The notes under the pieces are model-generated. The model was not told the origin of the DNA. It made no database searches and was given only the letters and a program-made list of their open reading frames with translations. 47,248 nt of DNA from Bordetella parapertussis. GTDB lineage: Bacteria; Pseudomonadota; Gammaproteobacteria; Burkholderiales; Burkholderiaceae_C. Positions 1 to 47,248 of this stretch are shown here, one piece after another. The stretch spans positions 1 to 47,248 of the forward strand of contig CAMDXA010000014.1 of assembly GCA_945878065.1 (NCBI GenBank), in the 5' to 3' direction. A program made the translations under genes and the position numbers. Position 1 is the first letter of the stretch. Every line of letters starts with the position of its first letter.

Positions 1-177
1 GAGGTCAGCACCTGGTCGGATCACTTCATGCCCTACGGCCCGACCAAGTTTGTCAACGGCCAGAACCAGGGCGGCCGTGCCGCACTGCTGCAAGCCTCCA
101 AGACCGACATCGATGTGGTCTGGCCCAATGAGTTCGCCGGCGTCAAGCCGGTGTTCCCGCGGCCCAAGTTCGGCTGA
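1..177 (+). CDS. Branched-chain-type ABC transporter substrate-binding protein, C-terminal fragment
   Basis: This is the last 58 codons of a gene that starts before the window, ending in TGA. The visible peptide contains YGPTKFVNGQNQGG and ends VFPRPKFG, which resembles the C-terminus of periplasmic binding proteins of the Liv (branched-chain amino acid, amide and carboxylate) family. The identification rests mainly on context: livH, livM, livG and livF homologues follow on the same strand. In this family the protein captures the ligand in the periplasm and delivers it to the LivHM permease. The ligand pocket lies outside the window, so specificity cannot be judged. The downstream catabolic genes point to a carboxylate rather than an amino acid, but that is inference. 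Confidence 0.75.
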   Translation, partial: EVSTWSDHFMPYGPTKFVNGQNQGGRAALLQASKTDIDVVWPNEFAGVKPVFPRPKFG

Positions 178-198
178 TCCAGCTGCCCTTCTGACCCG

Positions 199-221
199 GC
201 GCACCCCTGTCGCGGGGGCGC
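199..221 (+). other. Intercistronic hairpin between binding protein and permease genes
   Basis: A G+C-rich stem of eight base pairs (arms 199-207 and 214-221, one bulged A, six-base loop) lies between the binding-protein stop and the livH start. No T tract follows, so it is not a classical terminator. Hairpins at this place in ABC operons often stabilise the binding-protein message so that it is made in excess over the permease. That role is inferred. Confidence 0.35.
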
Positions 222-252
222 GCTGGGCCCTGTCTTTGCCTGGAGAAAAGCC

Positions 253-1122
253 TTGGACCCAACCATCCTCGCCGCAGCCACCATCAACGGCCTGCTGCTC
301 GGCGGCATGTACACGCTGGTGGCCAGCGGCCTGACCCTGATTTACGGGGTGCTGCACATCATCAATTTCGCCCACGGCAGCATGCTGATGCTGGCCATGT
401 TTGGCGTGTTTTACCTGCTCACCAAGTTCGGCGTTGACCCCTATCTGGCGATGGTGGTGATGGTGCCGGTGATGTACGTCTTCGGTTATGCCCTGTACAA
501 AGGCGTGATCGGCAAACTCTCCAACGGCAAGGACGAGAACATCCTGCTGATCACGCTGGGCCTGTCGATCCTGATTGAGAACGTGGCGCTTATGTTGTTC
601 AAGGGTGACTCGCGCACCATTTCAGTCAGCTACTCCGACCGCATGATCGAACTCGGCCCCACGCTGGTGCCGCTGCCCAAACTGATCTCGTTTGCCGTGG
701 CCCTGGCGCTGTGCGCCGCTCTGGGCCTGTTCATGCAACGCACCGACCTGGGGCGCGCCATCCGTGCCGTGGCCAAGGAGCGCGTTGGCGCCCGGCTGGT
801 CGGCATCGACGTGGACCGCATTTTTGCCATTTCTTACGGCATCGGGCTGGCCACCCTGGGCGCCGCCGCCTGTCTGCTGATGCCGATCTTCTACGTGTCA
901 CCCACCATCGGCCATGTGTTTGTGCTGGTGGCCTTCACGGTGGTGGTACTGGGCGGCATGGGCAGCTTTTTGGGCGCGGTGGTGGGCGGCATGATCGTTG
1001 GCCTGACCGAGTCCTTTGGCGGTCTGTATCTGGGCGAAAGCCTGGGCCAGATCGGTATTTCGCTGATTTTTATCCTGATTTTGCTGTTTCGGCCGTCGGG
1101 TCTGTTTGGAGCGCGCCAATGA
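253..1122 (+). CDS. livH: Branched-chain-type ABC transporter permease (LivH family)
   Basis: This 289-residue integral membrane protein belongs to the LivH family, one of the two permease subunits of a Liv-type importer. The N-terminal NGLLLGGMYTLVASGLTLIY and the following INFAHG are hallmarks of the family, and hydrophobic segments run along the whole length. The start is TTG at 253, chosen because it has a good ribosome site (GGAG at 242-245, seven bases upstream) and gives the normal family N-terminus. The stop overlaps the livM start as ATGA, implying translational coupling. The gene symbol denotes the family; leucine need not be the substrate. Confidence 0.9.
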   Translation: MDPTILAAATINGLLLGGMYTLVASGLTLIYGVLHIINFAHGSMLMLAMFGVFYLLTKFGVDPYLAMVVMVPVMYVFGYALYKGVIGKLSNGKDENILLITLGLSILIENVALMLFKGDSRTISVSYSDRMIELGPTLVPLPKLISFAVALALCAALGLFMQRTDLGRAIRAVAKERVGARLVGIDVDRIFAISYGIGLATLGAAACLLMPIFYVSPTIGHVFVLVAFTVVVLGGMGSFLGAVVGGMIVGLTESFGGLYLGESLGQIGISLIFILILLFRPSGLFGARQ

Positions 1123-2086
1123 CCTCCACCCTCAAACCCGTGCCCTGGGCGCTGCACCTGGCAGTGCTGGCCATTGCCATGGCCTTTCCGTTTGTCTTTC
1201 CGTCGAGCTTCATGGTGAATTTCGGCGTGATGGCGCTATTTTATGCCTTCATCGGCCAGTCATGGAACATCTCGGGCGGCTTCGCTGGGCAGTTGTCGTT
1301 CGGCCACGTCGCCTTTTTCGGCGTGGGCGCTTATGCCTCGACCATCATGCAACTGCGCTTCGGCTGGTCACCCTGGCTCGGGCTTCCGGTCTCGGCGCTG
1401 GCCGGCGCCTTGGTTGGCGGCGTGATCGCGGTGCTGTCGTTCCGGGCCGGCCTCAAGGGCTCCTACTTTGCCCTGATCACGCTGGCCTTTGCCGAGGTGC
1501 TGCGCATCGTCACCAACTCGGTCAGCTTCACCGGCGGCGGTCTGGGCCTGCTGATCCCGATGAAGGCCAGTGCCACCAACTTCCAGTTTGCAGAACGCAT
1601 CGGGTTTTATTTCGTGATCCTGATGCTGGCGGCGCTGTCGGTGGCGCTGGCGGAATGGCTGCGCCGCTCGCGCTTTGGCGCGCAGCTGGCGGCCATCCGC
1701 GAGAACGAGGACTCGGCCAAGGCGCTGGGCATCAATGTGTTTCGCGAGAAGGTCAAGGTGATGCTTCTCTCAGGCGCCATCAGCGGCATGGGCGGCTGCT
1801 TTTTTGCCCAGTATTTTCTCTATATCGACCCGCTGGTGGTGTTTGGCGTGGACAAATCGGTCGAGATGCTGCTGGTCAGCATGATCGGCGGCGCCGGCAC
1901 GGTCTACGGCCCGCTGGTCGGGGCACTGCTACTGGCCTCCATCAGCGACATCACCCGGGTGCTCACGCAAGTGCAAGGTCTGTCACTGGTGCTCTATGGC
2001 AGCCTGCTGGTGGTGATCATTGCCTACCTGCCCAACGGTTTGATCGACCTGTTCAAGCGCCGGCGCAAGCCCACCGGGGGGCAGGC

Positions 2087-2090
<4 letters not shown>
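1119..2090 (+). CDS. livM: Branched-chain-type ABC transporter permease (LivM family)
   Basis: This is the second permease subunit, 323 residues. It shows the LivM signature GGFAGQLSFGHVAFFGVGAYAS and later SARENED-like and GAGTVYGPLVGA stretches (here IRENEDSAKALGIN and GGAGTVYGPLVGALLLA), and it ends in a basic cytoplasmic tail (FKRRRKP). The start ATG at 1119 overlaps the livH stop by four bases. Its own stop overlaps the livG start by four bases. It would pair with LivH in the inner membrane to form the translocation path. Length and motifs are normal for the family. Confidence 0.9.
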
Positions 2091-2831
<741 letters not shown>

Positions 2832-2839
<8 letters not shown>

Positions 2840-3533
2840 AATCCGTCAACTGCACGCCGGTTACGGCAGCGTGGAAATCCTGCGCGGCATCGACCTTGAT
2901 GTCGGCCAGGGCGAGATTGTGGCCGTGCTCGGCAGCAACGGGGTGGGCAAGTCCACGCTGAACAACAACATCTCGGCGCTGTACCGGCCGTTTGCCGGCT
3001 CGATCCGCTTCCAGGGCCAGGAACTGGTGGGCTTAAGCTCGTCGGACATCGTGCGCCGGGGTGTGATCCACGTGCCCGAAGGGCGGCGCGTATTCCCCAA
3101 CCTGAATGTGCTGGAAAATCTGGAGCTGGGCAGCCTGGTGCGCGGCAAGGCCAACCGCGCGCGCAACCTAGAGAAGGTGGTGGGCATCTTCCCGCGCCTC
3201 AAAGAGCGCTTTACACAGTCGGCCGGCACGCTGTCAGGCGGCGAGCAGCAGATGCTGGCCATAGGCCGCGGCCTGATGTCCGAACCTGAGCTACTGATCA
3301 TGGATGAGCCATCGCTCGGCCTGTCGCCACTGCTGGTGGAGGAGATGTTTGCCCTGATCCAGCGCATCAACCGCGAAGGCCAGTCTATTTTGCTGATGGA
3401 GCAGAACGCGGTGCAGACGCTGGCGATTGCGCACCGGGGCTACATCATCGAGAACGGGCGCGTGGCGATGCAGGGCGTGGCCTCCGAGCTGGCGCGCGAC
3501 CCCGAGTTGCGGAAGAACTACCTCGGGCTTTGA
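2832..3533 (+). CDS. livF: Branched-chain-type ABC transporter ATP-binding protein (LivF family)
   Basis: This second ATPase subunit has 233 residues: Walker [10 protein letters not shown] (residues 36-44), signature [15 protein letters not shown], Walker [14 protein letters not shown] and the typical LivF C-terminus NYLGL. It completes a full Liv-type importer in the order binding protein, LivH, LivM, LivG, LivF. Directly after Walker A the sequence is LNNNISAL, where family members usually read LLRTISGL; three asparagines there are unusual but lie outside the nucleotide-contact residues I can name. Confidence 0.9.
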
Positions 3534-3538
3534 CGCGC

Positions 3539-4294
3539 ATGGCTGAACCCTTGGAACTTGCTGGCCGCCGCGCCCTGGTCACCGGCGCAGGTTCAGGCAT
3601 TGGTCTGGCCACCGCCAAACTGCTCCTGCAGCGCGGCGCGCAGATTGCCGCCGTGGTGCAGAACGACGAGCAAGCCAGCCTGGCGAAGCAGCAGTTGCCC
3701 GGGGCGCTGGTTCTGGTCCAAGACCTGCGCGACAGCGCGGCCTGTGCGGCCCTGCCGGCGCAGGCGGCACAGGGCCTGGGCGGGCTCGATGCCCTGGCCT
3801 GTTGCGCTGGTATTTTTGTCAAAAAAGGCTCCGACGACACCACGCTCGATGAGTGGCGCCAAACGATTGACCTGAACCTGACCGCCACCTTTGTGCTGAC
3901 CCGGGCCGCCATTGCGCAGATGCGCGCCAACGCCGGCCAAAGCGGCAGCGTGGTGGTGATCAGCAGCCAGATCGGGCTGGTGGGGCACGCGCGGGGCGCG
4001 GCCTATGCCGCCTCCAAGGCCGGGCTCAACGGCATGGTCATGTCGCTGGCGCTGGAGTGGGCGCAGCAGAACATCCGCGTCAATGCAGTCGGCCCCGGCC
4101 CGGTCGAGACCGCCATGGTCGCCGGCGTAATGGCCGACCCGGTGGCACTGGCTGCCATGCGCCAGAGCATCCCGATGGGTCGGCTGGGCCAACCCGCCGA
4201 GATCGCCGAACTGGTCAGCTTCTTGCTGTCGCACCGGGCCTCGTTTGTGACCGGCCAGGTGATCTGCGCCGACGGCGGCTTTACCGCGCGCTGA
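3539..4294 (+). CDS. Short-chain dehydrogenase/reductase (classical SDR)
   Basis: This 251-residue classical SDR has the cofactor motif TGAGSGIG (15-22), a catalytic serine near S143, and YxxxK at Y156/K160, and it ends in the typical [15 protein letters not shown]. Such enzymes interconvert an alcohol and a ketone using NAD(H) or NADP(H). The residue after the second beta strand is not a clear acidic NAD determinant, so I cannot assign the cofactor. It starts five bases after livF; an in-frame TTG at 3530 overlapping the livF stop is an alternative start. Its place suggests it acts on the imported compound or a breakdown product. The substrate is unknown. Confidence 0.85.
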
Positions 4295-4303
4295 GCCTGC
4301 CCG

Positions 4304-4636
4304 ATGAGGACCGACGATGCCGCCCCGCCGCCGGCCACGCTGGCCGACCTGACCCAGGTGCTGCGCAGCAAGAACGCCGGCCCGACCCTGCTCACGCTCG
4401 ACTTGTTTTTCAAGGACGCTGCCGGCTACGCCCGCGCGGCGGCGAGCCCAGCGCTGTCGGCCCCTGCGGTGGCGGCGCTCTACCAGGTCGCGCCCGCCCA
4501 GGTGCAGCGCCATTTGCTGCCCACGCTGCTGGCCATCAAGTACGCGCTACCGCGCAAGGTCTGTGCCGGTGCGCCCGGCGACGGCGACGTGTATGGCGCG
4601 CAGCAACACGCGCCCTTGCTGGGCATCGTGCCATGA
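4304..4636 (+). CDS. DUF4387 family protein
   Basis: This is a small 110-residue protein. The motif RSKNAGP near the N-terminus and the C-terminal GDGDVYGAQQHAPLL are what I recognise as the DUF4387 family, which is usually encoded next to, or fused to, AtuA/DUF1446 proteins. The biochemical role of the family is not known to me. The stop overlaps the next start as ATGA, so the two proteins are probably made in equal amounts and may form a complex. No signal peptide or membrane segment is visible, so it is likely cytoplasmic. Confidence 0.8.
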   Translation: MRTDDAAPPPATLADLTQVLRSKNAGPTLLTLDLFFKDAAGYARAAASPALSAPAVAALYQVAPAQVQRHLLPTLLAIKYALPRKVCAGAPGDGDVYGAQQHAPLLGIVP

Positions 4637-6039
4637 CGGCGAGCGAGCGCCTGCTGCTGCAGCACCGCGCACAGGACGGGCCGCTGCGCGTCCTGGCCGC
4701 CTCCGGGCAGCTCGGCTACGGCATCCCTGAGGCTGCGCTGCAGCGCGGCCTGGCACGCCAGCCGCATCTGATCGGCTGCGACATGGGTTCGATCGACCCC
4801 GGCCCCTACTACCTGGGCTCGGGTGAGATGGCGGCGCCCGCCGCCATGGTTTATCGCGACCTTGAGCTGGTACTGACTGCCGCCGTGGCGCAGGGCATCC
4901 CGCTGATCATCGGCAGCGCCGGCACCGCCGGGGCCCGGCCGCAACTGGACGCCACAGTGGCCATGGTGCGCGCCATCGCGCAGGCCCGGGGTCTGCGCTT
5001 TCGCCTGACCACGGTCGCCAGTGATGTGGCGCCCGAGCCGGTGGTGCAGGCCCTGCTGGCGGGCCAGCTCACACCGATCGGGCCGATGCCGCTGCCATCC
5101 GAGGCCGAGATCCGGCAATGCAGCCACATCGTGGGCCAGTGCGGCACCGAGACGCTGGCGCGTGCGCTGCGCGAGCCTACCGACGTGCTGGTCGCCGGTC
5201 GGGCCTGCGACACCGCCGTTTTTGCCACCTTGCCCGAGATGCTGGGCTATCCCGTCGGGCTGTGCCAGCACATGGCCAAGATCATCGAGTGCACCTCGCT
5301 GTGCTGTCAACCGTCGGCGCGCGACGCCATGCTGGCCGAGCTGGACATGGACGGCTTCACGCTAGAGAGTATGAACCCGCTGGCACATGCCACACCGGCC
5401 TCGGTCGCGGCCCACGCCCTGTACGAGCAGGCTGACCCATTCGAGGTGGACGAACCCACCGGCACCCTGCTCTTGCAGCAAGCGCAGTACCAGGCGCTGG
5501 ATGCGCACCGCACGCGGGTCAGCGGCGCGCAATGGCGGCCGCGGGGGCAAGCGACGCTCAAGATCGAAGGCGCAGCCCGCGTCGGTGAGCGCTGCGTGCT
5601 GCTGGCCGGCGTGGCCGACCCGACCCTGTTGGCTCAACTGGACAACATCTTGCAGGCTGTCGAGACTCGGGTGCGCCAGCTGGTGCCGGGCGACTGGGCC
5701 CTGTACCCCCACGTTTATGGCCAGGGCGCGGTCCGGCCGCTGCCGCCGGCCCAGCACAGCCGGCACGAGGCCGGACTCGTCGCCGAATTCATCGCCCCCA
5801 GCGCCGACCTGGCCCGTACCGCGGCCGGTGTGTTCAAGCAAAACCTGCTGCACCACGGCTTTGCCGGGCGGCACTGCAGCGCGGGTAATCTGGCGTTTGC
5901 TTTCACACCGAGCGAGCTCAATGCTGGCACCGCCTACCGCTTTGTGCTGTACCACGTGATGCAGGCGACGCCGCTGGCGGCGCTGTTCCAGATCGAGACC
6001 TGTACCGTGGACGGCAGCCCGTCTGGCGCACGCCGATGA
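4633..6039 (+). CDS. AtuA-like protein (DUF1446 family)
   Basis: This is a 468-residue cytoplasmic protein. The N-terminal GQLGYGIPE, CDMGSIDPGPYYLGSG, IIGSAGTAG and GRACDTAVFA stretches match what I know of DUF1446, the family of AtuA from acyclic terpene utilisation in Pseudomonas, where it is needed for growth but has no proven reaction. It forms an overlapping pair with the upstream DUF4387 gene and overlaps the downstream regulator by four bases. No AMP-ligase, CoA-transferase or redox motif is visible. Given the neighbours it may isomerise or rearrange a carboxylate, but that is a guess. Confidence 0.8.
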   Translation: MTASERLLLQHRAQDGPLRVLAASGQLGYGIPEAALQRGLARQPHLIGCDMGSIDPGPYYLGSGEMAAPAAMVYRDLELVLTAAVAQGIPLIIGSAGTAGARPQLDATVAMVRAIAQARGLRFRLTTVASDVAPEPVVQALLAGQLTPIGPMPLPSEAEIRQCSHIVGQCGTETLARALREPTDVLVAGRACDTAVFATLPEMLGYPVGLCQHMAKIIECTSLCCQPSARDAMLAELDMDGFTLESMNPLAHATPASVAAHALYEQADPFEVDEPTGTLLLQQAQYQALDAHRTRVSGAQWRPRGQATLKIEGAARVGERCVLLAGVADPTLLAQLDNILQAVETRVRQLVPGDWALYPHVYGQGAVRPLPPAQHSRHEAGLVAEFIAPSADLARTAAGVFKQNLLHHGFAGRHCSAGNLAFAFTPSELNAGTAYRFVLYHVMQATPLAALFQIETCTVDGSPSGARR

Positions 6040-6830
6040 ACGCTGCCCTGCCGCTGCCCAAATACCACCAGATCTACCTGGTGCTGCGCGAACAACTGCA
6101 CGAGGGCCAGTTCGCCGATGGCCTACCGGCCGAGACCGCGCTGAGCCGGCAATTTGGTGCCGGTCGCGTCACGGTGCGGCGGGCCCTGGAGCAGTTGTCG
6201 GCCGAGGGCCTGATCATCCGGCAGGCGGGCCGCGGCACCCGGCCGGCCCCGGCCACCGCCGGCCCGGCCGATGGCATGGCCAGCTCACCTGACTCAGCCA
6301 AGACCAGCCGGTTGAACGGCCTGCTGGAAAAAATCGTGACGGCCAGCCTTCGCACCTCGGTCAAGGTGCTCGAGTGGCGCACCATCCGCGCCTCGCCCAG
6401 CATCGCCGCGGCGCTACAAATTCCGTTGGGGGCCAAAGTCCGCAAGGGGGTGCGCCGGCGCAGTCTGCCCGAGGGACCGCTGTCGCACATCACCACCTAT
6501 GTCCCGGAAGAACTGGTCAGCGGCTTCGGGCGGCTCGAGCTCAGCAATAAACCCATCCTGCGCCTGCTCGAAGAGTCGGGCATCGAGCTTGGCCGCGCCC
6601 ACCAGACGGTGTCTGCGCGGCAGGCCGACGCCCAGGTGGCACAGGCGCTCGATGTGGCGGTGGGCACCGCGCTGCTGGCCGTGCGCCGGCTGGTGTTTGA
6701 CACGCAAGACCGGCCGGTGCAATGGTTGCACGGCCTGTACCGACCAGACCGTTACGAGTACCAGATAGAGATCTCGCAGGTCGGCAGCAGCAACGCCACC
6801 ATTTCGGTCCAGGAAAACCTGTCGGGCTGA
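6036..6830 (+). CDS. GntR-family transcriptional regulator (HutC/UTRA type)
   Basis: This is a 264-residue regulator. An N-terminal winged helix (about residues 8-75, with the GntR pattern LPAETALSRQFGAGRVTVRRALEQLSAEGLI split across two helices) is followed by a UTRA ligand domain (about 105-255, ending RYEYQIEISQ). HutC-type GntR proteins usually repress a catabolic operon until a pathway compound binds the UTRA domain. The gene lies inside the operon, overlapping the AtuA-like gene by four bases, so it would control its own synthesis. The operator is probably upstream of the window; I see no convincing palindrome in the 34-base gap that follows. Confidence 0.85.
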   Translation: MNAALPLPKYHQIYLVLREQLHEGQFADGLPAETALSRQFGAGRVTVRRALEQLSAEGLIIRQAGRGTRPAPATAGPADGMASSPDSAKTSRLNGLLEKIVTASLRTSVKVLEWRTIRASPSIAAALQIPLGAKVRKGVRRRSLPEGPLSHITTYVPEELVSGFGRLELSNKPILRLLEESGIELGRAHQTVSARQADAQVAQALDVAVGTALLAVRRLVFDTQDRPVQWLHGLYRPDRYEYQIEISQVGSSNATISVQENLSG

Positions 6831-6864
6831 GCCGCCCGATACCTCTTACGCAACACGAGCCGGT

Positions 6865-8169
6865 ATGACCTTCACACCTCCGCCACCCAGCACACTGGCC
6901 CAAAAACTGAGTGCGCGTGCCGCCGGGCGTGACCATGTCAGCCCCGGCGAGATCGTCAACTGCCGGGTTGACCTGGCCATGTTCCATGACTCCTCAGGGC
7001 CACGCCGGCTCAAGCCGATGCTGGAAGAACTCAAGGCGCCGATCTGGGACACCTCGCGCGTGGTGCTGGTGATGGACCACTACGTGCCCGAGCGCGACGA
7101 CGAGTCGCGCCGCATCGTCAAAATCGCCCGCGACTGGGCCCGTGAGCAGGCACTGCCTCACGTCTATGACGGCCAGGGCATCTGCCATGTGGTGGTGCCG
7201 CAGGGCGGCCACATCCGGCCCGGCATGTTTTGCGTGGGCGGCGACTCGCATTCGCCCACCGGCGGCGCCTTTGGCGCCTACATGTTCGGCATTGGCAGCA
7301 CCGAGATGCTGGGCGTGGTCGTCACCGGCGAGATTTGGCTGCGCGTCCCGCAGACCATCCAGATGGTCTGGCAGGGCCGATTGGCCGACGGCGTTTGCGC
7401 CAAAGACATGATGCTGCACATGACCGGTCGCTTCGGCATGAACGGCGGCCAGTATCAGGCGATTGAATTTGCCGGCGACACGGTGCAGGGTTTGAGCATG
7501 CAGGAGCGTATGACCCTGTCCAACATGAGCGCCGAGCTTGGCTCGCAGGTGGGCCTGATCGCGCCCGACGCCACCACCCGGGACTGGCTGCGCGCCACCG
7601 GCACCGAGGTAGGCGACACCGAGCAATGGTGGACCGACGCTGGCGCGACCCTGACCCGGTATGACTTTGACGCCAGCACGCTGGCGCCACAAGTGGCGGC
7701 GCCGCACAGCCCGGCCAACGCCGGCGACGTGACACGGTGGGTCGGGTTGCCGGTGGACGTGGCCTACATCGGCGCCTGTACCGGTGCCAAGCTCGACGAC
7801 CTGCGAGCCGCCGCCAGCATGCTGCGGGGCCACCGCGCCGCCCCAGGCGTGAAGCTGATCGTGGCGCCTGCGAGCCAGCACGACCAGCGACTGGCCGAAC
7901 AGGAGGGCGTGATGAATGTGCTGCGCGACGCCGGCGCCGAGATTGGCGCCACCGCCTGCGGCGCCTGCGCCGGTTACGGCGACGCCTTGGGCGGCGCCAG
8001 CACGGTGATATCGACCACGGCCCGCAACTTCAAGGGCCGCATGGGCTCGGCCGAGGCCCAGGTCTATCTGGCATCGCCCTACACCGTGGCAGCCTCTGCC
8101 ATCTCCGGCCGCATCAGCGACCCGCGCGCCTTTGCCAGCGCCCTTGACACCAATGGAATTGCCGCATGA
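6865..8169 (+). CDS. Aconitase-superfamily hydratase large subunit (LeuC-like)
   Basis: This 434-residue protein resembles the large subunit of isopropylmalate isomerase, homoaconitase and dimethylmaleate hydratase. The iron-sulfur ligands are visible as C305 (IGACTG) and C365-x2-C368 (TACGACAG). The 60-residue spacing matches LeuC enzymes as I remember them. GGDSHSPTGGAFGAYMFGIG is the family substrate/cluster loop. It needs the small subunit encoded next, with which it overlaps by four bases. The protein is shorter than housekeeping LeuC (about 470) and sits in a catabolic operon with no other leucine genes, so I do not call it leuC. The likely reaction is stereospecific addition or removal of water on a di- or tricarboxylate. 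Confidence 0.85.
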   Translation: MTFTPPPPSTLAQKLSARAAGRDHVSPGEIVNCRVDLAMFHDSSGPRRLKPMLEELKAPIWDTSRVVLVMDHYVPERDDESRRIVKIARDWAREQALPHVYDGQGICHVVVPQGGHIRPGMFCVGGDSHSPTGGAFGAYMFGIGSTEMLGVVVTGEIWLRVPQTIQMVWQGRLADGVCAKDMMLHMTGRFGMNGGQYQAIEFAGDTVQGLSMQERMTLSNMSAELGSQVGLIAPDATTRDWLRATGTEVGDTEQWWTDAGATLTRYDFDASTLAPQVAAPHSPANAGDVTRWVGLPVDVAYIGACTGAKLDDLRAAASMLRGHRAAPGVKLIVAPASQHDQRLAEQEGVMNVLRDAGAEIGATACGACAGYGDALGGASTVISTTARNFKGRMGSAEAQVYLASPYTVAASAISGRISDPRAFASALDTNGIAA

Positions 8170-8717
8170 GCGGGTCTGTGCGCGAACCGCAAGAGCACCG
8201 GGTCTGGCGATTTGGCGCCGACATCGACACCGATGTGCTGGCGCCCGGCGCCTACATGAAACTCGGCATCGAGGGCATTGCGCCGCACTGCCTGGAGAGC
8301 GTGCGGCCTGAGTTCGCTGGCAGCGTGCAGCGCGGTGATGTCATCGTGGCCGGGCCCAACTTCGGTATCGGCTCGTCGCGCGAACAGGCCGCCGCCGCCC
8401 TGGTGCACCTGGGCGTGGCGGCGGTCATCGCGCCGTCCTACAACGGGCTGTACTTCCGCAACGCCTTCAATGTCGGGCTGCTGCTGCTGACCTGCCCTCA
8501 AGCCGATCTGCTACAAGAAAATGAGCGCATCATGCTGGAGCCACAAGAGTCCAGCATCGTTTCCGCCCTCAGTGGGCGGCTCGCCTGCGAGCCCGTGCCC
8601 GACTTCCTGATGGCCATGGTGCAGGCCGGCGGCCTGTTCAACCAGCTCAAGCAACGCCTGGCGACTCAAGCTGCCAAAGTCACCGACACCCCACCCCGCA
8701 CCCCCTCGCCCAGGTAA
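8166..8717 (+). CDS. Aconitase-superfamily hydratase small subunit (LeuD-like)
   Basis: This 183-residue swivel-domain subunit partners the upstream LeuC-like protein. FGADIDTDVLAPGAYM near the N-terminus and GPNFGIGSSREQAAAAL followed by IAPSYNGLYFRNAFNVGL are typical of LeuD and homoaconitase small subunits. In this superfamily the short loop after the first beta strand largely sets side-chain preference; here it reads DTDVLAPGAYMKLGIEG, which I cannot tie to a known substrate. The ATG overlaps the large-subunit stop by four bases. Confidence 0.85.
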   Translation: MSGSVREPQEHRVWRFGADIDTDVLAPGAYMKLGIEGIAPHCLESVRPEFAGSVQRGDVIVAGPNFGIGSSREQAAAALVHLGVAAVIAPSYNGLYFRNAFNVGLLLLTCPQADLLQENERIMLEPQESSIVSALSGRLACEPVPDFLMAMVQAGGLFNQLKQRLATQAAKVTDTPPRTPSPR

Positions 8718-8722
8718 GCCCC

Positions 8723-10138
8723 ATGCCCATTGCGCCCGCCACCCAAGTCGGTCAGCCGCCCGCCGACGCCCCCCATGTCATGGTGGCCATCGTCGGCGCA
8801 GGTGCCTGCGGCCTGGTCACCGCGCTGACGCTGCGTGACGCCGGGCTGGACTGCGTGTTGCTGGAGCGCGACGCCAGCCCCAGCGGCTCCACCGCGCTGT
8901 CTTCGGGCTTTATCCCGGCGCCCGGCACCCGCATGCAGCGCGAGGCTGGCATCAGCGGCGACAGCCCGGCGCTGTTTGCCAAGGACATTCAGGCCAAGGC
9001 GCATGGCACGGCAGCGCCGCATCTGGTTGAGGCCTACGCGCAGGCCGTTGGGCCGGCGCTGGACCAACTGGCCGAGCGGCACGGCATCACGCTGCAGGTG
9101 CTGGACGGGTTTTTGTACCCCGGCCACAGCTTGCGGCGCATGCACGCCGTGCCGGAAAAAACAGGTGCTGCGCTGGTGGCCCAACTGGAACGGGCCGCCC
9201 TGGCCGCCGGTGCTGACCTGCTCACGGAAGCCACCGTGCGTACCCTTTGGGTTGATGCGGACCAGCGTGTCACCGGCCTGAGCTACGAGCGGCCTGACGG
9301 AACGCTGGAGCACCTGCACTGCGACCTGCTGGTGCTGGCCTGCAACGGTTTTGGTGGCAATACCGCCATGGTGCACGAGCTGCTGCCCGAGATGCGCGAC
9401 GCGCCCTTTGCCGGGCACACCGGCAATGACGGCAGTGCAATTGCCTGGGGCCGCGCGCTGGGCGCCAGGCTGGCCGACCTAGGTGGCTACCAGGGGCACG
9501 GTTCCTGGGCCACACCGCACGGCACGCTGATCAGCTGGGCCCTGATGATGGAGGGCGGCATCCAGCTCAACGCCCGCGGCGAGCGCTTTCACGATGAGAC
9601 CGGCGGCTACTCAGAGGCGGCGGTGCACGTGCTGGCGCAGCCCGGTGGCGTGGCCTGGAATGTGTTTGACGGCCCTATCCTGGCGCTGGCGCGCGGATTT
9701 CCAGACTTTTTGGACGCTGAGGCGGCCGGCGCGGTCAAAACCTGTGCCGATGCCGAGGCACTGGCCACACTGATCGGTGCAGATGTTTCAAAAATAATAG
9801 CAAACTATTCAAGCACGACAAGGGCTATAGGCCAATTTGATACCAAAGACGGAGAGGTGTCGCCAGCCGGCATGAAGCGGGCGCTGCAAGCCCCGTTCTA
9901 CGCCGTCAAGGTCACCGGCGCGCTGTTCCACACGCAGGGCGGGCTCGACATCGACGCCCACTGCCGGGTGCTGCGTGAGGATGGCAGACCGCTGCCCAAC
10001 CTGCTGGCCGCTGGCGGCGCGGCGCGCGGCGTCTCCGGCAATGCCGTCTGGGGTTATCTGTCGGGCAATGGCCTTCTCAGCGCGGTGGCTGGCGGCAGGA
10101 TTGCCGCGCAAACGGCGGTGACACAATGCCGGCCATGA
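8723..10138 (+). CDS. FAD-dependent oxidoreductase (fumarate reductase/KstD-like flavoprotein)
   Basis: This 471-residue flavoprotein has an N-terminal Rossmann motif (IVGAGACG, residues 23-30, then an acidic ERD ending the second strand), a central substrate cap, a GGFGGN-like loop (CNGFGGNTAM), a RFHDETGGY segment, and a C-terminal FAD-binding GGAARGVSGNAVWGYLSGNG. This layout is that of the FAD_binding_2 family: fumarate reductase flavoproteins, urocanate reductase and ketosteroid dehydrogenases. No haem-binding CXXCH or export signal is seen, so it is a soluble cytoplasmic enzyme. A plausible role is oxidation or reduction of a C=C bond alpha,beta to a carboxylate. A copy of a comamonad repeat is embedded in frame near 9787-9844. 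Confidence 0.8.
   Translation: MPIAPATQVGQPPADAPHVMVAIVGAGACGLVTALTLRDAGLDCVLLERDASPSGSTALSSGFIPAPGTRMQREAGISGDSPALFAKDIQAKAHGTAAPHLVEAYAQAVGPALDQLAERHGITLQVLDGFLYPGHSLRRMHAVPEKTGAALVAQLERAALAAGADLLTEATVRTLWVDADQRVTGLSYERPDGTLEHLHCDLLVLACNGFGGNTAMVHELLPEMRDAPFAGHTGNDGSAIAWGRALGARLADLGGYQGHGSWATPHGTLISWALMMEGGIQLNARGERFHDETGGYSEAAVHVLAQPGGVAWNVFDGPILALARGFPDFLDAEAAGAVKTCADAEALATLIGADVSKIIANYSSTTRAIGQFDTKDGEVSPAGMKRALQAPFYAVKVTGALFHTQGGLDIDAHCRVLREDGRPLPNLLAAGGAARGVSGNAVWGYLSGNGLLSAVAGGRIAAQTAVTQCRP
9787..9844 (+). repeat. Degenerate comamonad-type short repeat inside the flavoprotein gene
   Basis: An A+T-rich island of about 58 bases in an otherwise very G+C-rich gene. It contains CAAAAATAATAGC, then CAAGGGCTATAGGCCAAT. 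From memory it matches, with substitutions, a frequent intergenic repeat of Comamonadaceae of the form ATCAAAAATGATAGC - about 17 bases - CAAGCGCTAGAGGCC. It stays in frame and encodes roughly KIIANYSSTTRAIGQFD. A second relative lies in purK. Confidence 0.55.
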
Positions 10139-10998
10139 ACACACTCAAATCCCGGCTGACCCAGCCGCAAGCCCTGCTGGCCCCCGGCATCTTTGACGCG
10201 CTGAGCGCGCTGATGGCCGAGCAGGCCGGCTTTGAAGCGCTGTACCTGTCGGGCGCCTCAATCGCCTACACCCGACTGGGCCGCTCCGACATCGGCCTGA
10301 CCACCTTCAGCGAGGTGGAGGACACGCTGGCCCGCATCACCGAGCGGGTGCGCACCCCTGTGATCGTCGACGGCGACACCGGCTTTGGCAATGCCCTGAA
10401 CGTGCAGCGCACGGTGCGCGGCTTTGAGCGCGCTGGGGCCGCCATGGTGCAGCTGGAAGACCAGAGTTTTCCCAAGCGCTGCGGTCACCTGGACGGTAAA
10501 TCAGTGGTCAGCACCGCAGAGATGTGCGGCAAACTGCGCGCTGCACTCGACGCCCGCCACAGCGACCAAACGCTGATCTTGGCCCGCACCGACGCACTGG
10601 CCATCGAGGGCCTGGACGCCGCGCTCGACCGAGCCGAAGCCTACCTGGCCTGTGGCGTTGACGCGCTGTTCATCGAGGCCCTGCGCACACCAGAGCAGAT
10701 GGACGCCGCCTGCCAGCGCTTTGCGCAGCGCGTGCCGCTGCTGGCCAACATGGTCGAAGGCGGCAAGACGCCGGTGCAAAGCGCCCATGAGCTGGGGCAG
10801 CGCGGCTTCCGGATCGTGATTTTCCCGGGCGGCACGGCGCGCGCCGTGGCGCACACCCTGCAACGCTACTACGCCTCATTGCACAGCCACCAGACCACCG
10901 CGCCCATGCGCGACGCCATGCTCGACTTTGACCAACTCAACGCCCTGATCGGCACCCCAGAGCTGCTGGCGCTGGGGCAAACCTACGCCGAGCGCTGA
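10135..10998 (+). CDS. Isocitrate lyase/PEP mutase family lyase (dimethylmalate or methylisocitrate lyase-like)
   Basis: This is a 287-residue member of the isocitrate lyase/phosphoenolpyruvate mutase superfamily. It shows the metal and substrate motif VDGDTGFG (78-85), LEDQ (107-110) and the active-site KRCGH (114-118) with the catalytic cysteine C116. The cysteine separates lyases such as methylisocitrate, dimethylmalate and oxaloacetate-cleaving enzymes from true PEP mutases. These enzymes break a 2-hydroxy-dicarboxylate into a 2-oxoacid (usually pyruvate or glyoxylate) and a shorter carboxylate using Mg2+. The start at 10135 overlaps the flavoprotein stop as ATGA; an in-frame ATG at 10126 is possible. 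It probably catalyses the cleavage step of the pathway. Confidence 0.82.
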   Translation: MNTLKSRLTQPQALLAPGIFDALSALMAEQAGFEALYLSGASIAYTRLGRSDIGLTTFSEVEDTLARITERVRTPVIVDGDTGFGNALNVQRTVRGFERAGAAMVQLEDQSFPKRCGHLDGKSVVSTAEMCGKLRAALDARHSDQTLILARTDALAIEGLDAALDRAEAYLACGVDALFIEALRTPEQMDAACQRFAQRVPLLANMVEGGKTPVQSAHELGQRGFRIVIFPGGTARAVAHTLQRYYASLHSHQTTAPMRDAMLDFDQLNALIGTPELLALGQTYAER

Positions 10999-11014
10999 AC
11001 CGACACACAAGGCC

Positions 11015-11269
11015 ATGTCCCTGATCAACACCATCGGCACACTCGCCGCCGTCATTTCCACCGCCAGCTTTGTGCCCCAGGTTTGGCACACCTTCAAAAC
11101 CCGTGACGTCAGCGGCGTCTCGCTGAGCATGTACAGCGTGTTCACCGTGGGCGTGAGCTGCTGGCTGGTCTACGGCCTGCTGCTGGGCGCCTGGCCCATC
11201 ATCATCGCCAACGCCATCACCCTGACGCTGGCGATCAGCATCCTGGTGATGAAGTTGCGGTTTCGCTAA
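11015..11269 (+). CDS. SemiSWEET / PQ-loop family transporter
   Basis: This 84-residue protein has three predicted membrane helices and the PQ-loop pattern SFVPQVWHTFKTRDVSGVSL split over helix 1 and the following loop (P21-Q22). That is the size and layout of bacterial SemiSWEETs, which dimerise to form a small sugar or metabolite pore. It starts 16 bases after the lyase gene and ends three bases before the convergent lipoprotein gene, so it is the last gene of the long operon. Its substrate is unknown; in this context it could export or balance a pathway product. Confidence 0.85.
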   Translation: MSLINTIGTLAAVISTASFVPQVWHTFKTRDVSGVSLSMYSVFTVGVSCWLVYGLLLGAWPIIIANAITLTLAISILVMKLRFR

Positions 11270-11272
11270 GTC

Positions 11273-13207
11273 TCAGGAGCCCAGGGCAGCTGCCAACAGC
11301 AGGCCCATCTTGTCCTTGATCAGTTGGGCGAATACCTTGTGCATGCCGGCGCTCGGGTGCACACCGTCGGCGAACATGTAGGTCTGGTCGGCATTAACGG
11401 CCCGCAGCGTACCGGCAATACTCGGGCTGGTGCTGGGCACCGAACAGAACAGGGAACTTGGCGAAGCAGCACTGTCACCAGCTGCCGTTTGGGCAATCGC
11501 ATTGGGGCCGCACGCCGTGCTGCCAATGGCAGTCTCCGCCGAAGTCGCATCGATGGTCTTGGTGAAACCATAAGTAGCGGGGCTGGCCACCACCTTAGCG
11601 AACATGGGAACGGGGTCAACGTAAGCCACTCCTGTGATAGCCGCCACAGCTGCTTTCAAGGTCGGGTTGAACACGCTTTGGGACATTGAAGTCAGGGCAC
11701 CAGCGGTCGCCGCGCCGCCCGAGACACCATAGGGCGTGTAGCCCATGTCGGGCAAACCGAACACCATCACGTGCTTGGCGCCCGCGGCCTTGATTCTGGC
11801 AACTTGAGCAGCCAACTGACCCGCAGCGGTGGCAACAGCCGTTCCAGCCGCTGTGGACGTGATCGCACCGCCCCCTGCCAGACCGGCCTGGGTAAAGACG
11901 TCATTGGCGCCAGCCAACACAATCACCAGGTCTGTCGCGGCAAATTTGCCAGCCGTGACGTAGCTGCTGCTCAGATGCTGTTCAATTTGCTGCACCACCG
12001 GCAGGGTCGATGCACCCTGGAAGGCATTGGTCACGCTGTAATCAGCGGTGGCCGCGCCAAGCAGCACTGCGTTGGCGTCGACCCGACCGCCAGTCGAGTT
12101 ACCAGCAAACCCAGCAGGAGCCACTGCAGGGTTTGCCGGGTTAGCCGTCGTACCCACATTGCCGATGCCAGGCTGCAAGGTAACACGCGAGCCACCTTGG
12201 GCGTAATTGGTGCAACTGGTGCAGCCGATCAACTTTGTAAGGTCCATAGACGGAATGCCGCCACCCATCAGGTTGGCGGGTTTGAGCTCATAGCCAATAC
12301 TTGCCGCCAGGTTCTCCACCCAAACCTTGCCGCCATTGGTGGTGAACTTGCCGCCGTAGGGAGCGGCAGCAGCCAAGGCCGCAAGGCTAGGTAAGTCGCC
12401 AAACCGGTTCGCACCACTGGCAGCCCCTGATGCCCACACCGTGTAAGCACCGCCGTCACTCAAGCTGTCCCCAAACACCACCAGCCGTGTGAAGGGTCTG
12501 AAGGCAGTCGTATTGGGTGTCCCACCCGAGGCCTTTGTCGCGACCAAGCCCTGGATGGTGTCCAAAGTGGTTCCGGTCGGGGCATTCTTAAGGGTTAGCT
12601 TCAACTGGTCCAACAGCCCATCGTGCGCGTCGCCAAATGAGAATACAACCGTCAACGGGTTATCTGTACCGAGATCGATCAATGGGTTAGTGGCTTTGAG
12701 CGTCTCTTTGACGGACGTCAGCGCAGTTTCCAGGGCCGCAGTCGTCAGGCCCGCCGCTTTAGTGGCGTTAAACCCGTTCGTGCCAGAAGCATTGAATAGT
12801 GCTGCCATACCATCCAAATTGGTGGCGCCAGTGGCCTGCACAGCCATCATATGGGTAATCGGCGTCACATTGACGCGACCTGTAGCAGCGGTGGCAATGG
12901 AGTAATAATCACTGGTGGGCGGCACCACCACACCATTGGCGGTGCCTCCAGTACTTTTCACCAGGTATGGGGGGTTCCCGAGGATCTCAACCTGCGAGAC
13001 CGCAAAGGTGGCTATGCCAGTGGTGTCACTGCCCTTGGCGGAGACTGAAATCCCATTGGCGCCTTTGAGTGTCACCGTGCTGCCAAGGATGGGATACCCC
13101 GACGACACTGGGACTGACAAAGCCACGGTGTTGTTGTACCCGCCACCGCAGCCGACCAGGATGGTGGCCAAAAGTAGCGCGGCAAGATGGTTCTTGATGT
13201 GTTTCAC
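11273..13207 (-). CDS. GDSL/SGNH-family lipoprotein esterase
   Basis: This is a 644-residue exported protein. It starts with GTG at 13207, preceded by GGAG, and has a lipoprotein signal (LLLATILVGC, cysteine at about residue 20), so it should be lipid-anchored. The C-terminal half (about 240-640) is a GDSL hydrolase: FGDSLSDGG with nucleophile S248, the block III-like AGANDVF, and the D614/H617 pair in DGVHP. This resembles autotransporter-type esterases, but I see no beta-barrel domain at the end. The N-terminal 220 residues are glycine, alanine and threonine-rich with a VTLKGANG-like stretch and could be an Ig-like or surface domain of unknown function. It is convergent with the SemiSWEET gene. 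Confidence 0.8.
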   Translation of the reverse strand: MKHIKNHLAALLLATILVGCGGGYNNTVALSVPVSSGYPILGSTVTLKGANGISVSAKGSDTTGIATFAVSQVEILGNPPYLVKSTGGTANGVVVPPTSDYYSIATAATGRVNVTPITHMMAVQATGATNLDGMAALFNASGTNGFNATKAAGLTTAALETALTSVKETLKATNPLIDLGTDNPLTVVFSFGDAHDGLLDQLKLTLKNAPTGTTLDTIQGLVATKASGGTPNTTAFRPFTRLVVFGDSLSDGGAYTVWASGAASGANRFGDLPSLAALAAAAPYGGKFTTNGGKVWVENLAASIGYELKPANLMGGGIPSMDLTKLIGCTSCTNYAQGGSRVTLQPGIGNVGTTANPANPAVAPAGFAGNSTGGRVDANAVLLGAATADYSVTNAFQGASTLPVVQQIEQHLSSSYVTAGKFAATDLVIVLAGANDVFTQAGLAGGGAITSTAAGTAVATAAGQLAAQVARIKAAGAKHVMVFGLPDMGYTPYGVSGGAATAGALTSMSQSVFNPTLKAAVAAITGVAYVDPVPMFAKVVASPATYGFTKTIDATSAETAIGSTACGPNAIAQTAAGDSAASPSSLFCSVPSTSPSIAGTLRAVNADQTYMFADGVHPSAGMHKVFAQLIKDKMGLLLAAALGS

Positions 13208-13352
13208 TTATGTCTCCGAATAAAAAAGCACGACCGTTTTTTTCTTCTCGTAGGATATGACGGTTGTGCATGTACTCCCACAGGGTAAACACGCATAAGC
13301 CGGTCGGAATCCTGTGCTCGTGCCCCGGTCGGACTGGGGCAAAGGCCTGAAA
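13208..13352. other. Upstream region of the GDSL lipoprotein gene
   Basis: These 145 bases separate the GDSL gene from sua5 upstream. Imperfect inverted arms (GCACGACCG near 13229 and CGGTTGTGC near 13259, one G-T pair) flank a T-rich tract. This could be a terminator for sua5 or part of the lipoprotein promoter. No gene is visible. Confidence 0.3.
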
Positions 13353-14363
13353 TTAAGCCGCCGCCCGCTTCAACCGATCTCTCACACCGGCCCAGTCGGG
13401 CGCATCGGGCAGTGTCTCGACCCAGATTTCGGCCACACCGGTGCTGTCAAGCTCGCGCAGCACGCCAAACAGCTGCTGCGCCGTATCGGCGGCGGACTGC
13501 GGCATCTTGCGCCACTGCAGCGGTGCGCCCGGCGCCCGATCTGACTGCACCAAGGTGCGGGCGTAGACCGCGACCTCAGCCATTTGGACTGCTTCACCCT
13601 GCAGTGCTGCCTGCAGCGCCGCCGCAGTGAACAGCCGCACCCGCGCCCGTGGCGCGTAGTGCGATGCCAGCGTACCCGAAGCGCGCGGCGCGGCCGGGGT
13701 GGTGGCGGCCAGGTCCTGCGGCTGCAGCACAGCCTGGCCGCAGGCGGCTGCCAACTCAGTGAGCATGATGGCACCCGGACGCAGCAGCACCGGCCGGCCG
13801 CGCGTGCAATCGACAATGGTGGACTCGATGCCCACCATGCACGGACCGCCATCCAGAATGAGCAGCTTCGGCCCCAATTCTTCCTGCACATGGGCCGCGG
13901 TGGTGGGGCTGACCCGGCCAAACCGGTTGGCGCTGGGCGCGGCCAGCCCGTGCACCGGCGGCACCAGGCCAGCGCAGGCGGCCAGCACAGCCTGTGCGAC
14001 CGGGTGCGCCGGACAACGCAGCCCAATGGAATCCTGCCCCCCCGCCGCCGCCGCCGCTACGCCCTGTCGGCGCGGCAAGATCAGGGTCAACGGCCCTGGC
14101 CAAAAAGCCTGCATCAGGGCTTGGGCAAAGGCCGGTACCTCGCTGGTAAAGTGGGCCACGGCGGCGGCATCGGCCACATGCACGATCAGTGGGTGGTCGG
14201 CCGGGCGACCCTTGGCTGCAAAAATCCGAGCGACTGCGACCGGGCTCTGGGCGTCAGCGGCCAGCCCGTAGACCGTTTCGGTTGGCAGCCCGAGCAGGCC
14301 GCCCGTGCGCAGCGTCTCGGCAGCAGCAGTAATCGACGCTGCAGCCTGACCCGCCAGAATCAT
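13353..14363 (-). CDS. L-threonylcarbamoyladenylate synthase (Sua5 type)
   Basis: This 336-residue enzyme makes threonylcarbamoyl-AMP from threonine, bicarbonate and ATP for the t6A37 modification of ANN-decoding tRNAs. The N-terminal YrdC/Sua5 domain (about 10-195) shows LRTGGLLGLPTETVYGLAAD, AAKGRPADHPLIVHV and GLAAPSANRFGRVSPT. A C-terminal Sua5 domain (about 215-330, after GTLASHYAPRARVRLF) marks it as the long Sua5 form rather than short TsaC. The ATG overlaps the purK stop (TGATG type), so it is the third gene of a purE-purK-sua5 operon. Confidence 0.9.
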   Translation of the reverse strand: MILAGQAAASITAAAETLRTGGLLGLPTETVYGLAADAQSPVAVARIFAAKGRPADHPLIVHVADAAAVAHFTSEVPAFAQALMQAFWPGPLTLILPRRQGVAAAAAGGQDSIGLRCPAHPVAQAVLAACAGLVPPVHGLAAPSANRFGRVSPTTAAHVQEELGPKLLILDGGPCMVGIESTIVDCTRGRPVLLRPGAIMLTELAAACGQAVLQPQDLAATTPAAPRASGTLASHYAPRARVRLFTAAALQAALQGEAVQMAEVAVYARTLVQSDRAPGAPLQWRKMPQSAADTAQQLFGVLRELDSTGVAEIWVETLPDAPDWAGVRDRLKRAAA

Positions 14364-15547
14364 GGCGCCAGCCAGGCCGACAGCGGCTCAATCCCCAGCA
14401 CACGGCAAGCCGCCAAGGCCTTGGCCTGAACCTCGACCACCGTGGCCGCAGTCAGGGTCAGATGCCCCATCTTGCGGCCCGGCTTGGGCTGCAGCTTGCC
14501 GTACAGGTGCAGATGGGCCCCGGGCAGCGCCAGCACCTGCGCGAAATCCGGGCTCCCTTGCAGCCACAGGTCCCCAAGCAGGTTGAGCATGATGGCCGGG
14601 CTGTGCTGGCGCGGCGCAGCCAAAGGCAGCCCCACCAGGGTACGCACCTGCAGCTCAAACTGCGACACGTCACAGGCGTCCAGCGTGTAATGACCACTGT
14701 TGTGCGGGCGGGGCGCCATCTCGTTGACGATCAGCGTGCCATCTTGCAACACAAAGAATTCGACGCACAGCACACCCACGTAGGACAGGCCATTTGCTAT
14801 CGATTTTGTAGCGTCAATCGCTTGCTGGGCAAGGGCTGGTGCCAGATTTCCCTCATAGACGGAGGTAACTGCCAGAATGCCGTCACGGTGCAGATTGGCC
14901 TGCGGCGGGTAGCTCACCATGGCACCGTCCCAGCCCCGCGCCACGATCACCGACACCTCGGCTTGCAGCGGCAGCAACTGTTCCAGCACACAGGGCACGC
15001 CCTGCAGGCTGGCCCAGGCCGCCTGCAGCTCAGCCCGGGTGCGCACCCGCACCTGACCACGGCCGTCGTAACCGAGGCGGGCCGTCTTCAGGATGCCAGG
15101 CAGCAGCGCGTCCGCCACGGCAGCCAGATCGGCCTCGGTCTGCAACACGGCGTAGGGCGCGCAAGGCACGCCGCAACGCACAAAATGGGCTTTTTCTTTG
15201 ATGCGGTCCTGCGCAATCGCCACCGACTCTGCACTCGGGGCTACCGGCCGGCGCGCTCCCAGCGTGTGCAGGGCAGGTGCGGGCACGTTTTCAAATTCGG
15301 TGGTGATGGCGGCGCAGCGCTGCATCAGCTGCGCCAGCCCCGGCTCATCCAGGTAGTCGGTCTGGATGTGTTCATGGCTAACCAGGCCAGCCGGGCTGGC
15401 CACGTCCGGGTCGAGTACCGCGGTGAAATAGCCCATGCGCTGCGCTGCGTGCGCAAACATGCGGCCGAGCTGACCACCGCCCATCACGCCCAGCGTGGTT
15501 GGCTGGCCCGTGCTGGCGCCGCCGGGCAGGATCGCGGGCATGCTCAT
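14360..15547 (-). CDS. purK: 5-(carboxyamino)imidazole ribonucleotide synthase
   Basis: This 395-residue ATP-grasp enzyme converts AIR, bicarbonate and ATP to N5-CAIR in de novo purine synthesis. [21 protein letters not shown] gives the N-terminal nucleotide fold, and [15 protein letters not shown] and [19 protein letters not shown] are PurK signatures. The start overlaps the purE stop by four bases. A degenerate comamonad repeat lies inside the coding region at about 14796-14848 without breaking the frame. Confidence 0.95.
14796..14848 (+). repeat. Degenerate comamonad-type short repeat inside purK
   Basis: On the + strand the sequence reads GCTATCGATTTTGTAGC, then CGCTTGCTGGGCAAGGGCT, then GTGCCAGATT. 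This aligns with the same remembered repeat pattern as the copy at 9787 (GCTATC - A/T run - ATAGC, CGCTTG - TTGGACAAG - CGCT, GGCC). It is antisense to purK and keeps the frame. Most positions agree, but the match is degenerate. Confidence 0.45.
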
Positions 15548-16038
15548 AACACCGGGGGCAGGGTCATGCCACGCGCCACCTGAGTTTGCTCAGCGCGGTA
15601 GGCGTCGAGCCGCTGGCGCAAGTCGTCGTCCACTTGCGCCAGCATGGCCACGGCAAACAGCGCCGCGTTGGCAGCGCCGGCTGCCCCAATGGCAAAGGTG
15701 GCCACCGGCACGCCTTTGGGCATTTGCACGATGCTGTGCAGCGAATCCACCCCTTGCAAATGCTTGCTGGGCACCGGCACACCGAGCACCGGCACGGTGG
15801 TTTTGGCCGCCAGCATGCCCGGCAGATGTGCTGCACCGCCCGCCCCGGCGATGATGGCTTGCAGTCCGCGTGATTGCGCCAAAGCCGCGTACTCGAACAT
15901 ATCGTCAGGCATGCGGTGGGCTGACACCACGCGGGTTTCGTGCGCAACGCCAAAAGATTGCAACAGTTCGGCAGCGTGTTGCATGGTGTCCCAGTCAGAG
16001 CTGGAGCCCATGACAACACCGACAAGAATAGAGGCCAT
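15544..16038 (-). CDS. purE: N5-carboxyaminoimidazole ribonucleotide mutase
   Basis: This 164-residue class I PurE moves the carboxyl group of N5-CAIR to give CAIR, the step after Pur[17 protein letters not shown], the histidine loop [14 protein letters not shown], and [16 protein letters not shown] are the expected motifs (SAHRTP is the common form; here SAHRMP). It is the first gene of purE-purK-sua5. Base composition is high here and falls sharply just upstream of its start. Confidence 0.95.
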
Positions 16039-16145
16039 GATGTGGGGCAGTTGAACTGCGGGTAAGCTAACGGTTGAAAGATGTGCGGGGCAAGTGCGCC
16101 CTGCACGGTAGATTCATTGATTTTATTCCTGCGGACCTGACAACC
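16039..16145. promoter_or_regulatory. Divergent purE / thioredoxin-TPR promoter region
   Basis: This short region should hold the promoters of both purE (-) and the thioredoxin-like gene (+). Visible structures are a 13-base palindrome with arms GCAGTT/AACTGC at 16047-16059, a possible operator, and a nine-pair hairpin (arms 16083-16091 and 16098-16106, one G-T pair) in the leader of the + strand gene. No PurR-type box is clear to me. Confidence 0.35.
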
Positions 16146-17102
16146 ATGATTGATGTGACTGTTGAGAATTTTGAGGCTGAAGTGATTTTGGCGTCGAACG
16201 AATTGCCTGTGCTGGTGGACTTTTGGGCGCCTTGGTGCGGCCCATGCAAATCGCTGGGCCCGGTTTTGGAAAAACTGGAAGTCGAATATGCCGGTCGTTT
16301 TAAATTGGTGAAGATCAATTCCGACGACGAGCAACAACTCTCGCAAGCCTTTGGCATTCGCAGCATTCCCACCTGTGTGCTGATGAAAGACGGCAAGCCT
16401 GCTGACGGTTTCATGGGCGCGTTGCCGGAAGGCAAAGTGCGCGAATTTTTGGACAAGCATTTGCCCGGTGCGGATGAATTGATCGCTGAAGAAGATGTCA
16501 ATGCCGCCGAAGCCTTGCTGGCCGAAGGCAATGCCGACGCAGCACTGGAGAAGTTGCAAGAAGCCTTGGCGGTCAATCCGGCCAATGACGAAGCGCGCTA
16601 TGAGTATGTGAAATTGCTGATGGCGGTGGGCGAGTTGGACAAGGCCCAGGCTGCGCTGGCGCCAGCCTTGGCACAAATCCCGCTGCAACTGCGCTTTGAG
16701 GCGTTGCACCATTGGGGCCAAGCCCTGCAATTTGCCCACACCGATGAACGCGCCCAATGGCAGATGTCGCAGTTTGATGCCTTGATCGAAAAAAACAAAC
16801 GCGATTTCGATACCCGTCTGGCCAAAGCACGTTTGCTCATGGCTGCCGCCGAATGGACAGCGGCCATGGACGAATTGCTAGAAATTGTCATGCGCGACAA
16901 AACATGGAGCGAAGGCGTGGCCCGCAAAAATATCGTCGCCGTGTTGGAACTGCTGACCCCGGTCAAGCCCAAAGGCGAACAACCAGTGCCCGGCAAAAGC
17001 GCGGGCGGCATCGAGCTGACTGGCAAAGCGGCGGCGCTGGACGACCCGCAAGCCGAATTGGTATCGCGCTACCGCCGTAAATTGAGCATGGCGCTTAACT
17101 GA
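16146..17102 (+). CDS. Thioredoxin-TPR protein (CnoX/YbbN-like)
   Basis: This 318-residue cytoplasmic protein has a thioredoxin domain (about 1-110) with an intact W30-CGPC active site and a cis-proline loop (RSIPTCVLM). A TPR-rich C-terminal half follows (about 115-290, with AEALLAEGNADAALEKLQEA and TRLAKARLLMAAAEWTAAMDEL). The layout is that of CnoX/YbbN, a chaperone holdase that passes clients to GroEL. E. coli YbbN lacks the CGPC pair, whereas this one should be redox-active. The ATG at 16146 is chosen because it gives the normal thioredoxin start. It interrupts purC and purE, which are otherwise neighbours. Confidence 0.85.
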   Translation: MIDVTVENFEAEVILASNELPVLVDFWAPWCGPCKSLGPVLEKLEVEYAGRFKLVKINSDDEQQLSQAFGIRSIPTCVLMKDGKPADGFMGALPEGKVREFLDKHLPGADELIAEEDVNAAEALLAEGNADAALEKLQEALAVNPANDEARYEYVKLLMAVGELDKAQAALAPALAQIPLQLRFEALHHWGQALQFAHTDERAQWQMSQFDALIEKNKRDFDTRLAKARLLMAAAEWTAAMDELLEIVMRDKTWSEGVARKNIVAVLELLTPVKPKGEQPVPGKSAGGIELTGKAAALDDPQAELVSRYRRKLSMALN

Positions 17103-17108
17103 GCTTGA

Positions 17109-18011
17109 TCAGTCGGCGGCCTGTAAGCGCGCCCACGCTTCTTGGTATTTGGCGGCGGTCAGGGAAATGACTTCTTCTGGCAGGGTCGGCGCAGGCGGGG
17201 ATTTGTCCCAGGCGGCCCCATCCACTTGCGCCGTTTCCAGCCAGTCGCGCAAATACTGTTTGTCAAAACTCGGCGGGTTGGCGCCTTCGCGGTAAGCGTC
17301 TGCCGGCCAATAGCGCGATGAATCCGGCGTCAACACTTCGTCCATCAGCACCAGTGTGCCGTCTGGACTCAAGCCAAATTCAAACTTGGTGTCGGCAATC
17401 AAAATGCCTTTGGCCGCAGCGATGTCATACGCGGTTTCATACAGCGCGATGCTGATGGTGCGAATCCGTTCGGCCAGGTCCGCGCCGATCATGTCCACCG
17501 TTTGTGCAAAGCTGATGTTTTCATCATGAGAGCCAGCCGGCGCTTTTGCCGCGGGCGTGAAGATGGGCTCTGGCAAACGCGAGGCATTGTGCAAACCGTC
17601 AGGCAAGGGCACGCCACAGACGGAGCGGCTATGCTGGTATTCCTTCCAGCCGCTGCCGGCGAGGTAGCCGCGCACCACCGCTTCCACAGGAATGGGCTGC
17701 AAGCGTTTGACCAGCATGGAGCGTTGCGCGACATAGGGCTTCTCGGCATCAGAGACCACGGACTCCGGGGCTTGTGTGGTTAAGTGGTTGGGGCAAATAT
17801 GGCCCAGCTTGTCAAACCAAAACAAAGCCATTTGGGTGAGCAATGCGCCTTTGCCGGGGATGGGCTCGTTCATCACCACATCAAACGCGCTGATGCGGTC
17901 AGATGCCACCATCAGGATACGGTCGTCCCCCACGGCGTAGTTGTCACGTACTTTGCCGCGCGCCAAAAGAGGCAAGGACCCGAGGGTGTGGGAATGCAGC
18001 GTAGGGTTCAT
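17109..18011 (-). CDS. purC: Phosphoribosylaminoimidazole-succinocarboxamide synthase
   Basis: This 300-residue SAICAR synthase joins aspartate to CAIR with [30 protein letters not shown] at the N-terminus (split here by the ATP loop), [15 protein letters not shown], and [10 protein letters not shown] with [14 protein letters not shown] near the C-terminus are diagnostic. It is the long eukaryote-like form common in betaproteobacteria. It is the last gene of a pyk-fba-purC run and converges on the thioredoxin-TPR gene with only six bases between stops. Confidence 0.95.
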
Positions 18012-18096
18012 GGCAGGTGAATGGCCGGTGTTTCATCTGGGCCATGGGCACAGCCAGATAAAACTCCCCGTTGCATGAGGCGCAGACCTGTGGACA

Positions 18097-19161
18097 TCAG
18101 TGCACGCTTTGAGCCAACATGCCTTGCTGGTATTTGGCTGCCATCATGGGCAACGGCGTCAGTTTGATTTTGCTGCCTTGTCCCTCGCAGCCGAATTCGA
18201 GGTAGCGTTGTTTGCAAATCTGTTTGGCCGCTTCGCGTGCAGGTTTTAGCCATTCGCGGGCGTCAAATTTGTCCGGGTTTTCAAACAAAAACTGGCGTAC
18301 CGCAGCGGTCATGGCCAAACGGATATCGGTGTCGATGTTGATTTTGCGCACACCAAAACGAATGGCTTTTTGAATTTCTTCGACCGGCACGCCATAGGTT
18401 TCTTTCATGTCGCCACCGAACTGGCGGATCTTGGCGAGCAGGTCCTGCGGCACGCTGGAAGAACCGTGCATCACCAAATGCGTGTTGGGAATGCGTTTAT
18501 TGATGGCTTGAATGCGGTCCATGGCCAAAATGTCACCCGTGGGCTTGCGGGTGAATTTGTAGGCGCCGTGGCTGGTGCCGATGGCAATGGCCAACGCATC
18601 CAGTTGAGTGCGCTTAACAAAATCAGCCGCTTGCTCGGGATCGGTCAGTAACTGCTCGCGGGTCATGGTGGCGTCGGTGCCGTGGCCGTCTTCTTTGTCG
18701 CCTTTCATGGTTTCCAACGAGCCCAGACAACCGAGCTCGCCCTCCACGGTGATGCCGAGTTTGTGCGCCATCTTCACCACTTCGCTGGTCACGCTGACGT
18801 TGTAGTCATAGCTGGCAATGGTTTTGCCGTCGCCTTCCAAACTGCCGTCCATCATCACCGAGGTGAAGCCCAGGTCAATCGCGCCGCGACACACCATGGG
18901 GCTTTGTCCATGGTCTTGGTGCATCACCAGCGGCACATGCGGGTATTCTTCAACCGCGGCTTGAATCAAATGCTTGATGAAAGACTCGCCGGCATATTTA
19001 CGTGCCCCTGCACTGGCTTGCAATATCACCGGTGCACCGACCTCATCAGCCGCAGACATGACCGCCTGCACTTGCTCTAAATTGTTGACGTTGAACGCGG
19101 GAATGCCATAGTCGTGTTGTGCCGCATGGTCAAGCAGCTCGCGCATAGAAACCAGTGCCAT
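18097..19161 (-). CDS. fba: Fructose-bisphosphate aldolase, class II
   Basis: This 354-residue zinc aldolase, CbbA-like subtype, cleaves fructose 1,6-bisphosphate to dihydroxyacetone phosphate and glyceraldehyde 3-phosphate, or the reverse in gluconeogenesis. [11 protein letters not shown] holds a zinc ligand and the catalytic base region, [11 protein letters not shown] and [11 protein letters not shown] hold further zinc and phosphate contacts, and [11 protein letters not shown] is the substrate loop. It lies between pyk and purC on the same strand with an 85-base gap to purC. Confidence 0.95.
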
Positions 19162-19198
19162 GATGTGGTGTTTCCTCTAAAGAAAAAATGGGCCGACG

Positions 19199-20632
19199 TC
19201 AGCCAACTCTGCAAATTTTCAGCATGTTAGTGCCTCCGGGCGAGCCCATGGGTTCGCCGCAAGTGATGGCATAGACATCGCCGCTGTTGACAATGCCGCG
19301 CGACTTCAGGTGTTGCTCGGCTTGGCGCAGTGCGGTGTCGCGGTCGGTGCTCGATTCCACCAGCAAGGCGTGCACGTTGCGGTACAGCGCCATGCGGCGT
19401 TGTGTATTTTCGCGCGCGGTCAGTGCGTAGATGGGAATGTGTATGCGGCGGCGGCTCATCCACAGCGCGGTGGAGCCAGAGTCGGTCAGCGCCACGATAG
19501 CCTTGGCGCCTAAATGGTGGGCAGTGAATAACGCGCCCATGGCGATGGATTGGTCGATGTAAGTGAATGTTTTGCCCGTGAAGTCTGCGTCCAAGGCAAC
19601 CTCTTCGGCATCTTCAGCCGCGCGGCAAATCTGCACCATTTGCAGCACGGTTTCCAGCGGGTATTTGCCAACGGCAGTTTCCGCGCTCAGCATGACAGCG
19701 TCGGTGCCATCGAGCACGGCGTTGGCCACGTCGCTGACCTCGGCGCGGGTCGGCACCGGATTGGTGATCATGCTCTCCATCATTTGCGTGGCGGTGATGG
19801 CGACTTTGTCCATTTCGCGTGCGAGTTTGATCATGCGTTTTTGCAAAGCCGGAACCGCGGCATTGCCGACTTCAACGGCCAGGTCGCCGCGTGCGACCAT
19901 GATGCCGTCTGACGCCCGCAAAATTTCTTCTAAGTGAGGAATGGCTTCAAAGCGTTCGATTTTGGCGATCAAGCCAGGTTTGTGTTTAAACGGCTCGGCC
20001 GCGACATTGCACAGTTGTCGCGCCATTTCCATGTCGGTGGCGTTTTTCGGAAAGCTCACAGCCACGTAGTCGGCCTGGAAAGACATGGCGGTTTTGATGT
20101 CTTCCATGTCCTTGCCGGTTAAGGCTGGCGCGGTCAGTCCACCGCCTTGTTTGTTGATGCCTTTGTTGTTGGAGAGTTCGCCGCCCATCTTCACCGTGGT
20201 GTGCACTTGTTCGCCAGTGACTTTGTCCACCGTCAACACAATCAAACCGTCGTTGAGCAGCAGTAAATCGCCAGGTTTCACGTCGCGCGGCAGTTCTTTG
20301 TAATCGAGCCCTACGCCTTTGATATCCCCTGGTTCTGTGCGCGAGGCGTCAAGCACAAACGGCGCGCCGGCTTGCAACATGACCTTGCCTTCGGCAAATT
20401 TGCCGACGCGGATTTTTGGCCCTTGCAAGTCGGCCATGATGGCGACCACGCGCCCCGCGCGTTTGGCGGCTTCACGCACCAAAGTGGCGCGGTCGACATG
20501 GTCTTGGGCCTTGCCATGGCTGAAATTGAGCCGAACCACATTCACGCCGGCGCGAATCATGGCTTCCAGCACTTCGGGGTCGCTGGATGCGGGCCCCAGG
20601 GTGGCGACGATTTTGGTGGCGTGATTTGGCAT
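19199..20632 (-). CDS. pyk: Pyruvate kinase
   Basis: This 477-residue enzyme converts phosphoenolpyruvate and ADP to pyruvate and ATP. ATLGPASSDPEVLEAMIRAGVN at the N-terminus (in two parts), the metal-site stretch MVARGDLAVEVG, ITATQMMESMI, and VMLSAETAVGKYP are typical. The C-terminal allosteric domain (about 350-477) is complete. It heads a pyk-fba-purC transcription unit, divergent from the Crp/Fnr-type regulator. Confidence 0.95.
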   Translation of the reverse strand: MPNHATKIVATLGPASSDPEVLEAMIRAGVNVVRLNFSHGKAQDHVDRATLVREAAKRAGRVVAIMADLQGPKIRVGKFAEGKVMLQAGAPFVLDASRTEPGDIKGVGLDYKELPRDVKPGDLLLLNDGLIVLTVDKVTGEQVHTTVKMGGELSNNKGINKQGGGLTAPALTGKDMEDIKTAMSFQADYVAVSFPKNATDMEMARQLCNVAAEPFKHKPGLIAKIERFEAIPHLEEILRASDGIMVARGDLAVEVGNAAVPALQKRMIKLAREMDKVAITATQMMESMITNPVPTRAEVSDVANAVLDGTDAVMLSAETAVGKYPLETVLQMVQICRAAEDAEEVALDADFTGKTFTYIDQSIAMGALFTAHHLGAKAIVALTDSGSTALWMSRRRIHIPIYALTARENTQRRMALYRNVHALLVESSTDRDTALRQAEQHLKSRGIVNSGDVYAITCGEPMGSPGGTNMLKICRVG

Positions 20633-20713
20633 GTTTGTCCTGTAAAACGAGTCTGCATTGTCACACGCAAAAGAAGTCCCTTTTGTTAAAACGCCTGTTG
20701 CGATTCGTTAAAT

Positions 20714-20736
20714 ATTTGCAAGTTTGGTATGCAAAT
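20714..20736. promoter_or_regulatory. Inverted repeat between pyk and the Crp/Fnr-type gene
   Basis: Perfect arms ATTTGCA and TGCAAAT are separated by nine bases in the 157-base divergent region. It lies 54 bases before the regulator start and 82 bases before pyk, so it could serve either promoter. The spacing is wider than a classical Crp or Fnr site (TGTGA-N6-TCACA, TTGAT-N4-ATCAA), so I do not assign a protein to it. Confidence 0.35.
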
Positions 20737-20789
20737 TTCGTCAGTGCCGCTCAGACACGGGCTTTGACTTGCTACCTAAAGTGGGCGGC

Positions 20790-21458
20790 ATGGAAAAAAA
20801 CTTGCCTCCTATCGACAGCTTGTGGTCTGACACGGGACAGCCGGGCTTGTTGACGCTGGCACGCCAGGGCCAAGTGCGGCACTACCGCAAGCATATGTTG
20901 CTGATTCAGCAGGGTGACTTCGGGCACCAAATTTACCTGGTGGTCGCCGGACGTTTGCGTGAATTCAGCATGTCGCATGACAGCAAGCCGCGCGAAATCA
21001 CCTTGTCCATTTGGGGCCCCGGCCAATTGGTGGGCGCGCCGGCTTTGGATGGCGGGCCGCATTGTGCAAGCGTCATCACGTTGACACCGGTGGTGTGCGT
21101 GGCGGTGTCGCGCGAGTCGGCGTTGGCAGTGATACAGCACACCCCGGCCATGGCCATGGACGTGCTGAAAATGGCCTTGCAACGGGTGCGCTTGGCCACT
21201 GAAACCACCCGCCGGGCACTGTTTTCTGACGCTTACAGCCGATTGGTTGCACTTTTGCAAGGACAAATCGACATCGCTATCGACCCCCATGCCGACATGC
21301 GTTGCCAGCCCATGACCCACGCCCAAATTGCCCAACACATCGGCTGCAGCCGCGAAATGGTCAGCCGAATCATGAAAGAACTCATCAATGGCGGCTATGT
21401 GGTGCGCGAGCGTGACAAGGTTTACAGGGTCTGCAAGCGCTTACCCGAGCGTTGGTAG
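20790..21458 (+). CDS. Crp/Fnr-family transcriptional regulator
   Basis: This is a 222-residue regulator. The cyclic-nucleotide-binding-like domain (about 25-140) includes HMLLIQQGDFGHQIYLVVAG. The C-terminal winged helix (about 160-215) has MTHAQIAQHIGCSREMVSRIM as recognition helices. The N-terminal cysteine cluster of oxygen-sensing Fnr is absent, and a phosphate-binding RxS-type cassette is not clear, so it is neither Fnr nor a clear cAMP-Crp. An in-frame ATG at 20724 would add 22 residues with no family resemblance; the start at 20790 fits better. It is followed by a desaturase gene that it may control. Confidence 0.85.
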   Translation: MEKNLPPIDSLWSDTGQPGLLTLARQGQVRHYRKHMLLIQQGDFGHQIYLVVAGRLREFSMSHDSKPREITLSIWGPGQLVGAPALDGGPHCASVITLTPVVCVAVSRESALAVIQHTPAMAMDVLKMALQRVRLATETTRRALFSDAYSRLVALLQGQIDIAIDPHADMRCQPMTHAQIAQHIGCSREMVSRIMKELINGGYVVRERDKVYRVCKRLPERW

Positions 21459-21572
21459 GGGTAAGGCCCGTATAAGCTTGGGTTGGCTACAATCAGTGTG
21501 GAACTGAGCAGTTGCCCCAAGGCGGCGCTAGACTCAGCGCACTTGCCTGTTTTGGTGCCTTTTGCCTAACTT
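21459..21572 (+). promoter_or_regulatory. Candidate desaturase promoter region
   Basis: This 114-base gap contains a clear -10-like TACAAT at 21488-21493 but no good -35 box at the right distance, which would fit an activator-dependent promoter. Downstream lies a small hairpin with arms GCGCT/AGCGC near 21526-21541. No transcription terminator is obvious after the regulator gene. Confidence 0.35.
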
Positions 21573-22658
21573 ATGAACCCTACTGAACAACCTATTTCTC
21601 CTGAGCAACCCATGCCCCACCGCAAGGTGATCCGCGAATGGCTGGTGCCTCTGTCCGAACGAGTCACTTGGCGCGCCATGGCGTTGTTGCTGCTTGACTA
21701 TTCGGTATGGGCGGCTTTGTTGGCCGGTACTGTTTTGTTCGAGTCCTGGTGGGCCAAATTATTGTGTGCTGTGGCCATGGGTTTCACCATTGGGCGCTTG
21801 TTCATCATCGGCCATGATGCCTGCCACCAGAGCCTGACGCCGCACCGTGGCCTCAACAAATGGGTCGGCCGCATTGCTTTTCTGCCATCGTTGACTACCT
21901 TCAGTTTGTGGGACATCGGCCACAACGTGGTGCACCACGGCTATACAAACCTCAAAGGTTTCGATTTTGTGTGGGCACCGCTTACCCGCGAAGAATTTGC
22001 CAAACTGTCATTTGCAGGCCGCCTGCTCGATCGTGCTTACCGCAGCGGTTGGGCCCCCGGCCTGTATTACATGATTGAAATCTGGTGGAAAAAAATGGTG
22101 TTCCCCAGCGCCAAAGAAATGCCTACTCGTCGCCCTATCTTCACCAAAGACAGTTGGTTGATCACCGGCTTTGCCGCGGTTTGGGTCGGCGGCATGGTTG
22201 CCGCTGCGTTGGCTACCGGTCAAAACGTTGCCTGGATTTTATTATTCAGCGTTGCTATTCCGTTCTTATTCTGGTGTGCCATGATCGGTTTTGTGGTGTA
22301 CGTCCACCATACCCATGTGAAAGTGTCCTGGCACGATGACCGCAGTGCTTGGGCCAAGGCTCAGCCTTTCGTGTCCACCACCGTGCACCTGACCTTCCCA
22401 TTCAAGATAGGCGCGTTGATGCACCACATCATGGAGCACACCGCTCACCATGTGGACATGAGCATTCCTTTGTACCGTTTGAAGCAAGCGCAATCCAAGC
22501 TGGAAAACCTGTTGCCCGGTCGCATCATTGTGCAGCGTTTTTCATGGCGCTGGTATTTCCAAACCGCACGCTCTTGCAAGCTGTATGACTTCACCCGTCA
22601 GTGCTGGACCGATTACAAAGGCCGCGCCACCAGCTCGCCGGCCTTGACAGCGGCTTGA
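21573..22658 (+). CDS. Membrane fatty-acid desaturase (three histidine boxes)
   Basis: This 361-residue integral membrane di-iron enzyme has histidine boxes HDACH (81-85), HNVVHH (117-122) and HTAHH (289-293), with hydrophobic hairpins between them. This is the pattern of acyl-lipid desaturases and related hydroxylases, which place a double bond in membrane fatty acids using O2 and an electron donor. The regiospecificity cannot be read from the sequence; a ketolase or hydroxylase role is less likely given the box spacing. Its location after a Crp/Fnr-type regulator suggests control by oxygen, temperature or redox state. Confidence 0.82.
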   Translation: MNPTEQPISPEQPMPHRKVIREWLVPLSERVTWRAMALLLLDYSVWAALLAGTVLFESWWAKLLCAVAMGFTIGRLFIIGHDACHQSLTPHRGLNKWVGRIAFLPSLTTFSLWDIGHNVVHHGYTNLKGFDFVWAPLTREEFAKLSFAGRLLDRAYRSGWAPGLYYMIEIWWKKMVFPSAKEMPTRRPIFTKDSWLITGFAAVWVGGMVAAALATGQNVAWILLFSVAIPFLFWCAMIGFVVYVHHTHVKVSWHDDRSAWAKAQPFVSTTVHLTFPFKIGALMHHIMEHTAHHVDMSIPLYRLKQAQSKLENLLPGRIIVQRFSWRWYFQTARSCKLYDFTRQCWTDYKGRATSSPALTAA

Positions 22659-23101
22659 TGCACAAAACCTATCGGCGACTGCTGACAACAGCGCTGATGT
22701 GCTTGGGCGGTGTCAATGTAGTGTTCGCCCAAACCAGTCCTGATGCTCAGGCGCTCGCTCGCAGTTCGTGTGCAGCAGCTGCCACGCAATATGCATTGCA
22801 AACAGAGCGCTTCAGTGATGCGCTCAAATTGATGAATCACCAGACCAGAGACAACCCGGGCGAACAGGCGCAGCGTTTGCAAGAGATGCAAGCCATGCAC
22901 GATGCATTCAAAACCCAGGCTTTGCAAAACATGCCTGTCCAAGCAGACAACACGGAAGCAGATGCGGTCAACCGTCAGGTTCAAACCTGGGTGATTGAGC
23001 AACTGTGGGCGTTTGCCAAAGACAAAACCGGCCAAGACAAACTGTTCTTTAAGTTTTATATCAACAACCGCTGCAAAGAGCGGTTCGCCAGCGCTCGCTA
23101 A
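22658..23101 (+). CDS. Small exported protein of unknown function
   Basis: This 147-residue protein has a Sec-type signal peptide (KTYRRLLTTALMCLGG, probable cleavage after VFA) and a mature, mostly helical, glutamine- and alanine-rich periplasmic domain with two cysteines (CAAAA early, CKERF at the end) that could form a disulfide. The ATG overlaps the desaturase stop, so the two are co-translated. I do not recognise a family. It is convergent with pgk, six bases apart. A role linked to the desaturase is possible only by context. Confidence 0.65.
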   Translation: MHKTYRRLLTTALMCLGGVNVVFAQTSPDAQALARSSCAAAATQYALQTERFSDALKLMNHQTRDNPGEQAQRLQEMQAMHDAFKTQALQNMPVQADNTEADAVNRQVQTWVIEQLWAFAKDKTGQDKLFFKFYINNRCKERFASAR

Positions 23102-23107
23102 AGCAGA

Positions 23108-24301
23108 TCAGCCAGCCGCGCGTTTCATCAATATCTCAAACGCGGGCAAGGTTTTGCCTTCCAGCACTTCCAAAAACGCACCGCCGCCGGTAGAGATATA
23201 GCCGATGTCTTTTTCAATGCCGTACTTGGCGATCGCGGCCAGCGTGTCGCCGCCGCCTGCAATGCTGAACGCAGAGGACGTGGCAATCGCATGCGCCACC
23301 ACCTTGGTGCCGTTCTCGAAAGCCGCGAACTCGAACACGCCCATGGGGCCGTTCCACACAACCGTGCCGGCGGCTTTGAGTTGCGCCGCCAAGCGAGCCG
23401 CGGTGTCCGGGCCGATGTCCAGAATCAAATCGTCGTCGTCCACCTCGGTGGCTTTTTTCACTGTGGCTACTGCGTCGGCAGAAAAGGTTTTGGCGCACAC
23501 CACGTCGGTGGGAATCGGCACCTCGGCGCCGCGCGCTTTCATGGCTTCGATCACCGCTTTGGCTTCGCCCACCAAGTCTGGCTCGGCCAGACTTTTGCCG
23601 ATCTTCAAACCCGCAGCCAACATGAAGGTGTTGGCAATGCCGCCGCCCACAATCAACTGATCCACATTTTTCGCCAGCGCTTGCAGGATGGTGAGTTTGG
23701 TGCTGACCTTGGAACCGGCGACGATCGCGGCCAACGGGCGTTTGGGCGCGGCCAGCGCTTTGCTGATGGCATCGATTTCGGCGGACAACAAAGGCCCGGC
23801 GCAAGCCACAGGCGCGAACTGCGCGATGCCGTAAGTGGTGCCCTCGGCGCGGTGCGCGGTGCCGAATGCGTCGTTCACATAAATGTCGCAAAGTGCCGCC
23901 ATTTGCTTGGCCAGTGCTTCGCTGTTTTTCTTTTCGCCGACATTGACCCGGCAGTTTTCCAGCATCACCACCTGACCGGCGGCGACAGACACACCGCCCA
24001 CCCAGTCCGCCACCAGCGGCACCTCGCGGCCCAGCAACTCGGCCAAGCGCTTGGCGACAGGGGCTAATGAGTCTTCGGGTTTGAACGCGCCTTCAGTGGG
24101 TCGACCCAAGTGAGAAGTGACCATGACGGCGGCGCCAGCGTCCAGCGCCATTTGAATGGCGGGAACCGAGGCGCGGATGCGCGTGTCCTCGGAAATGCGG
24201 CCTTGGTCGTCAAAAGGCACGTTCAAGTCGGCGCGGATGAAGACGCGTTTGCCACGGGCTTGGCCCTGTGCGCACTGATCGGCGAAGCGGATGATTTGCA
24301 T
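23108..24301 (-). CDS. pgk: Phosphoglycerate kinase
   Basis: This 397-residue enzyme transfers phosphate between 1,3-bisphosphoglycerate and ADP in glycolysis or the reverse. [26 protein letters not shown], the hinge WNGPMGVFE and the C-terminal GGGDTLAAI and STGGGAFLE are all present and complete. It has its own 75-base upstream region before the azlD gene. In related genomes pgk sits next to pyk; here about 2.5 kb of other genes on the opposite strand come between. Confidence 0.95.
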
Positions 24302-24376
24302 GGGGTTTGTCTCCGTGTGAATTTTTCATGACATTTTAGGCGGGAGGGGGTGACTGATGTGTTCAGCAAAAATCTA

Positions 24377-24715
24377 TCACCACCCCAAACCAATATGCAA
24401 CGGCAAATACACCGCCATGCCCACAATGATGGTGCCCAGTACCGCCTGCCCTTTGCCACGCTTAAAGAAATAAAACCCCGCACCAGCGACCGCGCCAAAA
24501 AGCCGCGCATCCATCCATGTGGTCACCAACGCGCCGTGGCTCACCACTATTTCAGGTATCACCACAGCGGCCAGCGCAGCGATGGGTGCGTATTGCAAGC
24601 CGCGATGCGCCCATGACGGGAACGGCAATTCACGATCGGAGATAAAGAAAAAACAGCGGGTCACCAAAGTGATCACACCCAAGCCAATCGCTGTGAAAAC
24701 ATCAGACCAATCCAT
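24377..24715 (-). CDS. azlD: AzlD-family branched-chain amino acid exporter subunit
   Basis: This is a 112-residue membrane protein with about four hydrophobic segments and the family pattern ITLVTRCFFF and PIAALAAVVIPEI. AzlD is the small partner of AzlC in exporters of branched-chain amino acids and analogues (the BrnFE system). The start codon overlaps the azlC stop by one base, so the two are coupled. Confidence 0.85.
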   Translation of the reverse strand: MDWSDVFTAIGLGVITLVTRCFFFISDRELPFPSWAHRGLQYAPIAALAAVVIPEIVVSHGALVTTWMDARLFGAVAGAGFYFFKRGKGQAVLGTIIVGMAVYLPLHIGLGW

Positions 24716-25449
24716 CAGGTGTTGGCCTCTTTGCCGGACAGCGATGTTTGTTCAATCACCAGGCACACCGCAACCGCAGCGGCAATCGCCACGAGTATGT
24801 TCAAACGCAAGGGCAAAGCAAATGCCACCACGGCGGCCGCGCCAGAGACCACCAGCGAAATAGCGCGCATACGTGTCTGGCAAAGCGAACACAAAATGCC
24901 GACCAGCGCCAGCACACCGGCAAAACCCAGTCCCCATTGCAGCGGCACTTGCGCGGCCAACACAATGCCGCCCAAGCTCGCGACTTGCCAGCCTATCCAG
25001 TTCAAAAAACAATTGCCGCTGAGATAGGCCATTTCGCTGCGCTGCCCTTCGCTTTTGTCTGAAGCTTGTGGGTAGGCTTGAACAAACTGCACGTAGTTCA
25101 GGTCAGCGATGAAATATCCAATCGACAGACGCTGCAAGCGCGGCCAAGCCATCATGTATTGGCGCAAATGCAAACTGAACACCGCAAAGCGCAGGTTCAC
25201 ACAAAACGCTGTGGCCAAAATCACCCAAGCAGGTGCGCCTGCGGCCAGCAATGGAATGGCGGCCAGTTGCGCGCTGCCACCGTAAATCGCCAAGGTCATC
25301 AAGGTGGCCATGGCCGGGCTCAAACCGGCTTGCACCATGGCCACGCCGGTCATCAAGCCCCAGGCCCAAATGCCGGGCGCGACTTTGAGTGTGTCGACCA
25401 TGCCTTGGCGAAACGCGGGATGGCGGAAATTGGCGGGGTCGAAAAACAT
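24715..25449 (-). CDS. azlC: AzlC-family branched-chain amino acid exporter subunit
   Basis: This is a 244-residue membrane protein with GIWAWGLMTGVAMVQAGLSPAMA near the N-terminus (in two helices), YGGSAQLAAIPLLAAGAP and ATAFCVNLRFAVFSLHL, all typical of AzlC/BrnF. With AzlD it should export valine, leucine, isoleucine or similar compounds across the inner membrane. It begins only two bases after the fmt stop, suggesting a def-fmt-azlC-azlD transcription unit. Confidence 0.87.
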   Translation of the reverse strand: MFFDPANFRHPAFRQGMVDTLKVAPGIWAWGLMTGVAMVQAGLSPAMATLMTLAIYGGSAQLAAIPLLAAGAPAWVILATAFCVNLRFAVFSLHLRQYMMAWPRLQRLSIGYFIADLNYVQFVQAYPQASDKSEGQRSEMAYLSGNCFLNWIGWQVASLGGIVLAAQVPLQWGLGFAGVLALVGILCSLCQTRMRAISLVVSGAAAVVAFALPLRLNILVAIAAAVAVCLVIEQTSLSGKEANT

Positions 25450-25451
25450 GT

Positions 25452-26411
25452 TCAGTTGGCTGATGCACCGAGCAACATGCCAACGCTCAACGCGTGGCTG
25501 TGCAAAAACTCGGCGGCGCTGATGCGTTTGCCGCCGGGGCGTTGCACTTGCATCACGCGCAACACGCCGTCACCGGTGGCGACATCGAAGGCATCCGAAT
25601 GCAGCTGCACCACGCTACCGGGTGTTGCATGAGTGTCTGAATTAAACGCAGTGGCAGACCAGATTTTCAAAACCTGACCTTCACAAAAAGTGTGTGCACC
25701 GGGAAACGGATCGAAGGCGCGTATGCGCTGCGACAAACGCACAGCGGGCAATTGCCAATCGATCAGCGCTTCGTCTTTCAAAATTTTCGCGGCGTAGGTG
25801 ACACCTTCGGTGGTTTGCTCTTTCGCATGCAGTTGCGGCAACGAAGACAGCGTGTCCACAATCAAACGCGAACCTAAAGCAGCGATTTTGTCGTGCAAGC
25901 TGGCGCTGGTGTCTGTGTTGCTGATGGGCAAACTCTCGCGCATCAGCACCGCGCCAGTGTCCAGGCCCGCGTCCATGTGCATGATGCACACGCCGGTGTC
26001 ACTGTCGCCAGCTTCGATGGCACGTTGTATGGGTGCGGCGCCGCGCCAGCGCGGCAACAAGGACGCGTGTATGTTCAAACAACCGTGTGGCACGCTGTGC
26101 AATGTCCATTCAGGAAGCAACAAACCGTAGGCGACCACCACCATCAATTCGGCGTGTGCATCAGCAATGGCTTGTTGTGAGGCCAAGGCTTCATCGGGAT
26201 ATTTGCCATCCAAGCGCAAGCTGTGCGGTTGGCACACCGTCATGTGGTGTTCAAGGGCGTATTGCTTGACCGCAGACGCTTGCAGCTTCATACCGCGACC
26301 GGCGGGGCGGTCGGGTTGGGTCAGCACCAGTGCGATCTCATGACCGGCGTGATGCAGGGAAGTGAGTGCGGTGCGGGCAAATTCCGGGGTGCCGGCGAAC
26401 ACAAGGCGCAT
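25452..26411 (-). CDS. fmt: Methionyl-tRNA formyltransferase
   Basis: This 319-residue enzyme formylates initiator Met-tRNA using 10-formyltetrahydrofolate. FAGTPEFARTAL, LTQPDRPAGRGMKL and NIHASLLPRWRGAAPIQRAI (the folate and tRNA site SLLPxxRG) are clear. The C-terminal OB-like domain runs from about residue 210. It is the natural partner of the peptide deformylase encoded three bases upstream. Confidence 0.95.
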   Translation of the reverse strand: MRLVFAGTPEFARTALTSLHHAGHEIALVLTQPDRPAGRGMKLQASAVKQYALEHHMTVCQPHSLRLDGKYPDEALASQQAIADAHAELMVVVAYGLLLPEWTLHSVPHGCLNIHASLLPRWRGAAPIQRAIEAGDSDTGVCIMHMDAGLDTGAVLMRESLPISNTDTSASLHDKIAALGSRLIVDTLSSLPQLHAKEQTTEGVTYAAKILKDEALIDWQLPAVRLSQRIRAFDPFPGAHTFCEGQVLKIWSATAFNSDTHATPGSVVQLHSDAFDVATGDGVLRVMQVQRPGGKRISAAEFLHSHALSVGMLLGASAN

Positions 26412-26414
26412 GTA

Positions 26415-26924
26415 TCAGCGCTCGAGTTCGCGTTGGGCTTTGAGCAATTTGCCTTTGATGCGCATGCGTTTGAGTGCGGACAGGTATTCAACAAACACCT
26501 TGCCCATCAAGTGGTCCATTTCGTGTTGAATGCAAATGGACATCAATCCTTCGGCTTCGATGGTGACGGTTTCGCCGTGTTCGTTCAATGCCTGCACTTT
26601 GACCCGCTCAGGCCGCTCAACGCCGTCAAAAATGCCGGGCACCGACAAACAGCCTTCTTCGTTTTTGATGCGCTCTTTGCTGGCCCACAACAACTCGGGG
26701 TTGATCAGCACCATGGGTTGGTCGCGGTCTTCGGACACATCCATCACCAGCAGCCGTTCATGCACATTGACTTGGGTGGCGGCCAGGCCGACACCTTTGG
26801 AGTCGTACATGGTCTCAATCATGTCTGCAGCCAGCGCACGAATACGGTCATCCACGACAGCTACTGGTTTGGCCACGGTATGTAAGCGCGGGTCTGGGTA
26901 GGAAAGAATGGGTAGTAAAGCCAT
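26415..26924 (-). CDS. def: Peptide deformylase
   Basis: This 169-residue metallo-enzyme removes the formyl group from nascent proteins. All three motifs are present: [15 protein letters not shown] (metal cysteine) and QHEMDHLMG (metal histidines and catalytic glutamate). The start at 26924 gives the standard N-terminus [20 protein letters not shown]; the longer in-frame extension upstream has no family resemblance. It is divergent from dprA. Confidence 0.95.
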
Positions 26925-27052
26925 GGGCCTATTGTCGCTTTTTTGAAAACCCCGCAGGCGCGTCGCGGTTTCATAAAAACACAGTGGCGGTTCACCGCAT
27001 CGAACAGCTGTCTGCCTAAGCTTGCTGCAAACAACTGCAGGATGGTTTTCCA

Positions 27053-28216
27053 ATGGACAGTTCTTCTCACAATGCTCGGGTTGACAAAGACCCTGACCCA
27101 CACCACTGGCGCGATTGGCTGCGCCTTGGCATCACCCCCTTACTGGGTGCGCAAGCGCAGCGCACATTGATCAGCGAATTCAGACATCCCGCCGCCGTGT
27201 TTGCGCAACCGGTGTCGATATTGCAGCGGTTTGTGAATGAGGCGCAAGCCCGGTCCTTGCAACGCATACCGCCCGAGTGGGAGGCCATTTGTGAACGCAC
27301 CCAAGCGTGGTTGGATACAACACCGCAAGGGATACAACAAGAGGTTTGGGGCTGGGACCATCCGCGCTACCCCGAGTCTTTGCGCAACATCGATGAACCG
27401 CCATGGGTTTTGTTTGCACAGGGTCAGTTGCAGCATGCATGCTGGCAGGGTGTAGCGATGGTCGGCAGCCGCAACCCGACACCGCAGGGCAAAGAAAACG
27501 CACGTCGCTTTGCCAGCCAGTTGCAGCAATCGGGTTGCTGCATTGTGTCGGGCTTGGCGATGGGCATAGACGCAGCCGCGCATCAAGGGGCCATGGAGAC
27601 CGCCAACAGCGAACGCTGTGTCACGGTCGCTGTGGTGGGCTGTGGTCTAGACTTGGTGTACCCAAGACAAAACCACAGCTTGGCCAAGCAAGTGGCGCAA
27701 CACGGTTGGCTGCTCAGCGAGTTGCCGCCGGGCACACCGCCGTTGCCGCACCATTTCCCCAGGCGAAATCGCTTGATTGCAGGTTTGAGCCATGGTGTCA
27801 TAGTGGTTGAAGCAGCGCTGAAGTCTGGGTCGTTGATCACGGCAGATTTGGCACTGTCGCAAGGCAAAGAAGTCTTTGCCATTCCGGGATCCATCCATTC
27901 TGTCTTGTCGCGCGGTTGCCATGCTTTGCTGCGGCAAGGCGCCAAGCTGGTAGAAACCGCACAAGATGTGTTGGAAGAATTGCCATTTTTCACCACGGTG
28001 TTGCCCGATACGGTTGCAGTACCCGGAACCACCCCGCCCGCAGATCAGAACCAACTGGCGGTGTGCAAGGCCCTCGGCCATGAACCACAGCACTTTGAAT
28101 CATTGTTGTTGCACAGTGGCCTCACCTTAGAAGACGCATTGATGGCGTTGCAGCAATTGCAAGACCGCAAACGCGTGGTGGCCATGCCGGGCGGTATGTA
28201 CCAATTGATACATTGA
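27053..28216 (+). CDS. dprA: DNA-processing protein A
   Basis: This 387-residue protein loads RecA on incoming single-stranded DNA in natural transformation. It has an N-terminal helical region, a central Rossmann-like fold (about 110-310) with [64 protein letters not shown] and [10 protein letters not shown], and a C-terminal winged helix (about 330-385). The gene is complete. It is followed by smg on the same strand. Confidence 0.93.
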
Positions 28217-28306
28217 GACATCGCAAATTGTGCACACACCAACATCGATAAAACCATGCGCCAATGCACTCGACAGGGCTTCCTTAAAAAAGGGTATATT
28301 GATGCC

Positions 28307-28795
28307 ATGTTTGATGTTCTTGTGTATGTGTACGAACACTATTGGCGCGGTGACGTTTGTCCCGAATTGCCGCTCCTGGGTCGCAAGCTCAGCGCTGCAG
28401 GATTCGACGCCGATGAAATTCAACAAGCCTTGTCCTGGTTGGCGGGCCTCAACAGCGCCGCGCAACATGCTGACTTGATTCAGCTGCAACCACCGCGCAT
28501 GCCGTCCCCCTATGTGCAATCACCGCTGAGTATGCGTATTTATTCTGATGCCGAGCAAAAACACTTGGGCTCAGAATGCTTGGGCTTCATGACCTTCATG
28601 GAAAGCGCTGGCATCATGTCAGCGCAAATGCGTGAAATCGTGGTGGACCGCGCCATGGCCGTGACCGATCATCCTGTCGAATTGGACGATTTAAAGATCA
28701 TTGTGCTGATGGTGTTTTGGAGCGCAGGCATCGAACCTGACGCACTGGTGCTCGATGAATTGTGTGAGGATAACCAAGACCGATTGGCCCACTGA
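28307..28795 (+). CDS. smg: Smg/DUF494 family protein
   Basis: This 162-residue cytoplasmic protein of the DUF494 family has the typical start FDVLVYVYEHYWRG and ends with a helical LDDLKIIVLMVFWSAG region. The family is conserved next to dprA in beta- and gammaproteobacteria but its function is not established. The ATG at 28307 is chosen as the family start; an in-frame ATG at 28256 adds unrelated residues. A strong terminator follows. Confidence 0.88.
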   Translation: MFDVLVYVYEHYWRGDVCPELPLLGRKLSAAGFDADEIQQALSWLAGLNSAAQHADLIQLQPPRMPSPYVQSPLSMRIYSDAEQKHLGSECLGFMTFMESAGIMSAQMREIVVDRAMAVTDHPVELDDLKIIVLMVFWSAGIEPDALVLDELCEDNQDRLAH

Positions 28796-28812
28796 GTGGC
28801 TTCAGCGGAGCG

Positions 28813-28842
28813 CAAAAAAAGGCAGCCTAGGCTGCCTTTTTT
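28813..28842. terminator. Bidirectional rho-independent terminator between smg and secF
   Basis: The perfect 16-base palindrome GGCAGCCTAGGCTGCC (28821-28836) is preceded by a run of A and followed by a run of T, so it works for both the + strand smg transcript and the - strand secF transcript that converge here. Confidence 0.9.
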
Positions 28843-28866
28843 ACAGGAACTGGTTTCGGTGGGCCC

Positions 28867-29826
28867 TTAAACCATCGCACCGGCATTCGGGTCGTTCGGG
28901 TCTTCGTCGGGACCGTCTTTTTTCACAACCTTGATCAGGTCTTCACGCTTGATGCCTAGCCACATGGCGATGGCTGCCGCGACAAACACTGATGAGTAAA
29001 TACCAAACAAGATACCGATGGTCAACGCCAGCGCAAAGTAATGCAGCGTGGCACCACCGAACAGCAACATAGACAGCACCATCAACTGGGTGCTGCCGTG
29101 CGTGATGATGGTGCGACTGATGGTCGAAGTGATGGCGTTGTCGATGATTTCTACCGTGTTCATTTTGCGAAAGCGCCGGAAGTTTTCTCGTACCCGGTCA
29201 AAAATCACCACCGATTCGTTCACCGAATAACCCAGCACGGCCAACACCGCCGCCAGCACTGGCAATGAAAACTCCCATTGGAAAAAGGCGAAAAAACCGA
29301 GAATGATGATGACGTCATGCAAATTGGCAATGATGCCTGCGACCGCGTATTTCCATTCAAAGCGAATGGCCAAGTAAATCATGATGCCCACCACCACAAA
29401 GGCCAGGGCTTTCAAGCCGTCAATGGCGAGTTCGTCACCCACTTGCGGTCCGACAAATTCGCTGCGCTTGAGCGTCGCCTGCTCATCGGTTTGTTTGAGC
29501 GCAGTCATGACGCGCGTGCTTTGCTCGGTGGCGGTTGAGCCTTTGGCGGCAGGCATGCGAATGAGCACATCGCGCGCCGAGCCAAAGTGCTGCACTTGAA
29601 CATCGGTGTAACCCAAGCCAGCAATACGTTCGCGCATCGGGTCCAGCGCCACCGGCTGGCTAAAGCTGACTTCCATCAGCGTGCCGCCGGTGAATTCGAC
29701 CGACAAATGCAAACCCCTGCTGAACAGAAAAAACACCGCCAGAAAAAACGTGAGGAATGAGACCGCGTTAAAAATCAGCGCATGGCGCATGAACGGGATG
29801 TCGCGTTTGATTTTGAAAAATTCCAT
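28867..29826 (-). CDS. secF: Protein translocase subunit SecF
   Basis: This 319-residue inner-membrane protein has six membrane helices and a periplasmic domain after the first. IPFMRHALIFNAVSFLTF is the N-terminal helix, VEFTGGTLMEVSF follows, and VLGYSVNESVVIFDRVREN is the conserved RND-type region in helix 4. With SecD it uses the proton gradient to pull exported proteins through SecYEG. It is the last gene of yajC-secD-secF. Confidence 0.95.
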   Translation of the reverse strand: MEFFKIKRDIPFMRHALIFNAVSFLTFFLAVFFLFSRGLHLSVEFTGGTLMEVSFSQPVALDPMRERIAGLGYTDVQVQHFGSARDVLIRMPAAKGSTATEQSTRVMTALKQTDEQATLKRSEFVGPQVGDELAIDGLKALAFVVVGIMIYLAIRFEWKYAVAGIIANLHDVIIILGFFAFFQWEFSLPVLAAVLAVLGYSVNESVVIFDRVRENFRRFRKMNTVEIIDNAITSTISRTIITHGSTQLMVLSMLLFGGATLHYFALALTIGILFGIYSSVFVAAAIAMWLGIKREDLIKVVKKDGPDEDPNDPNAGAMV

Positions 29827-29877
29827 GGTGTTTCCTTGTTCGTCAGGGCTGCGGCTGCAACGTCAGATGGGGTGTTG

Positions 29878-31776
29878 TCAGTCGCCCTTGGCGCGTTCAA
29901 TGGCTTTGTGGGTCAAATCGTCAGGACGCCACACGGTACCGATGGATACCGATTGCAAACGTTTTTGGCGGCCATACCAAAGGTTGACCAAACCGCGCGA
30001 GAAAAACACGGCGGAGAACATGCTGGTGAGAATGCCCAAGCAATGCACCACCGCGAAACCGCGCACCGGACCAGAGCCAAATGCCAGCAAAGCCAAGCCG
30101 GCAATCAAGGTGGTGACGTTGGAATCCAGAATGGTGGACCACGCGCGGTCATAGCCAATGTGGATGGCGGTTTGCGGCGCTGCGCCGTTGCGCAACTCTT
30201 CACGAACACGCTCGTTGATCAGCACATTGGCGTCAATTGCCATGCCCAGCACCAGCGCCATCGCGGCCATGCCAGGCAGTGTGAGTGTGGCTTGCAACAT
30301 GGACAGTACAGCGACCAGCAGCAGCAAATTGACCGCCAGCGCAATGCTTGAAATGACACCAAACAACATGTAATAAATGCACATGAACAGAGCCACCGCG
30401 GCAAAGCCCCAAGTGACACTGTTGAATCCTTTCGCGATGTTTTCAGCGCCCAAGGAGGGGCCGATGGTGCGTTCTTCAATGATTTCCATGGGCGCAGCCA
30501 GTGAACCGGCGCGCAGCAACAACGCCGTGTCAGCCGCTTCCATGGAGGTCATGCTGCCTGAAATTTGAACCCGTCCGCCACCAATTTCAGTGCGGATGAC
30601 CGGCGCAGTCACCACCTCGCCCTTGCCTTTTTCAAACAGCAAAATCGCCATGCGTTTGCCAACGTTTTCACGCGTCACATCTTTGAAAATTCGCGCGCCC
30701 TTGGCGTCTAGCGTCAGGTGCACCGCAGCTTCTTGGGTTTGGGTGTCAAAACCTGGTTGCGCATCGGTCAGGTTTTCGCCAGTCAGCACCACTTGCTTTT
30801 TCACAACCACGCCTTGGCCGTTGCTGTCCAAGTATTTTTCTGTGCCAAACGGCACCATGCCACTGCCTGTTTCGGCCAAACGTGCTTCGCTGCTTTCATC
30901 GACCATGCGAACTTCAAGCGTCGCAGTGCGGCCCAAAATATCTTTGGCTTTGGCGGTGTCTTGCACACCAGGCAGTTGCACCACGATGCGGTCCAGGCCC
31001 TGTTGTTGAATCACCGGTTCGGCCACGCCGAGTTCGTTGATTCGGTTGTGCAGCGTGGTGATGTTTTGTTTCAGCGCTTGGTCTTGCACGCGACGCGCGG
31101 CTTCGGGTTTTAGCTTGGCGTTGATGCCGATGCCACTGCCAGCGATTGGGGCTGCAGTGGTATCCAGTTCGGGAAACTGGTCACGGATCAGCACAGAGGC
31201 GGCATCCGCGCCTGCCTGATCGCTGAACACAATGTCAATGTCTTGGCCGTTGCGCGAAATACCGCCATGGCGGATGGATTTCTCACGCATGGCGGTGCGC
31301 AAATCGCCCGCCGTGGCTTCGGCCTTTTTGGTGAGCGCCGCTTGCATGTCCACTTGCAACATGAAGTGCACACCACCGCGTAAATCGAGGCCCAAATACA
31401 TGGGAGCGGCGCGTAAGCTGCTGAGCCACGTGGGCGTGCGCGCAATCAGATTGAGCGCCACGATGTAAGACGGGTTCTCGGCATCGGTATTCAGCGTGCG
31501 TTGAATCGCGTCTTTGGCCTTGAGTTGCTGGTCAGTGGTGTCAAACCGCACGCGCAGAGAATTGTTTTCAAGGCTGATCAGTTCCGGTGTGAGCCCGGCG
31601 ACTTTCAGCGCATCCTCTACTTTGCCTTGGGTGTCTAGGTCAACTTTTGCGCTGCTGCGACCCGGCGACACCTGAACCGCAGGGGCTTCACCGAAAAAGT
31701 TAGGCAACGTGTAGACGGTGCCCAGCAAAACGGCAATGGCAATGACCAGGTATTTCCAGAGTGCGTAACGGTTCAT
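29878..31776 (-). CDS. secD: Protein translocase subunit SecD
   Basis: This 632-residue protein has one N-terminal membrane helix (about 8-27), a large periplasmic P1 domain beginning at LGLDLRGGVHFMLQVDM, and five C-terminal helices with MALVLGMAIDANVLINERVREE, the conserved proton-relay region. It partners SecF and YajC in driving late steps of protein export. The length is normal and the gene is complete. A 51-base gap separates it from secF. Confidence 0.95.
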   Translation of the reverse strand: MNRYALWKYLVIAIAVLLGTVYTLPNFFGEAPAVQVSPGRSSAKVDLDTQGKVEDALKVAGLTPELISLENNSLRVRFDTTDQQLKAKDAIQRTLNTDAENPSYIVALNLIARTPTWLSSLRAAPMYLGLDLRGGVHFMLQVDMQAALTKKAEATAGDLRTAMREKSIRHGGISRNGQDIDIVFSDQAGADAASVLIRDQFPELDTTAAPIAGSGIGINAKLKPEAARRVQDQALKQNITTLHNRINELGVAEPVIQQQGLDRIVVQLPGVQDTAKAKDILGRTATLEVRMVDESSEARLAETGSGMVPFGTEKYLDSNGQGVVVKKQVVLTGENLTDAQPGFDTQTQEAAVHLTLDAKGARIFKDVTRENVGKRMAILLFEKGKGEVVTAPVIRTEIGGGRVQISGSMTSMEAADTALLLRAGSLAAPMEIIEERTIGPSLGAENIAKGFNSVTWGFAAVALFMCIYYMLFGVISSIALAVNLLLLVAVLSMLQATLTLPGMAAMALVLGMAIDANVLINERVREELRNGAAPQTAIHIGYDRAWSTILDSNVTTLIAGLALLAFGSGPVRGFAVVHCLGILTSMFSAVFFSRGLVNLWYGRQKRLQSVSIGTVWRPDDLTHKAIERAKGD

Positions 31777-31785
31777 GGCGATGAC

Positions 31786-32118
31786 TTATTTAATAGTGCC
31801 TTTGGGCAGCACTTGAATCACCGCGCTGCGTTGTAACTGCAGCACCACGCCGTTGCCGACCTCCAAACCAATTTGGTTGTCGCCCAACTGAGCGATCTTG
31901 CCGAGCATGCCGCCGGTGGTGACCACTTCATCGCCTTTGGCCAGCGCTTCGAGCATGGCTTTGAGCTCTTTTTGGCGCTTCATTTGCGGGCGGATCATGA
32001 TGAAATACAGCACCACAAACATCAGCACCAGCGGCAGCATGCTCATGAGGGATGACGATAAATCGCTAGCAGGCGCAGCAGCGGGGGCAGATTGGGCGTA
32101 GGCGGAAGATATGAGCAC
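31786..32118 (-). CDS. yajC: Sec translocon accessory protein YajC
   Basis: This 110-residue small membrane protein has one hydrophobic helix (about 25-45, MLPLVLMFVVLYFIMIRPQ) followed by KRQKELKAMLEALAKGDEVVTTGGMLGKI, the family signature, and a short cytoplasmic domain. It is the first gene of yajC-secD-secF, nine bases before secD. Confidence 0.93.
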   Translation of the reverse strand: MLISSAYAQSAPAAAPASDLSSSLMSMLPLVLMFVVLYFIMIRPQMKRQKELKAMLEALAKGDEVVTTGGMLGKIAQLGDNQIGLEVGNGVVLQLQRSAVIQVLPKGTIK

Positions 32119-32311
32119 GAAAATTCTCCGTAAATAGGCAACCGGCGATTGTATGCGGTTGGTATGACCTGTCGGTTTGTGTGTGTCTGTTTGAAAACCC
32201 GTGATTTCGCGGGTTCAGGCCAAAAGCGTACAGACACACTTGCCGGCAAAAAAGTGCTGCACAAAAAGCCAAAATTGAAGATCAATTTTTCTTCAATACC
32301 TCGCCATACAC
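32119..32311. promoter_or_regulatory. Divergent yajC / papain-like gene region with nested inverted repeats
   Basis: This 193-base region holds a - strand -10-like TACAAT (complement of 32152-32157) for yajC. It also has a perfect ten-base inverted repeat (GTGTGTCTGT at 32181-32190, ACAGACACAC at 32230-32239) enclosing an inner hairpin AACCCG/CGGGTT (32196-32201, 32210-32215), and a separate perfect pair ATTGAAGA/TCTTCAAT (32274-32281, 32290-32297) just before the + strand gene. These are likely operators or RNA structures; no protein can be assigned. Confidence 0.45.
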
Positions 32312-32860
32312 ATGACCAGCTACGCCTACATACGCCCGCAGATGAAAACCGGTGACCTGCTGTTTTGGCGCAACCACAAGGGCGGCCCCACCATCGGCTA
32401 CCTGGAGCGATTCATCGTGCAAGCGGGCACCATGTCGCCCTACATCCATGTCGGCATGTGCTGGGTGGAAGGCGGGCGCGTGTGGGTGATGGAGATCACC
32501 ACCCGAGGCTGTGCGCCCAGGCTGCTGTCACTGACCGGCGACTTTGCTTGGATCGCCGCACCACAAGCCCTGAGCAAAGAAGCCCTGTGGCGAGCACAAA
32601 GCTTCTTCGGCGAATGGACCTACTCGCGCTGGCAAGCATTCACAGGCTGGCTGGGCCGACTCCCCATCGGCAAAGACCTGCAAGGCCAATGCGCCGAATA
32701 CGTGCTGACCATCTTGAACGACTGCGAACACCTGAAGTTCACCAACCCCACCGCCACCCCGCAAGGCGTGGCCGATGCAGCCCTGATGCAATGGCAAACC
32801 CCCTTGCTGCACGTGAGCAACCCCAAGCGTGACAGCATTTATCCGCCGGATATGGGGTGA
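32312..32860 (+). CDS. Permuted papain-like / NlpC-P60-type amidase, putative
   Basis: This is a 182-residue protein without a signal peptide. The order of motifs suggests a circularly permuted NlpC/P60 (YiiX/YaeF-like) fold: GDLLFWR (14-20), a histidine in SPYIHVGMCW (H46) and a late cysteine in GQCAEYVLTIL (C127). In the permuted family the histidine comes before the nucleophile, as here. Such enzymes hydrolyse amide or ester bonds in peptidoglycan, lipids or tail-assembly proteins; phage versions are common. It is a lone gene between yajC and topB with no other phage gene nearby. No good ribosome site precedes the ATG; an in-frame ATG at 32342 is an alternative. Confidence 0.55.
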   Translation: MTSYAYIRPQMKTGDLLFWRNHKGGPTIGYLERFIVQAGTMSPYIHVGMCWVEGGRVWVMEITTRGCAPRLLSLTGDFAWIAAPQALSKEALWRAQSFFGEWTYSRWQAFTGWLGRLPIGKDLQGQCAEYVLTILNDCEHLKFTNPTATPQGVADAALMQWQTPLLHVSNPKRDSIYPPDMG

Positions 32861-32877
32861 TTTCTAGCGGCATCTGA

Positions 32878-32932
32878 AGCAGGTCGGCCGTAGCCGACGT
32901 TGCGCAAGCGTGGAGGCGAGGCCGAGCCTGCT
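32878..32932. other. Structured G+C-rich inverted repeat between the papain-like gene and topB
   Basis: Arms AGCAGGTCGGCC and GGCCGAGCCTGCT pair over twelve positions with one bulged G. Inside the left part a second hairpin GTCGGC-CGTA-GCCGAC can form instead. No T tract follows. It lies between converging genes and may be a terminator-like or REP-like element; only one copy is seen in this window. Confidence 0.45.
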
Positions 32933-32997
32933 TCGGGCGCGGTGTATCAAAAGTCTCTAAGAAACCAAGTAAGAGCTAAGCAAAGCTACCGAGTGAA

Positions 32998-35949
32998 TCA
33001 ACTCAAATGCGCCCCAATCAAGCCCGCCAACTCAAACATCCCCACTGAATCCTTGCCAAACACGGTTTTGAGTTTGGCGTCGCATTGGATGGTGCGTTTG
33101 TCTTTCGGGTCTTGCAAGTTGTTGGCCTTGATGTAGTCCCACAGCTTTTTCATCACCTCGGTACGGGCCACGGCCTCATTGCCGATCACCGCTGCCAAAG
33201 CCGCGCTTGGCGCTTTGCCTGCTGCGGCTTTGCGCGGGGCTTTGGGCTTGGCTTCTTTCACAGCCTTGGCCGCTTTTTTGGCCGCAGGCGTTTTCTTGCC
33301 GGGCATGGCTTTGCCTGCCGCTTTCGCCAGCGCAGCGGTGGTTGGCGCGCCGCCTTTTTTCGGGTACTTGCTTGGCTCGAACGCGAAACTCACTTTGCCG
33401 GCTTCCGCGTCGTAGGCCAGGTAGGCTTTGAACGCGCGGCGGGTGCGCATAGACACAAACTTTTCCAGCAAATCGGTTTTGCCTTCATTCAGCAGTTTTC
33501 TCACCTGGTCGTGTTCAATCACTTGTTGCAGGATGACGCGGCCGGTTTTGAAATCACAACTCGGGGTGGGCTGGGCGTTGGTCGGCACGGATTTGCTGCA
33601 CACATAGTTCGCGCCGTGCTCGTGCACCGGGCTGCCGCACTTGGGGCAAGCGCCCAGGTTTTCAGCGTCGCCAAACTCCACAATCTCGCCGCTCTCGGCG
33701 TTTTTGTCGTCGCCGAAATCAAACTCCAGCTTCCAGTTTTTGTCTTCGTCGCTGAATTTCAATGCAATCTCGGCGGCGAACGGCCAACCTGCTTTAGAGC
33801 GAAAACCATCGAGCGGCCCGATTTTCTTGTCGTGCACAAACTGCTCCACCTCGGCAGGCTCAAAGGTGCGCCCGGCCGGTGTTTTGCCGAACGAAAAGCC
33901 GCAGCCCGGGCCTTCGGTTTCGCCCTCGGCATTGACTTTGGCCACCGCGCCAGGCTTGCCGATGCAGGTGTAACGGCGGTAATTTTCTTTCACCACACCG
34001 CCGCAATTCGGGCAGGGCGTGGTCAGCGTGGCGTAGTCGCCGGGAATGGTGTCGCGGTCGTATTCCTTGGCTTTTTTCACCATGCGCCCGGTCATCTCGG
34101 CAATGTCTTGCATAAAGGCTTCGCGCGACAGCTTGCCTTTTTCCATTTGCGAGAGTTTGAATTCCCAGTCGCCGGTCAGGTCGGCGCGTGAAAGTTCTTC
34201 TACGCCCAAGCCGCGCAGCAAGGTCATGAGTTGAAACGCTTTGGCGGTCGGTATCAATTCGCGGCCTTCGCGCAACATGTATTTTTCGTTCAGCAAACCT
34301 TCGATGATGGAAGAGCGCGTGGCCGGTGTGCCCAAGCCTTTTTCCTGCATGGCCTCGCGCAGCTCATCGTCTTCCACGGTTTTGCCCGCACCTTCCATTG
34401 CGCCCAGCAACGTGGCCTCGCTGTAGCGCGCAGGCGGACGGGTTTTCAGGCCTTTGGGTTCGGCATCGTCAACCCGCGGTTGTTCACCGGCGGCCAGTTT
34501 CACCAGAATCTTGCCGGACTCTTTGTCTTCTTCCTCGTCCACTTCTTTGCCGTAAATCGCTTGCCAGCCCGGATCAATCAACACGCGCCCGGTGGTTTTG
34601 AAATGGTGGTCTTTGCCCGCAGCAGACACTTGGCTGATGCGCGTGGTGTCCATGAATTGCGCAGCCGGATAGAACACGGCGATGAAGCGGCGCACCACGA
34701 AGTCGTACAGCTTTTGTTCTGCGTCGGACAAACCGCTGGGCGCTTCCAGCGTGGGAATGATGGCAAAGTGATCGCTGACCTTGGTGTTGTCAAACACCTT
34801 CTTTGTTGGCTTGATATAGCCCTCGGCGATAGCGGTTTTGGCAAACGGTGCCAGGTGGCCCATGCTGCTCTTGGCCAGCATTTGCATGGTGTCTTTGACG
34901 GTCGGCAAATAGTCTTCCGGCAAATGGCGCGAATCGGTACGCGGGTAGGTCAGCGCTTTGTGGCGTTCGTACAGGTTTTGCGCCAGCGACAAGGTGGTTT
35001 TCGCAGAAAAACCGAAACGGCCATTGGCCTCGCGCTGCAAGCTGGTCAGATCGAACAAACCCGGGCTGCCTTTGCTGCTGGGCTTGCTCTCTTCGGTGAC
35101 CGTGGCGGTTTGTTTGCGCACTGCGTCGGCGATGGCTTTGGCTTCTGCCAGCGTCCACACACGGTCTTCTTTTTTCTCGGCGTCGTCCGCGTCTTTTTTG
35201 TGTTGCGGGTTGAACCATTTGCCCGCGTAAGTGCCGGCGGCGGCGCCAAACTGCGCGTGGATCTCCCAGAAGTCGCGGCTGATGAATTTGCGGATCAGTT
35301 CTTCGCGCTCGACCACGACCGACAGCGTCGGCGTTTGCACCCGACCGACGGTGGTGAGGAAAAAACCGCCGTCGCGCGAATTGAACGCGGTGAACGCGCG
35401 GGTGCCGTTGATGCCGACCAGCCAATCGGCTTCGGAGCGGCTGCGTGCTGCATCCGCCAAACCTTGCATTTGCGCGGCGGTGCGCAAACTGCCGAAACCG
35501 TCGCGTATGGCTTGCGGTGTCATCGACTGCAACCACAGGCGTTTGACTGGTTTATCCAGCGATTTTTTACCGCCGGCGTATTGTTCAATCAAACGAAAGA
35601 TCAGCTCGCCTTCGCGGCCCGCGTCACACGCATTGATGATGGCGCTCACGTCTTTGCGCTTGGCTTGCTTGACCACGGCGGCCAAGCGAGATTTGGTTTT
35701 TTCGACCGGCTTCAAATCGAAATACGGTGGAATGACCGGCAGGTGGGCAAAACTCCATTTGCCGCGTTTCACATCGAATTCTTCGGGTGCTTGAATTTCT
35801 ACCAAGTGACCGACCGCGCTGGTGACCACATAGGTATCGTTTTCAAAATGGTCGTCATGCTTTTCAAACTTGCCTGCGGTCGGGGTGAGCGCTTTGACAA
35901 TGTCTTGCGCCACAGATGGCTTTTCGGCGATGACCAGGGTTTTACTCAT
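32998..35949 (-). CDS. topB: DNA topoisomerase III with histone H1-like tail and C-terminal SWIB domain
   Basis: This is a 983-residue type IA topoisomerase. The N-terminal TOPRIM domain starts LVIAEKPSVAQDI and has DAGREGE. The active-site tyrosine is Y335 in LTYPRTDSRHLP. Two zinc-finger-like cysteine clusters lie near residues 645 (CPNCGG) and 768 (CPKCGS). Residues 861-914 are a lysine/alanine linker (15 K and 18 A in 54) resembling a histone H1 tail. Residues 915-983 are a SWIB/MDM2 domain (KKLWDYIKANNLQDPKDKR). The enzyme decatenates and relaxes DNA through single-strand passage. The start at 35949 gives the standard MSKTLVIAEK; the in-frame extension to 36063 is not needed. E. coli TopB (about 650 residues) lacks these C-terminal parts. 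Confidence 0.93.
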   Translation of the reverse strand: MSKTLVIAEKPSVAQDIVKALTPTAGKFEKHDDHFENDTYVVTSAVGHLVEIQAPEEFDVKRGKWSFAHLPVIPPYFDLKPVEKTKSRLAAVVKQAKRKDVSAIINACDAGREGELIFRLIEQYAGGKKSLDKPVKRLWLQSMTPQAIRDGFGSLRTAAQMQGLADAARSRSEADWLVGINGTRAFTAFNSRDGGFFLTTVGRVQTPTLSVVVEREELIRKFISRDFWEIHAQFGAAAGTYAGKWFNPQHKKDADDAEKKEDRVWTLAEAKAIADAVRKQTATVTEESKPSSKGSPGLFDLTSLQREANGRFGFSAKTTLSLAQNLYERHKALTYPRTDSRHLPEDYLPTVKDTMQMLAKSSMGHLAPFAKTAIAEGYIKPTKKVFDNTKVSDHFAIIPTLEAPSGLSDAEQKLYDFVVRRFIAVFYPAAQFMDTTRISQVSAAGKDHHFKTTGRVLIDPGWQAIYGKEVDEEEDKESGKILVKLAAGEQPRVDDAEPKGLKTRPPARYSEATLLGAMEGAGKTVEDDELREAMQEKGLGTPATRSSIIEGLLNEKYMLREGRELIPTAKAFQLMTLLRGLGVEELSRADLTGDWEFKLSQMEKGKLSREAFMQDIAEMTGRMVKKAKEYDRDTIPGDYATLTTPCPNCGGVVKENYRRYTCIGKPGAVAKVNAEGETEGPGCGFSFGKTPAGRTFEPAEVEQFVHDKKIGPLDGFRSKAGWPFAAEIALKFSDEDKNWKLEFDFGDDKNAESGEIVEFGDAENLGACPKCGSPVHEHGANYVCSKSVPTNAQPTPSCDFKTGRVILQQVIEHDQVRKLLNEGKTDLLEKFVSMRTRRAFKAYLAYDAEAGKVSFAFEPSKYPKKGGAPTTAALAKAAGKAMPGKKTPAAKKAAKAVKEAKPKAPRKAAAGKAPSAALAAVIGNEAVARTEVMKKLWDYIKANNLQDPKDKRTIQCDAKLKTVFGKDSVGMFELAGLIGAHLS

Positions 35950-35980
35950 GAATGTGTTCCTTGCATACAATTGGCTTTCT

Positions 35981-36010
35981 CGCGTGCGCGCGCACGCGCA
36001 CATGTACGTA
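35981..36010. promoter_or_regulatory. 30-bp alternating pyrimidine-purine tract (Z-DNA-prone) in the topB/SET promoter region
   Basis: Thirty consecutive bases alternate pyrimidine and purine without a break. The first 18 form a perfect palindrome, CGCGTGCGCGCGCACGCG, and the rest is CACATGTACGTA with one extra C-A step. Such runs, especially CG-rich ones, flip to left-handed Z-DNA under negative supercoiling, and the palindrome can form a cruciform. It sits 31 bases before topB and 23 before the SET gene, where core promoter parts would be expected. Confidence 0.6.
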
Positions 36011-36033
36011 TTCAACTTAACAGAGTTTTCAAC

Positions 36034-36507
36034 TTGACCTCCCCCATCATCGCACCCGCCCATGGCAAGCGCATAGAAGTCCGCAGTTCAGGCGTGCATG
36101 GCAAAGGGGTGTTTGCCCTGTTGCCTATCGCCAAAGGCGAAATCATCATCGAATACACCGGCGAGGTCATCAGTTGGAAGAAAGCGCAAAAGCGCCATCC
36201 CCACGACCCGAACGACCCCAACCACACGTTTTACTTCCATGTCAGCAAAAAAAATGTGATTGATGCGCTTTACGGCGGCAATGACGCACGTTGGATCAAC
36301 CATGCGTGTGCCCCCAATTGCGAAGCCGATGAAGCAGGCGGACGTATTTTCATACGCACGCTGCGCAAAATCAAAGCCGGTGAAGAACTCAACTACGACT
36401 ACGGCCTGGTGATTGACGAGAAATACACGCCCGAGTTGCTGGCTGAATACCCGTGCCGTTGCGGCTACAAAATGTGTCGCGGCACCTTGTTGTCACCCAA
36501 GGACTGA
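36034..36507 (+). CDS. SET-domain protein lysine methyltransferase
   Basis: This 157-residue protein is almost entirely a SET domain: HGKGVFALLPIAKGEIIIEYTG (split over two strands), RWINHACAPNC (86-96), GEELNYDYG (116-124, catalytic tyrosine region) and a post-SET-like cysteine cluster C141, C143 and C148 (CRCGYKMC). SET enzymes move methyl groups from S-adenosylmethionine to protein lysines. The start is TTG at 36034, the only in-frame start near the domain border; a weak AGAG lies upstream. It is divergent from topB and 29 bases before birA. The target is unknown; bacterial examples modify DNA-binding proteins, ribosomal proteins or host histones. Confidence 0.85.
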   Translation: MTSPIIAPAHGKRIEVRSSGVHGKGVFALLPIAKGEIIIEYTGEVISWKKAQKRHPHDPNDPNHTFYFHVSKKNVIDALYGGNDARWINHACAPNCEADEAGGRIFIRTLRKIKAGEELNYDYGLVIDEKYTPELLAEYPCRCGYKMCRGTLLSPKD

Positions 36508-36536
36508 GCGCTTTTACCTACGGCCTGCAAGCGCCC

Positions 36537-37346
36537 ATGTCTGACAATGCCCGCATGGCTCATTCGGTTGATTCCCTACCAACGCTATTGCACAGTTTGG
36601 ACCCGTTGGCCCGCTTTGAGCATGTGCCGACCATTGGCTCCACCAACACCGAACTCATGCGTCGCGCCCGCGCAGGCGACACCGGCACCTGTTTGTTGTG
36701 GGCAGACCAGCAGTCTGCAGGACGGGGTCGCATGGGTCGGCAATGGCAAGGTCAGGCGGGCGACGCGCTGACATTTTCTTTGGGTACTTTGTTGTCACCC
36801 GCAGATTGGTCGGGTTTGTCTTTGGCGGTTGGTTGCTGTTTGGCAGACAGCCTAGACCCGTCACACACACTGGGCATAGGCTTGAAATGGCCTAACGATT
36901 TGGTCGTCAAACCAGGTCCCAATATGCGCAAGCTTGGCGGTATTTTGATTGAGACCGTGGTGCGACAAGAGCCCGGTCATCTCTCGCGATTTGTGGTCAT
37001 CGGCATTGGATTGAACCTGTCGCCCCCGGCGGCGGGTGACTACCGCAACGAGCCTGCCGGTTTGCGTGAATGGCTGGGTCAAGGATTGCAACCGCATGAA
37101 GTTCTGCATACGCTGATGCCCGATTTGATGGAAGGCTTGCAGCGTTTTGAGCGCGCAGGCTTTGCGTCGTTTCACTCCGCTTTCATGCGGCGCGATGCGC
37201 TGGCCGGCCAAACGCTGACGTTGTCCAACGGCAAACAGGGCAGGGCAGCTGGGGTGGACAGCCAAGGCGTGTTGCAAATCGACAGCAACCAAGGGCGGAT
37301 TCAAGTCAGCAGTGATGAAGTCAGCGTGTCTGGAACGGCATCATGA
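36537..37346 (+). CDS. birA: Biotin-[acetyl-CoA-carboxylase] ligase (no DNA-binding domain)
   Basis: This 269-residue biotin protein ligase activates biotin as biotinyl-AMP and attaches it to carboxylase carrier lysines. The ATP/biotin loop GRGRMGR (62-68), GIGLKWPNDL and GGILIETV are present. A C-terminal SH3-like domain follows. There is no N-terminal helix-turn-helix, so it cannot repress biotin genes as E. coli BirA does. The start at 36537 is taken; ATG at 36555 is also possible. Confidence 0.9.
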   Translation: MSDNARMAHSVDSLPTLLHSLDPLARFEHVPTIGSTNTELMRRARAGDTGTCLLWADQQSAGRGRMGRQWQGQAGDALTFSLGTLLSPADWSGLSLAVGCCLADSLDPSHTLGIGLKWPNDLVVKPGPNMRKLGGILIETVVRQEPGHLSRFVVIGIGLNLSPPAAGDYRNEPAGLREWLGQGLQPHEVLHTLMPDLMEGLQRFERAGFASFHSAFMRRDALAGQTLTLSNGKQGRAAGVDSQGVLQIDSNQGRIQVSSDEVSVSGTAS

Positions 37347-37528
37347 AAAAAATGCTGTGGCTTTGCGCGGCTGTGTTGCTGACCGCCAATTTGCTGTTTG
37401 CTGCTTGGGCTAACGGTTGGCTACAGCCTTGGGGTTGGCAACCGGCGGACCCGCGCGAGCCGCAGCGTTTGCAACAACAGTTGAACCCGCAAGCAATGCA
37501 ACCCGAGGCACCAAGTCCGCGTCAGTGA
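37343..37528 (+). CDS. Small single-pass membrane protein downstream of birA
   Basis: This 61-residue protein has one hydrophobic helix (about 3-26) followed by GWQPADPREPQRLQQQLNPQAM. The helix plus a REPQRL tail resembles the N-terminal part of SPOR-domain proteins often found after birA in Burkholderiales, but the SPOR repeat itself is missing here, so it may be a shortened relative. It overlaps the birA stop by four bases and is probably co-translated. Function unknown. Confidence 0.6.
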   Translation: MKKMLWLCAAVLLTANLLFAAWANGWLQPWGWQPADPREPQRLQQQLNPQAMQPEAPSPRQ

Positions 37529-37577
37529 GGTCGTGCAAAAAAGCCACCGGCTCACGCCTGTGAACTTGCGCACATGA

Positions 37578-38645
37578 TCACCTCAAACCGACACGGTCCA
37601 GCATTTGCTGCACCTTGATCTGGTTCATTCCGACCACGCTGGCGGCCAGCTTTTCGCTTTTGAACGTAGCGCCACCCATGGCTTTGAGCGCCGGGTTGTT
37701 GATGTTGATGCCTTTGACCACCGGCCATTCATTGTTGCCGTCAGCAAAATAATTTTGCGCCTGTTCACTCACCAAATAGTTGAGAAAAGCCACCGCGTTT
37801 TGCGGGTGCTTGGCGTGACGCGCAACCGCACCACCGGCGATATTGACATGCGTGCCCCAGCTGTTTTGGTTGGGAAACACCACGCCAATGCGTTCGAAGA
37901 TTGCCTTGTCTTGTGGATTGGCACTGCGGTAGAGCCGGGCCAAGTAGTACGAGTTGGTCAGCGCCACGCCGCATTCGCCACTGGCCACACCTTTGATCTG
38001 GTCGGTGTCGCCGCCTCTGGGCGGGCGCGCCAAATTGGCCACCAAACCCTTGAGCCAGGTTTCTGTGGCTGCTGCGCCCAAATGCTCGAGCATCGCGCCG
38101 AACAAAGACAGGTTGTAGGGGTGTGAGCCCGAGCGAATGCACAAGCGCCCCGCAAATTTCGCATCTGCCAACTTTTCATACGTATCGACATCGGCAGCTT
38201 TGAATTTTTGTTTGTCATAAACAATCACACGTGCGCGGGTGGATAAGCCAAACCAGCGCGTGCCTTCAGGCCGCTGCTTGCCACGCAAATGTTCGGGAAC
38301 CGCTTTGAGCAATGCGGGCGACTGCACAGGCGCGAATAAATCCTCGATCTCGCCTTTCCACAACCGAGCGGCATCTACCAAGAGGATCACGTCTGCGGGC
38401 GACGCCGCGCCTTCGGCCTTGAGACGGGCCAAGATGCCGGCGTCATCCGCATCGACCCGGTTGATTTTGATGCCGGTGGCGCGGGTGAAGTTGTCGTACA
38501 ACGCTTCGTCAGTGGCGTAATGGCGCGCCGAATACAGGTTGAGCACTGCTTCTTCGGCCGCAAAACAGGTCAGACTACCGAGCAACAAACCACCTGATAC
38601 CATGGCCAGTCGGGCTTTGGAGCACCAAAGGGAAAGTGAACGCAT
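37578..38645 (-). CDS. Ferric-iron ABC transporter substrate-binding protein (FbpA/FutA family)
   Basis: This 355-residue periplasmic protein has a signal peptide (LAMVSGGLLLGSLTCFAAEE, cleavage probably after CFA). The mature start VLNLYSARHYATDEALYDNF and the later SGECGVALTNSYYLARL match iron-binding proteins of the FbpA/FutA type, which bind Fe3+ directly with clustered tyrosines (two seen in NSYYLARL). It delivers iron to the permease encoded upstream. A Fur-box-like palindrome lies 41 bases before the start. Confidence 0.9.
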   Translation of the reverse strand: MRSLSLWCSKARLAMVSGGLLLGSLTCFAAEEAVLNLYSARHYATDEALYDNFTRATGIKINRVDADDAGILARLKAEGAASPADVILLVDAARLWKGEIEDLFAPVQSPALLKAVPEHLRGKQRPEGTRWFGLSTRARVIVYDKQKFKAADVDTYEKLADAKFAGRLCIRSGSHPYNLSLFGAMLEHLGAAATETWLKGLVANLARPPRGGDTDQIKGVASGECGVALTNSYYLARLYRSANPQDKAIFERIGVVFPNQNSWGTHVNIAGGAVARHAKHPQNAVAFLNYLVSEQAQNYFADGNNEWPVVKGININNPALKAMGGATFKSEKLAASVVGMNQIKVQQMLDRVGLR

Positions 38646-38679
38646 AGAGGCACCTTTTCATAGGATCAGATGCCATCAT

Positions 38680-38710
38680 AACCCAAATGCGAATTATTCG
38701 CATTTGGGTT
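38680..38710. promoter_or_regulatory. Fur-box-like palindrome upstream of the iron-binding protein gene
   Basis: A 31-base perfect palindrome has 15-base arms (AACCCAAATGCGAAT and its complement) around one central base. The central 19 bases, AATGCGAATTATTCGCATT (38686-38704), differ from the common Fur site form AATGAGAATTATTCTCATT at only one position per half. Iron-bound Fur would repress the downstream - strand gene. No T tract suggests a terminator, though the stem could also reduce readthrough from the permease gene. Confidence 0.75.
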
Positions 38711-38723
38711 GGTCGAGCGCTTA

Positions 38724-40331
38724 TTAACCGGCCTTTTTTTGCGCCCGCGCCATCAACAAAACCGGTAACAAGCCAGCCACTACAAGGGCTAGCGATGGCA
38801 GCGCGGCTTCACCCAGACGTTCGTCGCGGGCCAGTTGGTAGGCCATCACTGCCAAGGTGTCGGTATTGAACGGACGCAACACCAAGGTGGCAGGCAACTC
38901 TTTCATCACATCCACCCAAACCAGCAGCAAGGCCGACGCCGCGGCTGGGCGCAGCAGTGGCCAATGCACCCGCCAAAAAACATCTCGGCCGCTTGACCCC
39001 AACATGCGGGCACTTTCATCGGCGCTGAGTGAAATGCGTGAATAGCCGCTTTGAATGCTTTGCAAAGCAACAGCAATAAATCGCACCAGATACGCCCACA
39101 ACACCCCAAGTAAAGTGGCGGTCAACCAGTAACCGGCACCGCTGTCTGGCCAGCGTTCTTGTACCCAAGACAAAGGCAATAACAAGCCGACCACGATCAC
39201 CACGCCGGGCACGGCATAACCCAAACCCGCCAACTGGGTGCTGAAACGACGCCACCAGGTCGGCCGAGTGCGCACGCCATGGGCCAACACCAAGGCCAGG
39301 CCCACCGCCAGCATGGCGCTGATACCGCCCAACTTCAGGCTGTTCCAAAACCAGCCCATGAATGCGCCCCATGGCAAGGCCTGTTGCTGGCTGCCCACCC
39401 ACAGTGCATGGCCCATGATCAACAGTGGGAACACAAAACCCAGCAGCACAGGCAATACACACAAGACAAAGGCCAGCGCAGCGCGCCACCCATACAAACG
39501 CAATGCTTGTGATTCATGGGTACGTGATGCACCGCGTCGGGTGACAAACCGCAAACGTGACTGCGCGCGGTATTCCAGCCAAAGCACCAAGGCAACCAGT
39601 AACAACAAAAAGGAGGACAGCTGAGCTGCCGCCACGCGGTTGTCCATCACCAGCCAAGCTTTGTAAATGCCGGTGGAAAACGTTTGCACACCAAAATAAC
39701 TGCTGACCCCAAAATCGGCCAAGGTCTCCATCATGGCCAAAGCCAAACCAGCTGCAATGGCCGGACGCGCCAAGGGCAAGGCCACGCTAAACATTCGCCT
39801 GGTTAGCCCCGCCCCTAGCAAACGCGCGGCTTCCATCAATTGCGGCGCACGCTCTGCCAAGGCGCTGCGGCAGAGCAAATAAACATAGGGATACAAACTC
39901 AAGCTCAACACCACCGCTGCGCCCCAGGTGCTGCGTACATCGGGCCATAAAGCACCTTGCCAACCCATGTGCAATCGCAACCAGTTTTGCAGCGGCCCGC
40001 TGTATTGCAAGAAATCGGTGTAGGCATAGGCCACCACATATGCCGGCATGGCCAAGGGGAGCAATAGCAACCAACTCAAGGATTGGCGGCCTGGAAAATC
40101 AAACAAACTGACTGCAGCAGCGCCCACGCTGCCCATGCCCACCACGCCAACGGCCACCAGCAGACACAAGAGCAAACTTGTCAATGTGTATTCGGGCAAG
40201 ACGGTTTGCAGCAAACCCTGCCAAATACCTGCAGACGCGGCATCCCACTGCAACCATGCGCCCAGCACCATCAGTATCGGTGTGACGAGCATGCAAACGG
40301 TGAACCCGCGAAGAACAGTAAACAAAGGCAT
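38724..40331 (-). CDS. Ferric-iron ABC transporter permease (FbpB-like, two fused halves)
   Basis: This is a 535-residue membrane protein with about twelve helices in two homologous halves. Each half carries an EAA-type coupling loop: MEAARLLGAG in the first and DESARMLGSSG in the second, where the ATPase docks. This fused form is typical of Fe3+ importers (FbpB/SfuB/HitB). ATG at 40331 is taken; an in-frame TTG at 40358 would add nine residues. It is transcribed toward the binding-protein gene and away from the ATPase gene, an unusual split of the three components. Confidence 0.9.
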   Translation of the reverse strand: MPLFTVLRGFTVCMLVTPILMVLGAWLQWDAASAGIWQGLLQTVLPEYTLTSLLLCLLVAVGVVGMGSVGAAAVSLFDFPGRQSLSWLLLLPLAMPAYVVAYAYTDFLQYSGPLQNWLRLHMGWQGALWPDVRSTWGAAVVLSLSLYPYVYLLCRSALAERAPQLMEAARLLGAGLTRRMFSVALPLARPAIAAGLALAMMETLADFGVSSYFGVQTFSTGIYKAWLVMDNRVAAAQLSSFLLLLVALVLWLEYRAQSRLRFVTRRGASRTHESQALRLYGWRAALAFVLCVLPVLLGFVFPLLIMGHALWVGSQQQALPWGAFMGWFWNSLKLGGISAMLAVGLALVLAHGVRTRPTWWRRFSTQLAGLGYAVPGVVIVVGLLLPLSWVQERWPDSGAGYWLTATLLGVLWAYLVRFIAVALQSIQSGYSRISLSADESARMLGSSGRDVFWRVHWPLLRPAAASALLLVWVDVMKELPATLVLRPFNTDTLAVMAYQLARDERLGEAALPSLALVVAGLLPVLLMARAQKKAG

Positions 40332-40367
40332 GGCGTGAATCGCCGCGTAGGCGGGCAAGGGTAAGCA

Positions 40368-40407
40368 GCGATTGTAGGCAGTGGGTCAGGTGCCTGCCTA
40401 CAATCGC
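40368..40407. promoter_or_regulatory. Mirrored promoter repeat between iron permease and ATPase genes
   Basis: Perfect 14-base arms (GCGATTGTAGGCAG at 40368-40381, CTGCCTACAATCGC at 40394-40407) lie around a 12-base spacer. Each arm contains a -10-like TACAAT pointing outward, one per strand. The + strand box (40399-40404) ends eight bases before the ATPase ATG, so that message should be leaderless or nearly so. The palindrome could also bind a repressor that blocks both promoters. Confidence 0.6.
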
Positions 40408-40411
40408 GCCC

Positions 40412-41485
40412 ATGTTTATCGATGTCTCTGATTTGCAAGTGCGTTACCCGGGCCGCGACCAAGCAGCGGTGGACCGCGTGAGTTTTGGTTTGCACCAAGG
40501 CCAAATGGGTGTGTTGATCGGGCCCTCTGGGTGCGGCAAGACCACCTTGCTCAGAGCTGTCGCTGGCTTGGAGCCCGTCAGTGGCGGCGTCATATCAATG
40601 AACGGCCAAGCCATCAGCAGCCCGGCGCTGCACCATGCCGCAGAAAACCGCCGCATAGGCATGGTGTTCCAAGATTACGCCTTGTTCCCCCATCTCAATG
40701 TCGAAAAAAACATCGCCTTTGGCCTGTCGCATTGGAACGCCACCAAGCGCGAGGCACGTGTGCAAGACATGCTTTCATTGGTTGGCCTGACCTCAGCGGC
40801 GCGACGCTACCCGCACGAGTTATCCGGCGGCCAGCAACAGCGCGTCGCCCTGGCACGTGCTTTGGCACCTGAACCGTTGTTGTTGTTGCTAGACGAGCCG
40901 TTTTCCAACCTTGATGTGGATTTGCGCGAGCGACTGGCGCACGAACTGCGCGAGATATTGCAACAGGCACAAATCACGGCCTTGTTTGTCACGCACGACC
41001 AAATGGAAGCCTTTGCCTTGGGCGACCTTATCGGCGTGATGCACCAAGGCAAATTAGAGCAATGGGACGACGCTTATCAGCTCTACCACCGCCCCAAGAC
41101 ACGGTTTGTGGCCGAGTTCATCGGTCACGGTGTGTTTGCGCAGGCCAAGGCCAAACAAGAAGGTCAACACATGGTGTTGCACACGCCGTTGGGCGATTTG
41201 CAAGACATGGATGAAGACATTGCCCAACACCCTATTGCAGCGGATGGTGCCTGTGAAGTCTTGCTGCGTGCCGATGACATCGTGCATGACGACGAAGCGC
41301 CGGTGAAAGCCGAAATTCTTCGCAAAGCATTTCGGGGTTCTGAGTTTTTATACACACTCCGGTTGGCCAGCGGACAAACTCTCATGGCCCATGTGCCCAG
41401 TCACCACGACCACCATGTGGGTGAGTGGATCGGCATCCGCTTGCAAGCCGACCACGTGGTGGTATTTGGCGCAAAAGACAAGTAA
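40412..41485 (+). CDS. Ferric-iron ABC transporter ATP-binding protein (FbpC-like)
   Basis: This 357-residue ATPase has Walker A GPSGCGKTT (37-45), signature LSGGQQQRVALARAL, Walker B LLLLDEPFSNLD and the switch histidine in FVTHDQMEA. A C-terminal TOBE-like regulatory domain (about 240-357) is present. FQDYALFPHLNVEKNIAFGL is typical of iron, putrescine and sulfate ATPases. The start ATG sits eight bases after a TACAAT box, suggesting leaderless translation. Confidence 0.92.
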   Translation: MFIDVSDLQVRYPGRDQAAVDRVSFGLHQGQMGVLIGPSGCGKTTLLRAVAGLEPVSGGVISMNGQAISSPALHHAAENRRIGMVFQDYALFPHLNVEKNIAFGLSHWNATKREARVQDMLSLVGLTSAARRYPHELSGGQQQRVALARALAPEPLLLLLDEPFSNLDVDLRERLAHELREILQQAQITALFVTHDQMEAFALGDLIGVMHQGKLEQWDDAYQLYHRPKTRFVAEFIGHGVFAQAKAKQEGQHMVLHTPLGDLQDMDEDIAQHPIAADGACEVLLRADDIVHDDEAPVKAEILRKAFRGSEFLYTLRLASGQTLMAHVPSHHDHHVGEWIGIRLQADHVVVFGAKDK

Positions 41486-41549
41486 CAGCGCTGGCTTTTT
41501 TTCTAAGGCATCTCGTTGCGGTGCTCTTGGGGATATTTTTAACGCGCAG

Positions 41550-42989
41550 TCAACTGTTGCGCTCACTCGGTGCAAAACTGACGCTGAACCGCGCACCAGG
41601 CGGCATATGACCAGCCCGGGTGTCGCTGACGCTGACCTTGGCCTGGTGTTTGTCAGCAATCTCCAGCACGATCGCCAAGCCCAGTCCGGAGCCATCGGCC
41701 TCGTTACCCAAGGCCCTGTAAAAAGGTTCAAACACGCGTTCACGCTCAGAGGCGGCAATGCCAGGTCCGGAGTCCTCCACTTCCAAGCGCCAGCCGTTGT
41801 GCGCGTCCCCACACACGCGGGCAGTGACCACGCCAGGGTGGGTTTCATTCGAAGGGGTGTAGTTCAATGCGTTATCAATCAAGTTGCGCACCATTTCTTT
41901 GAGCAAGGTCGGGTTGCCCGACAGCATGGCTTGATGTGGCTCAGGCCCTTCAAATCCGAGGTCAATGCGTTGCTCCATGGCGCGCGGCAACGAGTCTTTC
42001 ACCACCTCCATGGTCAACACCGACAAGTCGCAAGCATGCGTGGCCATGCCCACACCACTGCTTTCAGCGCGGGCCAGTGCCAGCAATTGATTGACGGTGT
42101 GCGTGGCGCGCATGCTGGCGCGGCCAATTTGCTTGAGCGATTGCTTCAAATCTTGTGCGTTGGCGTCGCTGCGTTGCGCCAGATCGGCCTGCATACGCAG
42201 CCCGGCCAACGGGGTTTTCAGTTGGTGGGCGGCATCTGCCAAAAAGCGCTTTTGCGTGGCGATGGACCCTTGCAATCGCAACAGCAAATCGTTGATAGAA
42301 GACACCAAGGGCACAACTTCAGAGGGCACGGTGTTTTCATCCATCGGACTCATGTCGCCAGGTTTGCGCTGGCGAATTCGGTCTTCCAGTTCATTCAAGG
42401 GTTTGATGCCGCGCGTCAGCGCCAACCAGACCAGCAGCACCGACAAGGGCAAGATCACAAACAGAGGCAACATCACGCCACGGATGATTTCTCGCGCCAA
42501 CACCGAGCGCTTTTCCAAAGTTTCAGCGACTTGCACCAGTGCCGGGCGTGCTTGTGGCGGTTGCACCCGCACCCACATATAAGCCACCCGAATCGGCGCG
42601 CCGTTCAAGGTGTCATCGCGCACACGCAACTCATCGGTCACCAGTTTTTCATCGTCTTGCGGTGGCGGCAAATCGGCGTCTCCGCCCAGCAATTCACTGT
42701 GCGCACCGAGCACCTGGTAATACACCGTGTCGGTGGCATCGGCATGCAGAATTTGGTGGGCGGTGGCGGGCAATTGAAAGCTGACATGTTGATCATCGCT
42801 TTGCACCAATTGCGCCAACACGCTCACGTTTTGTTGCAAGCTGCGATCGAACGGAACTTTGGCGATGCCTTCGGCCACCAGCCAAGTCAAGCCAAATGTG
42901 ATGGGCCACAGCAGCAGAAAAGGGGTGAGCATCCAATCGAGGATTTCGCCAAACAGCGAGCGTTGCCGCCCTTGGAACAGTTTCACCAT
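41550..42989 (-). CDS. Sensor histidine kinase (TctE/QseC-like)
   Basis: This 479-residue inner-membrane kinase has a first helix near residues 18-40 (WMLTPFLLLWPITFGLTWLV), a periplasmic sensor of about 120 residues, a second helix near 170-190 (IRGVMLPLFVILPLSVLLVW), a HAMP-like linker, the phosphate-accepting H255 in ADAAHQLKTPLAG, N box LIDNALNYTPS, G1 DSGPGI, F ERVFEPFYR and G2 GSGLGLAI. The sensor region is TctE-like, a family linked to tricarboxylate uptake, but the ligand cannot be told from the sequence. It follows the regulator gene by 13 bases. Confidence 0.9.
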   Translation of the reverse strand: MVKLFQGRQRSLFGEILDWMLTPFLLLWPITFGLTWLVAEGIAKVPFDRSLQQNVSVLAQLVQSDDQHVSFQLPATAHQILHADATDTVYYQVLGAHSELLGGDADLPPPQDDEKLVTDELRVRDDTLNGAPIRVAYMWVRVQPPQARPALVQVAETLEKRSVLAREIIRGVMLPLFVILPLSVLLVWLALTRGIKPLNELEDRIRQRKPGDMSPMDENTVPSEVVPLVSSINDLLLRLQGSIATQKRFLADAAHQLKTPLAGLRMQADLAQRSDANAQDLKQSLKQIGRASMRATHTVNQLLALARAESSGVGMATHACDLSVLTMEVVKDSLPRAMEQRIDLGFEGPEPHQAMLSGNPTLLKEMVRNLIDNALNYTPSNETHPGVVTARVCGDAHNGWRLEVEDSGPGIAASERERVFEPFYRALGNEADGSGLGLAIVLEIADKHQAKVSVSDTRAGHMPPGARFSVSFAPSERNS

Positions 42990-43002
42990 GCGTGCACAAG
43001 CA

Positions 43003-43686
43003 TCAAGTCGGTGGCGGCAGAATTTTTTCCAAACAATAGCCCAAGCCGCGCACGGTAGCTATGCGGATCGGGCCCTTCTCGATTTTTTTACGCAAGCGGT
43101 GTATGTAAACCTCAATTGCGTTGTTGCTCACCTCTTCGCCCCATTCACACAAACGTTCGACCAACTGGTCTTTGCTGACCAGGCGCCCCACACGTTGCAA
43201 CAGCACTTCAAGCAAACCCAGTTCACGCGCAGACAGTTCGACCATGCGCCCGTCGATGGTGGCCATGCGGCCGGCCTGGTCATAGACCAAAGGACCATGC
43301 TTGATGGTGGCGGTGGTGCTGCCCATGCCGCGACGCGTGAGGGCACGCACCCGGGCTTCGAGCTCTTGCAAGGAAAACGGTTTGGCCATGTAGTCATCAG
43401 CCCCGTAGTCCAAACCTTTGACGCGTTCGTCGACACTGTCAGCGGCCGTGAGTATCAGCACCGGCATGCTGTTGCCCCGTGCACGCAAGCGCTTGAGTAC
43501 CTCAAGGCCATGCATCTTGGGCAAACCCAAATCAAGAATGATCAGGTCAAATTCGCTCGATGTCATGAGTGCCGCATCGGCTTCGCTGCCGTTGGCCACA
43601 TGGTCCACTGCAGCGCCGGATGCACGCAATGTGCGCAGCAGACCATCGGCGAGTACCTGGTCATCTTCGGCGATAAGTATGCGCAT
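43003..43686 (-). CDS. Response regulator, OmpR family (TctD/QseB-like)
   Basis: This is a 227-residue regulator. The receiver domain has the acidic pair E7-D8-D9, phosphate acceptor D52 in LIILDLGLPKMHG and K102 in AKPF. The C-terminal winged helix ends YIHRLRKKIEKGPIRIATVRGLGY (in two strands). The start at 43686 (MRILIAEDD) is preferred over an in-frame one at 43710. Together with the kinase next door it forms a two-component system. Confidence 0.92.
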   Translation of the reverse strand: MRILIAEDDQVLADGLLRTLRASGAAVDHVANGSEADAALMTSSEFDLIILDLGLPKMHGLEVLKRLRARGNSMPVLILTAADSVDERVKGLDYGADDYMAKPFSLQELEARVRALTRRGMGSTTATIKHGPLVYDQAGRMATIDGRMVELSARELGLLEVLLQRVGRLVSKDQLVERLCEWGEEVSNNAIEVYIHRLRKKIEKGPIRIATVRGLGYCLEKILPPPT

Positions 43687-43776
43687 CAACCAACTCCCGG
43701 GGTATAGCAAAGCCGCTGTTTTTCATTCTAGGTGCAGCATTCGTGTTGTAACCGGTTCAACGTCCATGCCTACGGG

Positions 43777-44265
43777 TTAACGATAGGCGTTCCCATAGGC
43801 TTCAAGGCCAAGGCTGACCACCGTGGCCACGTCATCACCGACCTCTTGTCGAAATTCTTCCTCGGCTTGGGACACCGCTTGCTCGAATGCGCGCACCCAA
43901 TCCAGTCCAGTGTCAGTGAACACAATGCGTTTGGCTCGGCTGTCCTGCGTGTCCGCGATGCGTTGCACCAAGCCCCAAGCTTCGCATTGCGTCACCAAGT
44001 CGCCCATGGCTTGCTTGCTCATGCCGGCCATGGCGGCTAGCTCCACCAAACGCGCTCCATTGAGTGGCAAATGCCGTGTGATGTGAATGTGTGCGGCGCT
44101 GACCTTGTCGCGCGCCGCCAAATGGGACAAGGCCAAAGGCACATCGATATGCCTGGCCATCAGTGCCAACACCCGGTCGTCAAAGCGCCGCATGGCGTGG
44201 CCCAACAAGCGGCCCAAGTGCGCTTGCCGCCAATCTTGGGACGAAGACAGCAGGTTAAATGACAT
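43777..44265 (-). CDS. MarR-family transcriptional regulator
   Basis: This is a 162-residue winged-helix regulator: LVELAAMAGMSKQAMGDLVTQCEAWGLVQRI is the DNA-binding helix pair (in two parts), followed by a wing with DSRAKRIVFTDTG. MarR proteins usually repress nearby genes until a small molecule binds. ATG at 44265 is chosen; the in-frame start at 44301 would extend into the recA promoter. It is divergent from recA. The ligand is unknown. Confidence 0.88.
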   Translation of the reverse strand: MSFNLLSSSQDWRQAHLGRLLGHAMRRFDDRVLALMARHIDVPLALSHLAARDKVSAAHIHITRHLPLNGARLVELAAMAGMSKQAMGDLVTQCEAWGLVQRIADTQDSRAKRIVFTDTGLDWVRAFEQAVSQAEEEFRQEVGDDVATVVSLGLEAYGNAYR

Positions 44266-44300
44266 GGCTATATAGTAAGGCAAACTGACCAAAAAAACCA

Positions 44301-44329
44301 TTTACAGATCTACATCTGCCAGATACAGT
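44301..44329 (+). promoter_or_regulatory. recA promoter (sigma-70 type)
   Basis: A -35 box TTTACA (44301-44306) and a -10 box TACAGT (44324-44329) are separated by exactly 17 bases. This is the best sigma-70 promoter by eye in the intergenic region and is followed at once by LexA-type sites. Confidence 0.7.
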
Positions 44330-44330
44330 A

Positions 44331-44346
44331 CTGTTCATGCATCCAG
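44331..44346 (+). promoter_or_regulatory. LexA-type site 1 (one mismatch) at the recA transcription start
   Basis: CTGT-N8-CCAG differs from the CTGT-N8-ACAG SOS consensus by one base in the right half. It begins two bases after the -10 box and so covers the expected start of transcription, where LexA would block RNA polymerase. Confidence 0.55.
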
Positions 44347-44347
44347 C

Positions 44348-44363
44348 CTGTGTTTCAACACAG
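44348..44363 (+). promoter_or_regulatory. LexA-type site 2 (perfect consensus) in the recA leader
   Basis: CTGTGTTTCAACACAG fits CTGT-N8-ACAG exactly and is a full palindrome except for the two central bases. It starts 17 bases after site 1, so two LexA dimers could bind on nearly the same face. The same bases could also fold as an RNA hairpin, with a T run about 11 bases later (44375-44381), making an attenuator another reading. Confidence 0.7.
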
Positions 44364-44407
44364 CCCCCCAAAGTTTTTTTAAACCATTGATATAAAAGGA
44401 GTTTTTC

Positions 44408-45469
44408 ATGGATAACGTCAAAAGTATCGCCGCCGCCGGAGAAAAAGCCAAAGCCCTGCAAGCCGCACTGGCACAAATTGAAAAGCAGTTCGGCAAGGGC
44501 ACCATCATGCGCTTGGGCGAAGGCGAAGTGATCGAAGACATACAAGTCGTGTCTACCGGTTCACTGGGACTGGACGTGGCTTTGGGTGTCGGCGGTCTGC
44601 CCCGCGGTCGGGTCATCGAGATCTACGGCCCCGAATCCTCAGGCAAAACCACGCTCACTTTGCAAGTCATTGCCGAAATGCAAAAAATGGCGGGCACCTG
44701 TGCGTTTGTGGATGCCGAGCACGCGTTGGATGTGCAATACGCACAAAAATTAGGTGTCAATTTGCAAGACCTGCTGATCAGTCAGCCGGACACGGGTGAG
44801 CAAGCCTTGGAAATTGTGGACAGCTTGGTGCGCTCCGGCGCGGTCGACCTGATCGTTATCGACTCGGTGGCTGCACTCACCCCCAAGGCCGAGTTGGAAG
44901 GCGAAATGGGCGACTCCTTGCCCGGCCTGCAAGCCCGCCTCATGAGCCAAGCCCTGCGCAAGCTCACCGCGCACATCAAGAAAACCAACTGCACCGTCAT
45001 CTTCATCAACCAAATCCGCATGAAGATCGGCGTCATGTTCGGCTCACCCGAAACCACCACCGGCGGCAATGCACTCAAGTTCTACGCCTCTGTGCGCTTG
45101 GACATTCGCCGCACCGGCACCATCAAAAAGGGCGAGGACGCGATTGGCAACGAGACCAAGGTCAAAGTGGTCAAAAACACAGTGGCCCCCCCGTTCAAAA
45201 CCGCCGAGTTCGACATCTTGTTTGGTGAGGGCATCAGCCGCCATGGCGAGATCATCGACATGGGCGTGGAAGCGCGCATCATCGAAAAATCGGGCGCTTG
45301 GTATGCCTACCAGGGCGAAAAGATCGGCCAAGGCCGCGACAACGCCCGTGAGTTTTTGCGCGAAAACCCCGATTTGTCCTACGAGATCGAAAACAAAGTG
45401 CGCGAGTCGCTGGGCATTCCCTTGTTGGCGGGTGAGGTCGAGCCGGCCAAATTGCAAGCGGTCAAGTGA
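44408..45469 (+). CDS. recA: Recombinase RecA
   Basis: This 353-residue protein is the strand-exchange ATPase of homologous recombination and the co-protease that triggers LexA self-cleavage. Walker A GPESSGKT is at 74-81, and [38 protein letters not shown] and [19 protein letters not shown] are all standard. An AAAGGAG ribosome site lies at 44395-44401. The stop overlaps the recX start as GTGA. Confidence 0.98.
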
Positions 45470-45948
45470 GCGCGCCCTTTCAGCTCATCCAAGGTGGGGC
45501 ACTAGACAAAGCCCCATCGGTCAAGGCCCGCGCGGTCAGCTTGCTGGCGCAGCGCGAGTACTCGCGCCAAGAGTTGACCGACAAACTCACGGCAGCGCAG
45601 GCCAGCCCCGAAGAAGTTGAACAAGCCTTGGCGCAACTGGAGGCCAAGGGCTTGGTGGACGATGCCAGGGTGGTCGAAACCTTGGTCAACCGGCGCTCGG
45701 GCAAGCTGGGTGCCAGCCGGCTGCGCCAAGAGTTGCAAGCCAAAGGCGTGTCCCCAGAATTGGTGGCCGAAACCATGGCCAGCCTGAAAGGCACCGAGCT
45801 GGCACGGGCCCAGGCGGTGTGGCAAAAGAAGTTTGGCCAACTCGCCGCGACCAGTGCCGAGCGCAACAAGCAGGCGAGGTTTTTGGCCAGCCGGGGCTTT
45901 TCGGGCGATGTGGTGCGCCAGGTGGTGGCGGGTTTGTCGGACGACTAA
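45466..45948 (+). CDS. recX: Regulatory protein RecX
   Basis: This is a 160-residue, helical RecX that limits RecA filament growth. [19 protein letters not shown] near the N-terminus, [20 protein letters not shown] and [16 protein letters not shown] are the family three-helix repeats. The GTG start at 45466 overlaps the recA stop, so RecX is made at a level tied to RecA. It converges with argC, the two stops overlapping by four bases. Confidence 0.92.
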
Positions 45949-46871
45949 ACGCCCAACATCAAGCGCAGGTTTTGCACCGCAGCGCCGCTGGCGCCTTTGC
46001 CCAGGTTGTCCAGGCGCGCCATCAGCACCACATGGCCGTGGGCTTCATTGGCAAACACCCGCAATTCCATGCGGTTGGTGTCGTTCAAAGCGGTGGCGTC
46101 CAACTTCAAATCGTCAGTGGGGGGCAGCACGGCCACGCTCGGGTCGGTGGGGTCGTTGGTGTGGGCGTAGTGGGCAGCCAGTGCGTCGTGCAAATCGGCG
46201 GCGCTCACCCGTTGGGGCAAGCTGGCCAAGTGCAGCGGTAGCTGCACGATCATGCCTTGGCGAAAGTTGCCCACACTGGGCACAAACAGCGGGCGGCAGT
46301 TGAGGCCCGTGCAATGCATGATTTCGGGCACGTGTTTGTGCGACAAGCCCAGGGCATAGGCCTCAAACAGGGGGGCTTGGCCGGCTTCAAAGGCCTCGAT
46401 CATGCTGCGCCCGGCGCCCGAATAGCCGCTGACGCTGGGCAAGCAAAGCGGCATGTCGCGTGGCAATAAGCCAGCGTCGATGAGTGGGCGAATCAGCGCA
46501 ATCGCGCCGGTGGCGTAGCAGCCCGGGTTGGCCACGCGGCTGGCTTGGCGCACCCGATCGGCCTGGCCCGGTGTCAGCTCGGGAAAGCCATACACCCAGT
46601 CTGGCTGGGTGCGGTGCGCAGTGGATGCATCGATGATGCGCGGTTGATGGCCGGACATGGCGTCGATCATGGCCACCGATTCACGCGCCGCGTCATCGTG
46701 CAAACACAGGATGACCGCATCCACCCCCGCCATCAGGGCGCGTTTGGCCGCGGGGTCTTTGCGCTGGGCCGGGTCAATGCTGACCAATTTGACATTTGAT
46801 AGCGATGCCAAGCGCTCACGGATGAGCAGCCCGGTGGTTCCGGCTTCGCCGTCAATGAATACTGTCTTCAT
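45945..46871 (-). CDS. argC: N-acetyl-gamma-glutamyl-phosphate reductase (short type 2)
   Basis: This 308-residue enzyme reduces N-acetylglutamyl phosphate to the semialdehyde in arginine synthesis using NADPH. The N-terminal [17 protein letters not shown] is the nucleotide fold and ANPGCYATG holds the catalytic cysteine C118. The length and GEAGTTG start identify the short (type 2) form found in many betaproteobacteria. No other arginine gene is in the window. Confidence 0.93.
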
Positions 46872-47075
46872 GAATGGTCAGGGTCAAGGCCGCTTATATC
46901 AATGAGAGGGTGAGAGCCGTGTTCAAAAGCCTTTGGGTCCATTGTGTAAGCCAGCCAAAAGCTTGAGGTGGAGGTGCATGATACATTTCTGGGCGTTGAA
47001 AGATCCGTGCGCCTGCGCCCAGGAGCCCCATCTTTTGCGCTGCCCTCATACCTTGCAAGTCCCCAGAGAGATCCC
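46872..47075. promoter_or_regulatory. Divergent argC / sucC upstream region
   Basis: This 204-base region is the longest gap in the window. It should contain promoters for argC (-) and sucC (+). I see a TACATT-like -10 near 46982 without a convincing -35, and a loose inverted pair GGGCG/CGCCC around 46993-47022. No RNA gene or open frame with family resemblance is visible. An AGAGAG stretch at 47065-47070 is the sucC ribosome site. Confidence 0.35.
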
Positions 47076-47248
47076 ATGAAGATTCACGAATACCAAGGCA
47101 AAGAAATTCTGCGCCAGTTTGGCGTGCCCGTGCCCCGCGGGCATGCGGCTTTCACGGTCCAAGAAGCGGTGGAAGCCGCGCAAAAACTCGGCGGCCCCGT
47201 GTGGGTGGTGAAAGCCCAAATACACGCCGGTGGTCGCGGCAAGGGCGG
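47076..47248 (+). CDS. sucC: Succinyl-CoA ligase beta subunit, N-terminal fragment
   Basis: The first 57 codons of a gene running off the window end. [21 protein letters not shown] and [14 protein letters not shown] are the standard start and ATP-grasp glycine loop of SucC, which with SucD interconverts succinyl-CoA and succinate in the TCA cycle with ATP or GTP formation. The ATG follows an AGAGAG ribosome site. Confidence 0.93.

Follow-up and report, generated by a model that had tools for sequence, protein, structure and literature searches.

Several described systems bear on the locus reported here. At the supercoiling-sensitive topoisomerase promoters of E. coli gyrA and topA and of actinobacterial topA (PMC7398561, PMC9825172, PMC6170449), expression is fed back by supercoiling, as it may be here; in the portions of these reports available to us, control is explained by the promoter sequence and the length of its spacer, whereas at the present locus the spacer of a divergent pair contains a Z-prone tract, and the enzyme is TopB. 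The stress-driven B-Z transition near transcription starts treated by SIBZ (PMC3024258) likewise combines an alternating tract with the negative supercoils behind a polymerase; it is described there, in the text at hand, for mouse genes and plasmids, whereas here a single locus is conserved across a bacterial family. The B-Z energies used below are those of SIBZ. Among the proteins, chlamydial SWIB-TopA (PMC12445093) also places SWIB on a type IA topoisomerase, but this is a TopA rather than a TopB and belongs to an intracellular pathogen. Chlamydia also supplies a bacterial SET enzyme, cpnSET, whose substrate is the bacterial DNA-binding protein Hc1 (PMC3980110). The effectors LegAS4/RomA and BtSET share the SET domain; to judge from their descriptions (PMC3980110, PMC10653858), LegAS4/RomA differs in its ankyrin repeats, and both differ in having host targets.

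Layout of the locus

The window, that is, the whole stretch of 47,248 nucleotides that was analysed, comes from a Comamonadaceae-like bacterium and contains its topB locus, with the following features:

32998..35949, minus strand: topB, type IA DNA topoisomerase III with C-terminal SWIB, 983 aa (Pfam, NCBIfam)
33004..33210, minus strand: SWIB domain, residues 914-982 (Pfam PF02201, 96.6 bits)
33211..33360, minus strand: lysine-rich linker before SWIB, residues 864-913
33229..33243, minus strand: KAPRK motif (residues 903-907), lying ten residues ahead of the SWIB core LAAVIG (918)
35950..36033: spacer between the divergent topB and SET genes, 84 bp
35981..36011: uninterrupted alternating purine-pyrimidine tract of 31 bp, candidate Z-DNA element
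36034..36507, plus strand: SET-domain protein, probable lysine methyltransferase, TTG start, 157 aa (Pfam SET, 87 bits)
36537..37346, plus strand: birA-like gene for a biotin-protein ligase, third in the block and conserved (Pfam, NCBIfam)

A SWIB-bearing TopB and a SET gene diverging from a short shared region, as the preliminary description had it, are borne out, and the lysine-rich stretch that it noted in TopB is present as the linker ahead of SWIB. TopB matches Topoisom_bac (368 bits), Toprim, Toprim_Crpt (in two stretches) and SWIB in Pfam. It belongs to NCBIfam PRK14724, topoisomerase III (1811.7 bits, cut-off 1088, residues 1-983), which it resembles over its whole length, SWIB included, with no difference seen; the SWIB-topoisomerase III fusion is already within this curated family. 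TIGR01056 is matched at 540.7 bits (cut-off 515.75), while the TopA (bacterial topoisomerase I) model TIGR01051 reaches 212 bits against a cut-off of 456.4. An alternative upstream topB start at 36063 is unneeded, the PRK14724 alignment already spanning residues 1-983 from 35949.

The alternating tract of the spacer

Whether Z-DNA serves a function in bacteria has, in our judgement, been an open question for a long time. The alternating tract of the spacer, absent from the preliminary description, is the most striking feature of the locus.

Its 31 bp form the sole alternating run of at least 18 in the 47 kb window, and 60 Markov sequences of window length gave longest runs of 17.8 on average and 25 at most. 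The most Z-prone site that the model finds in the window, 35981-36004, falls within it. Scanning by consensus revealed no sigma-70 promoter on either side.

The same picture emerges from the relatives, of which 127 loci were used (5 of 132 lacked TopB and were dropped). In 110 of the 127 the longest alternating run falls in the spacer, and in 121 the spacer is the most Z-prone site by the published B-Z energies; 2.6 would be expected by length in either case. When spacers are collapsed at 80% identity, it remains the most Z-prone site in 55 of 60, and varying the domain from 2 to 10 kb gives 54-55 of 60. Runs of at least 15 occur in 114 of 127 spacers versus none of the other non-ORF stretches, a control of just 43; a separate 120-bp control is mostly coding. 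In six loci the most Z-prone site falls outside the spacer, and five spacers (L268, L269, L272, L287, L288) have runs shorter than 10. A second run of at least 25 is absent genome-wide from 14 of 20 family genomes, which were not drawn but chosen for a spacer run of at least 25.

The tract tracks topB rather than SET. Among family genomes without SET, the most Z-prone site lies at most 130 bp upstream of topB in four of the six with readable upstream DNA, and the element is absent from G229 and G295, which also lack SET. Outside the family, a run of at least 15 occurs at 2 of 93 topB upstream regions, the topB upstream region is the most Z-prone site of its locus in 1 of 92, and none of 41 SET upstream regions has such a run.

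The run sits between both genes, and its median distance to either start codon is about 51 bp; such an intergenic position would also suit a protein site in B-form DNA, such as that of a nucleoid protein or a repressor, or a promoter spacer. However, the 114 spacer runs comprise 93 distinct sequences of mixed CG, CA, TG and TA steps, and their palindromes are no longer than in shuffles that preserve the purine-pyrimidine pattern. No sequence-specific site is therefore seen, and a B-form role appears quite unlikely. The absence of excess palindromes also led us to reject the tract as a hairpin or dimer site.

A different challenge comes from neutral evolution. In a comparison of 1170 spacer pairs, which are not independent and exclude those outside 75-99% identity, differing in length by more than 25 bp or aligning only over a short stretch, gaps inside runs are even in 388 cases versus odd in 31, and transitions make up 69% of changes inside runs versus 45% outside. 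Both patterns fit a functionless relic, an old CG-rich repeat whose alternation is maintained by dinucleotide slippage and transition-biased mutation, because slippage gives even gaps too and transitions preserve alternation without selection. Yet the runs mix CG, CA, TG and TA and are not simple repeats, and the tract is kept at one site family-wide and is rare elsewhere in the scanned genomes, which were selected rather than drawn. Moreover, a survey (PMC4060949), in the part available to us, finds such patterns generally suppressed in prokaryotes, beta-proteobacteria included. We regard the relic as unlikely, although it deserves to be weighed.

What is plain is that the spacer has evolved yet keeps a long alternating purine-pyrimidine tract. 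A long alternating tract, low B-Z energy and conservation beyond sequence, the marks sought in a Z-DNA element, are all found here. The reading that we favour, at roughly even confidence, is a supercoiling-responsive Z-DNA element at the putative topB promoter, with a probably active SET enzyme encoded alongside. Negative supercoiling, including that behind two diverging polymerases, would drive the tract into the left-handed Z form once superhelix density approaches roughly -0.04 to -0.05, values that derive from a simple two-state model; the best value reached at 21 gyrA/parC loci of 10 family genomes was -0.048. The B-Z flip may in turn tune topB transcription, which would amount to supercoiling feedback. 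The tract is a fixed-address element with structure conserved over sequence family-wide, next to the gene that could best make use of it.

In the relatives tested, the chromosome appears to encode no type IA topoisomerase besides the topB product. A search covering type IA enzymes in 10 family genomes, chosen rather than drawn, returned TopB as the single match in nine; G053 has a second on another contig. PMC7140829 states, in the passages at hand, that topoisomerase I enzymes are present in all bacteria and that E. coli topoisomerase III apparently takes no part in regulating supercoiling in vivo. If the family runs on TopB alone, neither statement would extend to its members.

The pairing of topB with SET

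The adjacency of topB and SET exceeds chance. The two are divergent and less than 1 kb apart in 131 of 150 family genomes, a count from which three TopB genomes and, in seven family genomes, a second SET gene were left out. TopB lies upstream in divergent orientation at 75 of the best 80 SET loci in the genome collection; the sequence of the remaining five reaches just 100-215 bp upstream of SET. Co-occurrence across genomes, which the preliminary description had proposed for the pair, thus holds strongly for SET and TopB within the family; it breaks down for SET and SWIB, 63 of the 131 pairs having no SWIB match.

Gene order shows that the family topB has departed from the usual dprA-topB arrangement of the order and now lies head to head with the SET gene, which birA then follows. 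The position of SET beside topB would reflect this conserved gene block, and a functional tie to TopB is possible. Inherited synteny with no functional coupling has a little short of an even chance in our view. Indeed, birA accompanies SET about as constantly as topB does (within 1.5 kb downstream in 75 of the 76 loci with sufficient sequence), and four genomes that have lost SET still keep topB and birA together. Outside the family the neighbours of SET are diverse, and neither TopB nor GyrB was found within about 1.5 kb on either side of 10 SET loci picked up at class level only (L304-L313). Synteny alone sits less easily with the far side of topB, which is scrambled (a protein match is common to 112 of 1081 locus pairs), and with a separate clade in which SET and topB adjoin convergently. 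The convergent arrangement is common to G059, G010 and G102, the G059 contig starting just before SET. On the family TopB tree, from which G248 and G295 were dropped (core below 600 aa), SET presence switches at least five times while topB stays.

SET directly follows gyrB in G010, G102, G035 and G079, an arrangement that is real in two clades and may represent an old location near the replication origin.

SWIB, lysine tails and the SET enzyme

The preliminary description saw SWIB and SET as a chromatin-like module, a view that the relatives do not bear out. In the 63 divergent pairs already mentioned, the TopB match ends before SWIB (the G232 and G244 matches are partial, at least the latter from a contig end), and SWIB is absent from all 31 of these proteins that were inspected directly. 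On the family TopB tree the fusion is younger than the TopB-SET pair. SWIB therefore joined a pre-existing pair, and the pairing is independent of it. Across 200 genomes of the order, SWIB is matched in 73 and SET in 46, and the two overlap; as module evidence this co-occurrence fails on independent pairs of a TopB tree that dropped G171 and the second TopB of G154 (median sign-test p = 1). The 73 of 200 also stand against the statement, in the portion of PMC12445093 available to us, that SWIB is rare in prokaryotes outside Chlamydia.

It had further been suggested that SET may methylate the lysine tail of TopB. Lysine-rich tails occur in SET-less family genomes (G241, G276, G291, G337 and G229, the last with SWIB) and in SET-less genomes elsewhere in the order, and the three genomes with convergent SET have nearly lysine-free tails (1 lysine per 21-23 residues); tail methylation is therefore not supported. 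A narrower version, methylation at KxPRK before SWIB, stays open on sequence grounds. KxPRK lies within the last 30 residues ahead of SWIB in 56 of 81 fused TopBs versus 0.5% of shuffled linkers, and the looser [KR]xPR[KATQ] occurs in 69 of the 81; in 68 of these its end lies 8-14 residues ahead of the SWIB core. KAPRK is identical to histone H3 residues 14-18. The SET effector RomA is described, in the text at hand, as methylating H3K14. Chlamydial cpnSET methylates the histone-like Hc1 (PMC3980110, as far as its text was available). Together with the head-to-head pair kept in 131 of 150 family genomes and the convergent adjacency of the separate clade, these points lend some support to SET methylating lysines of the TopB tail or linker and thereby controlling the topoisomerase. 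Set against this are the tails just described, the pairs without a SWIB match, the near absence of KxPRK from non-SWIB TopB C-termini of the family (1 of 39), the repeated changes of SET beside a constant topB, and a published account in which lysine repeats alone increase the processivity of Streptomyces TopA. Such control is improbable. A closed circuit is highly improbable: the Z-prone tract would sense negative supercoiling and switch the divergent pair, TopB, as the only chromosomal type IA enzyme, would stand in for a missing topoisomerase I by relaxing DNA, and SET, in the lineage with the SWIB fusion, would methylate the H3-like KxPRK, tuning the engagement of TopB with the nucleoid.

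The SET protein itself is real and conserved and is probably an active lysine methyltransferase of the MLL-like class. NHxC, the catalytic tyrosine (Y123) and the post-SET cysteines, hallmarks of a SET-domain lysine methyltransferase, are invariant across 31 SET sequences and present here, and the best solved relative is MLL1/KMT2A (2e-37 with a profile). The enzyme would act on a bacterial protein. A probably active lysine methyltransferase, to judge by these residues, in ordinary Comamonadaceae offers a chance at a native bacterial substrate in a family known mostly as effectors. A host-directed effector like LegAS4/RomA and BtSET is suggested by the sole NCBIfam match, to the Dot/Icm effector family T4SS_AnkI/LegAS4 (NF043024), but its 38.6 bits are far under the cut-off of 550, the 157 residues hold no ankyrin part and SET alone exceeds its Pfam cut-off, so that this identity is scarcely credible. 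The gene also lies in a chromosomal block conserved in the family, with Limnohabitans, Rhodoferax and Ramlibacter among its best named matches, and it is under purifying selection, with dN/dS of 0.02-0.10 against eight close relatives.

A family-wide divergent gene pair

In the window, a topoisomerase gene and a gene for a small SET protein diverge from an 84-bp spacer, on opposite strands and with their domains matched, which bears out the arrangement put forward in the preliminary description:

35949-32998, minus strand: TopB with a SWIB C-terminus (open reading frame with domain and family matches)
36034-36507, plus strand: SET protein, 157 aa (open reading frame with a domain match)

The TopB-SWIB fusion already falls inside a curated NCBIfam family, PRK14724, which covers the whole protein (1811.7 bits). 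Among solved structures, the best match of the SET protein is MLL1/KMT2A (2e-37, with a 31-row profile). The residues W87-I-N-H90-x-C92, C96, Y123 and post-SET C141, C143 and C148 are invariant among 31 aligned sequences; we take them to be the motifs of an active enzyme, and with these retained the protein is predicted to be active. Its dN/dS of 0.02-0.10 against eight close relatives indicates purifying selection. Because the closest SET locus lies on a Comamonadaceae MAG contig (97% protein identity), the host is Comamonadaceae-like. Beyond the topB stop, an open reading frame of 182 aa (32312-32860, plus strand) is without a Pfam or NCBIfam match.

The pairing of SET with TopB is real and family-wide. 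TopB is divergent and directly upstream of SET in 75 of the genome collection's 80 best SET loci, and the other five have merely 100-215 bp of upstream sequence. A survey of 200 genomes from the order gave 46 with a SET match (E up to 0.001), 98 with TopB (E up to 1e-100) and 73 with SWIB. Within the family of Limnohabitans planktonicus (G002), SET is found in 141 and TopB in 145 of 150 genomes, and the two are divergent and less than 1 kb apart in 131; no other same-contig arrangement of the nearest SET and TopB occurs in the parsed family set. The 19 exceptions comprise nine genomes without SET, six without a parsed TopB coordinate (no match in G246, G286 and G312; a match whose coordinates were left out of the count in G267, G282 and G306) and four with the genes on different contigs. 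In three of the latter (G248, G268, G331) one gene or both lie near a contig end, while in G340 they look truly apart. A further, more distant SET gene is present elsewhere in seven family genomes. The second SET gene of G002 (contig C8, 105030-105452) is 60% identical to that of the window, and second SET matches are present in further genomes too. Two loci labelled Desulfovibrionaceae (L023) and Akkermansia (L071) are near the Comamonadaceae type and are probably misbinned.

SWIB is not what accounts for this pairing. The preliminary description had joined SWIB and SET in one chromatin-like module; across genomes, SET keeps company with TopB, but 63 of the 131 pairs have a TopB match that does not extend into SWIB, against 68 in which it does. 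Since such a match can end before an existing SWIB, as it does in SET-less G229, 31 of the 63 proteins were read directly and none had the domain; all 20 read from the 68 did. On a tree of 70 TopBs, SWIB is mainly confined to one subclade, with five changes, while other clades carry the SET pair as well. An overlap of SET and SWIB in the raw table of order genomes vanishes on independent branches of the tree. Order-wide, SWIB is mostly a small stand-alone protein, and its frequency there contrasts with the statement in PMC12445093 that SWIB is rare among prokaryotes, Chlamydia excepted.

History of the gene order

In 81 of 93 regions of the order sample (six fused family genomes excluded), dprA lies on the topB strand at most 2.6 kb upstream, often with smg between; it is absent from the fetched region in those six. 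Both dprA and smg still lie nearby in the window (27053-28795), roughly 4 kb away from the topB stop and separated from it by secF-secD-yajC (yajC assigned by translation and position only): what is left of the dprA-smg-topB order that prevails outside the family.

On the SET side, birA follows within 1.5 kb in 75 of the 76 loci with enough sequence (of 80). Among 47 loci this side has a shared protein match in 1079 of 1081 pairs, birA itself included in the count, while the flank beyond topB is scrambled (112 of 1081). In SET-less G227, G229, G241 and G276, birA directly faces topB, and thus the block persists without SET. The family block alone is not proof of a functional tie between SET and TopB.

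In a separate clade (G010, G102), SET lies between gyrB and topB, and an equal convergent pair stands on a cut contig of G059. Because this convergent pair exists besides the divergent family block, adjacency of SET and topB appears to have originated two or more times. SET follows dnaA-dnaN-gyrB in G035 and G079. Placement of SET immediately 3' of gyrB (dnaA-dnaN-gyrB-SET) is thus seen in two clades (loci L166, L168, L212 and L213), and at the first two loci SET converges on topB. Other SET neighbours are diverse, for example ilvD and AMP-binding enzymes, and neither TopB nor GyrB occurs within about 1.5 kb on each side of ten SET loci unique to the wider class sample.

The TopB tail as a SET substrate

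The lysine-rich TopB tail had been proposed as the target of SET, and its distribution does not support this. Such tails are common among SET-less genomes of the order and are kept in SET-less family members G241, G276, G291, G337 and G229 (the last with SWIB); the TopB of SET-less G227 is without one. Conversely, the tail is nearly lysine-free, with a single lysine among its 21-23 residues, in G010, G059 and G102, whose SET and topB genes are convergent neighbours. In Streptomyces, lysine repeats alone give TopA its processivity, according to PMC7398561.

A narrower motif is more favorable to the proposal. Within the last 30 residues before SWIB, 56 of 81 fused TopBs carry K-x-P-R-K (0.5% of shuffled linkers) and 42 the form KAPRK (0.3%); the former occurs in 1 of 39 non-SWIB family TopBs and in none of the order's 93 other TopBs. 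KAPRK is identical to histone H3 residues 14-18. The proposed methylation of TopB by SET draws on the motif, on this likeness and on the SET effector RomA, which methylates H3K14 (PMC3980110 and PMC10653858). An equally possible reading is that the motif extends SWIB for DNA binding.

A conserved alternating tract upstream of topB

The most unusual feature of the spacer is an uninterrupted purine-pyrimidine alternation of 31 bp (35981-36011), the sole run of at least 18 in the window; the longest run in 60 length-matched Markov sequences averaged 17.8 and reached at most 25. Readable spacers were available for 127 relatives, from 132 loci. Runs of at least 15 occur in 114 of these spacers, compared with 0 of 43 other non-ORF stretches and 0.28% of 10,120 other, mostly coding, 120-bp pieces. 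The spacer holds the longest run of its locus in 110 of 127 cases (2.6 expected by length), and 101 spacers beat 95% of their own first-order shuffles. The published B-Z energies in Table 1 of PMC3024258, applied in a two-state model of a 5-kb domain, rank the spacer first for Z-proneness in 121 of 127 loci, with a median threshold superhelix density of -0.044 versus -0.054 for the best site elsewhere. Collapsing at 80% identity leaves 55 of 60 (1.55 expected), stable at 54 or 55 for domains of 2-10 kb. Five spacers with runs below 10 (L268, L269, L272, L287, L288) are counterexamples.

The tract is conserved as a structure, not as a sequence. The 114 runs comprise 93 distinct sequences, built of 669 CG, 412 CA, 212 TG and 78 TA steps, and their palindromes do not exceed in length those of shuffles preserving the purine-pyrimidine pattern. 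Across 1170 spacer pairs, which are not independent, transitions account for 69% of changes within runs against 45% beyond them, and 388 gaps within runs are even and 31 odd. Slippage and mutation bias could contribute to this upkeep; alternating patterns are generally suppressed in prokaryotes, beta-proteobacteria included, according to the survey in PMC4060949.

Structural conservation is accompanied by specificity. In whole-genome scans of eight chosen genomes, alternation of 24 bp occurs only at the spacer in G283, G095 and G221, at the spacer and one other site in G347, at non-spacer sites only in G333 and G060, and nowhere in G053 and G100 (G053 has one opposite-phase site, a control count only). 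Among 20 family genomes selected for spacer runs of at least 25, 14 have no second such run and six do. At gyrA/parC loci of ten family genomes the best threshold is -0.048, and 18 of 21 stay below -0.05. Outside the family, a run of at least 15 lies upstream of topB in 2 of 93 cases, the most Z-prone site of the locus in 1 of 92, and a run of 15 upstream of SET in 0 of 41.

Nine family genomes are SET-less, six of them with readable DNA upstream of topB. In four (G227, G241, G276, G337) the locus is still most Z-prone 24-124 bp upstream of topB; in G229 and G295 it is so elsewhere. Because it persists in four of six, the Z-prone element accompanies the family topB promoter rather than SET. 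G340, whose SET lies apart, is without such an element upstream of topB.

TopB seems to carry type IA work alone in the chosen family genomes, because it is the sole match to PF01131 (type IA topoisomerase), hence without a topA match, in nine of ten (G283, G095, G333, G347, G221, G207, G301, G315, G290); G053 has a second on separate contig C3. The gyrA/parC and gyrB/parE families are matched in all ten. The topo III of E. coli, by contrast, does not appear to take part in regulating supercoiling in vivo, as stated in PMC7140829.

Given the established gene order and a tract whose conservation, specificity and partial retention after SET loss are likewise established, negative supercoiling between the two diverging genes could flip the tract to the Z form, which would tune topB. 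SET, its motifs equally established, may methylate a bacterial protein. A consensus scan found no sigma-70 promoter for either gene. Among the matches listed in the open-licence literature, no title or abstract opening described a bacterial topoisomerase gene with a Z-DNA element, SET beside topB, or a bacterial family without topA. A possible independent case comes from outside the family, where G131 (locus L162) carries a 24-bp alternating run 300 bp upstream of topB.
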